Positions 1 through 39,006 of a DNA stretch of 39,006 bases are shown here, one piece after another (position 1 is the stretch's first letter; each line of letters begins with the position of its first letter). The notes below the pieces were generated by a model, which saw nothing but the letters and a program-made list of their open reading frames with translations, was not told where the DNA came from and searched no databases. The DNA comes from a virus. The DNA lies in the IMG/VR virus record IMGVR_UViG_3300021354_000223, positions 1 through 39,006 of that record, one strand, 5' to 3'. The position numbers and the translations under genes are program-made.

Positions 1-51
1 GCATTAGAAGCAGCATTAAACCAAGTAAAGCCACCACCACCACCACCACCT
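1..51. repeat. 51-bp left-end segment identical to 34942-34992
   Basis: Bases 1-51 match 34942-34992 exactly and diverge at base 52. The shared stretch ends in a CCA trinucleotide run (polyglycine on the minus strand). The matching sequence lies inside the other Gly-rich fibre gene, so the left end carries either a recombinant allele or an assembly path through a shared repeat. Confidence 0.9.
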
Positions 52-389
52 AATGCGGTAACTTTAACCGCAGTAACTCCAGTAGGAATAGTAAATGTTC
101 CACTTGATGTAAAGGCTTGTCCTCTAAAGCCAACATAAGGAGATGTTGAAGAATTAGTAATTGTTACTGCCCCAGTAGCCCCTGATACTGAAATACCAGT
201 TCCAGCAACGATAGAAGTAACACCATCATTAGTAAGGGTTACAGATGAGCCTAATGCTACTGCTCCACCACCACTCATGCCAGTTCCAGCAGTAACAGTT
301 ACAGAACTATTCTGTAGTCCTGTATTGCTAGTTGCTCCAGCAGTATTTAAGTTATTAGCGAAGTTAGCCAAATTGAGTGCTTGTGTCAT
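1..389 (-). CDS. Glycine-rich tail fibre/adhesin, N-terminal part (runs off left end)
   Basis: The gene starts at ATG 389, two bases after the stop of the J-like gene, and stays open to base 1, so it is incomplete here. The first ~100 residues are rich in Thr, Ser, Asn and Gly (several GTG/GTGIS turns), typical of beta-structured phage fibre shafts. A TFTIPTGVTAVKVTALGG segment follows and leads into a Gly run encoded by a GGT repeat. Up to base 31 this is the 5' part of the gene whose 3' part lies at 38502-39006; the joined reading frame gives 245 residues. Bases 1-30 instead encode GFTWFNAASNA, identical to part of the second Gly-rich protein (34239-35222). The role as a receptor-binding fibre is inferred from position after the tail hub and from composition. 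Confidence 0.75.
   Translation of the reverse strand, partial: MTQALNLANFANNLNTAGATSNTGLQNSSVTVTAGTGMSGGGAVALGSSVTLTNDGVTSIVAGTGISVSGATGAVTITNSSTSPYVGFRGQAFTSSGTFTIPTGVTAVKVTALGGGGGGGFTWFNAASN
31..156. repeat. 126-bp terminal direct repeat, left copy
   Basis: Exact match to 38881-39006. The bases just before the two copies differ (g at 30, t at 38880). An overlap of this kind is the usual sign of a circular or circularly permuted molecule assembled as a line. It falls inside one gene, whose reading frame is kept across the join. Confidence 0.93.
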
Positions 390-390
390 A

Positions 391-3300
391 TTAGACTGCT
401 CCAGTTCTTGCGAAAGTTTGTTGAACCAAGATATTCAAAATTGTACTAGGTGTAGTAGTCAAGGTATAAGTTCCAGTTCCAGTAGTATAATCTGTGGCTT
501 GAAATTGCAATATCCCATTATTATATAAGTTAAAAGCATTTATATTGTAGCTAAATGGATAAATTGTTTGCCCAATTACAGTATAGGTATCCACATTTAC
601 TGGTGTTCCATTAGCTACTGTAAGGTTGTTTACAGACCATTGGATAACTTCTAAATCACCTGATACATTCTGAATAAAAGATAAGTCTTGCCCTGATAGG
701 TTGTAATCTTGGGCATTAACTACAGTTCCATTTAGGAACAATAATTCAAATCCATCATTAAAAGTAAACCCTGATGCCGTATATAACGATTGATTTGATA
801 ATGAAACAGTATTACGAGTAAATGAAGCATACACACCAGTTGTAGTATTAACTGATTTAAAGGAAATAATGGTGATTTTGTCTCCAGTTGTAGCTCCAGT
901 ACCTAATGTTACAGTTCCAGTAGTTCCACCAGTATCAGTATATTCTGTTGTATTTAAGAGACACCCATTCCTAAATACTAAACATTGACCAGAAATATAT
1001 CCAAAAGCCCTAGTTTGACTAAATACTGTTTGTCCAGAAGTTGCAGTATATTGCGATGCAGTATAGTAAAAAGCATCTGGAGTTTCAAAACCAACAACCC
1101 TTCCATACACATCAATAGTTAATGTAGCCACAGCAGAAGTTTTTGTATATGCTCCACCAAAATCTAAATACTCTTGAAGGGATGCAACAATATTGCCATC
1201 AGTATTATTGTTAATAGCTACCTGACCAGTTCCTACAGTTGTAGTTCCTGTCTGGATAAGCTGACCAGTTCTAAGATCCAAATCAATAATATTTGTACTG
1301 TCTGGAAGTGCCGCCCAAATTGAAGGATCAAAAGTAGCTGTCTGGGTTGGAACAAATGATGCAGTACCAGCGGCAAAGCCAGCAAAGCCTTCATCAAAGC
1401 TAAATTTACGACCAGTTCTATTGCAGTACAGCAAATATTCATTGGTGCTGAAAGCTGCTCTAGCTTGATACCAAGTGTAATCAGATGCAGTTGTACTTGG
1501 TGCTGTTCCTGACTGATTGCACAATCCATAGTAAGTAGCACCACTTCTAGGGCTAAGACTAAATCCTGTTCCTGTAATACTTGTAGCATAAGCAACAGAA
1601 AGATAACGACTTGAATATTGGAAAGTTGTAGGTCGCCATTGGAATAAAGTGCTATGCGGACTATATGCAGAAGAAGCGATACTATTAACCATACGGCTAA
1701 AGAAATACCAATTCCCTGCTGGAATGTTTGTAAGGGTTATGTTTGGTAATAAAGTATAAACATTCCAAGGAGTTCCATTTGATTGAATTTCACTTGTGCC
1801 AGCAAAATACATTTGTTCTTGTAATGGATTGCTAAATGCTGAATACCAAACTTCTGCATACTGAGTAATTCCCGATGGTGATGTTCTTACTTGAACAACA
1901 AAGGAAGGATTTGTTGCGGTTGGAAATTGATTAAGAATTTGTGGAGCATCAGGAATTCCAAAGAAAGAAGGGTCGCCAATGCCAGTATTAGGTGCTGGAG
2001 TAAATTGAGTAATAGAAGCATCATCATAGACGGCTGGATTAAATTCCATTAAAGCCAACGTAGCAATTACTGAGCCATCATCTCCAAATACTTCAGTAAT
2101 TTTATTTATACGGAATAACTTAGCCACCCATCCATAATTTGTATTAGTAATAGTTACAATGTCGCCAGCTTCTAATTGGATACCCGTGTAATCAATGCTG
2201 AGCTGTACTTGCAAATCTTCACGGACTGCTTTAAGAAAACGATTACCTAATAGCTGTGCCGTTACGTTGTTATTAACAAAAGGCAGAGAAATAGATTGTT
2301 TGTTTACGGGTTCATTAGGAAACAGTAAAGCGGGGTCTATTACAGCTAAATCTAAACTACTTGAATTAAAAGTATCTTGGCTTGACGAGTCAGGAAATTT
2401 TACTTCGCAAACATTAAACGAGTTAGCTAAGTCAATAGGAGAAATAATCATGGCAGAAACAATATTGCTATCGTTCAAAGCCATAGCTACTGTGTAAGCA
2501 GATTTTTGAGTGATCACTCCCCATTGAGCAAATATTTCATTGTAGATAAGTAAAGTATCACAGCAACCCGTCATGTCTTGTAGGTTCTGCATAATAGTAC
2601 GAGTAGTATCTAGCGAGCCATTAAATTCAAATCGCTTCTGTGTAGCCGCACCGCCTGAGTATGGTGTAAATGTGATAAGTTCATTAGAGTAAGTTCTTAA
2701 TACATCAAGGCTATCTGTATTTATTTGAGACGTATTTATAGCCGCACCATAGCGGGTGTTGATTAAATAATCATAGAAACAATCGGCTGGATTCTTACGA
2801 CTGTTAGAAATTTGAAATCGTGTTTGTGCTATGCCTGTAATGTTGGCAGATTGTGAATAAGAAAGATGAATAATTGCAAACGCACAATTAGACATTAACT
2901 TAGAAGCATCCCATTGATATACAAGTCCGCTAGACTGCATGACTTGAATTGCTGTCAAAGAAGAATTAGTTGGAGTATTAGACCCGTTACTATATAAATA
3001 AATTTGAATCTTTCCAGCAACAGTCGTATCGAAGATCCCAGTTGATTCATCTAATAAGCTATCTACTGTATATCCGTTAGTATTAAATACAACTTTTTTT
3101 CCGCCATAATAAATATCACCAAAAGAAAAGGTATCAGGTGTCTGTCCTGTATTTGTATTAGTTACCTCGCTTAAAGCAAATACGTAATAGAGTTGTTGAT
3201 TATCTTCGCTAATACTTAAATCAATCATCGTACCGCCCACATAAGCTGTTCCGTAAATGACTGGTAGCTTATTATCTGTCGCTGGCGGTACTTGTTGGCG

Positions 3301-3534
3301 AGAGCCTGGATTTGGACTTTGACTAGCACCTTCCATAGAAGGTTGGGTGGGCGAAAAGACAGCTCTTGAAATTACTGAGACAGCAATCATTGCTACAGCG
3401 TAAACAATCATAGTAGCCAAAGTCGTGCCAACATACACGGCTAAAAAAGCTATCGTTGCGGCAAAAGCAAAGGCTGGACTTGCTAATGTTAGCAAAGCAA
3501 AACCTAAAGCATATTTATTGAATCCAAGTTTCAT
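391..3534 (-). CDS. J-like central tail fibre / tail-tip hub protein
   Basis: At 1047 residues this is the largest gene and the last of the tail-assembly series, the position of lambda J. Residues ~85-300 hold the features of the J family: a KLPVIYGTAYVGG segment near the start and the motif NPADCFYDYLINTRYGA near 255-270, where J-like proteins have their 'NPA...LLT..RYG' signature. The central part (~330-560) looks like hub beta domains, followed by fibronectin-like beta-rich repeats (~565-720) and a Thr/Gly-rich C-terminal fibre. Residues ~8-60 are strongly hydrophobic and could form a signal-like segment plus a membrane helix. The start overlaps the GNAT gene by 20 bp. It should join the tail tube to the receptor-binding fibres. 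Confidence 0.85.
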   Translation of the reverse strand: MKLGFNKYALGFALLTLASPAFAFAATIAFLAVYVGTTLATMIVYAVAMIAVSVISRAVFSPTQPSMEGASQSPNPGSRQQVPPATDNKLPVIYGTAYVGGTMIDLSISEDNQQLYYVFALSEVTNTNTGQTPDTFSFGDIYYGGKKVVFNTNGYTVDSLLDESTGIFDTTVAGKIQIYLYSNGSNTPTNSSLTAIQVMQSSGLVYQWDASKLMSNCAFAIIHLSYSQSANITGIAQTRFQISNSRKNPADCFYDYLINTRYGAAINTSQINTDSLDVLRTYSNELITFTPYSGGAATQKRFEFNGSLDTTRTIMQNLQDMTGCCDTLLIYNEIFAQWGVITQKSAYTVAMALNDSNIVSAMIISPIDLANSFNVCEVKFPDSSSQDTFNSSSLDLAVIDPALLFPNEPVNKQSISLPFVNNNVTAQLLGNRFLKAVREDLQVQLSIDYTGIQLEAGDIVTITNTNYGWVAKLFRINKITEVFGDDGSVIATLALMEFNPAVYDDASITQFTPAPNTGIGDPSFFGIPDAPQILNQFPTATNPSFVVQVRTSPSGITQYAEVWYSAFSNPLQEQMYFAGTSEIQSNGTPWNVYTLLPNITLTNIPAGNWYFFSRMVNSIASSAYSPHSTLFQWRPTTFQYSSRYLSVAYATSITGTGFSLSPRSGATYYGLCNQSGTAPSTTASDYTWYQARAAFSTNEYLLYCNRTGRKFSFDEGFAGFAAGTASFVPTQTATFDPSIWAALPDSTNIIDLDLRTGQLIQTGTTTVGTGQVAINNNTDGNIVASLQEYLDFGGAYTKTSAVATLTIDVYGRVVGFETPDAFYYTASQYTATSGQTVFSQTRAFGYISGQCLVFRNGCLLNTTEYTDTGGTTGTVTLGTGATTGDKITIISFKSVNTTTGVYASFTRNTVSLSNQSLYTASGFTFNDGFELLFLNGTVVNAQDYNLSGQDLSFIQNVSGDLEVIQWSVNNLTVANGTPVNVDTYTVIGQTIYPFSYNINAFNLYNNGILQFQATDYTTGTGTYTLTTTPSTILNILVQQTFARTGAV

Positions 3535-3946
3535 CTATTTTCCTAAAGCCAAACTTAGCATATTTAATATCAGGGCTAGTAACCATTTTTCCCATTACAA
3601 AAAATTTAATTCTTCCTGATGCTTTTAATTCTTTACCTTTATCAACAAAGGCTTTAAACAATCTATATCCAATACTACCGCTTCTAGCCTCAGGTTTAAC
3701 GTACCATGCTATTTCATGTAAGCATAAAGTTTTATCACACCATACGCTAGGTGTAATTACACCCATAATTAAACCCACACCCGACTTAATATAAATAACA
3801 CCCATACCAGCCAACATACTATCTAATAACCTATTCCAATATTCTTCGTTGTCTAATTCTTGAAATTCGGGAATTCCGCTTTCTTTGCGAAAGCATTTCA
3901 TCATTTCTATTATTTCTATCTTGTCGTATTTTGTAGCTTCTCTCAT
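3515..3946 (-). CDS. GNAT-family N-acetyltransferase in the tail-tip operon
   Basis: A protein of 143 residues with the GNAT layout: an N-terminal strand and helices, then EIAWYVKPEARSGSIG near 91-106, which matches motif A with an acetyl-CoA pyrophosphate loop (R-S-G-S-I-G), and a C-terminal YAKFGFRKI like the family's 'Y.k.GF' end. ATG 3946 is chosen because it overlaps the stop of the preceding gene as ATGA, which indicates translational coupling; an in-frame upstream extension would lie entirely within that gene. It occupies the slot between the tail-tip protein and J where lambda has gpK. Acetyltransferases in tail clusters are known in other phages, but the substrate is unknown. Confidence 0.8.
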   Translation of the reverse strand: MREATKYDKIEIIEMMKCFRKESGIPEFQELDNEEYWNRLLDSMLAGMGVIYIKSGVGLIMGVITPSVWCDKTLCLHEIAWYVKPEARSGSIGYRLFKAFVDKGKELKASGRIKFFVMGKMVTSPDIKYAKFGFRKIDETWIQ

Positions 3947-4551
3947 GAATTGGCTGGAGCACCTTTTCCAAAGTTGTAATTTACAGTTTGAATAAATGCC
4001 ACTCGATTCATTGAGGTATCTCCAGCAGTAAAAAATTCCCAACTATTATTATTTGTATATCTTCCAGCAGTTCGATTTTGTAAAATAAGCTGTATAGATG
4101 AACAGTTAATAGTAATCGTTCCAACAAATTGTCTTGCTTCTTCAAACCATTGCTCAGAAATAGCAAATGAATTTATATAGCCATTAAAAAATTGATACAA
4201 GCCTCCGCTACCACCCGTGTTTTCTAATACACCATCTACATCAAAAAACCCATGCCACATTTCTACTTGACTGCCTTTTATGTCATGTCCCAATACAAAC
4301 CCAAGCATGGCGGTATCAATACCAACCATTGTGATTGAAGTCTCATTAGCAGTTGATTTAATGTCTCTTGTAGCATCACTAATTTTTACTAATTGCCCAA
4401 GACCGCTAAAAGGTAAAGAATCCACTTCTGTAATAGTTAAACTAGAAGGAGCAGTAGAAAAACGATAAGTAGCAGTAGGAGTAGTAACTCTTACAAAATC
4501 CGCATAGCGAATATTGTTCGTGTTTTGGACTGGAGGAATATTGTTACTCAT
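3943..4551 (-). CDS. Tail-tip/baseplate assembly protein (lambda gpL or DUF2163-like position)
   Basis: This 202-residue protein is rich in beta strands. The C-terminal segment around NRTAGRYTNNNSWEFFTAGD resembles the end of DUF2163/gpL-type proteins, which finish with an 'R..GRY...S...F.GD' pattern. The similarity is by eye and loose. It starts 4 bp inside the end of the preceding gene and ends with an ATGA overlap into the GNAT gene, so the three are translated as a unit. No cysteine cluster typical of iron-sulfur gpL is visible, so a distant or simplified relative is more likely. Confidence 0.6.
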   Translation of the reverse strand: MSNNIPPVQNTNNIRYADFVRVTTPTATYRFSTAPSSLTITEVDSLPFSGLGQLVKISDATRDIKSTANETSITMVGIDTAMLGFVLGHDIKGSQVEMWHGFFDVDGVLENTGGSGGLYQFFNGYINSFAISEQWFEEARQFVGTITINCSSIQLILQNRTAGRYTNNNSWEFFTAGDTSMNRVAFIQTVNYNFGKGAPANS

Positions 4552-5228
4552 AACACTACCTCAAAAGCAATAAAGGCACTAGACCAACTAATGAATGAAT
4601 CGTTAGTCATAGGGATTAAATTGTAGGCGGGATAATCTCTTAACACTACTGGGAATGTAACTCCTGTATAAGTCGAGACTCCCATGCTGATAGTAGTTCC
4701 ATACTGACCTATGACGGCTGGTATTGTGCTTGTTAATGTAGCAATTAAATTTCTATGAACTGGAATAGTTACTGAGCTACCTGAGCCTCTTAATACATCA
4801 GCAGTTGCTATATAACTATATCTTCCGACTTGGCAGAAATCTCCCGCTTTAACAATATAAGCCGTAGAACTAATACTAGGCAAAGAGCCAAGCACTAAAT
4901 TCTTTGCGGCTGAAGAAGTCTGCCAAGCACAAGTAGTAATCTGTCCGCTTGTCATGTCTCCTTGATAAGCAATATAGTTTACCCATCCAGTCGTGCCAAA
5001 GTTTAAATTCTGTTCTAGTGCTTTATCGTAGTAACGTAGATTGGCAAGTAAAGCTCTGTTCTGTGAATACAATAAATAGTTATGAGGTTTTAATTCAAAA
5101 GAAAAAGGAACAACAGTCAATACTTCTGAGGTACTGATGCGTTGATTGCGGCTAACCATCTGACCAACAAAACGATGGTCATTGATTGCAACAGATTCAC
5201 TAATAGCTAGTATGGATGTTAATGGCAT
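4548..5228 (-). CDS. Putative distal tail / minor tail protein
   Basis: A protein of 226 residues, all-beta in appearance, with no recognisable enzymatic motif. It lies directly downstream of the tape measure (2 bp gap), where lambda has gpM and other siphophages have the distal tail protein. It contains a strand-rich middle (IAYQGDMTSGQITTCAW, GRYSYIATADVLRGSGSS). The overlap with the next gene (4 bp) supports coupled expression. The name rests mainly on gene order. Confidence 0.55.
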   Translation of the reverse strand: MPLTSILAISESVAINDHRFVGQMVSRNQRISTSEVLTVVPFSFELKPHNYLLYSQNRALLANLRYYDKALEQNLNFGTTGWVNYIAYQGDMTSGQITTCAWQTSSAAKNLVLGSLPSISSTAYIVKAGDFCQVGRYSYIATADVLRGSGSSVTIPVHRNLIATLTSTIPAVIGQYGTTISMGVSTYTGVTFPVVLRDYPAYNLIPMTNDSFISWSSAFIAFEVVL

Positions 5229-5230
5229 GA

Positions 5231-7168
5231 TTATCGGCTCGTAGGAATAGAACGGGATGCAGATTGATTAGCCGCCCATACAGAGGCTTTATTTCTAGCT
5301 AAAAATTGCTGTGCTGACTGCGTATCAATAGCACTCATCTGTGCAATATAAGTTCCGTTGTAGTTAATAGTTTGTCCGCCCATTGAATCGCTAAGATTAT
5401 TGTTTGGAATAATAGTTCCGCTTCTTGATGGAATGAATAATTCGGGTCCTTTCTCTCCAACAATAGTAGGACCATCAATAGCTCCACCCGAAGCCGCCAT
5501 CATAAATTCTGCGGCATAAGCACCGCCAGCTTCTGATGCACCTCCAGCCGCCATACCTCCTCCAGCACTTGCACCTAATCCTAGCCACGAAGCTCCACCG
5601 CTAAACATCTGCATAGTCATATACTGAAGTTGAATCTTAATTAAATCTTTAATAATGCTTGTAGCTAAATCGCTAAAAGAAAGTTTGCCTGTATCAACAA
5701 AATTATTGATAGCAGAAGTCATATTTCCTGTAATAGCTGTAAATGAATCTTCTCCAACTTTGCCATAATTTTGTGCATCTTCAGCATATTGAGCAAAGGC
5801 TTTATTCCATCCATAAGCAAAGGTACGTTGTTGAGCAATCGCTTGGGCTTCTACTTTCTTTGTTGTTGCGGCATAAGCCTCTCCAAGCTCCTTCACTTTT
5901 TCAATTTGATTATCATACTCAGCAAGAACTTTTTTATCTGCACCACGACCAGCCGCATCTTCACGCTTCTTGGTTATCTCATCAATTTTTTGACTTGTAT
6001 TATCTAATGCCTTTTGTACTGCTTGGTACAAACGTGTCTCATCTTTAGTCATAGCCATCATAGCTATTTCATTAACTTGCTTCTGTTCAGCAAATTTAAC
6101 TTGTCTTGCATATTCAACAGATATTAGTTTTGTTACTGCTAACATTTCTTCTAGTTTTTTAGCTTCGCTAGATAATTGTGTTGTTCTGTCTTTCTGTGGA
6201 GTTACACCTTTAGCAGTAGTAGTAGGGTTCAACAATTCTTTAGCAAAAGCTCTATCTGCTTCTCGCAACTTTCCTACATATTGGTCATACTCTTTTAATC
6301 GTGTGCTGAATGTATTGAACTTGCCGTTAGCCATATCATCTAAAGTAAGTCCAACTAAATTTACTGCGGCATTGATTGTTTGTAATGTGGTAACAAAAAG
6401 GCGACCAGCGTAAATTACTCCTTTAAACGCTTCTCCAGCAACGTACATGAAAGTTTCCATAGCACTTCCAGCTTTGTTCATTGAATCAAAGACAGTATTC
6501 ATTGATGGCAAAAAGTTGGCTGTAAACATTAAAGTAGTACGAGTAGCTTTAGCAGTAAGTTTGTCATGCAAGTCTGCGGCTGTTGCTACAGCATCCGCAT
6601 ATTTTTGCCATGCTCCATCACCTTCTTTGATTAGGTCATTAAAATTGACCATATCCACACCACGCATACCTTTACCCATTAACTGAAGTTTTATATCAGT
6701 CATGGTTGCGTTATCACCTAACTTGGCAATTCCAGCTACTGTTCGGTCAAATAATTTTGCTGTGTCTCCGCTACTTAAATCTCTTAATGAGATGCCTACC
6801 TTTTTAAAGGCATCTTGCAAAGATTGAGAGCCCATAGCGGCTGAAGAAACATTGGCATTAAATTTTTCTAATACTTTGCCTACGTTATCAAACTTGCCGC
6901 CTGACATTTCTAAAGCATCGCCAATTTTTAATACGCTGGCAATAGTATGATTGGTTGAATCGGCAGTATCAGAAATGGAATCTGCAAAGTCCATAGCGTG
7001 TTTAGCCATGCCAATAAAAGCCGCACCTACAGCGAGAGCCGCCATTGGAGCTTTACTAGCAATATTATTAGTAAAGTCAGTTAGAGATTTTTTGGCTGAC
7101 TCTAAGCCCATTACAAAGTCGCCTGTTTCTAAGGCTAGAACCACTCCAAGTCTTGCTGTATTTGCCAT
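5231..7168 (-). CDS. Tail tape measure protein
   Basis: This 645-residue protein is made mostly of long helices. It begins with a segment of the kind seen in lambda-H-type proteins (ARLGVVLALETGDFVMGLESAKK), followed by a hydrophobic Ala/Gly-rich stretch (~40-60). Residues ~335-440 are charged and coiled-coil like. Residues ~450-530 (from AYGWNKAF to FSDLATSIIKDLIKIQLQYM) match the lambda tape-measure C-terminal domain. A Gly/Ala-rich hydrophobic region follows, then a GPELFIPSRSGTIIPN motif common near the end of these proteins. It sits immediately after the chaperone frameshift pair. By the usual 1.5 angstrom per residue rule the tail would be close to 95 nm. Confidence 0.93.
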   Translation of the reverse strand: MANTARLGVVLALETGDFVMGLESAKKSLTDFTNNIASKAPMAALAVGAAFIGMAKHAMDFADSISDTADSTNHTIASVLKIGDALEMSGGKFDNVGKVLEKFNANVSSAAMGSQSLQDAFKKVGISLRDLSSGDTAKLFDRTVAGIAKLGDNATMTDIKLQLMGKGMRGVDMVNFNDLIKEGDGAWQKYADAVATAADLHDKLTAKATRTTLMFTANFLPSMNTVFDSMNKAGSAMETFMYVAGEAFKGVIYAGRLFVTTLQTINAAVNLVGLTLDDMANGKFNTFSTRLKEYDQYVGKLREADRAFAKELLNPTTTAKGVTPQKDRTTQLSSEAKKLEEMLAVTKLISVEYARQVKFAEQKQVNEIAMMAMTKDETRLYQAVQKALDNTSQKIDEITKKREDAAGRGADKKVLAEYDNQIEKVKELGEAYAATTKKVEAQAIAQQRTFAYGWNKAFAQYAEDAQNYGKVGEDSFTAITGNMTSAINNFVDTGKLSFSDLATSIIKDLIKIQLQYMTMQMFSGGASWLGLGASAGGGMAAGGASEAGGAYAAEFMMAASGGAIDGPTIVGEKGPELFIPSRSGTIIPNNNLSDSMGGQTINYNGTYIAQMSAIDTQSAQQFLARNKASVWAANQSASRSIPTSR

Positions 7169-7519
7169 TTATTTTTCTCCAAACAATACTGAGGGTGCAT
7201 TTGGACTCATCATGGCAAATGCCAATAAGTTGTCGCTTGCTAACTGCTTCTTGTCTTGTTCTAGTAATGGCGGGTACAAGTAATCATAGACCTGCGGAAT
7301 AATGTCATTGAGTTTATATGGAGCAGAACCTTTTGGCAATACTTTGTTAAATTGTCCAGCAGTCAAAGCACCTAAAACATGAATGATTCCTAAGTTTCCT
7401 ATCACCCCATCGTTATACATAATACAAATATCAGAGAAGGTGTCTTGGTCTATCGCTGATGGGTCAGTTCCGTGTGCCGTCAAATAGGCTTTGACTTGCC
7501 TTCCGACTGACCTAATGAC
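7169..7519 (-). CDS. Tail assembly chaperone T-like part, made by -1 frameshift from the G-like gene
   Basis: This frame has no good start of its own: only a TTG at 7483, with no convincing Shine-Dalgarno sequence. It is exactly in the -1 frame relative to the upstream chaperone gene. From the slippery site at 7519-7525 the -1 frame is open through to the stop at 7169, adding 116 residues to the first 160 residues of the G-like protein for a 276-residue fusion. Its C-terminal residues (LLEQDKKQLASDNLLAFAMM and onward) look helical. In lambda the equivalent GT fusion binds the tape measure and recruits tail tube subunits. Confidence 0.78.
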   Translation of the reverse strand, partial: VIRSVGRQVKAYLTAHGTDPSAIDQDTFSDICIMYNDGVIGNLGIIHVLGALTAGQFNKVLPKGSAPYKLNDIIPQVYDYLYPPLLEQDKKQLASDNLLAFAMMSPNAPSVLFGEK

Positions 7520-7998
7520 TTTCCCCGTGTAGAGGAATAGTCAGGAGATATTGTTTCTGCAATCTGTTCCATCACTTGAACTTGAATGGAGAAAGGAAAT
7601 AACTCATCAATCATTTCATAAGTAATAGTTGTCATGTCAAAACCTTCTTCTTCGGGAACAAGGAATTTAAACATCTCAGTAATCTGTCTATCAGTATTAG
7701 ATTTATGAGTAGCGGCTTCACGCATAGAACGACCATCGAGTATTACGTCATGCTCTAAGAACTCTATATTCATTCCTTCTACAGCATCGTCTTTATGTGT
7801 AATAAGGTCTGCAGTAAGTTTCGTGTAATACTTCTCAATAGCTTCTTCGTCTTTAATTTTAAGACGTTCATTCATTGTTTCTACTTCAGAAGTCAATGGG
7901 ACTTTAACTTTGAACGTATGACCGCCTAATTCAAAAGTTCGTGTACGTACAACAATCTTATTAAATTTCCCGCCAAATGCTTGTGCTAAATCAGCCAT
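7480..7998 (-). CDS. Tail assembly chaperone, G-like
   Basis: This 172-residue protein lies between the tail tube block and the tape measure, the fixed position of tail assembly chaperones. The N-terminal half is a beta-rich domain (VVRTRTFELGGHTFKVKVPL) followed by a helical, acidic part, as in other G-type chaperones. Near its end the codons CGG GGA AAG carry the same slippery heptamer as lambda G, giving a G/GT pair. It is predicted to coat the tape measure during tail assembly and to be absent from the mature particle. Confidence 0.82.
   Translation of the reverse strand: MADLAQAFGGKFNKIVVRTRTFELGGHTFKVKVPLTSEVETMNERLKIKDEEAIEKYYTKLTADLITHKDDAVEGMNIEFLEHDVILDGRSMREAATHKSNTDRQITEMFKFLVPEEEGFDMTTITYEMIDELFPFSIQVQVMEQIAETISPDYSSTRGKSLGQSEGKSKPI
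7519..7525 (-). promoter_or_regulatory. -1 programmed ribosomal frameshift slippery site GGGAAAG
   Basis: On the minus strand the heptamer is G GGA AAG in the zero frame of the G-like chaperone, 12 codons before its stop. This is the same heptamer used at the lambda G/GT site. After a -1 slip there is no stop before the downstream T-like frame. No obvious strong downstream pseudoknot was seen, as in lambda. Confidence 0.8.
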
Positions 7999-8545
7999 AT
8001 AATACCTTTCTCGCTTGTCTTACTTTGTATTTTTCTAATTGTATCTTTAATGTATTACTTAATGAGTTTACTACTACTGCTGAATTACTTTCTAATGCTG
8101 GTCTTAAGAATGGTCTAGCCGCTACATTGGCTGTACCATATTCCATAGCTACTGCCCGTGCATCACTCTTACCGATAATTTTTTTAGTCTTATTTTTCTT
8201 AGCCGCAAAAGAGCCAGCCGTATCATATACTTTTAATCCTTTTTCTAGCCTCTTAATAGATGCAGTAGTAACCAAAGCAATAACGGCATCAGTAGATTTA
8301 ACATATTTACTAGACCTATCTCGCCTAGTTGGTCGTCTAGCTTCTATGTGTAATGAAGCTCTTAATTGTCCAGTATCTATAGGGGCTAATGATTTTGCAG
8401 AAGCCAATACTGGTTGCATTGATTGTTTTACTGCGGCTGTCAATATACCTTGTGCATCTTTAGCACCAAAGTCTACTTGCATTTGATTCAGCAATTCGAT
8501 TAACTCTCTACCGCCCGTAAATCCAAATTTGACGTTATATGCCAT
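7991..8545 (-). CDS. HK97 gp10-like neck/tail completion protein
   Basis: A protein of 184 residues with the HK97 gp10 pattern: an N-terminal 'G..EL...L' segment (GFTGGRELIELLNQMQVDFG), a basic centre with APIDTGQLRASLH, and AMEYGTANVAARPFLRPAL near the C-terminus. The 'D.G.LR.S' and 'E.GT....PFLRPA' signatures are typical of this family. ATG 8545 is preferred over ATG 8557 because the family usually starts MA- followed by a strand; the evidence for either is modest. It lies downstream of the tail tube gene rather than upstream in the neck block. It overlaps the chaperone start by 8 bp. Confidence 0.85.
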   Translation of the reverse strand: MAYNVKFGFTGGRELIELLNQMQVDFGAKDAQGILTAAVKQSMQPVLASAKSLAPIDTGQLRASLHIEARRPTRRDRSSKYVKSTDAVIALVTTASIKRLEKGLKVYDTAGSFAAKKNKTKKIIGKSDARAVAMEYGTANVAARPFLRPALESNSAVVVNSLSNTLKIQLEKYKVRQARKVLYG

Positions 8546-8771
8546 TGCTTTCACCATTCTTAATCATCTTATTGTAGATAGCATTATTTAATGCCATTAC
8601 ATATTCAACGACTTCTTCGGGTGAAATTTTGTCTGCATGAATCTTAGCAATCTCATACGCAGTATGGATGCCAGCAATACGTTGTTGATGAAAGCCAAAC
8701 CAATTCTTAACTCCCGAATTGGATTGGCTAATCAAGAAACTCAATAAATCATTATTCGATTGAATCTGCAT
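8535..8771 (-). CDS. Small protein of unknown function in the tail operon
   Basis: An unrecognised protein of 78 residues, predicted helical (KNWFGFHQQRIAGIHTAYEIAKIHAD). Its start overlaps the end of the 52-residue gene by 20 bp, and its end overlaps the gp10-like gene. The tight overlaps on both sides argue that it is real. The position just after the tail tube gene suggests a tail assembly or tube-associated role. Confidence 0.65.
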   Translation of the reverse strand: MQIQSNNDLLSFLISQSNSGVKNWFGFHQQRIAGIHTAYEIAKIHADKISPEEVVEYVMALNNAIYNKMIKNGESNGI

Positions 8772-8910
8772 TTTTTATTGTTTTCTTTTGTAATTCATCT
8801 TGTAATACTACTGGGTTAAATGGGTCGTTTCCATCAGCAAGGCATTTAGCAATAGCCTCATCAATGTCTGCGACCTCATACACCTTGCCATTAGCAAATT
8901 GAACTTTCAT
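8752..8910 (-). CDS. Small acidic protein of unknown function, 52 residues
   Basis: It starts at ATG 8910 with AAGGAG six bases upstream, directly after the tail tube gene, and stops at 8752. The translation begins MKVQFANGKVYEVADIDEAI and contains a DGNDPFNPVVLQDELQKK segment. It resembles no enzyme I know. The strong ribosome-binding site and the 20-bp overlap with the next gene support expression. The sequence 'F.nGk.yeVaD.dEAi' looks like a small beta-alpha structural domain. Confidence 0.65.
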   Translation of the reverse strand: MKVQFANGKVYEVADIDEAIAKCLADGNDPFNPVVLQDELQKKTIKNADSIE

Positions 8911-8919
8911 AACTACTCC

Positions 8920-9414
8920 TTAAGCTGAATTGCTCCAGCCGTATTGATTGCCACGTGGGTGGATAGTAAACACGCATTTGGCTTCAGCACCAGGCTGTGA
9001 ATCTACATGGAATTGGCTTACACGACCATTGAAGGCATAGTAGACAATATTTGTTCCATCAGTAGCAGAGATAACATAAGTGCGGTCAACTGTTCCGCTA
9101 TAAGCATCGCCACGAATCAATAGCAAGTTAGCATCGCTAGGATTCCAAGCGGCTGTAATTGTCATTGAAGTTGGTGCTGACTGTGTAGGGATTTTGTCTG
9201 ACTGACGACTACCAGCGACCATGAAAGATGCAACAGCATCGTCTTGACCAAAAGTAGGGACAGCTTCAACTGGTACTAAATTGTTTGTTACTGCAATAGC
9301 AGAAACAGAAGCTAACACAGAAAGATTTGCAGTAGTCAAAGCAGTAGGAGTTGCACTTGGTTGCATATAGAGTGCCGCACTAAAGCCTGGTAATACTTTA
9401 TTTGGGAGAGCCAT
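8920..9414 (-). CDS. Major tail tube protein
   Basis: This 164-residue beta-rich protein begins MALPNKVLPGFSAALYMQPS and contains an ITAAWNPSDANLL segment and a C-terminal strand pair ending in CVFTIHPRGNQYGW. Length, composition and position between the terminator protein and the chaperone block match siphovirus tube proteins with the lambda V/gpV-like fold. It is predicted to form the hexameric rings of the tail tube. A 34-bp AT-rich gap separates it from the terminator gene. Confidence 0.8.
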   Translation of the reverse strand: MALPNKVLPGFSAALYMQPSATPTALTTANLSVLASVSAIAVTNNLVPVEAVPTFGQDDAVASFMVAGSRQSDKIPTQSAPTSMTITAAWNPSDANLLLIRGDAYSGTVDRTYVISATDGTNIVYYAFNGRVSQFHVDSQPGAEAKCVFTIHPRGNQYGWSNSA

Positions 9415-9448
9415 GATAAGTCCTTTTTAAAAGTTAAATAATTTTATC

Positions 9449-9859
9449 TTATGTTGGAATATCTAGAGTGCAATCCATAATAATCTGGTGCAATCCTACC
9501 GCATTGTCGTATGTGTTGTAAAGCCAATCTACATCTGCTTTTGCTATCCAAAAGCCGCTAGAGCCACCAAACTGTCCACTATAGCCATGAAGCGATTGTA
9601 AGATAGTATTGGAAATATTGAAAGCAGTAGGCATATCTTGGCTAAATACTGACATCTGAAAAATGGGAGTATCAATGCCTTTATTGTTTTGATTCTGCCC
9701 CGTATAAACAGGCTGATGAACATTTCTTAATTGCCAAGTCATGAAAGATGGCTCAGTAGCAAAATTTCTATTGAAATTAGCATATACAGGAACAGATACA
9801 ATATGAGATAACTGATATTGAATGGCTTGTGCATATACTGAAGGATTCTGTTGTGTCAT
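9449..9859 (-). CDS. Tail terminator / tail completion protein
   Basis: A 136-residue protein beginning MTQQNPSVYAQAIQYQLSHI, a helix followed by alternating strands, as in tail terminators of the lambda gpU / DUF3168 type. It lies between the head-closure gene (4-bp overlap) and the tube gene, the conserved order. The expected role is to cap the tube end and provide the surface for joining to the head. Confidence 0.65.
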   Translation of the reverse strand: MTQQNPSVYAQAIQYQLSHIVSVPVYANFNRNFATEPSFMTWQLRNVHQPVYTGQNQNNKGIDTPIFQMSVFSQDMPTAFNISNTILQSLHGYSGQFGGSSGFWIAKADVDWLYNTYDNAVGLHQIIMDCTLDIPT

Positions 9860-10200
9860 ACTGGAACCACAGGGTCATTTCTATAGCAATTAAAAGTAAC
9901 GGACATTCTATCGTCTGCCTCTACGGCTGATTCAATTCTCCAAGCCTTATCCCGCCATACTATGCTGTATAGGTTTTGGTTATCAACCATCTCTTTAGTA
10001 TTAGGGGTGTAATTCAATTTAAAATTAACTAAATCTGAATAAACTCTATCTTCAGGATTGATATTTAAAGAATTACGAACAGAATGGACAACAGCCCTAG
10101 TCTTAAACCAAATAGCTGTAGATGTAGTTTGCTGACCAAAAGAATCAACTCCATTGGAAACATTCTTTATTTCAATGTTTTCATATCGAGTAATAGCCAT
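9856..10200 (-). CDS. Head closure / head-tail joining protein
   Basis: A protein of 114 residues that matches the phage head-tail joining family (SPP1 gp16 / HK97 gp7-like): a five-strand beta barrel pattern with 'DSFGQQTTSTAIWFKTRAVV' near the start and 'YSIVWRDKAWRIESAVEADDRM.VTF.C' near the end, the latter being the family's usual closing pattern ('i.G..y.I.sv...d.r...l.l.c'). It overlaps both neighbours by a few bases. Confidence 0.8.
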   Translation of the reverse strand: MAITRYENIEIKNVSNGVDSFGQQTTSTAIWFKTRAVVHSVRNSLNINPEDRVYSDLVNFKLNYTPNTKEMVDNQNLYSIVWRDKAWRIESAVEADDRMSVTFNCYRNDPVVPV

Positions 10201-10859
10201 TACATCACCAAAGGTTTATAAGGTCGTAGTAATTGAGCTACACCGAATGGAATTTCTCTCAAAATAGTTTCAGATGTATTAGACCTATTATTATAAAGAT
10301 GAGTAAATAGCAATAGACCAGCTTGCTTAACTACTGGATACTGAGCAATAAAACTAGATTTAGTAGAGTAAGTAACAGTAATTGGATTTGTCATACTTAA
10401 ATTGATTGTGTCAGGCAAAGTTTGAACAATAATTTTATTTCCAGTTTGGTCATAAAAATATTCAGAAGATGCCACAATATTTTTAACTGCACTAAACCCA
10501 TTTGTGTCAGTAGTGTAATAGGCTACTTCATTGATAGTTATTCCAGCTTCACTTACTTCAGGTAAATCTAAAAATGCGGGTGTACCAAAAGTATTAGTAG
10601 AGCCATAATATACTTTATAAGTTACTGGAAAAATTGTAAGACCTATAAAATCTTCAATAGCCATACGCACAGCTACTTCAAGACTAGACAAATAAGCATC
10701 TTGGCTCTCATCTTGAAAAAGATTTAATTGTTGCGTAATCTCATCAAGCGTTAGCCATTCAGTAACAATGTCCCTACTTACTTGCTCAACCTTCTCATAG
10801 TTAAAAGGGTTACGATTAGCCCCGTAAGTAGGATTAAACATCAGCCCATTGTTAGACAT
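10200..10859 (-). CDS. Head-tail connector (gp6-like adaptor)
   Basis: A 219-residue protein with 'WLTLDEITQQLNLFQDESQDAYLSSLEVAVRMAIEDFIGLTI', the usual start of gp6-like connectors ('lsleevK.hLri....Dd.li..li.aA...ie...g'). A C-terminal helical portion (YPVVKQAGLLLFTHLYNNRS) matches the family's 'p..ik.a.l.l..h.Y.nR'. The adaptor ring binds below the portal in HK97-type heads. It starts 2 bp after the smaller capsid paralogue. Confidence 0.85.
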   Translation of the reverse strand: MSNNGLMFNPTYGANRNPFNYEKVEQVSRDIVTEWLTLDEITQQLNLFQDESQDAYLSSLEVAVRMAIEDFIGLTIFPVTYKVYYGSTNTFGTPAFLDLPEVSEAGITINEVAYYTTDTNGFSAVKNIVASSEYFYDQTGNKIIVQTLPDTINLSMTNPITVTYSTKSSFIAQYPVVKQAGLLLFTHLYNNRSNTSETILREIPFGVAQLLRPYKPLVM

Positions 10860-10861
10860 TA

Positions 10862-11893
10862 TTAAGCTCCGTAAAGACGGACACCAGCAAATACATCACG
10901 AATAGAAGAACATACACGCTTCTCTGCATACAGCGTAATAAATCCAGCTTGTGTTTGGTCTAATCGTTGAATTGTAATATCTTCTCTATCTGCAATAGAA
11001 AAGAACTTGTCCCATTCAGCAAGGTACACGGGATAGTGACCCGAAGCCGCAGTCTCCATATACGCATTAGGGATTACAGGCATACCAAAAACGTAGAGAA
11101 CAGAACCGCCATCATCATCGCCAACCTCTAAAAACATAGGTGACCCGCCAGTAGATGCTTTTAATTTACGCAAAGCACCAATGGTAGTTGGGTGCATCAT
11201 CCATGCAGTCGTTGGTTGATACAAATATTGGGCTGGTAATGCGGCTTGTAAATTTGCCAAATCATCGTAGGAGATTGCTGTAGCTGATGCTTGTGCTACT
11301 TGTAATACAGTATGCAATCCATTGGTAATAGCACTTCCGCTTGTACCAAATGAAGCGGCAGAAGTAGAGCCAGCATAACTATTTAATCCACGTAAGCCAT
11401 AAGTACCGCCATAAGTGGTAGTAGTAGAGCCTGACTGGTCATTATTAAACATCATAGACTGAGCTTCAATTTGACTGAATTCTAAAGCAAGGTCTGCAAC
11501 AATAGCTTCTTCTAAATAATTTACATCTTCTAATATTGCTGTACGAATAGGCAAAGAAGCATTGATAACTTGTAATGGTAATTCCCAAAATACTGTTGCT
11601 GTGTCGGGACTTCCAGTATTATTTTTAACTCCATATCCCCATGGGTTTGTTGGGTCAGTAGCATTACCGACTTTAGCCACAAATGCTTCCTCAGCACCGA
11701 TAGTAGGAAATTGTCTTGCTACTTTTCTTAATGGATTTGCTAGACGAAGTGATGCAAAAGCATCGTCATAAATAACACGACCACCAACCCCTGTGCCTGA
11801 ACCAGTAAGGGCAGATGCTTCTTTTAAATTTACAGTTGCTTTGCCATTAGTAATGGCTTCCTTAACGGCTTCAAGAATTAGATTGGTTGTCAT
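10862..11893 (-). CDS. Second HK97-fold capsid protein paralogue (lacks scaffold domain)
   Basis: This 343-residue protein is clearly homologous to the capsid protein encoded just upstream: both share EASALTG.G.GVGGR, an LRL.NP.R..AR segment, F.AKVGN, WGY...NN, PIRTA.L.D...LE, EFSQ.EA.SM..NNDQ, YGG..GLRGL..YAG, and a C-terminal 'TIQRLDQTQAGFITLYAEKR' matched by 'VLRRYDQTLPGYITFFGEKR'. Its EASALTG motif is at residues 25-31 instead of 105-111, so it has essentially no delta/scaffold domain and starts close to where a processed capsid protein would. It may co-assemble as a minor subunit or occupy special positions. Loss of function is unlikely because the frame is intact and conserved. Confidence 0.88.
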   Translation of the reverse strand: MTTNLILEAVKEAITNGKATVNLKEASALTGSGTGVGGRVIYDDAFASLRLANPLRKVARQFPTIGAEEAFVAKVGNATDPTNPWGYGVKNNTGSPDTATVFWELPLQVINASLPIRTAILEDVNYLEEAIVADLALEFSQIEAQSMMFNNDQSGSTTTTYGGTYGLRGLNSYAGSTSAASFGTSGSAITNGLHTVLQVAQASATAISYDDLANLQAALPAQYLYQPTTAWMMHPTTIGALRKLKASTGGSPMFLEVGDDDGGSVLYVFGMPVIPNAYMETAASGHYPVYLAEWDKFFSIADREDITIQRLDQTQAGFITLYAEKRVCSSIRDVFAGVRLYGA

Positions 11894-11913
11894 TTTGATT
11901 CCAAATATAGATT

Positions 11914-11939
11914 AAGAAAGGGAGGGCTTTTGCCCCCCC
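11914..11939 (-). terminator. Intrinsic terminator between the two capsid genes
   Basis: On the minus strand an 8-bp GC-rich stem (GGGGGGGC / GCCCTCCC, one G-U pair) with an AAAA loop is followed by TTTCTT. It lies directly after the stop of the scaffold-bearing capsid gene. Partial termination here would lower expression of the second capsid gene and all tail genes relative to the first capsid gene. Confidence 0.75.
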
Positions 11940-11945
11940 ATCCTA

Positions 11946-13283
11946 TTAAGTTGCAGTACCAGTAGAACGGAAACGGATAATTGCATTAGGGTCTACAACC
12001 GATGTAGCCAAGCGTTTCTCTCCGAAGAAAGTAATGTAACCTGGAAGTGTTTGGTCATAGCGACGGAGCACCATGTTCAAACGGTCTACGATTGTGAAAC
12101 CTTTTTGCCAGTCACCAAAATACATTGGGTACAAGCTATTAGTACCAGCAGAGCCAGTAGTTGTTTGTGAAGGAGTATCAAGATACTTGTTCACTACAAC
12201 ATTAAAGCCGAGCAGAGTACCAACAATGCCATCATTACGAGCCAAACCATCAACATATATTGGGCGACCTTGTGAGTCTACCAAGCCACGAATTTGCTGT
12301 AACAATACTGGGTTAATAACAAAAGCGGCAGATTCAGTCCAATATTGTTGTGGCAAGCTATATACAAAATTGATGCAATCTTTGTAAGTAATGTTTGCCG
12401 CACCAACAGTATTAGCATTGGTAGTTGTTTGGTCATAAGTTGCCAAGCTATGCAAACCGCTTGAAGAACCTGTACCACTTGTACCAAATGAAGCCGCAGA
12501 GATTGTTCCACCAGCGTATGTAGCATTAGCACCCGCATATTGGTCTAGACCACGCAAACCATTTGAGCCACCATAAGGCAAGGATGTTGCACCTTGGTCA
12601 TTATTTTGAATCATGGAAAGTGCTTCAGCCTGACTAAATTCGGCAAGCATGTCTGATACAACATTACCTTCTAAGCCATCAATATCATCCAAAGCGGCAG
12701 TACGGATTGGGAACTGGACATTCAAGTCTTGCAAAGTTAATTGCCAAATGTTTGTATCTTCAGTTGTTGTAGAACCATTGTTCTGAATTGCATAACCCCA
12801 AGCGGCTCCAGCGTTGCCTACTTTTGCACGGAACTGATAGGTAGAACCATCAGTAGCAACAGCACGGGCTACACCACGCATAGGATTCATCAAACGCAAT
12901 GGAACAAATACTGGGTCATAAGCAGTACGACCACCTACACCAGCACCGCCACCTGTCAATGCAGAAGCTTCTTTGTAGAAAGCATCATATTGACCAGCAT
13001 CTTCAAACATTTTAATTTCTTTTTGAATCTTAGCTTCGCTAGAAACAAAAGATTTTAATTGTTCTTTAACTGAACGATTAACTTCTTCGCCAATAGTTTT
13101 GTAAGTCTTGATTAAAGAAGGGGCTTGCACGGAAGCTACTTTAGCTTCTAATGCGGCAACTTTTTCATCAAAAGAAACAATAGCTTCTTGAATTGATTTA
13201 ACTGCTTCTAATTTGCCTTCTTCAATCTTAGCATCTTGCTTAGCTTCGATTGCATCAAGCATTTCAATGATTTTTTCTGACAT
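11946..13283 (-). CDS. Major capsid protein, HK97 fold, with N-terminal scaffold (delta) domain
   Basis: A 445-residue protein. Residues 1-~104 are charged and helical (repeated Glu/Lys heptads), the usual delta/scaffold domain that the prohead protease removes; the capsid core starts near EASALTG (105-111). The core has the HK97-family N-arm, E-loop and P-domain pattern, including the NP.R.....A segment and the final 'D.......AI..' tail. It lies 10 bp after the protease gene, and the terminator directly behind it fits a very highly expressed gene. It should form most of the head shell. Confidence 0.92.
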   Translation of the reverse strand: MSEKIIEMLDAIEAKQDAKIEEGKLEAVKSIQEAIVSFDEKVAALEAKVASVQAPSLIKTYKTIGEEVNRSVKEQLKSFVSSEAKIQKEIKMFEDAGQYDAFYKEASALTGGGAGVGGRTAYDPVFVPLRLMNPMRGVARAVATDGSTYQFRAKVGNAGAAWGYAIQNNGSTTTEDTNIWQLTLQDLNVQFPIRTAALDDIDGLEGNVVSDMLAEFSQAEALSMIQNNDQGATSLPYGGSNGLRGLDQYAGANATYAGGTISAASFGTSGTGSSSGLHSLATYDQTTTNANTVGAANITYKDCINFVYSLPQQYWTESAAFVINPVLLQQIRGLVDSQGRPIYVDGLARNDGIVGTLLGFNVVVNKYLDTPSQTTTGSAGTNSLYPMYFGDWQKGFTIVDRLNMVLRRYDQTLPGYITFFGEKRLATSVVDPNAIIRFRSTGTAT

Positions 13284-13293
13284 GATAATTCCT

Positions 13294-14094
13294 TTATTTA
13301 ATACGATTAGATAATGCTTTCAACAATTCTCTTTCCTTTAAGGCTTTAAGAATAGTATCAGCTTCATTGACCACCGCTTCAAGTTCACCTTGTTGTGGGG
13401 CTACCTCAATAACTACTGGCTCTGCATCACGCAATTCCAATACTTTTTTGAGGACTGAAGATGCGGTGGTCGCATCTTTTCGGGAAAGTCCTGCATCACG
13501 CAAGGCTTTTTCGATTACTCTAGGATTAGCATGACCTTCAACATCAAAGTATTCTAATTTACTAATATTTGCTTCAGGATTATTAGGGTACATAACTACG
13601 CTAATTTCACGCAGACCACCCTTTTTAATTTGAAAATATCCTTCTTCTTCATCATCACCTGACATAAGAGGATTACCTTCTGCATCAACCATCATTGATT
13701 CATCTGCATAAGCACCAACAGATACACCGCCAAATAGCATAGGAGATTCTTTTAATACATGATAGATATCTGCACCAGCAGAAGTTTCCATAAATAATTT
13801 TCCTGATGCTATCATACCTTCATCAGTAAAAGCAATCTCATCCCATTGACCGACAGGCATACCCATGTCGTTATGGTTTAAAAACATTGGCATAGGTTTG
13901 CCAGCTTTTGAAAACTCATCAGCCCATTGTGCAAAACCTTCAGGCTGGTAGTTAAAACGTCTACCATCAGAGCCTTCTCTAGCCCCCCAAGTAGTCGCAG
14001 TAGCTTCTATCTTGCCACTAGGACTTAGTGCTTCGTCTGCCGACTGACCCAGCTTTACTTGTGCTTCGCAAAATAGGTTTGGAATTTTTTTCAT
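13294..14094 (-). CDS. Prohead protease (HK97 gp4-like, S78-type)
   Basis: A 266-residue protein. FLNHNDMGMPVGQW holds the conserved His (H74) and FGGVSVGAYA the nucleophile Ser (S125), followed by EISVVMYPNNPEA, which matches the family's 'EvS.V..PAnp.A' strand. Residues ~190-266 form a charged helical tail that may assist scaffold binding. It lies between portal and capsid genes, the standard order. The ATG at 14094 has GGGG upstream at a reasonable spacing; its first 77 bases overlap the 69-residue reading frame. It cleaves the capsid delta domain during maturation. Confidence 0.9.
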   Translation of the reverse strand: MKKIPNLFCEAQVKLGQSADEALSPSGKIEATATTWGAREGSDGRRFNYQPEGFAQWADEFSKAGKPMPMFLNHNDMGMPVGQWDEIAFTDEGMIASGKLFMETSAGADIYHVLKESPMLFGGVSVGAYADESMMVDAEGNPLMSGDDEEEGYFQIKKGGLREISVVMYPNNPEANISKLEYFDVEGHANPRVIEKALRDAGLSRKDATTASSVLKKVLELRDAEPVVIEVAPQQGELEAVVNEADTILKALKERELLKALSNRIK

Positions 14095-14227
14095 TTATTG
14101 CCCCAAGTTTAATGGATTGGTCATTATCTTGTATTGTATGGGCTTTGACTACTGTTTTCGGTAGTTTAGCATCAGGTTTCTTAATTTGTAAATTTAATAT
14201 TGATAATATATTTTTTACGATATTCAT
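14018..14227 (-). CDS. Possible small basic protein overlapping the protease start
   Basis: This 69-residue frame starts at ATG 14227, which overlaps the portal stop as TAATG and has AGGAG six bases upstream, a strong ribosome-binding site. It ends 77 bp inside the protease gene in another frame. It is Lys/Ser-rich (LNLQIKKPDAKLPKTVVKAH) and resembles nothing I know. It may be a real small protein, or mainly a translated leader that brings ribosomes to the protease start. Confidence 0.45.
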   Translation of the reverse strand: MNIVKNILSILNLQIKKPDAKLPKTVVKAHTIQDNDQSIKLGAINEKNSKPILRSTSKAGSVGRRSTKS

Positions 14228-15627
14228 TAAGTAGCTCCTATATTCATCTTACGCTTTTGATTTCCACCACCACCGCCTGTATCTTGCGGGGAGCTTCCAG
14301 CTATTGGCGACTGAGAAACACTCTTGTTTTGTAGTTCATCTGAGCCTTCTACTTTAGGCATATTCAGATATTCTCTTGCTTCATTTGGAGTCATAATACC
14401 ATTGGTAACTCCTGATGTAACAAAATTCATTTGGTCTAGTGCCGCACCTTTTAAAAAATCTTTAGTATCAAATCTAATGCAAAGGTTAGGATATCCTTTA
14501 AATAGGTGACTATTCAGCTTCTGCTCAATGCTTACAACCATAGGGTACATAGTTGTTTTATAAAATTCATCTAATAAAGTTTGAGTATTATTAAATTTTC
14601 CAACTTCTAAACCAAGCATCTGCGGAGGAACACCGAATAAAGCACATATACGCTTAGTAGTCTGCTCTTTTAATTTGGCGGCATCTGCATCTTGCAGAGT
14701 AAGCATTTGAACTGTCTCAAAAGTCATGCCTTGGTCAAGCAACATACCTTGACCTACTTTACTTAAATCAGTAGCTTTAGAGCCTGTCATACTAGCCCAA
14801 GCCTCTTTTAATCTGCCAGCCACTTCTTTGTATTTGGCATCAGGAATTACTTGGTCTGTACGGAAAAGACCTGATGGCTTTGCACCATTTTGCATGACAA
14901 AATTAGCATACAGATCAATATCTTGGTCAAGTGCTACAAGTTCAGTTGCGAGTATGCCTTTATTAAAGCCAGCCGCACCTTGCCACGCTGATTCTTTAAT
15001 GTGCATAACTTGATGAGCAGATAAAGGCTCGTCTTTGTTAAAGCCATAACTAGGTGTAGAAAGGCGATAGCTTGGGTAACGAGTAGGAGTAAGCTGAGTG
15101 GTAATAAGAGTAGCATCCAAGTTATACATCTCAATAGGAGTTTGGCTAGGGTCTTGAGCATCTTTTCTCCACCATAATGTAAATGTTTCACCTAATAGGT
15201 CTTGCCACATTGACCATTGATACCAAAACTCATATTGGCTCTCAAAATTATTTGGATTGCGTAATAAATTAAGAACTTGTTTAGCTTTAATTTTATCTCT
15301 GCTACCTACACCATCAAATCGAATAGCATCTTCAAAAGTGCCATCTTCTGTCTTATACATAACATTTAAAGAGCATTGAGCTAAAGCCCTAGCCTTAACA
15401 CCTACGCATGACATGATTGTGCTATTGCGTGTAAGAACGGAAACATCTATTGTTCTGCCAGCAGTAGTAGAGCTTGATGTGGTTACATATAAGAGCTGTT
15501 GTCCAGCAGTTTGTCTGCCGCCTTGCCCTTGATAGATAACATTATTACCAAGTTGGGTCTGTCCAAAAACAGTATTAGATTCGTTCTGAACTACTTTTTT
15601 TCTACTGAAAATGTCTAGAATACCCAT
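14227..15627 (-). CDS. Portal protein (HK97 family)
   Basis: A 466-residue protein with the HK97 portal pattern: 'NSTIMSCVGVKARALAQCSLNV' (family 'V.aCv...A..va..pl.v'), LLRNPNNFESQYEFW, 'DLLGETFTLWWRK' (like 'll.Gnay..i.r'), HIKESAWQGAAGFNKGIL (family 'H......dg..G.Spi'), and 'RICALFGVPPQMLGLEVGKFNNTQTLLDEFYKTTMYPMV' (family 'IA..f.VP..llG.......n.e.....f....l.P'). The Gly-rich C-terminal tail is disordered. It forms the dodecameric DNA channel at the packaging vertex. Confidence 0.94.
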   Translation of the reverse strand: MGILDIFSRKKVVQNESNTVFGQTQLGNNVIYQGQGGRQTAGQQLLYVTTSSSTTAGRTIDVSVLTRNSTIMSCVGVKARALAQCSLNVMYKTEDGTFEDAIRFDGVGSRDKIKAKQVLNLLRNPNNFESQYEFWYQWSMWQDLLGETFTLWWRKDAQDPSQTPIEMYNLDATLITTQLTPTRYPSYRLSTPSYGFNKDEPLSAHQVMHIKESAWQGAAGFNKGILATELVALDQDIDLYANFVMQNGAKPSGLFRTDQVIPDAKYKEVAGRLKEAWASMTGSKATDLSKVGQGMLLDQGMTFETVQMLTLQDADAAKLKEQTTKRICALFGVPPQMLGLEVGKFNNTQTLLDEFYKTTMYPMVVSIEQKLNSHLFKGYPNLCIRFDTKDFLKGAALDQMNFVTSGVTNGIMTPNEAREYLNMPKVEGSDELQNKSVSQSPIAGSSPQDTGGGGGNQKRKMNIGAT

Positions 15628-15657
15628 GACTTCTCCTTAATTTCTATTGATTCTATA

Positions 15658-17325
15658 TCAAAAACTTCTAAATCCAAAGCTAGATGATATATAAGGATTG
15701 TCCAACGAACAATGCATCGCAATAATTAAGGCAATAATACCATCAACCTTTGCCGCTTTGTCTGCTTCATTTTTTCTAATTTTGATATTGCCATTTACAT
15801 CCTCATACACTTCGCAATTTCCTAATTGCCATCCTAAAAATGGGTTGCCGTTATGTTTGATGCACTTTTGTAATATTAGCTTTTCAGTATATTTAGATGG
15901 ATTATTAAGGACAGCCATACCTTGACCAACTTTCTTTACTGGCAGACCGCCCTCATGTAATAGGCTGACTAGACTGGCGGCATTGTAGGCATCATAGCCT
16001 ATCTCTTTCATATTTGGGTATTTAGTGTATTGCTGGAAAATATAATCCGCTATCTCCCTGTAATCCATTACATTGCCTTCTGTAACCTTTAATATTCCGC
16101 TACTTACTGCCACCCTGAATATATCCCCATAGTGTTTAGGTATCAATTCAAGACCTTCTTCGGGTAGGAAGAATTGAAATTCAGCTTCGTAATCATCTTC
16201 AGCGAAACGCTTTAATGTGCATACACCATTTAAATCCCTTGTGCTCGCTAAATCAAAGCCAATAAAGACAGCTTCAGGCTCTCTCTCTAATACTACTTTA
16301 CTAGATGATTCATCCCAATGGCTTCTATCAATCCAAGCACTATGAGCAGATACAAATATATTAAGGGTCTTGCATAAGAATTCATTTAGTACGGCTGGCT
16401 TATATTTCGCTTCTTCAGCCCTACTTTCAATGGCATTTTCAAAAACGCTGATTCCGTGCATGGGGTTAGCTTTAGCCCAAATTTCATGGTTTCTCCAATC
16501 ATCTTGTGGGTCTAGACCATATAGAAGCCCAAACCATCTAGGATTGTCATTAGCTTCCCCATGAAGCATAGCTTGATACATAGCCATATCCTCATAGAAC
16601 TTTGTTTCTTTTGTAAAGCTAGCTGTTGTGATGTATATACGCAATGGGTTTTGTCGTGCCACCATACCCGAATGTAATACTTCTACTGAATTCCTATCTA
16701 GGATTTGAGCCGCTTCATCCACAATAACGCAAGAAGGATTCTTACCATCACCCGTCTTTTTTGTATCTCTGCTCAATGCTTTAAAGATGGATTGACTATC
16801 GCCAACCTTCTTAATTTCATATTTATTTGTATTATATAAATTGGCTAGGGTTGTAGGCATAGCTTCAATGAAACCTTTAGCGGCATCAAATACAATGGTT
16901 GCTTGTTCTCTATTAGTTGCAAGGGTAAATACTTCAGCACCAGTTTCACCACAAAGCAATTCATATAAAGCTATTGCGGCAGTTAGTGTGGACTTACCAG
17001 CTTTTCTAGGAATGAATAGTATTACATCAGTTACCATTCTTATTTCACGATTCTTCTTACTTCTGAATCCGTAAATGGCACAGATAAATAATATTTGAAA
17101 AGGCTCTAATACAATAGGCTTTCCAGCATCAGGACCCTTAGTGTGCTTCAGCGTAGCGGCAAAGTTTAGAAAATGTTGAGGCACTCTTTCATCAAATAGC
17201 CATTCCCATTCTTTGTTTTCATATTGATTTATAAAACGCTGGCAAGCTAGCCTTACATCTCGGCAGACATTTATATTCCCTTTGGCTACATCTTCTGCGT
17301 ACAACAATCCATCTTGCCATCTCAT
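15658..17325 (-). CDS. terL: Terminase large subunit
   Basis: A 555-residue Terminase_1-type packaging motor. Walker A is PRKAGKST at 106-113, Walker B is CVIVDEAA at 199-206, and a coupling motif follows (YITTASFTKE). The nuclease domain begins around 'FIGFDLASTRDLNGV', with a later acidic segment 'EIGYDAYNAASL' and a final Asp in 'KAAKVDGIIALI'. Length and motif order match HK97-like large terminases. The gene starts at an ATGA overlap with the small subunit stop. Confidence 0.95.
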   Translation of the reverse strand: MRWQDGLLYAEDVAKGNINVCRDVRLACQRFINQYENKEWEWLFDERVPQHFLNFAATLKHTKGPDAGKPIVLEPFQILFICAIYGFRSKKNREIRMVTDVILFIPRKAGKSTLTAAIALYELLCGETGAEVFTLATNREQATIVFDAAKGFIEAMPTTLANLYNTNKYEIKKVGDSQSIFKALSRDTKKTGDGKNPSCVIVDEAAQILDRNSVEVLHSGMVARQNPLRIYITTASFTKETKFYEDMAMYQAMLHGEANDNPRWFGLLYGLDPQDDWRNHEIWAKANPMHGISVFENAIESRAEEAKYKPAVLNEFLCKTLNIFVSAHSAWIDRSHWDESSSKVVLEREPEAVFIGFDLASTRDLNGVCTLKRFAEDDYEAEFQFFLPEEGLELIPKHYGDIFRVAVSSGILKVTEGNVMDYREIADYIFQQYTKYPNMKEIGYDAYNAASLVSLLHEGGLPVKKVGQGMAVLNNPSKYTEKLILQKCIKHNGNPFLGWQLGNCEVYEDVNGNIKIRKNEADKAAKVDGIIALIIAMHCSLDNPYISSSFGFRSF

Positions 17326-17792
17326 TTAGCGAATGGTCCTTTGAGAAATTGAGCTACAGCCGAATCATCTTCCATAGCATTAGAATTTAATCGGCTTCTA
17401 GGTGTTAGCCCTAGTTCATTCATTATCATCATTATGTCCCGTAGACATTGCCGTTTCAGGCTCATGTACGGATTAGCCATTACAGTTTTATTATTGTTAG
17501 TTACCAACACCATTGAAGATTCATCAATCTTTTTCATACATTTTATAAAGTCAGTAATGGTGTCTGCCAACAAAGCTAAAGATAATTTGTCTTGGTCGCT
17601 ACCTATGCCATATACATTAAATAAGAAATCAGAAGTTTCTTTAATAAACTGACTTTCATCCCATAAATCAGGGTTGTCTAGCCAATCGGCTTTTGGGATT
17701 CTTTTTCTTATGCTGGCTGGCAATAGCTGTCCTTGATTGACACCTTTAGTGCCATCCACCAAGTGCAGTTCAGGCGGTTTTTTATTATTCAT
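17322..17792 (-). CDS. terS: Terminase small subunit, P27 family
   Basis: A 156-residue protein that begins MNNKKPPELHLVDGTKG, like the 'kkP..L.ll.G' start of P27-type small terminases, and contains NPYMSLKRQCLRDIMMIMNE followed by LGLTPRSR, the most conserved part of that family. It recognises phage DNA and recruits the large subunit. No Shine-Dalgarno sequence is visible before ATG 17792; a good promoter lies so close that the transcript may begin at or near the ATG. The stop overlaps the start of the large subunit. Confidence 0.9.
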   Translation of the reverse strand: MNNKKPPELHLVDGTKGVNQGQLLPASIRKRIPKADWLDNPDLWDESQFIKETSDFLFNVYGIGSDQDKLSLALLADTITDFIKCMKKIDESSMVLVTNNNKTVMANPYMSLKRQCLRDIMMIMNELGLTPRSRLNSNAMEDDSAVAQFLKGPFAK

Positions 17793-17798
17793 GCTGGT

Positions 17799-17827
17799 AT
17801 CATATATCCAATGGCTATCTATTACAA
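17799..17827 (-). promoter_or_regulatory. Candidate late promoter in front of terS
   Basis: On the minus strand: -35 TTGTAA (17827-17822), a 17-bp spacer and -10 TATGAT (17804-17799). The start point would fall near 17792, the terS ATG itself. An 8-base C run on the plus strand (minus-strand G run) lies just upstream, and the segment to 17923 holds an A run and no convincing gene. Confidence 0.5.
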
Positions 17828-17923
17828 GACACCCCCCCCACTAGAACTCATTTTCCGCATCTTTGGGTCCATGTATGCTTTTTAATCCCTCCAAAAAAAA
17901 ATAAGTTTCACCCATCTGCAATT

Positions 17924-18361
17924 CTAGAGGTGGTTCTGAGCCATGACATAGGGGTAGTCCTCGATGCCGTAATCTTTTATAGGTATGGCATAGTGCCTGT
18001 ATATACCACGCTGTTCTAGCCCTGTCTTTATAGAGTGGCATGGTTGGCATAGGGACTGGAATAGATTACGCTGGAAGGCTTCTGTGCCATAGCTATACCA
18101 CGGAAACACATGGTCTATATGTTCTGCTTCTACTACCCTACCTTGTGATAAGCATGATAGGCAGAGAGGGTGCTTACTAAGCTGTGCCTGTCTTAGTTTC
18201 CGCCATTGTTTAGTATTATATTTACCATTAAAATCTTTACGCTTCTCTGTATGGTTATAACTATTACGACCACCATGTTCTATACATAGCGTGTTATACC
18301 TACTGCGTACACTACTGCACCCAAGCATACTGCACTTAGTATTACTGGGTACAGTAGGCAT
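17924..18361 (-). CDS. HNH endonuclease
   Basis: A 145-residue protein. The core reads HPLCLSCLSQGRVVEAEHIDHVFPW, then ...RNLFQSLCQPCHSIKT, with two CxxC pairs around the HNH histidines. A second Cys/His cluster near the N-terminus (CSMLGCSS...CIEH) may bind another zinc. HNH proteins beside the terminase genes are common in HK97-type phages and take part in DNA packaging cleavage with TerL. It starts 2 bp after the IbrB-like gene and may be the last gene of that cassette, or part of the packaging module, or both. Confidence 0.88.
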   Translation of the reverse strand: MPTVPSNTKCSMLGCSSVRSRYNTLCIEHGGRNSYNHTEKRKDFNGKYNTKQWRKLRQAQLSKHPLCLSCLSQGRVVEAEHIDHVFPWYSYGTEAFQRNLFQSLCQPCHSIKTGLEQRGIYRHYAIPIKDYGIEDYPYVMAQNHL

Positions 18362-18363
18362 GA

Positions 18364-18882
18364 TTACTCTTTAGCTTTAGGCTTCCAGCTATCACCGAAT
18401 ACTTCTTTCTTCCTACCCGCCTGTGTAGGCATACCCGCCCTATCTACTAATCGGTCTACTTCTTCATCTTCCATACCTAGACGGGACTGTATCTCTTCTT
18501 TACTGACACCATCATCTACTATGCCACGCACAATATTAGCCATAGATAAGATGCCGTGTGTTCCCCTAGCACGATTATGACGGATGGTACTCATCTGTCT
18601 ATGAATAGGGTCGATATCTACTGTAACTGTAGGAACCATCCCATTAAATCTTTCCATAAGTTTTTTCTCACCGCTTACTGTATAACGATGAAAACCATCA
18701 ACAATAGTATTATCAGGAAGTATGACAATAGGTTGTGTCCAGCCATCTTCAACAATAGATGTTACTAATAATTCCATCTCAGGAGGGGCTACTTTATTAG
18801 GATTGTAGTCATTAGGTTTTAATTCTTTTCTATTTTTCCATACTACAGAGCTAATAGGTTGTTTTTTAATATCTTGTGCCAT
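18364..18882 (-). CDS. ParB-like (sulfiredoxin-fold) protein, IbrB type
   Basis: A 172-residue protein with an N-terminal ParB/Srx-type domain: LKPNDYNPNKVAPPEMELLV, then DGWTQPIVILPDNTIVDGFHRY. The DGFHR motif takes the place of the ParB 'GERR' box. The C-terminal half has a helix-turn-helix-like part (IQSRLGMEDEEVDRLVDRAG). ATG 18882 is chosen because AGGAAG precedes it; an earlier ATG at 18900 has poorer spacing. It overlaps the PAPS-reductase-like gene by 17 bp. A ParB-like protein paired with such an enzyme is the IbrA/IbrB arrangement known from E. coli, where the pair affects expression of immunoglobulin-binding proteins; its biochemistry is not established. Confidence 0.8.
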   Translation of the reverse strand: MAQDIKKQPISSVVWKNRKELKPNDYNPNKVAPPEMELLVTSIVEDGWTQPIVILPDNTIVDGFHRYTVSGEKKLMERFNGMVPTVTVDIDPIHRQMSTIRHNRARGTHGILSMANIVRGIVDDGVSKEEIQSRLGMEDEEVDRLVDRAGMPTQAGRKKEVFGDSWKPKAKE

Positions 18883-20053
18883 AGTCCGCTTCCTCAACAT
18901 CTTCCATTGATATACCTACTTTTCCCCTAGCCAAACTAGCATTAGCATTGACTTGACCTTTTCTTCTCTCTTTTAAATCTCCACGATTAGCAATCATAGC
19001 TAAAAACTTCCAACTAAGACCAGTAATTAAATCTGCTTCAGTTTCATGCAGAGGTCTATTTGTCTTAGATTTATGCTGTGCTAATAGATTAACGATATTA
19101 TTAGCTACCAATCCTTTCAAGTCTTTAGGATATAACTCTAGCAAAGCGTATGTCCACTCTTTCCATGTCATGCCTTCAGGCAGAGTCATTTTGCCGAACC
19201 CATACAATTCTGTATTTGCATATCTGCCAGCCGTAGCCGCACCATGAACTCGGTTAATCATCTTATGCCATAACTGAGGCCATCCTTGTGCGTAAATCCA
19301 TAAGCCACCTAATGGTTCTTCGCCATACGGAGGACATACTCTCTGTGTGCTAGGTGCTACTCCCATCATACTCATGATGTCATAGGATTTGTTGTAGTCC
19401 CAACCGAATAATCTCGGGGCTGTCCATACATCAAAAGTAGTCCAATCATATATAGGACTGCAAGGATAGTTATGACCATTTCTAGGTGCAGATAACCAAT
19501 TTAATCTTGTACGCTGTGCAACACTTCTATATCGCCTAAGTGATTCATCTGCTCTGATGCCACGAACATCTGCTACTGTGCCGTACTCAGGTCCATACAC
19601 ATAATGAGCAATATCAGGAACGCTATCCCCCCATTTAAATTCTTTTAATTCTGTAATTACATCAGGATTATCAGGTAGCTCACGAACCCACAAGTCTTTT
19701 TTAGATGGGTCCCAACAATGCCAATATGGTTCTTTACGGCTACAAGCATTTCTGTGCCTGATAGGAATACATAACCATTTAAAGCATATTTCAGGGGATT
19801 GTCGTACTCTCTCTACATATTCAATGGTATCAGGATGGATTGCTTCTTCATCCCAAAAATACACATCAAGCGGCAGTTTGTTTTTTTTCCTAGCTACTTC
19901 TAATGCTAAATTAAGACAGACTGTAGAATCTTTGCCACCACTAAATGACACTACTACTTTATCAAAGTTATCAAATAAGTATTCAAAGCGTTTAATAGCG
20001 GCATCATAGACATTGACACCTTCAACTACTTCTTTTTTAAGGATTCTGCCCAT
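18866..20053 (-). CDS. PAPS-reductase-like PP-loop ATPase, IbrA/DUF3440 type
   Basis: A 395-residue protein. SFSGGKDST (36-44) is the PP-loop ATP pyrophosphatase motif shared with PAPS reductases and DndC. Later: YPCSPIYDWTTFDVWTAPRL, and a Cys-containing segment RVCPPYGEEPLGGLWIYAQG, then PEGMTWKEWTYALLELYP, which resemble the C-terminal IbrA/DUF3440 region. Free Cys residues occur in EICFKWLCIPIRHRNAC. The enzyme likely activates a substrate by adenylation; sulfur transfer to DNA, RNA or a small molecule is possible but unproven. It is flanked by overlapping genes on both sides (17 bp each), so it is made together with the Bug-like and IbrB-like proteins. Confidence 0.85.
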   Translation of the reverse strand: MGRILKKEVVEGVNVYDAAIKRFEYLFDNFDKVVVSFSGGKDSTVCLNLALEVARKKNKLPLDVYFWDEEAIHPDTIEYVERVRQSPEICFKWLCIPIRHRNACSRKEPYWHCWDPSKKDLWVRELPDNPDVITELKEFKWGDSVPDIAHYVYGPEYGTVADVRGIRADESLRRYRSVAQRTRLNWLSAPRNGHNYPCSPIYDWTTFDVWTAPRLFGWDYNKSYDIMSMMGVAPSTQRVCPPYGEEPLGGLWIYAQGWPQLWHKMINRVHGAATAGRYANTELYGFGKMTLPEGMTWKEWTYALLELYPKDLKGLVANNIVNLLAQHKSKTNRPLHETEADLITGLSWKFLAMIANRGDLKERRKGQVNANASLARGKVGISMEDVEEADYGTRY

Positions 20054-20894
20054 TAGTTACTTTCAAGGATTTGTATTTATCTTGTTCTTTAATTACAAAA
20101 TCAGAAAACTGCTTTCTAGACATTATTTTAATCTTATATCCTTGAGCCTTCATCCACTCTTGAGTGCTTGGTTCTTGCAGAATTTTTACAATCTCATCAT
20201 GCCAATAATCTAATGTTTTTGGGTTAGTGCCTTTAGGTGCAAACAATCCCCACCATAATTGGTCTGTAGTATTAGTCGGTATCACTTTTACTTTGCCACT
20301 TGCAATCCAAGCACTAGCTACTGGTTCAGGTGAATAAGCCACCCTAGTTTCATTTACCAATACAGACTGTAATGCTGGAGCACCGCCCTTGTAAGGTACA
20401 TGAATAGTTAAATCACCTTTTAGAGTTTGTGCCATAAGTATGTCAGCTACAGAACCAATACCATCAGAAGCATAAGTAGTAATGTTTTTACTAGCATATT
20501 GTTTCAATTCAGCCATAGTATTAGGAGGGAATGAAGGGTTTGCAATAAGTATTTCTTTTGCAGTAGCTACTAGAACAATGGCATCAAAGTTCCAGCTAAC
20601 CTCCATAGGCGGACTCATGTATGAGCCTACATTGATTGCATTAGGTGTTACATGACCCATCAATAATGTCTTACCATCAGGTGCGGCACTAGCGGCTAAG
20701 TTTGTCCCAATCATCCCTGATGCCCCGCCTTTGTTGTCAATATAGATTTGACTGTTTAGCTTTCCTTCAAGGTATCTAGCAATAATATCTGTCCCGCCCC
20801 CTACAGGGTAGGCAACTATTACTTTTACTGGCTGAGCCGCATTAACGGCTAATGATGCCAATAATGCTACTAATGCCAAAGTGTATTTACGCAT
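20037..20894 (-). CDS. Bug/TctC-family periplasmic solute-binding protein
   Basis: A 285-residue protein with a clear signal peptide: Lys/Arg at 2-3, a hydrophobic core to ~16, and a V-N-A cleavage site after residue 19. The mature part starts with VKVIVAYPVGGGTDIIARYL, the family's ligand-binding 'PfppGG.tD..AR' loop, followed by GGASGMIGTNLAASAAPDGKTLLMG and later HVPYKGGAPALQSVL, all signatures of Bug proteins, the binding components of tripartite tricarboxylate transporters. It is shorter than the usual ~325 residues: the segment after the GK(V/L) strand (normally a 'TS..R....PDVPT..E.G' stretch) is reduced to a few residues. No TctA/TctB membrane gene is present. It overlaps the ParB-like gene by 8 bp and the IbrA-like gene by 17 bp; AAGGA lies ~9 bases upstream. 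Confidence 0.92.
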   Translation of the reverse strand: MRKYTLALVALLASLAVNAAQPVKVIVAYPVGGGTDIIARYLEGKLNSQIYIDNKGGASGMIGTNLAASAAPDGKTLLMGHVTPNAINVGSYMSPPMEVSWNFDAIVLVATAKEILIANPSFPPNTMAELKQYASKNITTYASDGIGSVADILMAQTLKGDLTIHVPYKGGAPALQSVLVNETRVAYSPEPVASAWIASGKVKVIPTNTTDQLWWGLFAPKGTNPKTLDYWHDEIVKILQEPSTQEWMKAQGYKIKIMSRKQFSDFVIKEQDKYKSLKVTNGQNP

Positions 20895-21507
20895 CTAGGT
20901 ATTCCTTGCAAATAACCCACATAGCTTGACCGCTATTTTCAAGAGTGTGCTCTTCTTTGGCTTTGCGTAATGCCTTAAATATTGTATCTCGCTGGTCATG
21001 CTCTAGCATTACTGATAGAGGGAATAACTCTTGGTCAGGTCTATTGCTGGTATCAATATCATCATCAATTCCAGCATCAGAAACCATAGCATCTAATCGT
21101 TCTTGGTCTTTATCGTCTGCCAATCTAGATAAATCAGCATCATTAAACCCTAGAGTGCTTAAATCTATATTTCCTTCTTGCAATGCCTTTAGCTCTAGAC
21201 CTAGCATAGATATATTCCAAGTGGAATTTAGAGCAATTTTATTGTCTGCCAAGATGTATGCTTTTTTTTGTAGGTCATTCAGATGCGGCAATCTGATACA
21301 GGGTACATCTTTTAATTCTAATTTCATAGCGGCATACAAACGACCATGTCCAGCTATCAATGTATTATTTTCATCAATCAAGATAGGATTATTGAACCCG
21401 TACTCTCTAATACTTCCAGCTATTTGAGCAATTTGCTGTTCATCATGCTCTCTAGCATTGTTGGCATAAGGGATTAACTTATCTATTTTTACTTGTTCAA
21501 TTTTCAT
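20887..21507 (-). CDS. ParB-like nuclease-domain protein
   Basis: A 206-residue protein with an N-terminal ParB/Srx-type domain: IDKLIPYANNAREHDEQQIA, FNNPILIDENNTLIAGHGR and YAAMKLELKDVPCIRL. GHGRLYAA fits the GxxRxxA box of ParB CTP-binding domains. In many phages this domain is fused to a DNA methyltransferase; here the C-terminal part (~95-206) has no methyltransferase motifs and is mainly helical. ATG 21507 is preferred to an upstream TTG. It overlaps the winged-helix gene by 11 bp and the Bug-like gene by 8 bp. Confidence 0.8.
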   Translation of the reverse strand: MKIEQVKIDKLIPYANNAREHDEQQIAQIAGSIREYGFNNPILIDENNTLIAGHGRLYAAMKLELKDVPCIRLPHLNDLQKKAYILADNKIALNSTWNISMLGLELKALQEGNIDLSTLGFNDADLSRLADDKDQERLDAMVSDAGIDDDIDTSNRPDQELFPLSVMLEHDQRDTIFKALRKAKEEHTLENSGQAMWVICKEYLDA

Positions 21508-21748
21508 TTGCTTGTACCGATGGCAGTTTTTCAACGTGATAAGTGTAAGACCAAATTTCCTTGCGACCTCTAATTAAGTTGCTAGGTACTTTTTGTCTTG
21601 ATACATAACGCTGTCGCATCAGATAGCAGAGTGCCATAGAAATTTGACTAGCTTTTAATTCAGGATAGATTTCCTTGATACCTGATAAGGTAATAGGCTC
21701 AGATTTTGTCTGTAGAAGTGTTCTTAACTTCGATGCCGCTTGTGTCAT
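21497..21748 (-). CDS. Winged-helix DNA-binding protein, possible operon regulator
   Basis: An 83-residue protein with a helix-turn-helix pattern (ITLSGIKEIYPELKASQISMAL) followed by a recognition/wing part (YVSRQKVP...GRKEIWSYTYH). It is the first gene after a strong promoter, and its start codon lies at the edge of a palindrome that covers the -10 region. That arrangement is typical of a small autoregulator. No fused effector domain is seen. The role as repressor is an inference. Confidence 0.7.
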   Translation of the reverse strand: MTQAASKLRTLLQTKSEPITLSGIKEIYPELKASQISMALCYLMRQRYVSRQKVPSNLIRGRKEIWSYTYHVEKLPSVQANEN

Positions 21749-21782
21749 GATGCCCCCATGTTGTATTACATAGAGGCATCAT
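21747..21782. promoter_or_regulatory. Palindromic candidate operator
   Basis: Inverted repeat ATGATGCC / GGCATCAT (8 bp, perfect) with an inner ATGT / ACAT pair, total span 36 bp. It reaches from the winged-helix ATG back over the -10 hexamer, so a bound protein would block transcription. In RNA the same sequence could form a hairpin over the start codon. Confidence 0.6.
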
Positions 21783-21805
21783 ACTGTAGTTCTAATATAT
21801 GTCAA
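21778..21805 (-). promoter_or_regulatory. Sigma-70 type promoter of the ParB/Bug/Ibr cassette
   Basis: On the minus strand -35 TTGACA (21805-21800), a 16-bp spacer and -10 TATGAT (21783-21778). The predicted start near 21771 gives a leader of about 22 bases before the winged-helix gene. The -35 overlaps the stop codon of the DUF932 gene. Confidence 0.75.
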
Positions 21806-22782
21806 GCAGTTAGAAGAATTTTTGTTGCATTATTTTTCATCCTGTCGCCATTACCAAACCAAGCCGAGTTTAATCTAGCATCTGCACTATGAGTAGGCTT
21901 GTGATGGTCGTAATACTCTGTTACTGCATTGAGCATTCCCCATTTTGTATGCCCTACCAATTCCGACCCCATAGCCCCCCCATCAAATAAACTCATAATT
22001 TTTTGATATGCCCGATTATTTGCAATGTCATAATCATCACGCTTAATTTGGCTCATAGGTGCTATCAAGTTTTTAATAAATTGGTCTGCCTGTGCTTGAT
22101 TCATCTGTTGCTGTTGCAGATATTTACCCATATCAATAAAAGCCCCGAATGATTCGACTGCATTACCTAATTTGGCTTTTACAGCTCCGTGGTCAAATTT
22201 CTTGATATGACTAAATGAAACTGTGTGGCTGTTTTCATTGTGTGCCATGCTCAATGTATTATTACAAACCACCCGAACAGTAGTAAACCTTGCCGTTGTA
22301 GCCAGCGACCTATCGCATGATGTAGATAGTAGCAAGAAGCCACCAATACCATCTTCCTTGACGATTTCTCCGTACTTGCCTGTCTGTGCTAGAGCCCACA
22401 TCCGCTTGCCACCCATAAGCGTTCCAGCCGTATGAATCTTGAAGCCATTTTCCTCTACTAAATCTCTGAAGAACTCTAATACTTCTTTTGGTTGTACGGC
22501 TTTATATCTATCTGATACTGCTGATAGTGGTTCTTTGTTATCGCTACGATAAAGCACATTTCTGCCATCAAACGGATAAGTCTCAATGCCATATCCTGAA
22601 CCTGAAAGTGCTTGATATTGAATTGGTGCTGATTCAATAGTCCAGTCAAGACCCGCTTCTTTCTGCCATTTTTCAATGGTTGCATTTTCTTGGAGTTTTT
22701 GTCCGCTATCGTGCCACGGAGTATCACCAATAAAAGCCATCTCTACAAAGCCATCTTTTCTAATTGTCAGTTCTGCCGCCAT
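21802..22782 (-). CDS. DUF932 (phage/plasmid-like TIGR03299) protein
   Basis: A 326-residue protein with the family's N-terminal 'TPWH..G' motif (FIGDTPWHDSGQKL), the NVLYRSDN..PLS.VSDRYK.VQP segment, and VRVVCNNTLSMA in the middle. ATG 22782 has AAAGGAA upstream and leads directly into the family sequence (MAAELT...); an in-frame start at 22857 would add residues that overlap the 26-residue gene and is rejected. Function is unknown across the family, which is frequent in phages and plasmids. Confidence 0.87.
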   Translation of the reverse strand: MAAELTIRKDGFVEMAFIGDTPWHDSGQKLQENATIEKWQKEAGLDWTIESAPIQYQALSGSGYGIETYPFDGRNVLYRSDNKEPLSAVSDRYKAVQPKEVLEFFRDLVEENGFKIHTAGTLMGGKRMWALAQTGKYGEIVKEDGIGGFLLLSTSCDRSLATTARFTTVRVVCNNTLSMAHNENSHTVSFSHIKKFDHGAVKAKLGNAVESFGAFIDMGKYLQQQQMNQAQADQFIKNLIAPMSQIKRDDYDIANNRAYQKIMSLFDGGAMGSELVGHTKWGMLNAVTEYYDHHKPTHSADARLNSAWFGNGDRMKNNATKILLTA

Positions 22783-22796
22783 GATAATTCCTTTCG

Positions 22797-22877
22797 TTAA
22801 ATTGATAAACCAAACATACAACCTAAAATAATTCCTAAAACTATTACACCAATCCAATCAATAACTTGGGTTTGCAT
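22797..22877 (-). CDS. 26-residue single-span membrane peptide
   Basis: The frame from ATG 22877 encodes MQTQVIDWIGVIVLGIILGC and ends MFGLSI, a single hydrophobic helix of about 18 residues. A perfect GGAGGT lies five to six bases upstream, inside the 3' end of the GGCT gene, and the stop is 14 bp before the DUF932 start. The near-consensus ribosome-binding site makes translation likely. Small phage membrane peptides of this kind can be holin-like, superinfection exclusion or transporter-binding factors; nothing here decides between them. Confidence 0.65.
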   Translation of the reverse strand: MQTQVIDWIGVIVLGIILGCMFGLSI

Positions 22878-23307
22878 AAGCCACCTCCATGTAGTAAGCG
22901 TGTTTTGTAAACTCTAGGGCATCCCACAATTTTGCTAATCGTAGACCGCAATGCTCATAGCCTTCTTTTATTGCGTTAAAGTAATTATCAGTAGGTGATG
23001 CATATCCGCCTGAGTTCATGTAATACACAATGGCTTCTACTTCTTCATCCCCTACTTTGATGTTTACCGATTCTCTGCCATACATACTGGGATATCCCTC
23101 ATAGGCATCCAGCCGCATCAGACAGTCTCCAGTAATATCCCAAAGACCTACTGGTACTGAGCCCTTCTTGCTAAATTCGATGTCAGCTACACCTCTGAAT
23201 ACAAGCCTGTATTTCTCTAATACTCCTGTGCCGACAAACTTGGCTTCAGGGCATCGTCTAGCCATCTGCTCATGATTTAAATTACTTCCGTATGCCGCAT
23301 ATAACAT
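22858..23307 (-). CDS. Gamma-glutamylcyclotransferase-like (GGCT/AIG2) protein
   Basis: A 149-residue protein. YGSNL at 6-10 is the substrate-binding loop of GGCT proteins, and the catalytic Glu fits E70 in LDAYEGYP. VGLWDI and AIVYYM are the matching strands of the barrel. Such enzymes release 5-oxoproline from gamma-glutamyl amines or peptides. It follows an amidoligase gene in the same operon; a link between phage amidoligases and GGCT-type hydrolases is known from comparative genomics. Translation is supported by AAGGAAA upstream. Confidence 0.88.
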   Translation of the reverse strand: MLYAAYGSNLNHEQMARRCPEAKFVGTGVLEKYRLVFRGVADIEFSKKGSVPVGLWDITGDCLMRLDAYEGYPSMYGRESVNIKVGDEEVEAIVYYMNSGGYASPTDNYFNAIKEGYEHCGLRLAKLWDALEFTKHAYYMEVAYANPSY

Positions 23308-23308
23308 C

Positions 23309-23485
23309 TTATTTTCCTTCCGTGTCGTTAAATGATTTCATCCAAGCCATCAAAATTTCTTTGGCTTCTTTTTTTGTCAGGTCAAATTCTGTTTCTAGAT
23401 ATTGCCCCGCACCGAACATATTTATCTTTCCTGAATCCCGCAAGATAACTAAATATTCGTAATATATATTTGTCATATCATTCAT
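23309..23485 (-). CDS. Small protein of unknown function, 58 residues
   Basis: ATG 23485 is chosen for its AAAGGAAAC leader at good spacing; an in-frame ATG at 23512 lies within the preceding gene end. The translation MNDMTNIYYEYLVILRDSGK continues with INMFGAGQYLETEFDLTKKEA and a helical end. The 'r.sG.inmfGa..yL...f.l.k.eA...l..Wm.s' pattern occurs in small phage proteins of unknown role. Confidence 0.7.
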   Translation of the reverse strand: MNDMTNIYYEYLVILRDSGKINMFGAGQYLETEFDLTKKEAKEILMAWMKSFNDTEGK

Positions 23486-23501
23486 TTTGTTTCCTTTCTT
23501 A

Positions 23502-23678
23502 TTAAATAACAATGATGCGTTGTGATGAAACTTCTAAAATTCTGAATTTTGCATTTGGATACTTTTTGTATTTTTCTTGTTGCCATTCGCAAATATCGTA
23601 TGCAATTCCATATCTGTCAGTAGTTATAAAAGTAACCCATTCATTCATCATTGTTTCTCTTTGTATTTCGTATTCCAT
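23502..23678 (-). CDS. Small protein of unknown function, 58 residues
   Basis: The frame from ATG 23678 to 23502 encodes MEYEIQRETMMNEWVTFITT, then DRYGIAYDICEWQQEKYKKY, with a final strand segment. The leader ACGAAAGGGAAT at 23686-23694 is a strong ribosome-binding site, shared with other early genes of this phage. Length is just below usual gene-calling limits. It overlaps nothing and fills the gap between its neighbours. Confidence 0.7.
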   Translation of the reverse strand: MEYEIQRETMMNEWVTFITTDRYGIAYDICEWQQEKYKKYPNAKFRILEVSSQRIIVI

Positions 23679-23693
23679 GATTATTCCCTTTCG

Positions 23694-23939
23694 TTAGTTC
23701 TTCAAAAATACTGTTACAAATCCACTAGCTATCAAATCTTCTAAAAATTGCTGGTCGTTGTACCAATCAATCTCTGAGCCGTTATAGCATTTGCATCTTA
23801 TGGCTACATCTTCCTTAAATTGCTGTCTGCTAATTGAAGGTGCTCGGCTAGTCTTACGCATCTCATCTACAAACTCGCTAGGGTCGGAGGCTGTTACAAA
23901 ACCTCCTCCATCAAATAAATACATATAGGTTGATTTCAT
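23694..23939 (-). CDS. Protein of unknown function, 81 residues
   Basis: Begins MKSTYMYLFDGGGFVTASDP and contains SISRQQFKEDVAIRCKCYNG. ATG 23939 follows the amidoligase stop by two bases, with AAGGAG about eight bases upstream. No known motif is seen; the fold is probably mixed alpha/beta. It is part of the amidoligase operon. Confidence 0.7.
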   Translation of the reverse strand: MKSTYMYLFDGGGFVTASDPSEFVDEMRKTSRAPSISRQQFKEDVAIRCKCYNGSEIDWYNDQQFLEDLIASGFVTVFLKN

Positions 23940-23941
23940 AA

Positions 23942-24751
23942 TTACACTCCTTGTAATTGGGTTGCTCTTGCTTTGTATGATTGGGCTAGTGCTGGAGTAA
24001 TTCTTGCTCTACGAACCATGCCAGCCAACATTGTGTCTAGTGCTTCTTTAGCTGTGAACTGCTCTTTAAATGATTTAACTGCAACATGGTCTTGGGAATC
24101 AGCAACCATTCCGAATGTCAAGCGGATGTAGTTTTCTACTTTGTCTGCATCTGTTGTGCCGCTATGATGGCGAAACTCTACTGAACCCATACGAAAGAAT
24201 GATTGCAAGTTCAATTTGAGGTAGCGTGTGCTGAATACTTGACCTAGTTGGCGGACTGTTTTTGCTTTCTCAATATCACCGAACAAGACCGATTGTGATT
24301 CAACTGAAGTATTAGTCATGCTTCCGTAGAGTGAACCTACATAACGATTAGCTTGATTGCGACGGCTTGCTGGTTGAATTGAATCCATGCCAGCTTCAAA
24401 TTTTACAAAACGCTTGAACAAGTTGCGAAACTCTTTGATGCCCCAGTCTGTAACATTGTGATGAATGTGAAAGCCTGTTGATTGGTTTACTTCTGCACCG
24501 AGGGCTGTAATGATTTGGCACACTTTACGAATTGTTGCGATGCCTTCTTCGCCTTCAAGGATTGGGCTTACAACTTCAAAACCATCACGACCTTGAATTG
24601 AGCCGTCATGTTTGATTTGAAACTTGGTGTAATCGTTGCCGCTATATCCAGCACGAATAGCTGGAATGCCAGCGTTGTTAAGTGCATCAACAACTGTCTG
24701 ATTTGGAACATTGAAGCACTCTAGTTCTACTCCGAATTTGCTGTTAATCAT
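23942..24751 (-). CDS. Amidoligase (COOH-NH2 ligase family)
   Basis: A 269-residue protein that matches the amidoligase_2 family: FGVELECFN near the start, KHDGSI, FEVVSPIL, GFHIHHNVTDW and FFRMGSVEFRHHSGT in that order, the acidic and His/Arg residues of a glutamine-synthetase-like active site. Such enzymes join an amine to a carboxylate using ATP. ATG 24751 with its ACGAAAGGGT leader is preferred; a possible start at 24790 would lie in a hairpin-bearing leader. It is the first gene of an operon with three small proteins, GGCT, a membrane peptide and DUF932. Predicted activity: synthesis of a gamma-glutamyl-type amide on a small molecule, peptide or wall component. Confidence 0.85.
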   Translation of the reverse strand: MINSKFGVELECFNVPNQTVVDALNNAGIPAIRAGYSGNDYTKFQIKHDGSIQGRDGFEVVSPILEGEEGIATIRKVCQIITALGAEVNQSTGFHIHHNVTDWGIKEFRNLFKRFVKFEAGMDSIQPASRRNQANRYVGSLYGSMTNTSVESQSVLFGDIEKAKTVRQLGQVFSTRYLKLNLQSFFRMGSVEFRHHSGTTDADKVENYIRLTFGMVADSQDHVAVKSFKEQFTAKEALDTMLAGMVRRARITPALAQSYKARATQLQGV

Positions 24752-24796
24752 TTTGTACCCTTTCGTTGTTGGGGCTTTCGTATCGCCCATGTAGAT

Positions 24797-24824
24797 ATAA
24801 TACTCCTATGTAATACTTATGCAA
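24797..24824 (-). promoter_or_regulatory. Candidate promoter of the amidoligase operon
   Basis: Minus strand: -35 TTGCAT (24824-24819), 16-bp spacer, -10 TATTAT (24802-24797). The start point would be near 24790, followed by a leader with a small GGGC/GCCC hairpin and the ACGAAAGGGT ribosome-binding site of the amidoligase gene. Confidence 0.5.
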
Positions 24825-24899
24825 TATCTATGACAAATATATTTTTTCCCTTATAAATCAATGACTTAGAGGGCTGAGATACAGCTAGGAAGCCTATTC

Positions 24900-24916
24900 T
24901 GCCTATTTTTTAGGCA
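24900..24916. other. Short perfect hairpin in the non-coding region
   Basis: TGCCTA / TAGGCA with a five-base T (plus) or A (minus) loop. No T run follows it on the minus strand, so it is not a standard terminator. It lies between the three structured units and the amidoligase promoter; the rest of 24825-24943 is AT-rich without a gene. Confidence 0.5.
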
Positions 24917-24943
24917 AATATAAGGGTATGTCCTAATATAAAG

Positions 24944-25012
24944 GGTGGGTCTGTAAGCCACGAAAGGGTTTGGCAGTTTTTTGAGTGATGCCGCACTCGC
25001 CTACAGACCCAT
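24944..25012 (-). ncRNA. Structured non-coding unit C with sequence complementary to early ribosome-binding sites
   Basis: The minus strand forms a perfect 10-bp outer stem (TGGGTCTGTA / TACAGACCCA) enclosing a small hairpin (GAGTG / CACTC) and a stretch without clear pairing that contains CCCTTTCGTGG (24968-24958). That stretch is complementary to the ACGAAAGG ribosome-binding sites of four leftward early genes. No open frame with a start and ribosome-binding site is present. Transcription from the minus strand as a 3' UTR of the recombination operon is assumed, not shown. Confidence 0.5.
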
Positions 25013-25016
25013 TGAA

Positions 25017-25122
25017 GGTGGGCTACTCACTAATCAGGGAATCATCCTGAACTTTATATGTAACTGCTACTTACCCGAAGGAATAAAGGCTCTTTCAATT
25101 ACATACAAGTGTTTTCACCCAT
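25017..25122 (-). ncRNA. Structured non-coding unit A
   Basis: Minus-strand unit starting ATGGGTGAAAACACT and ending AGTGAGTAGCCCACC. Pairings visible by eye: TGGGT with GCCCA, CACT with AGTG, TATGTAA with TTACATA, and a hairpin TCAGG / CCTGA. It shares its start and end consensus (ATGGG...GTAGCCCACC) with unit B and the ATGGG/CCCACC borders with unit C; four-base linkers separate the units. Confidence 0.5.
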
Positions 25123-25126
25123 AGAT

Positions 25127-25225
25127 GGTGGGCTACTGATTGCCTTTACTTTTGTTATATGAATGCTTTGTGAGCAGATGTAACTTATTTACGCTACACC
25201 ATAACAAAATGCAACTTTCGCCCAT
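25127..25225 (-). ncRNA. Structured non-coding unit B
   Basis: Minus-strand unit starting ATGGGCGAAAGTTGC and ending GTAGCCCACC, lying directly behind the stop of the SSB-like gene. Pairings: TGGGC / GCCCA, GTTGC / GCAAT, a perfect 9-bp stem TTTTGTTAT / ATAACAAAA, and inside it two hairpins (TGTAGC / GTTACA with one G-U, and TGCT / AGCA), giving a three-way junction. The inner sequence differs from unit A although the borders are the same. Confidence 0.5.
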
Positions 25226-25231
25226 AACTAT

Positions 25232-25525
25232 TTAAAAAGGAATGTCGTCGTCCATTACTGCAACAGTCTTATTTGCATAATCTTTTGCAGACCTTGAAGT
25301 ATAGTCTGATGCTCCAGCCTCTTTGAAATTACTTTTTTCTTTTGGTTCTGCTAGAGTAATCCAACCATCCCAACCTACAGGCATCGAATCAATCTTAATT
25401 GCAAGACCGCCAGTTTGGGTTTCCATACATACACCCATTTTTAGCCATTTTGTCTTTTCGACACCATCAGGAGTTTTGTATGTCCCATTTTTTGCTATTA
25501 CATCATATTTAATCGCCATAGCCAT
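25232..25525 (-). CDS. Small SSB-like protein with DDDIPF tail
   Basis: A 97-residue protein ending DDDIPF, identical to the last six residues of E. coli SSB, the docking peptide for replication and repair proteins. The body (KYDVIAKNGTYKTPDGVEKT, then KWLKMGVCMETQTGGLAIKI) is strand-rich with aromatic residues, compatible with a small OB-type domain, but I cannot assign it to the standard SSB family. It is coupled to the exonuclease gene by a 17-bp overlap. A second ATG at 25519 is possible. It probably binds phage single strands made by the exonuclease and ERF protein. Confidence 0.72.
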   Translation of the reverse strand: MAMAIKYDVIAKNGTYKTPDGVEKTKWLKMGVCMETQTGGLAIKIDSMPVGWDGWITLAEPKEKSNFKEAGASDYTSRSAKDYANKTVAVMDDDIPF

Positions 25526-26192
25526 CTCTCTCTTTCTGTTTAAATAAACTTACTTCTTCTTCAACTTCTGCCAAAAACTTTAATACTTCTATTTCCATGT
25601 TGGAAATATATTCATCATCTCTATCAACTCTCTTGCAAAAGAATTGAATGTTATGAGGAAGTCTAGGGTCATAACTTACAAAGTCGCACCATTGTCTATT
25701 CATAGTCCACATCTGCATCTGCATCTGAGAATAATAGACTTTTGGAGCTTCACCTGATTTTAGGGTTTGCAGATGTGTCTTAGTATGAGGGCATTTAATT
25801 TCAATCAATCCATCCGTGCCAATCATGCCGTCAGGACTAGCCCCTACCCATTGAAGGGTTGGGTGCTTAACAAATCCAGTTTGGTCTACAGTAACCCCGT
25901 AAATCAGTTCATAGGTCATTCTTGCTTCTGCTTCTGTCTCCACTCCCCACAACATAGAATCATTGGAAAAACTTTCTTGAATAAGACCAGTCATTCTTTC
26001 TGTAATAATTCTCCACTTGTAGGAATCACGCATCTTAGACTCCCCGCCTTTACCTTTGGCAAGTATGTCAGATACGCTACCAGCAGAAACATGACCTAGT
26101 TTTTCCAGCTTCCAAGCATCTGTACCCTGTTCTGCAAGACCGATAGTGATAACGCAATCATTAGGCTCTAATGTCTTAGTAATAGAAATCAT
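25509..26192 (-). CDS. YqaJ/lambda-exonuclease-type recombination nuclease
   Basis: A 227-residue PD-(D/E)XK nuclease. GASPDGMIG (D121) and GLIEIKCP (E131, K133) form the catalytic motif, preceded by the helix GVETEAEARMTYEL (E85), as in lambda exonuclease/YqaJ proteins. A 'YYSQMQMQMWTMNRQWCDFV' segment is the usual Gln-rich helix and strand after the active site. It degrades one strand of DNA ends to make 3' overhangs for the ERF annealing protein. Its start forms an ATGA overlap with the 57-residue gene. Confidence 0.9.
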   Translation of the reverse strand: MISITKTLEPNDCVITIGLAEQGTDAWKLEKLGHVSAGSVSDILAKGKGGESKMRDSYKWRIITERMTGLIQESFSNDSMLWGVETEAEARMTYELIYGVTVDQTGFVKHPTLQWVGASPDGMIGTDGLIEIKCPHTKTHLQTLKSGEAPKVYYSQMQMQMWTMNRQWCDFVSYDPRLPHNIQFFCKRVDRDDEYISNMEIEVLKFLAEVEEEVSLFKQKERDGYGD

Positions 26193-26362
26193 TGTTTAGC
26201 CTCATTGATAGCCGCACAATTTCGCACCTTAAACCATTTGGTCTGAAATTCAGCAATCTCAGATGGCGGCACAAATCCGTGCTTCTTTAATGTCTCTAAT
26301 ACATTGGTTTTGGCAGAAGGAATATATTTCCTATTGATATCAGTAAGATTAGGTGTCCTCAT
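26189..26362 (-). CDS. 57-residue protein between ERF and exonuclease genes
   Basis: Starts MRTPNLTDINRKYIPSAKTN and ends INEAKQ. Its ATG overlaps the ERF stop (ATGA), and its stop overlaps the exonuclease start (ATGA). Such double coupling argues for a genuine gene. It is short, basic and helical, with no known motif. A role in bridging the annealing protein and nuclease is possible but untested. Confidence 0.75.
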   Translation of the reverse strand: MRTPNLTDINRKYIPSAKTNVLETLKKHGFVPPSEIAEFQTKWFKVRNCAAINEAKQ

Positions 26363-26931
26363 TCTGTAGCCTCCAATTCTTTTCTACGAGTTAATGCCGA
26401 TTGGTTGATAACTTTTTTAGCATTGAAATCACTACCGCACAAAATTATTGCCTGTTCCCATAAACCTTTTAAAGCATCTATTTCCGTACAATCTTGAATA
26501 TAAGTCTTATATTTATTTAACAATTCAATGCTTACGGCTGGGACACGGGTTGCTTCTGCATCATCATCAGCTTGGTACAGACCGCAGATTGCCGCCAGCG
26601 AATACCTACGCAAATAAGTAAGACAACTGCCATAGCCTTGAGGGTCTTGTTTTGGCAGAGGGCAAGTAGCCGTATCTTCAATCCACTCTCCTGATTCATG
26701 CAATAGCCTAGTGGTGAGATGTAACTTTCCGTCTTCGCTAGGTGTAGGCATCTGCAAGAAAACAATTCCAGCTTCATTAAGGGCTGGTTTTACCGCATCA
26801 ATGACTGAGGATAGGTCAGCATAGGTGTTTTTAAAATGAGGGTTCTTAGAGTTAGTATTTGCAAATGTAATAGCTTTTTGAGCATTTAGTAAAGCTATAG
26901 ATATTTTTGAGATTGTTTCTGTAGTTTTCAT
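26359..26931 (-). CDS. erf: ERF-family single-strand annealing protein
   Basis: A 190-residue protein with the ERF pattern: NPHFKNTYADLSSVIDAVKP, then LNEAGIVFLQMPTP and DPQGYGSCLTYLRRYSLAAI followed by CGLYQADDDAE. The 'QayGsalTY.rRY.l....gl...dDdd' block is diagnostic. ERF proteins (P22 prototype) anneal complementary strands for recombination and genome circularisation. It pairs with the exonuclease two genes downstream. Confidence 0.93.
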   Translation of the reverse strand: MKTTETISKISIALLNAQKAITFANTNSKNPHFKNTYADLSSVIDAVKPALNEAGIVFLQMPTPSEDGKLHLTTRLLHESGEWIEDTATCPLPKQDPQGYGSCLTYLRRYSLAAICGLYQADDDAEATRVPAVSIELLNKYKTYIQDCTEIDALKGLWEQAIILCGSDFNAKKVINQSALTRRKELEATE

Positions 26932-26940
26932 GTCTTTTCC

Positions 26941-27246
26941 TTAGTCGTATAAATTGCCTGAACACAAATCTTCTTCAGCGTGTTTTGTAGCGATGTTTTC
27001 CATGTATTCATAAGCCATGCAATACAATTTTCTACCTAGTGCCGCATAGTCAATGTCAGGCATCTGCAAAATAGTTTCCACAGATTCAACATCTGATTTT
27101 TTAGCCTCACAAATTCCTTCTGAAAAATTTGAGTATGTGCTTGGGTTGTAATCTTCTTTCATCAACTCAGCAACTCTATTTTCTATTAAATCGCCATCAT
27201 CATTATCTTCAGGTTCGTAATACCTGTCGTGCATGGACATTCCCAT
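26941..27246 (-). CDS. Acidic protein of unknown function, 101 residues
   Basis: The first gene of the leftward early operon, starting MGMSMHDRYYEPEDNDDGDL. It has a very acidic N-terminus and a helical C-terminus (YAALGRKLYCMAYEYMENIA). The leader CACGAAAGGAATC gives a good ribosome-binding site. Being first after the strongest early promoter, it may act on the host, but no motif supports a function. Confidence 0.7.
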   Translation of the reverse strand: MGMSMHDRYYEPEDNDDGDLIENRVAELMKEDYNPSTYSNFSEGICEAKKSDVESVETILQMPDIDYAALGRKLYCMAYEYMENIATKHAEEDLCSGNLYD

Positions 27247-27293
27247 TTTGATTCCTTTCGTGAATCGGCTTGCGTTATTGCCAGCCTGTATGT

Positions 27294-27322
27294 ATGATAG
27301 CGGCTTATAATACCTATGTCAA
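27294..27322 (-). promoter_or_regulatory. Leftward early promoter
   Basis: Minus strand: -35 TTGACA (27322-27317), 17-bp spacer, -10 TATCAT (27299-27294). Very close to the sigma-70 consensus. The start near 27287 gives a ~40-base leader ahead of the 101-residue gene. It should drive the recombination operon and possibly the three structured units behind it. Confidence 0.78.
27306..27311 (+). promoter_or_regulatory. Possible rightward -10 element TATAAT
   Basis: A perfect TATAAT lies within the spacer of the leftward promoter, 19 bases before the RusA ATG. No good -35 is present at standard spacing, so it may be weak or need an activator. Overlap would make the two directions compete. Confidence 0.4.
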
Positions 27323-27329
27323 ATCCTAT

Positions 27330-27677
27330 ATGAAAACTCTTGCAATCCCTTATCCACCAAGCGTCAATACCTATTGGGGCTTTAAAGGGCATAGGCGGTT
27401 TTTAACCCCTAAAGCTAATCAGTTTAAAAGTGCAGTAGCTCAAATAGTGAGCGACCAACAAATAAAGTTTGGCAATCAACGGCTGGAAATAAGTATTACA
27501 CTTTACCCGCCTGACCGCAGAATTCGTGATATTGATAATGTAATCAAGAGCACTCTAGATGCTTTAGTTAGTGCAGATGCATTTGAAGATGATTCTTTAA
27601 TTGATGTGTTACTAATCCAGCGAGGGGAATTGGTAAAAGGTGGCAAGGCTTTAGTTACTATAAAAGTTTTAGATTAG
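27330..27677 (+). CDS. rusA: RusA-family Holliday junction resolvase
   Basis: A 115-residue protein. PYPPSVNTYWG at the start and PPDRRIRDIDNVIKSTLDAL followed by FEDDSLI are the RusA signatures: Asp67, Asp69, Lys73 and Asp88 correspond to the E. coli RusA residues D70, D72, K76 and D91. ATG 27330 fits the family start; in-frame upstream codons would overlap the promoter. The ribosome-binding site is weak. It resolves branched DNA before packaging. Confidence 0.92.
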   Translation: MKTLAIPYPPSVNTYWGFKGHRRFLTPKANQFKSAVAQIVSDQQIKFGNQRLEISITLYPPDRRIRDIDNVIKSTLDALVSADAFEDDSLIDVLLIQRGELVKGGKALVTIKVLD

Positions 27678-27714
27678 AGCTTGCAGTATTACAGCACCAC
27701 CACTATCATAGTTA

Positions 27715-27767
27715 TGTTGGGCTAGGGTAGCCCCCGAAAATTCATCTAGTCAATGAACAGCCCAACA
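27715..27767 (+). promoter_or_regulatory. Alternative hairpin leader of the DUF1376 gene
   Basis: Two exclusive structures can be drawn: a hairpin GGGCTA (27719-27724) / TAGCCC (27728-27733), or a longer stem TGTTGGGCT (27715-27723) / AGCCCAACA (27759-27767) enclosing TTCAT / ATGAA. The sequence CCCTTTTA follows. This looks like a terminator/antiterminator or attenuator switch in the 125-bp gap between RusA and DUF1376, in which no gene is seen. Confidence 0.5.
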
Positions 27768-27801
27768 CCCTTTTATAGACTGACCTTTGACGAAGGATTG
27801 T

Positions 27802-28536
27802 ATGAATTTTTATCCATTCCATGTAGGCGATTACATAAGCCACACAAGCCATCTTACAGATGAAGAAGATTTGGCTTATAGGCGGATGCTGGATTTGTAT
27901 TACCATACCGAGCAAACTTTTAAAGATGAATACTTTGTAGCTAGGAGAGCTAAGACTACTCCAGCTATAGCATTGGTATTGCTAGATGAATTTTTTGATA
28001 AGCAATCAGATGGTTGGCATAACAAGAGAGCAGATGAAGAAATTGCACGATATAGAGCCATGCAAGAGGGTGGTCGTAAAGGGGCGGCATTAAGGTGGCA
28101 TAAGCCTAGCGATAGCCCCCCTACTCCACCCCTAATGCAAACCAAGAACCAAGAACCAAGAACCATTAACCATATTAAAAACATACCCATCCCTGAAGGG
28201 ATGAATGTAATAGTATGGAGTGATTACTTAAAATTAAGAAACAAGCAGAAGAAGCCGCTTACTGAAACAGCCGTAAAAGGATTACAGCGTGAAGCAGATA
28301 AAGCGAAGATGAAGTTAGTAGATGTATTAGAAATTTGCTGTGAAAGAGGTTGGATAGGATTTAAAGCTGAATGGGTGGATTCTAAGCAAACTACCAAAAC
28401 CAACAATCAAGCATGGAGGACTGACGATAACTTGATGATGGCTAAAGCGAATGAACTGGGTCTGCATACGATAGGACTTCAGAGGTATGACATTATAAAC
28501 AAGATAGATGCTACTTTAAGGAGCAGAGGATTATGA
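27802..28536 (+). CDS. DUF1376 / YdaU-type replication-associated protein
   Basis: A 244-residue protein. MNFYPFHVGDYISHTSHLTD, then EEDLAYRRMLDLYYHTE is the diagnostic DUF1376 start; residues 1-~85 form this domain. A Pro/Asn-rich linker (~95-125) leads to a helical C-terminal region (~130-240) that may bind DNA or a helicase loader. ATG 27802 with GAAGGA upstream is chosen over a TTG at 27787. Related proteins are treated as replication initiators in lambdoid phages. It is the only replication-type gene in the window. Confidence 0.85.
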   Translation: MNFYPFHVGDYISHTSHLTDEEDLAYRRMLDLYYHTEQTFKDEYFVARRAKTTPAIALVLLDEFFDKQSDGWHNKRADEEIARYRAMQEGGRKGAALRWHKPSDSPPTPPLMQTKNQEPRTINHIKNIPIPEGMNVIVWSDYLKLRNKQKKPLTETAVKGLQREADKAKMKLVDVLEICCERGWIGFKAEWVDSKQTTKTNNQAWRTDDNLMMAKANELGLHTIGLQRYDIINKIDATLRSRGL

Positions 28537-28952
28537 CTAACAGAAACACTACATTAGAATTATGCGAAAAATTATTGGCAGTAAGAGATAACTTTCCATT
28601 AACTTCAGAACACAATAAATTATTTACAGATATATCAAATTACATGAGGGGATTGGATTTTGATATTGAAAGTTTAGAAACAACAGGAGCAAAAGTAGAA
28701 AAAGTAAGCAAAGAAGAATCAAAATTGCTCAAAACAATAACTAAACAAAAAAAGGAATTACAAGCACTAAAAAATGAAGTAGAAGCATTAGGCTGGTCAA
28801 TACATTATTTCCGCCAAAAAATCAAAACAGCTTGGTGGGTGCTGACCGATATAAAAACTCAAGATTTAAGTCCTGAAATTTATTTGAATGTTGTAGCCCA
28901 ATCTTTGCAAGATATAGCTTATGAAGTAATGGATGAGGATGAATCAAAATGA
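28533..28952 (+). CDS. Coiled-coil protein of unknown function
   Basis: A 139-residue protein. Residues ~45-90 form a Lys/Glu-rich coiled coil (KVSKEESKLLKTITKQKKEL), followed by a Trp-rich helical part (FRQKIKTAWWVLTDIKTQDL). It starts with an ATGA overlap to the DUF1376 gene, so it is co-translated. No enzyme motif is seen. Confidence 0.75.
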   Translation: MTNRNTTLELCEKLLAVRDNFPLTSEHNKLFTDISNYMRGLDFDIESLETTGAKVEKVSKEESKLLKTITKQKKELQALKNEVEALGWSIHYFRQKIKTAWWVLTDIKTQDLSPEIYLNVVAQSLQDIAYEVMDEDESK

Positions 28953-29284
28953 TGAATGATGATATTTCCCCATTTAAAGCGTTAGACTTTATAAGAGATA
29001 ACGCACCAGCCTACGCAGAAGCTAAAGCAAATGTAATATATATGACGGAATATAGAAAAACCATCAAAGCCGATTTAATGGTCAGATGCGTAAATATGAC
29101 GCTAGGTGATAAAGAGTCGTATGCCTACTCTCACCCTGAGTATAAATTGCACTTGGATGCCCTAAAACAAGCCATAGTGCAAGCGGAGAAAATTCGATGG
29201 CTCATGGTAGCCGCAGAAGCTAAAATTGAAGTATGGCGGAGTCTAGAGTCTTCTGCACGGGCAGAGGGAAGAAGCACTCAATGA
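28949..29284 (+). CDS. Helical protein of unknown function, 111 residues
   Basis: Starts MMNDDISPFKALDFIRDNAP and is helical with many Ala and Lys residues, including RKTIKADLMVRCVN. Proteins of this type with 'A.a.A...y......K...A' patterns are common beside phage recombination genes. It shares ATGA overlaps with both neighbours. Function unknown. Confidence 0.75.
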   Translation: MMNDDISPFKALDFIRDNAPAYAEAKANVIYMTEYRKTIKADLMVRCVNMTLGDKESYAYSHPEYKLHLDALKQAIVQAEKIRWLMVAAEAKIEVWRSLESSARAEGRSTQ

Positions 29285-29760
29285 GAATTTACCTCACACA
29301 AGAGGAAATACGAATTGTAAGATTTATGGGTAAAGCTCGTAGAGATAATGCTCAAAAATTTAACAAAGATAAACAAATATCAGACCAAGACCCTTATCAA
29401 ATAGATATAGATGGATTTATGGGTGAGTTTATTGTGGCTAAAGCATTAAATGTAATGCCTGATTTTGAGCTTACTGCAAAGAAAAAAGACTATGATTTAA
29501 TTGATGCAGAAGGAAATAAAATTGATGTTAAATCAAGCCGCATAGATAACATAAAATTACGCATAACCGAATACCACAATAAAAGCCCATGCGATATATA
29601 TGTGTTATGTATTGTGGATGATTTAGGCGGTGATATAAGATGCTGGAGTAGTTGGGAAAAGATTAAAAGTATTGCTGACATTGAACAAAAAAGAGATAGA
29701 TTCGGAAATATAGCTACTTGTTATGCAATAAGCCAATATCATCTACCAAAGTATGAATAA
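29281..29760 (+). CDS. Predicted PD-(D/E)XK nuclease
   Basis: A 159-residue protein. The motif order is a helix with GEFIVAKAL (E49), then DYDLIDAEGNKIDVKSS (D72, D82, K84), which fits a restriction-like nuclease core: E...D...(D/E)xK. Later strands (CDIYVLCIVDD) complete the fold. ATG 29281 forms an ATGA overlap with the preceding gene and is preferred to an in-frame start at 29233. Target unknown; it could process recombination intermediates or attack host DNA. Confidence 0.72.
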   Translation: MRIYLTQEEIRIVRFMGKARRDNAQKFNKDKQISDQDPYQIDIDGFMGEFIVAKALNVMPDFELTAKKKDYDLIDAEGNKIDVKSSRIDNIKLRITEYHNKSPCDIYVLCIVDDLGGDIRCWSSWEKIKSIADIEQKRDRFGNIATCYAISQYHLPKYE

Positions 29761-30052
29761 AAAAGAAAAAGATAACTATGCTAAATTGGCACGATTGGGC
29801 TGTATTTTGTGCCAATGCAACGGCATACGAGAAACAGATGATTCTCCAACAGAGATGCACCACATCAGAAGATACGGAGGAAAACGAATCCTTGCTCCTA
29901 TCATCCCTCTATGTGCAGAGCATCATAGACTTGGAAATTCCAGTATTCACGCACTTGGACATAAAGGATTTGCAAAATACTGGGGTTTGTCTGAAGAAGA
30001 TTTATTAGAAAAAGTAAAAGAAATATTAGGAGAAAAAAATGGACATATCTAA
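29753..30052 (+). CDS. Ref-like HNH nuclease
   Basis: A 99-residue protein. It has CILCQC at 17-22, MHHIRR (35-40), PLCAEHHRLGNSSIHALGHK (52-71) and FAKYWGLSEEDLL, in the order seen in phage P1 Ref (recombination enhancement function), a RecA-dependent HNH nuclease. It overlaps the preceding nuclease gene by 8 bp. Together with RusA and ERF it completes a phage recombination set. Confidence 0.82.
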   Translation: MNKKEKDNYAKLARLGCILCQCNGIRETDDSPTEMHHIRRYGGKRILAPIIPLCAEHHRLGNSSIHALGHKGFAKYWGLSEEDLLEKVKEILGEKNGHI

Positions 30053-30206
30053 ATTGCTTATTGATGCAACATTAGTTGTAAAACTAATGAAAGAAAAAAG
30101 TAGTGCAAAATCTAATGAAAATTTATATGGAATTGAGATGGATGCAAGGGCATTAAGACAAATTTCTAATGACATACTTACATGGGTAGAAACTTCTAGG
30201 AAGTAA
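30039..30206 (+). CDS. Small protein of unknown function, 55 residues
   Basis: Starts at ATG 30039 with AGGAG about seven bases upstream, overlapping the Ref-like gene by 14 bp. Sequence begins MDISKLLIDATLVVKLMKEK and is helical. It is the last rightward gene; its 3' end overlaps that of the endolysin gene on the other strand by 11 bp, so the two transcription units converge here with almost no spacer. Confidence 0.7.
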   Translation: MDISKLLIDATLVVKLMKEKSSAKSNENLYGIEMDARALRQISNDILTWVETSRK

Positions 30207-30717
30207 TCATACCTATAGCACTATCTTTTACTTCTGCAACCCTACGACTCCAGCCCTTTCCAAAATCAGGGAAAGATTTAAGAGATTCTAAAAACTCTAG
30301 TCGTCTTGCAGAAAGTAATTCAATAATTCTAATCGGGTCTTCTTCCGCTTTTTTGACTAAGGCATAAGTAATACTACCGAAACCACCATCAGGAGTAGCC
30401 CCAACACTTTGCTGTAGAAGCTTAGTGGCTCGCCCAACCCCCGAATTAACAGCGATATCAAAAACGCAATAATCAAGACCAAGTATAAGTTCATCGGCTC
30501 GTATAGCATCCCAGTATTTCCTTTTATATAAAGGTGCAACCATAGTAGGTGTCAAATTACGCATCTCTTTTTCAGATACCGCATGACCGACCCACATCTC
30601 CCATGTGCCTATTGTTACACCTAAATTAGTCATGCCGCCATTATCTCGGCTGTCATTAACAAATCCGCCTTCATAAACTAATAATAGTTCAAGGCATTTA
30701 TTAAAATTTCCTATCAT
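30196..30717 (-). CDS. Endolysin, GH108-type muramidase
   Basis: A 173-residue protein. YEGGFVNDSRDNGGMTNLGV at 15-34 is the GH108 signature with catalytic E16, followed by APLYKRKYWDAIRADEL and DYCVFDIAVNSGVGRATKLL, both conserved in the family. No signal peptide is seen, so release through the holin is expected. Its ATG overlaps the holin stop (ATGA). Confidence 0.93.
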   Translation of the reverse strand: MIGNFNKCLELLLVYEGGFVNDSRDNGGMTNLGVTIGTWEMWVGHAVSEKEMRNLTPTMVAPLYKRKYWDAIRADELILGLDYCVFDIAVNSGVGRATKLLQQSVGATPDGGFGSITYALVKKAEEDPIRIIELLSARRLEFLESLKSFPDFGKGWSRRVAEVKDSAIGMITS

Positions 30718-31211
30718 TTTGCTGGAGATGATTCAAATAGCATTTGGTCTTTTGCACGACTTCCAGCACTAGAACCAAAATAAAAAGCAATAATTCCTGT
30801 CCAAGCAGTACCAAGTGAACCAAGCATAATCATTAAGGGTGTGTTGCTAGTGTCCGCTGGAGTAACCATAAGATAGGCAAGTATGCCAAAGAACCCCCCA
30901 GTAACAAGAATAGAAAGCACAGGAGGGATAAGACTCTGAGTAGTAGTCTGCATATCTCTAGCACTTTTTCTATCCTCCACAGCAAGTTGTTCAAAATTTA
31001 AACCTAATGCTTGTGTCTGTTCTTTGAATTTAATTTCTTCAAGTTTGACAGCCGCTATCTGTTCAGCAGATAATTTGTTTTCACTTATCATACTCTGAAC
31101 TTGGTCAGGAGCAACTCCAAATAATTTGCTCAATGCTGTAACGGCAAGACCAGCCAATGGTCCACCTAGACAAGTAGCAATAGTAGGAGCTATCTGATTA
31201 AGCCAATTCAT
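30714..31211 (-). CDS. Holin of the 3-TM/GTA family
   Basis: A 165-residue protein. It has a hydrophobic N-terminal part (IAPTIATCLGGPLAGLAVTAL), a charged middle helix with 'DRKSARDMQTTTQS', and two C-terminal membrane segments (LIPPVLSILVTGGFFGILAY and TPLMIMLGSLGTAWTGIIAF), ending in FYFGSSAGSRAKDQML, the typical finish of GTA_holin_3TM proteins. It makes the pores that release the endolysin. Confidence 0.9.
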   Translation of the reverse strand: MNWLNQIAPTIATCLGGPLAGLAVTALSKLFGVAPDQVQSMISENKLSAEQIAAVKLEEIKFKEQTQALGLNFEQLAVEDRKSARDMQTTTQSLIPPVLSILVTGGFFGILAYLMVTPADTSNTPLMIMLGSLGTAWTGIIAFYFGSSAGSRAKDQMLFESSPAK

Positions 31212-31459
31212 CTGTCTGCTTTTGTGTCTAATTTCATTTCAATTCTATCTAGCTTTTTAAATATGGCATCTGACAATCTATCTAAATCATCATGCTTTAC
31301 ATATTCTCCAGCTACTAATACTTCAATCTTGGAAACTTTCTCAGCAAGCTCTTTATCAGCCTTTCTTAAATCACGCAAAGAATCCCACATAAACTTTAGG
31401 AAGAATCCTATTGCTACATTCATCAGCCCAAAGAGCCAGTTGAGAAAAGTTTGTTCCAT
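31208..31459 (-). CDS. Small membrane-anchored coiled-coil protein in the lysis cluster
   Basis: An 83-residue protein with one N-terminal membrane helix (LNWLFGLMNVAIGFFLKFMW) followed by a charged coiled coil (DLRKADKELAEKVSKIEVLV and RIEMKLDTKAD). The topology resembles XhlA-like or spanin-type lysis accessories. It is coupled to the holin by an ATGA overlap. No second spanin with a lipobox is visible. Confidence 0.7.
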   Translation of the reverse strand: MEQTFLNWLFGLMNVAIGFFLKFMWDSLRDLRKADKELAEKVSKIEVLVAGEYVKHDDLDRLSDAIFKKLDRIEMKLDTKADR

Positions 31460-31571
31460 TATCAGCTTTCTTTATTCTTTAATTCTTCAGGCACTTGTGG
31501 GTTGCATTGTTCTTTGATTAAAGACATAAGACACCATAGTTTTAGTTAGTAGAAGTTCTTATCTTATGAAT

Positions 31572-32000
31572 TTAAAGAAATTTTACAACTTCTTCAGGCT
31601 TAATGAAAGCATCAATATTGTATTCTGTAAAGTCCCACCATAGGAACTGGTTTTTTGCTAAATATACTCTATCTTTTAAAAGATTAGTATTTTCTGGATG
31701 TCCATAAATAATAGGGTCAGATACTGACCATAATACTATTCCTTGTTTACCGCAGTCCCACGCAAGATGCTGAAAAAAACTATCTATTCCAATCCAAGTA
31801 CGGCATTCATTTAATAAATGTCTTAACTCCAAAATAGATAAATTTTTACGAAAATCCTCTACTAATTTTTCTTCGCCATCCACTCCAATCTGAATAATTG
31901 GTTCATCTATAAGAGCAATTAACTCTTTCCAATATGGGTAATTTTTAGGATTGCGTTTGCCGTTTACTAATGGCTTTGCAAAAGGATGTATGAGAATCAT
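31572..32000 (-). CDS. C-terminal half of a GT9-like (heptosyltransferase-type) glycosyltransferase
   Basis: A 142-residue protein that resembles the C-terminal lobe of GT-B heptosyltransferases: 'MILIHPFAK' strand, IIQIGVDGEEKLVEDFRKNL, then LLNECRTWIGIDSFFQHLAW (the 'D.G..HlA' nucleotide-sugar site) and 'IVLWSVSDPIIYGHPEN'. The matching N-terminal lobe is the last ~75 residues of the preceding gene, whose stop overlaps this start (ATGA). The two probably assemble into one enzyme. The 112 bases between it and the 83-residue gene hold no convincing gene. Confidence 0.65.
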   Translation of the reverse strand: MILIHPFAKPLVNGKRNPKNYPYWKELIALIDEPIIQIGVDGEEKLVEDFRKNLSILELRHLLNECRTWIGIDSFFQHLAWDCGKQGIVLWSVSDPIIYGHPENTNLLKDRVYLAKNQFLWWDFTEYNIDAFIKPEEVVKFL

Positions 32001-32965
32001 GTATACATTTTCCTGTAGGCATTTTCTAAACTATCTTTCCATCCCCATTGGTCCATCTTGGCATAAATATTGTATTGCTCGATACTTCCAAACAATGCTT
32101 GTGCTTCTGCTATTGACCTACCTTCGACAATTTCAGGATAACAAGTAAAAACGACAGGATTAGAAATTTCAGGAAGTACATGGCTGAAAACAATATGGTC
32201 ACCAAAGCCAGAGTTAAGAACAACAATGGTGCTATCAGAAAGTCCAACAATATTTCTAAAAATAGCTTCATCATGGGCATACATTTCTTGTTTAGTTTCA
32301 CTTCTGATTCCCCCTTCTGGGTTCTTTAGATGCCAAGTAATAGCATTGGGTATAGCAAGAACTTTGTACCCTTTTTGGTATATACCATTGGTAAATAAGG
32401 TTTCTTCCCTATGGGCTACTCTGGAAAGCCCCAGATTGTAGTCATGGATGCCAGCCCTATAAAGGAATGAGCAATGTAAATGCTCTACTTCATTAGTAAC
32501 ATATATGTTACCCCATTGAATATTAGGTTCTGAATCAATGTCTTTGATTTTCCCTGTAGATTTGGAAATATCAAAAATATGAGGAAAAGTAAGAATAGAG
32601 CCACCAACTGCCCCAACTGTTGTATCAATGTAGCTACAAAGTTGCTCTAGTACATTTGGTTCTGGAATAGCATCGTCATCTACTCTCCAGACCCAATCAA
32701 ATCCCATTTCATTGGCTTTCTGATGAATATGATGCTGACCTTTTTTTTCAGCAAATACCCATTCCCAAGCTATCTTTTTAAAATCTAATATCTGAAAGAA
32801 ATGCTGATAAATCAATTCTTGTCGCATATCTTTTGGTTCATCATTATCATCAAATATCACCAGTTTATCGACTGGTTTAGACTGATTCATAATGGCACTT
32901 AAAACCAATGGAAGGGTAGTAAAGTATCTGCCCCTAGTTGCTACTGAACATAGAACTTTAGGCAT
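31997..32965 (-). CDS. Two-part glycosyltransferase: GT2 domain plus GT9-like N-terminal lobe
   Basis: A 322-residue protein. Residues 1-~225 are a GT-A domain: VLCSVATRGRYFTTLPLVLS, KLVIFDDND, then WVWRVDDDAIPEPNVLEQL with the metal-binding DDD motif. Residues ~246-322 (IVVLNSGFGDHIVFSHVLPE) look like the N-terminal lobe of GT9 enzymes, whose hallmark is 'G.GD.....P'. The GT9 C-terminal lobe is the next gene. Likely substrates are host lipopolysaccharide or the phage's own fibres; nothing in the sequence decides this. Confidence 0.75.
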   Translation of the reverse strand: MPKVLCSVATRGRYFTTLPLVLSAIMNQSKPVDKLVIFDDNDEPKDMRQELIYQHFFQILDFKKIAWEWVFAEKKGQHHIHQKANEMGFDWVWRVDDDAIPEPNVLEQLCSYIDTTVGAVGGSILTFPHIFDISKSTGKIKDIDSEPNIQWGNIYVTNEVEHLHCSFLYRAGIHDYNLGLSRVAHREETLFTNGIYQKGYKVLAIPNAITWHLKNPEGGIRSETKQEMYAHDEAIFRNIVGLSDSTIVVLNSGFGDHIVFSHVLPEISNPVVFTCYPEIVEGRSIAEAQALFGSIEQYNIYAKMDQWGWKDSLENAYRKMYT

Positions 32966-34187
32966 TTTCCCACCTACAGATCATTAAATTGCATGAATTA
33001 TTTTGATCAACTGCTCTTAAATGGCTAGTAATGTTGCCATGCTCATCTATATATTCAAACTTGAAATCAGGGAAATCAGCTTCAGTAAGCCCATGCAATT
33101 TGTGATGCTCACCCCAAAATCCTTTTGGCTCATTGTGGGGAACAGTAATCAGCAAAACTTTACAATGGCTTTGCAATAACTTTACAATCTCTAGCCCATT
33201 ATCAAGGTGTTCAATGACTTCAAAAGCTATGATGGTGTCATATTGCCCAAGTTCATAGGAATTAATATCAGCCCATTCAAACTTAGCAGTTGGCAACCAT
33301 TGTTGGTTTTTGGCTATATTTACAATAATAGGGTCATAATCTAAGCCAAAATATTCAATATCTGATGGGAAGAATTGAACTCCATAGCCTGTAGAGCATC
33401 CAATTTCAAGGACATTCTTACCAAATAGATTTTCATTAGCCCATTCATATCTTTGGGTTTCTCTAGGGAATACTGGGTCATCTTTTAGGAATATTGCTCT
33501 TTCATAATTGTTTGAAAGTCTCCAGTAGTACCATTCTTTGTTATATTTCTCTGCCAGCTTTAATTGATTAAGCAAGAACTTATCATCCCAATTTTGGACT
33601 AAGGATGGGTCTAGCATTGTTCCTTCAGCTTTGTGATAGATGGGGAAAGTTCCATTGTTTCCACAATCTACAAGACTAAAGCCAGATTGTTCTGCTTTTA
33701 GGCAAAACTCTATATCTTCACATCCACCAGTACCATAATCTTCATTAAGAAAATCAATAGTATTGAAAACTTTGCAATCAATCAAAGCACAAAAGAAAAT
33801 ACCAAATCTTCTTTTAGTGATTTCTGAATATTGACCTAATACATAATTAACATCACCCTGATCTAGCATATTCAACCATCTATTCTTTGGTTGTTCTAGC
33901 AAGATTGTGTCATTATTTAGCAAGATGATTTTGCTTGCTGAAGTTGCTTTGATGCCTTCATTAGTAGCTTTGGCAAAGCCTAAAGGTTCATCATTCCAAA
34001 CCACTTTTAGATTAGGAATTGATGTTTCTAAATAATGTAAATACCTAGAAGTATTGTCTATGCATCCATTAGCTGATATGACTAATTCAACATCAGCCAT
34101 ATCAGTATATTTGATAATGGAATCAATGCAGGGTTTAAGGTATTTTTCGCAGTTGTTATATGTTGGTATAACAATACTGTATTTCAT
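32958..34187 (-). CDS. Fused GT2 glycosyltransferase and class I methyltransferase
   Basis: A 409-residue protein. Residues 1-~225: YSIVIPTYNNCEKYLKPCID, ELVISANGC, FAKATNEGIKATSASKIILL and NNDT, a GT2 nucleotide-sugar domain; GTGGCEDIEFCLKAEQSGF is its acceptor-side 'ED.....r....G' motif. Residues ~245-409: NVLEIGCSTGYGVQFF (SAM motif I), YFGLDYDP (motif II), QYDTIIAFEVIEHL (a UbiE/Coq5-like motif). It could transfer and then methylate a sugar. The ATG has AAAGGAAAA upstream, and it overlaps the next gene by 8 bp. Confidence 0.85.
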   Translation of the reverse strand: MKYSIVIPTYNNCEKYLKPCIDSIIKYTDMADVELVISANGCIDNTSRYLHYLETSIPNLKVVWNDEPLGFAKATNEGIKATSASKIILLNNDTILLEQPKNRWLNMLDQGDVNYVLGQYSEITKRRFGIFFCALIDCKVFNTIDFLNEDYGTGGCEDIEFCLKAEQSGFSLVDCGNNGTFPIYHKAEGTMLDPSLVQNWDDKFLLNQLKLAEKYNKEWYYWRLSNNYERAIFLKDDPVFPRETQRYEWANENLFGKNVLEIGCSTGYGVQFFPSDIEYFGLDYDPIIVNIAKNQQWLPTAKFEWADINSYELGQYDTIIAFEVIEHLDNGLEIVKLLQSHCKVLLITVPHNEPKGFWGEHHKLHGLTEADFPDFKFEYIDEHGNITSHLRAVDQNNSCNLMICRWENA

Positions 34188-34238
34188 GATTTTCCTTTAT
34201 ATGTTGCATCACTAACATTAAAACAATAATATTATATT

Positions 34239-35222
34239 TTAGGAACCATTAAAAAAAGCAAAAAAATTAAAGCTTGCTGTTGCTACATTATAAGTAAATA
34301 CAATAATGCCTTGACCACCAGATGATGCAGTTGTTGAACTTAATTGAGAACCACCAGCACCACCACCATATAAACCACCAGCACCACCAGCTACAGTTCC
34401 ACCATTATCGCCACCACCACCACCACCACCTCCTGAACCAGCAGTTCCACCAGCAGTTGCAGTCCAATAAGTTCCTGCTGAACCAGCACCTCCTGAACCA
34501 TTTGATGATCCATTAGTTGAACCACTACCACCGCCACCACCACCGCCATTTAAAGGAGCAGTATTGTTTGCTGGTAATGTTGCAGTTCCAACAGAACCAC
34601 CAGTTTGTCCTGATGAAGCACCACCAATACCAGTACCACTACCTCCTGCACCAATAGTTCCAGCAACAGTTAATGTTGCACCTGAACCTCCACCTGCTCC
34701 ATTTCCTCCTGAACCAGCACCAACTCCACCACTACCACCATTGCCCCCTAGTCCAGCGGCACCTCCACCACCACCATTGGCTCTAGCACCAACACCAACT
34801 CCAGCATTACCACCAGTACCACCTGAGAAGTTAGTAGTTCCTACACATGAACTACTTGCTCCACCATTACCACCTCCACCACCAGAGAAAGCAGAAGAAC
34901 CACCAACAGCTAATGCTCCTTGAGTGGTTAATGTAGGAACAGCATTAGAAGCAGCATTAAACCAAGTAAAGCCACCACCACCACCACCACCTCCTGAATT
35001 AGCAGTTCCACCAGCCGCAATAGCAATATAAGCAGTTCCATTGGCAACAAGCCCAGTAACAGCAGTAGATTTTGCATACGCTCCACCACCTCCACCACCA
35101 GATTTTGTTGCTCTGAAACTTCCAGCACCCCCACCAATACATTCAACAGAAACTAAAGATGAAAAATCTGCTGGAATAGTAAATGTAGTGCCAGAGGTAA
35201 TAAATGCCGTTTTAACCGCCAT
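34239..35222 (-). CDS. Glycine-rich tail fibre/adhesin
   Basis: A 327-residue protein. After an N-terminal strand region (TAFITSGTTFTIPADFSSLV, VECIGGG) nearly the whole chain is made of Gly-rich stretches with poly-Gly runs, separated by short strands. Poly-Gly helices of this type form the receptor-binding head of T-even and S16 gp38 adhesins; similar proteins occur at the tail ends of many environmental phages. GGGFTWFNAASNA at ~residues 82-94 is identical to the sequence coded at the left end of the window. Plus-strand frames here rich in Pro or His are shadows of the Gly codons. Confidence 0.75.
   Translation of the reverse strand: MAVKTAFITSGTTFTIPADFSSLVSVECIGGGAGSFRATKSGGGGGGAYAKSTAVTGLVANGTAYIAIAAGGTANSGGGGGGGGFTWFNAASNAVPTLTTQGALAVGGSSAFSGGGGGNGGASSSCVGTTNFSGGTGGNAGVGVGARANGGGGGAAGLGGNGGSGGVGAGSGGNGAGGGSGATLTVAGTIGAGGSGTGIGGASSGQTGGSVGTATLPANNTAPLNGGGGGGGSGSTNGSSNGSGGAGSAGTYWTATAGGTAGSGGGGGGGGDNGGTVAGGAGGLYGGGAGGSQLSSTTASSGGQGIIVFTYNVATASFNFFAFFNGS
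34942..34992. repeat. 51-bp segment identical to the left end of the window
   Basis: Matches bases 1-51 exactly and lies in the Gly-rich fibre gene, ending in the CCA run at 34973-34991. It is a possible recombination point between the two Gly-rich genes. Confidence 0.9.
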
Positions 35223-35382
35223 TGTTTACCACCACAGGGATAAGGCTAACTTTAACTCCATCCCAATAATATCCATCAGGTATTTCTACTAATGTGCATC
35301 CATCAGGTGCAAGGTCTGTTGGCTCTGCAACAATAGTATTAACCAGTTGGTTATTGGAATCAATAACTGCACATATAGTCAT
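35212..35382 (-). CDS. Small tail-associated protein, 56 residues
   Basis: Starts MTICAVIDSNNQLVNTIVAE and ends LIPVVVNNGG. Its ATG is one base after the collagen-like gene's stop, and its end overlaps the next gene by 11 bp. It resembles the 97-residue protein at 38202-38495: both have a 'VID/IVE.N.V.N.' start and a 'G.....WDGK/V' end. Such short proteins next to fibre genes often assist fibre assembly. Confidence 0.65.
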   Translation of the reverse strand: MTICAVIDSNNQLVNTIVAEPTDLAPDGCTLVEIPDGYYWDGVKVSLIPVVVNNGG

Positions 35383-35383
35383 A

Positions 35384-37342
35384 TTAAGCCTGTTGTGCTA
35401 AAGCAATTACATCCCAAAATGTTGCGGCAGTATTGTAAACACAACCTACATATAATATTTTGGAAGCAGTTGTTGTTGTTGGTAATGTTGTCCCAACAAT
35501 TCTATATCCACCACTTGTAGTTGTCCAAGTTAATGCTCTTGCAGTTCCATTATCCAATATACGAATAATTAACTTTTGACCATCAACAGGGCTATCAGTT
35601 GGGGCATTGATTGTTAAGGCTACAGCTTGTGCAGTTACTTCATATTGATCTGTTGTTCCAGCATTAGGAGTAATAGAAGATGCACTAGATGTTGATGTAA
35701 TTCTAGGAGCAACATAGGTATTAACCCCTGAGAAACCCGAAAATCCGCTTATGCCAGAGCCACTATACCCCGACAAACCACTTCCTGAAAAACCCGAAAA
35801 TCCGCTAATCCCTGAGCCAGAATAACCTGAAATCCCACTTCCGCTATAGCCTGACCAACCGCTTATGCCTGAACCCGAAAATCCGCTAACTCCTGAACCA
35901 GAGTAACCAGAAATCCCCGACCCACTAAAACCTGACCAACCCGATATGCCACTTCCACTAAAGCCCGAAATCCCTGATCCACTATAGCCTGAGAAGCCCG
36001 AAACAGAAGCTCCCGAAAAGCCCGATGTCCCACTAAATCCAGATTGTGTATAAAACACTTGTGTTGCTGTAACAATTACAGATGGAGTTTCAGGATAAGT
36101 TGCATTACCAGCAATAGTTTCTAAATAAACATTTGCATTTGTAGTATCCCAATATACTTCTACATAGTCAGTAGCATTAACATTAAATACAAAATTTACA
36201 GTTAAAACTTCAGATGAATATGCACTACCTTGTTTATCTGGAACATCATAATGAGTATTGCTATCAACAATATTTGTGCCATTTTTCTTTAACCAAACTT
36301 GTGTGCTTCCTAAAGCTGTGCTGTGATTAGTAAATTGCAAAGAAAAAGTTAGACTATAAACTCCAGCATTTGCAAAAGTTATTCTTGACCCACTAACAAC
36401 TGATACACCAGTATTGTTGGTATCAGCAGAATTTAAAGTAATTGCAGTTGGAGTATTAACAGTAGTAGTTTGAGTTGTTGTATCCCAAAATGAACCCCAG
36501 TATCCACGCACTCCACCAGCACCAACACTCCCTGAGAAGCCCGAAAATCCGCTTGTCCCAATTCCTGAAAATCCCGACCAACCGCTGTACCCCGAAATTG
36601 ATGCCCCTGAGTAACCACTAAATCCACTTGTAGAAGTCCCTGAAAAGCCCGACCAGCCCGAAACTCCACTTCCTGAGTACCCCGATATGCCCGATCCTGA
36701 AAAGCCCGATATACCGCTTCCTGAGAAGCCTGAGAATCCACTTGTGGATGTCCCCGAAAATCCGCTGATGCCTGACAGGCCTTGCCCACTAAAACCCGAT
36801 GTCCCCGAAAATCCGCTGATGCCTGATCCAGAATAGCCACTTATCCCACTTCCTGAGAATCCGCTAAAACCCGAAGTTGAAGCCCCTGAGTAACCCGAAA
36901 ATCCAGAAGTTGATTGCCCGCTAAAACCTGACCAGCCACTTATGCCTGACCCTGAAAATCCGCTTATCCCAGAGCCAGAGTAACCCGAAATCCCTGACCC
37001 TGAAAATCCTGAGTAGCCCGAAGTTGATGCCCCACTAAATCCTGATTTCCCAGAATAGCCACTTATCCCACTTCCTGAGAATCCGCTGATGCCTGAACCA
37101 CTAAAGCCCGATATGCCACTTCCCGAAAAGCCCGACCAGCCACTAACTCCACTTCCCGAAAATCCTGATGTCCCCGAAAATCCGCTAGTGCCTATCCCTG
37201 AAAATCCTGAGAAGCCTGATGTCCCTGAGAAGCCGCTACTACCTTGTATTCCTTGATCCACAACCATAGTAATTTGATTACCAATAGTTACATCGACAGT
37301 TGTGTTATCGCCATTGGCATTTGTAATAGTTAATTCTGGCAT
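35384..37342 (-). CDS. Collagen-like tail fibre with internal C1q/TNF-like domain
   Basis: A 652-residue protein. Residues ~35-275 and ~433-545 are arrays of G-F-S-G-x-S-G units (for example SGFSGSGISGFSG) with Tyr or Trp replacing Phe at intervals. Between them residues ~279-430 form a compact domain (RGYWGSFWDTTTQTTTVNTP to YPETPSVIVTATQVFY) that looks like a C1q/TNF-type jelly roll. Residues ~548-652 form a C-terminal beta domain (ITPNAGTTDQYEVTAQAVAL) common in phage fibres. It probably forms a trimeric fibre between the hub and the Gly-rich adhesins. Confidence 0.82.
   Translation of the reverse strand: MPELTITNANGDNTTVDVTIGNQITMVVDQGIQGSSGFSGTSGFSGFSGIGTSGFSGTSGFSGSGVSGWSGFSGSGISGFSGSGISGFSGSGISGYSGKSGFSGASTSGYSGFSGSGISGYSGSGISGFSGSGISGWSGFSGQSTSGFSGYSGASTSGFSGFSGSGISGYSGSGISGFSGTSGFSGQGLSGISGFSGTSTSGFSGFSGSGISGFSGSGISGYSGSGVSGWSGFSGTSTSGFSGYSGASISGYSGWSGFSGIGTSGFSGFSGSVGAGGVRGYWGSFWDTTTQTTTVNTPTAITLNSADTNNTGVSVVSGSRITFANAGVYSLTFSLQFTNHSTALGSTQVWLKKNGTNIVDSNTHYDVPDKQGSAYSSEVLTVNFVFNVNATDYVEVYWDTTNANVYLETIAGNATYPETPSVIVTATQVFYTQSGFSGTSGFSGASVSGFSGYSGSGISGFSGSGISGWSGFSGSGISGYSGSGVSGFSGSGISGWSGYSGSGISGYSGSGISGFSGFSGSGLSGYSGSGISGFSGFSGVNTYVAPRITSTSSASSITPNAGTTDQYEVTAQAVALTINAPTDSPVDGQKLIIRILDNGTARALTWTTTSGGYRIVGTTLPTTTTASKILYVGCVYNTAATFWDVIALAQQA
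35727..36045 (-). repeat. Tandem GFSG-coding repeat, C-terminal array
   Basis: Minisatellite coding for Gly-Phe/Tyr/Trp-Ser-Gly units. The repeated amino acids are coded by varying synonymous codons (several Gly and Ser codons alternate), so the DNA repeats are much less perfect than the protein repeats. Confidence 0.85.
36530..37240 (-). repeat. Tandem GFSG-coding repeat, N-terminal array
   Basis: The longer of two arrays in the same gene, roughly 240 residues of the same unit. Synonymous codon choice again varies between units. It has no spacers of fixed length and is not a CRISPR array. Confidence 0.85.
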
Positions 37343-37351
37343 GATTTATCC

Positions 37352-37834
37352 TTAATTAACTACAATAGCATCTGATCTTACTAAAAATAGCAAGAAGATA
37401 ATTAAGTCATTTGCTGGTGTTGTTCCTGATGCTGGAAAACTAATTTTAATGCGACCAGAAAAACCAGCACCATTAATAGATGCTATATCTAAATCTGTAT
37501 CGGTAGTAGTTAATGCCCAAGCTGAATCATCAAACAAAAGAGTAAATGATCCTGTTATATCACTTCTATTTGTAATTGTTAAAGAAATAGAAGTAGGAGT
37601 AGGAGTGTAATCTGCAATGTCAAAAGATAAGCCATAGCGAGTATCTTGCACATTGGATAATTTTCTACGAATAATCTGGGCATTAATAGTAGCCCCAGTT
37701 AAATCTATGGCAGTTCCACCATTAATAAGAGCCAAATTCCAATAGGTCTTTTGGTTATATACCAATTCACCAGCAATAATCTGGTTGTCGAATCCTGAGA
37801 TTTGGGTCAAAGTATTTTTGTTAAAGACAGCCAT
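37352..37834 (-). CDS. Baseplate/upper fibre-like structural protein
   Basis: A 160-residue beta-rich protein with 'LVYNQKTYWNLALINGGTAI', 'DLTGATINAQIIRRKLSNVQ' and 'RSDITGSFTLLFDD'. The order of strands and the 'G..f...l.l....g.piDLtGa.i.a.ir' pattern match the N-terminal BppU/IgG-like domain of tail baseplate proteins. AGGAG precedes the ATG. The 81-bp gap to the cupin gene holds a small palindrome (GGTTAATAACC at 37851) and no gene. Confidence 0.65.
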   Translation of the reverse strand: MAVFNKNTLTQISGFDNQIIAGELVYNQKTYWNLALINGGTAIDLTGATINAQIIRRKLSNVQDTRYGLSFDIADYTPTPTSISLTITNRSDITGSFTLLFDDSAWALTTTDTDLDIASINGAGFSGRIKISFPASGTTPANDLIIFLLFLVRSDAIVVN

Positions 37835-37915
37835 ATACCACTCCTAACTAGGTTAATAACCCTATGTACTCACAGGGAAACGGATATTATTTTGTGGTAT
37901 TTTGCTAATTATAGC

Positions 37916-38197
37916 TTAATACTTTCCTTCTGCGAATACATTTACAAATACAGTTCCATCTTCTAGTGCTTCAATTTCGTGTAACTTTCCAGCCAATAAG
38001 TTAATGGGCTGAGTATTTTTATTTGCAATTAACTCAACTCCATCTTGAGTGTATTTACAAGAACCAGCCATACACATAGTTGCATGAGAATAAATATGAT
38101 TGTGCATAGCTACTCCTTCACCTTTATTTACATGATAAATATTTAATCTAGCCCCATCGTAAGTAAAGCTATGTATTGCTGGTTTATCAATAACCAT
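37916..38197 (-). CDS. Small cupin-domain protein
   Basis: A 93-residue protein. GEGVAMHNHIYSHATMCMAG holds the cupin motif 1 (G-x5-H-x-H-x3-H...G), and LLAGKLHEIEALEDGTVFVN is motif 2 with its His. The histidines would bind a metal ion. Single-domain cupins have many roles, including sugar isomerases and dioxygenases. It lies between fibre genes, an unusual place for an enzyme; it could modify a virion sugar or serve as a structural beta barrel. Confidence 0.78.
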   Translation of the reverse strand: MVIDKPAIHSFTYDGARLNIYHVNKGEGVAMHNHIYSHATMCMAGSCKYTQDGVELIANKNTQPINLLAGKLHEIEALEDGTVFVNVFAEGKY

Positions 38198-38201
38198 TTT
38201 T

Positions 38202-38495
38202 TTATCCTAAAGTTTGAGTGCCAGTTGTTATAGGTTGTGCTTCTACAATAGGTTGTGGTTGATTAGTAGTAAGAATTTTGCCATCCCAAATAAATCCTAT
38301 ACACCCCAAACCAATTACTTTAACTAATTCATATCCTGTTGTTGTGCTATTTATTTCCCATATCATTGCAGGTGTAATATCTTGAATTAACTGAATAGAA
38401 TCTGATGGGGGTGTCCAAGTATTAACATTGCCATCCCATGAAACAGCATTTGTTACTACATTTTTTTCTACTATTAAATAATTTTGAGTTGTCAT
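38202..38495 (-). CDS. Tail-associated protein, 97 residues
   Basis: Starts MTTQNYLIVEKNVVTNAVSW, ends in a Pro/Gln/Thr-rich tail, and has 'GLGCIGFIWDGKIL' in the middle. It shares a loose pattern with the 56-residue protein at 35212-35382. It lies just behind the Gly-rich fibre gene that spans the window ends. A fibre assembly or attachment role is plausible by position. Confidence 0.65.
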   Translation of the reverse strand: MTTQNYLIVEKNVVTNAVSWDGNVNTWTPPSDSIQLIQDITPAMIWEINSTTTGYELVKVIGLGCIGFIWDGKILTTNQPQPIVEAQPITTGTQTLG

Positions 38496-38501
38496 TTTAG
38501 A

Positions 38502-39006
38502 TTACCATTCAATTAAAACATATCCAATTGTGCCTGGGTTTCCATAGGAGCCTGTACCAGCAGCACCTACTGTTACAGATAAAGTTCCTCCTGAAGTTAA
38601 ACCTGTTAAAAAACCAACACAAGTTCCACCTAAACCTCCATTGCCACCATTTGGATAACAACAAGTACGACCACCATTATTTCCTCCCCCATTAGATCCG
38701 AATACAACATAAGATGTTGATGTAATAACATTAATAGCAAGTGTATGAACACCGCCAGAATTTGATCCTCTACCACCATTAGTGCCACCACCAGCACCAC
38801 CAATTCCACCTCCACCTCCATAAGCAATTATTGTACTTACACTACTATTACCTCCAGCACCACCATTAGCGGCATATTGTCCACCACCACCACCACCACC
38901 TAATGCGGTAACTTTAACCGCAGTAACTCCAGTAGGAATAGTAAATGTTCCACTTGATGTAAAGGCTTGTCCTCTAAAGCCAACATAAGGAGATGTTGAA
39001 GAATTA
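38502..39006 (-). CDS. Glycine-rich tail fibre/adhesin, C-terminal part (continues at left end)
   Basis: An open frame enters at base 39006 and stops at 38502. It runs through TSSGTFTIPTGVTAVKVTAL, a poly-Gly run, then Gly-rich segments with a CCYPNGGNGG stretch, and ends GTIGYVLIEW. Joined at the 126-bp repeat (base 38880 following base 31) it continues the frame that starts at ATG 389, for 245 residues in total. The same fibre class as 34239-35222. Adjacent cysteines (TCC) within a Gly-rich head are unusual. Confidence 0.78.
   Translation of the reverse strand, partial: NSSTSPYVGFRGQAFTSSGTFTIPTGVTAVKVTALGGGGGGGQYAANGGAGGNSSVSTIIAYGGGGGIGGAGGGTNGGRGSNSGGVHTLAINVITSTSYVVFGSNGGGNNGGRTCCYPNGGNGGLGGTCVGFLTGLTSGGTLSVTVGAAGTGSYGNPGTIGYVLIEW
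38881..39006. repeat. 126-bp terminal direct repeat, right copy
   Basis: Exact match to 31-156. With it the late operon (terS leftward to J, then fibre genes, glycosyltransferases and lysis genes) becomes continuous around a circle. Confidence 0.93.

Follow-up and report, generated by a model that had tools for sequence, protein, structure and literature searches.

Background

C4, an antisense RNA of phages P1 and P7, is about 77 nucleotides long. Its closing stem, P1, encloses the inner stems P2 and P3, and an anti-RBS single strand lies between P3 and P1' (PMC5320573). C4 masks a ribosome-binding site (RBS) (PMC5320573). According to this source, which cites Hartmann 1995, RNase P cuts C4 from a longer transcript, before the GG at P1. 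Cuckoo (alpha-r14) sRNAs, represented by NfeR1, act in trans, and silence many mRNAs at the RBS through an exposed anti-Shine-Dalgarno seed (PMC10746234). Other phage-encoded RNAs, namely OOP, aQ, sas, 24B_1 and VpdS, are covered by a review (PMC12197685). All of them control phage genes through base pairing; for OOP, aQ and sas the target is in each case a single opposite-strand mRNA, and VpdS works with Hfq. In the passages searched, the review describes none of them with a seed that is matched to an RBS motif common to several operons.

The RNA reported here, unit C, is one of three in an array within the window, by which we mean the whole 39-kb virus record that was analysed, that of a lake phage. 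The closest known kind of RNA is C4 (RF01695). In both, P1 encloses one or more inner hairpins and an anti-RBS single strand next to P1', although P3, whose loop a' gives C4 its target specificity, is absent in short unit C members. Both also pair with the RBS of a phage mRNA, which for unit C is inferred from complementarity and co-evolution. Unlike C4, unit C has a pseudoknot in the P2 loop and lies in arrays with other modules; its seed differs, and each phage has several targets for it, with alleles that co-evolved. The RF01695 covariance model matches 0/23 unit C records at E<=10, and scores 68.8 bits against P1 c4 itself; conversely, our model R1 does not match P1 c4. With NfeR1, unit C shares the anti-Shine-Dalgarno seed as its proposed mode of action. 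However, NfeR1 is chromosomal and alphaproteobacterial, has three hairpins with CCUCCUCCC and no pseudoknot, and acts on host genes, which have no private extended site.

Location and borders of the array

The array is found on the minus strand, between the gene for an SSB-like protein and an amidoligase gene with a likely start at 24751. The operon ahead of it encodes a YqaJ exonuclease, an ERF annealing protein and the SSB-like protein. The gap measures 441 bp to the longest open reading frame and about 480 bp to the likely real amidoligase start. This region folds more stably than shuffled sequences (z -3.55). Genes past the array encode an amidoligase (23942-24751), a gamma-glutamylcyclotransferase-like protein (22858-23307), a DUF932 protein (21802-22857) and a PAPS-reductase/DUF3440 protein (18866-20053), possibly a small-molecule or peptide-ligase set. 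Between unit C and the amidoligase gene is a conserved near-palindrome, TTTGCCTAAAAAATAGGCAAA (24895-24917), which also occurs in contigs L038 and L040 and is like an operator or terminator. Judged by terminase, the nearest cultured relative is Methylophilaceae phage P19250A, with about 70% identity in that protein; it has the SSB-like gene without unit C.

Units A, B and C follow each other in tandem (Table 1). AT stands before each unit and ACC after it, with the outline GGG...CCC-ACC directly after a T, and the linkers are ATCT and TTCA if AT is counted with the unit. The unit ends are GGGC...GCCC in A, GGGT...GCCC in B and GGGTCTGTAGGC...GCTTACAGACCC in C. Coordinates and border letters thus agree with the initial annotation, which had reported three successive minus-strand units with common borders. 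The outer stems are also as claimed there, that of C having 13 pairs, including a T-A pair and one G-U. The inner stems had been swapped, as the perfect 9-bp TTTTGTTAT/ATAACAAAA assigned to B belongs to A, and the long inner stem of B is instead TGTATGTAATTG/CAGTTACATATA. A new promoter had been placed behind the array; the layout makes it plausible, but a consensus scan near the array found none above chance.

No Rfam family (4227 searched) matches the array region, even at E<=10. A tRNA or tmRNA identity was rejected for the array, as was a tRNA-like structure, there being no T-loop or anticodon anatomy.

Table 1. Positions of the array, the parts of unit C and the predicted targets in the window
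Feature	Position	Strand	Remarks
SSB-like protein, DDDIPF tail, final recombination-operon gene	25232..25525	-	
Unit A, conserved structured RNA	25130..25223	-	Homologues L045, L119, L223, L025, L033; 3 pairs with double changes
Unit B, conserved structured RNA	25020..25120	-	Homologues L014, L025, L027/L125, L033, L097/L098; 5 pairs with double compensatory changes
Unit C, putative antisense RNA (P1, P2, pseudoknot, seed)	24947..25010	-	Covariation; covariance model R1 match 24944-25011
P1 5' strand of unit C, GGGTCTGTAGGC	24999..25010	-	Pairs with 24947-24958
P1 3' strand of unit C, GCTTACAGACCC	24947..24958	-	Pairs with 24999-25010
P2 hairpin of unit C, GAGTG-CGGCAT-CACTC	24983..24998	-	P2 covaries
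Pseudoknot strand 1, GGCA, in P2 loop	24989..24992	-	Pairs with TGCC 24972-24975
Pseudoknot strand 2, TGCC	24972..24975	-	Pairs with GGCA in P2 loop
Seed (anti-Shine-Dalgarno), CCCTTTCGT	24960..24968	-	Complement of four phage RBSs; co-varies with target
ACC after P1, possible RNase P RCC motif	24944..24946	-	Present in 34/35 unit C sequences
Target ACGAAAGG, RBS of amidoligase gene, first downstream gene	24759..24766	-	10-nt complement including window-specific third G; duplex -16.7 kcal/mol
Target, RBS of first recombination-operon gene (26941-27246)	27254..27261	-	Seed complement
Target, RBS of 58-aa gene 23502-23678	23687..23694	-	Seed complement
Target, RBS of DUF932 gene	22790..22797	-	Seed complement
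Near-target CACGGAAGG, RBS of gamma-glutamylcyclotransferase-like gene 22858-23307	23316..23324	-	One G-U pair; duplex -14.8 kcal/mol

Structure and distribution of unit C

By comparative sequence evidence, unit C is a conserved structured RNA. It comprises the closing stem P1, a hairpin with a loop-to-tail pseudoknot, and then the single-stranded seed CCCUUUCGU. Among homologues, P1 has 10-15 bp, and P2 has 4-6 bp and a loop of about 6-7 nt. P2 is followed by an A-rich stretch with CT and a few further bases at its end, then frequently by a P3 hairpin, and lastly by the seed abutting P1'. P3 is missing in several short members, including that of the window.

In alignment A5 (34 sequences), 96.5% of cells are paired, compared with 70.1% for shuffled alignments and 43-48% for slid partners. 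Double changes are found in 14/18 pairs, and the covariation score is 0.709 vs 0.188 shuffled (0/500). P1 positions 4-10 show 4-6 pair types each. The four-base pseudoknot, which was left unpaired in the model used for A5, has 93.8% of cells paired vs 76.9%, and scores 0.609 vs 0.268 shuffled (0/500). An alignment-free swap of loops and tails gives 3.69 for own partners and 2.85 ± 0.12 for swapped ones (maximum 3.27 of 2000). The pseudoknot pairs found among homologues are GGCA/TGCC, TACA/TGTA, TGTA/TACA, GATA/TATC, GGAA/TTCC and GAAA/TTTC. P1 in A5 contains 15 G-U and 0 A-C combinations, which identifies the minus strand of the window as that of the functional RNA.

Relatives were first found by searching with flanking proteins, and have between one and three units at the same spot. 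With unit C DNA patterns, the set grew to about 35 distinct sequences in viral contigs. Covariance model R1, built from 14 unit C sequences with the window left out of training, matches other non-training members with E-values down to 4e-8, and matches the window at 0.04-0.08; these E-values are rough. Model R2, which includes such members, matches further loci that had been obtained by protein alone, such as L236 and L239. The contigs are related and partly fragments, so counts do not represent independent events. Several homologues were found with patterns containing the seed, which biases the frequencies of seed classes and not the agreement of seed and target.

The RNA family is widespread and previously uncatalogued, and most of its members come from viral contigs of lakes and other freshwater-type sources. 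In relatives, Rfam gives no match to unit C itself apart from chance-level overlaps, and no description was found in the searchable literature, which was limited to open-licence papers. Similar DNA was not found in cultured phages. A search for prophage copies in bacterial genomes gave 10 pattern matches, and the two betaproteobacterial ones that were checked are not real units. Many other unit C pattern matches were rejected as opposite-strand RBSs, for example in actinophages L141, L143 and L147, and in L155 and L186. Most initial border-pattern matches arose by chance, the exceptions being the real arrays in L013, L014, L025, L027, L033 and L034. HDV, twister, pistol and hammerhead identities were rejected for unit C, as their consensus motifs do not fit.

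Complementarity of seeds and ribosome-binding sites

The initial annotation overlooked the predicted function of unit C, whose seed is complementary to the phage's own RBSs. The window seed complements an extended Shine-Dalgarno sequence, ACGAAAGG(G), at four window genes, and every CGAAAGG in the window outside unit C directly precedes a gene start (four genes). The exposed seed is thus complementary to the Shine-Dalgarno sequences of several mRNAs, with four exact targets in the window and up to 6 same-strand targets in the locus of one relative. Predicted duplexes of unit C with the window targets have energies of -12.2 to -16.7 kcal/mol, compared with -8.7 to -10.4 for the betaproteobacterial 16S tail. 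Both host and tail are assumed in this comparison. The extra target bases, ACG before AAAGG, are unpaired with this tail.

Among phages with the CCTTTCGT seed (24 contigs), 89 of 90-91 ACGAAAGG sites are at ribosome-binding sites, a density of 3.55 per 10 kb. In 32 contigs that have the SSB-like gene without unit C, ACGAAAGG occurs at only 0.19 per 10 kb. The trinucleotide before AAAGG is ACG in 85/231 sites of same-seed contigs, and ACG is not among the common ones in the 32 controls.

Four allele classes of seed and target are found, namely CCUUUCGU/ACGAAAGG, CCUUUUCGU/ACGAAAAGG, CCUUUGCGU/ACGCAAAGG and CCUUUCAAG/CUUGAAAGG. Leaders follow seeds, with CCTTTTCGT accompanied by ACGAAAAGG, CCTTTGCGT by ACGCAAAGG and CCTTTCAAG by CTTGAAAGG. 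In a swap matrix, the matched RBSs number 89/4/0/0 for CCTTTCGT, 3/22/0/0 for CCTTTTCGT, 0/0/1/0 for CCTTTGCGT and 0/0/0/7 for CCTTTCAAG; the CCTTTGCGT class rests on one phage. Over 40 contigs the matrix is strongly diagonal: own seeds match 119 RBSs, vs 63.2 ± 8.7 when the seeds are permuted (20,000 permutations, of which the highest gave 96). The fourth class was encountered only after the hypothesis had been formed, and behaves as predicted. Kinship of the contigs aside, four alleles with matched targets require several joint changes.

Proposed mechanism and alternatives

We propose that unit C is an antisense RNA with which the phage masks several early ribosome-binding sites, and assign this reading a probability of roughly 0.8. 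The fold, the seed-target complementarity and the co-evolution in four allele classes are established, as far as comparison of genomes can establish them. Unit C is very probably a switch that turns those early genes down, but no data on transcripts, processing or repression support this step.

Unit C would derive from the 3' end of the transcript of the recombination operon; its transcription is inferred. P1 and the P2-loop pseudoknot would hold the single-stranded seed (CCUUUCGU in the window class) open beside P1. The seed could then pair with, and cover, the extended Shine-Dalgarno sequence ACGAAAGG at the heads of several early genes. Ribosome loading at a covered site is presumed to be blocked; repression is an inference, and another outcome, such as protection of the mRNA, is conceivable. 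Unit C might thereby damp its own operon by feedback, the next operon, and others that include opposite-strand ones, which amounts to action in trans. One target is the leading gene of its own operon, and the simplest role would therefore be a delayed feedback that turns early functions down.

Release of the RNA might depend on host RNase P. This enzyme recognizes a pyrimidine at -1, a G1:C72 pair, and A73 C74 C75 that pair with GGU of the P15 loop (PMC11143913; also PMC12710915). The corresponding signals, U/C-1, G1:C72 and A73C74C75, are present at the borders of unit C. Host RNase P is therefore inferred to cut the precursor before GGG, guided by G1:C72 and the 3' ACC. The shared borders, U or C before GGG...CCC-ACC, suggest excision in this way, an inference from border resemblance only. 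The count of ACC after P1 (34/35) was partly forced by the search patterns, but 9/10 protein-found loci also have it.

Perhaps unit C acts only in cis, as an attenuator. On read-through transcripts its seed would then fold onto the next gene's RBS, and its other matches would be by-products of a common RBS. A matched site is indeed present in the gene immediately downstream in 27/36 contigs, a count that also speaks for the antisense reading. In the other 9/36, which weigh against that reading, no exact complement is found there, and some of these have 1-2 extra A's or a G-U variant. However, recurrent targets comprise the first recombination-operon gene and the DUF932 gene as well as the first gene past unit C, and matched sites lie in distant upstream operons, 2-3 kb downstream and on the opposite strand. 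The recurrent opposite-strand target, a DUF1376 primosomal gene, argues for trans action. In addition, a promoter region of its own seems to precede the downstream gene, and contigs with the SSB-like gene that lack unit C also lack the motif. We consider an exclusively cis-acting role unlikely.

All three units might instead act independently in cis, as riboswitches or ribozymes by which their own transcript is regulated or cut, with seed pairing by unit C being secondary. Units A and B do contain long stretches that are unpaired and invariant, as well as a loop-E-like GAAA/AGUA border, and hammerhead ribozymes and one Pistol-like match are found nearby in relatives. Nevertheless, the window has no Rfam match, and conservation of unit C is centred on the seed and its presentation, which makes this possibility quite improbable.

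An explanation without RNA-RNA regulation is that ACGAAAGG is merely a favoured RBS of these phages or their hosts, and that convergence accounts for the likeness of the seed to the 16S anti-Shine-Dalgarno. In its 3' part, the seed is similar to the betaproteobacterial 16S tail; CACGAAAGG serves as a plain RBS in unrelated actinophages too, and P19250A has one such RBS without unit C. However, joint changes of seed and target spoil or overrun 16S pairing (CCTTTGCGT/ACGCAAAGG, CCTTTCAAG/CTTGAAAGG), relatives that lack unit C make no use of the motif, and the swap test contradicts the idea, so we regard it as very improbable.

It is scarcely credible that the shared sequence serves a phage regulator as a DNA operator, inverted within unit C, since, although DNA sites can be read in either orientation, seed matches lie 3-13 nt ahead of start codons in gene orientation almost without exception, and the fold around the seed is that of a covarying RNA, whose G-U pairs are on one strand.

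For the antisense reading, the function of the unit C family is predicted from natural co-evolution of seeds and targets. This suggests that a small phage co-ordinates several early operons post-transcriptionally by one RNA and not by a protein regulator. The natural alleles form a ready set of mutually distinct anti-Shine-Dalgarno/Shine-Dalgarno pairs, and the prediction is directly testable through the four alleles.

Units A and B

Units A and B have the common sequence GGGYGAAA...AGTAGCCC, in which, by inference, a P1 stem seems to carry a loop-E-type cap. No consistent complement to phage ribosome-binding sites was found for either unit.

The order of units is A-B-C in the window, C-B-A in L014 and L025, B-A-C in L033, A-C in L045, L119 and L223, and B-C in L027/L125. 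Lone units also occur, with B in L097 and C in L044 and L180. The initial annotation regarded the units as related RNA elements with shared borders and differing interiors. The differing interiors are evident, with modules single, paired or reordered in other phages, and compensatory changes, proposed there as a test, are found in homologues of all three units. The support is strong for C (34 sequences) and modest for A and B (5-6 sequences).

A broader and more tentative idea, which we consider possible without favouring it, is that the array is a modular set of phage RNAs that RNase P excises, with cassettes that are acquired, lost and rearranged. Unit C would then embody a private Shine-Dalgarno code: an extended Shine-Dalgarno sequence specific to the phage would tag an early regulon, the phage's own anti-Shine-Dalgarno RNA would switch this regulon off, and the code would drift jointly so as to keep those of related phages apart. 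Units A and B would be further effectors, perhaps aimed at the host.

A second anti-Shine-Dalgarno-like stretch, TTCCTTTCGTTCC, is found in unit A of L025 and L033. In L033 it matches one ACGAAAGG RBS, though unit C of this contig has the CCTTTTCGT seed.

Other RNAs near the array in relatives

A pseudoknot-like RNA is found just past the SSB-like gene in phages without unit C (L062, L066, L087, L095, L097, L099, L054, L060 and L063). It is conserved, with sequences such as GATAGG...CTTCACG...GACAGCC...CCTATC-A-GGCTGTC, and has no Rfam match.

The unit just upstream of unit C in L171 (5175-5264, minus strand) contains a Pistol ribozyme-like match of 30.4 bits (gathering threshold 34.5). This match may be partly spurious, as its 3' part extends into unit C.

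Type I hammerhead cores (CUGANGA, GAAAC, GUC/GUA), with helices II and III varied and compensated, are found in L048 (minus-strand reading, offset 13897), L036 (3765), L037 (3818 and 4074), L225 (2469), L229 (1870), L223, L230, L171 and L204. In Rfam, they give only sub-threshold RAGATH-1 matches. Several of the cores are located directly upstream of an RBS that is a unit C target.
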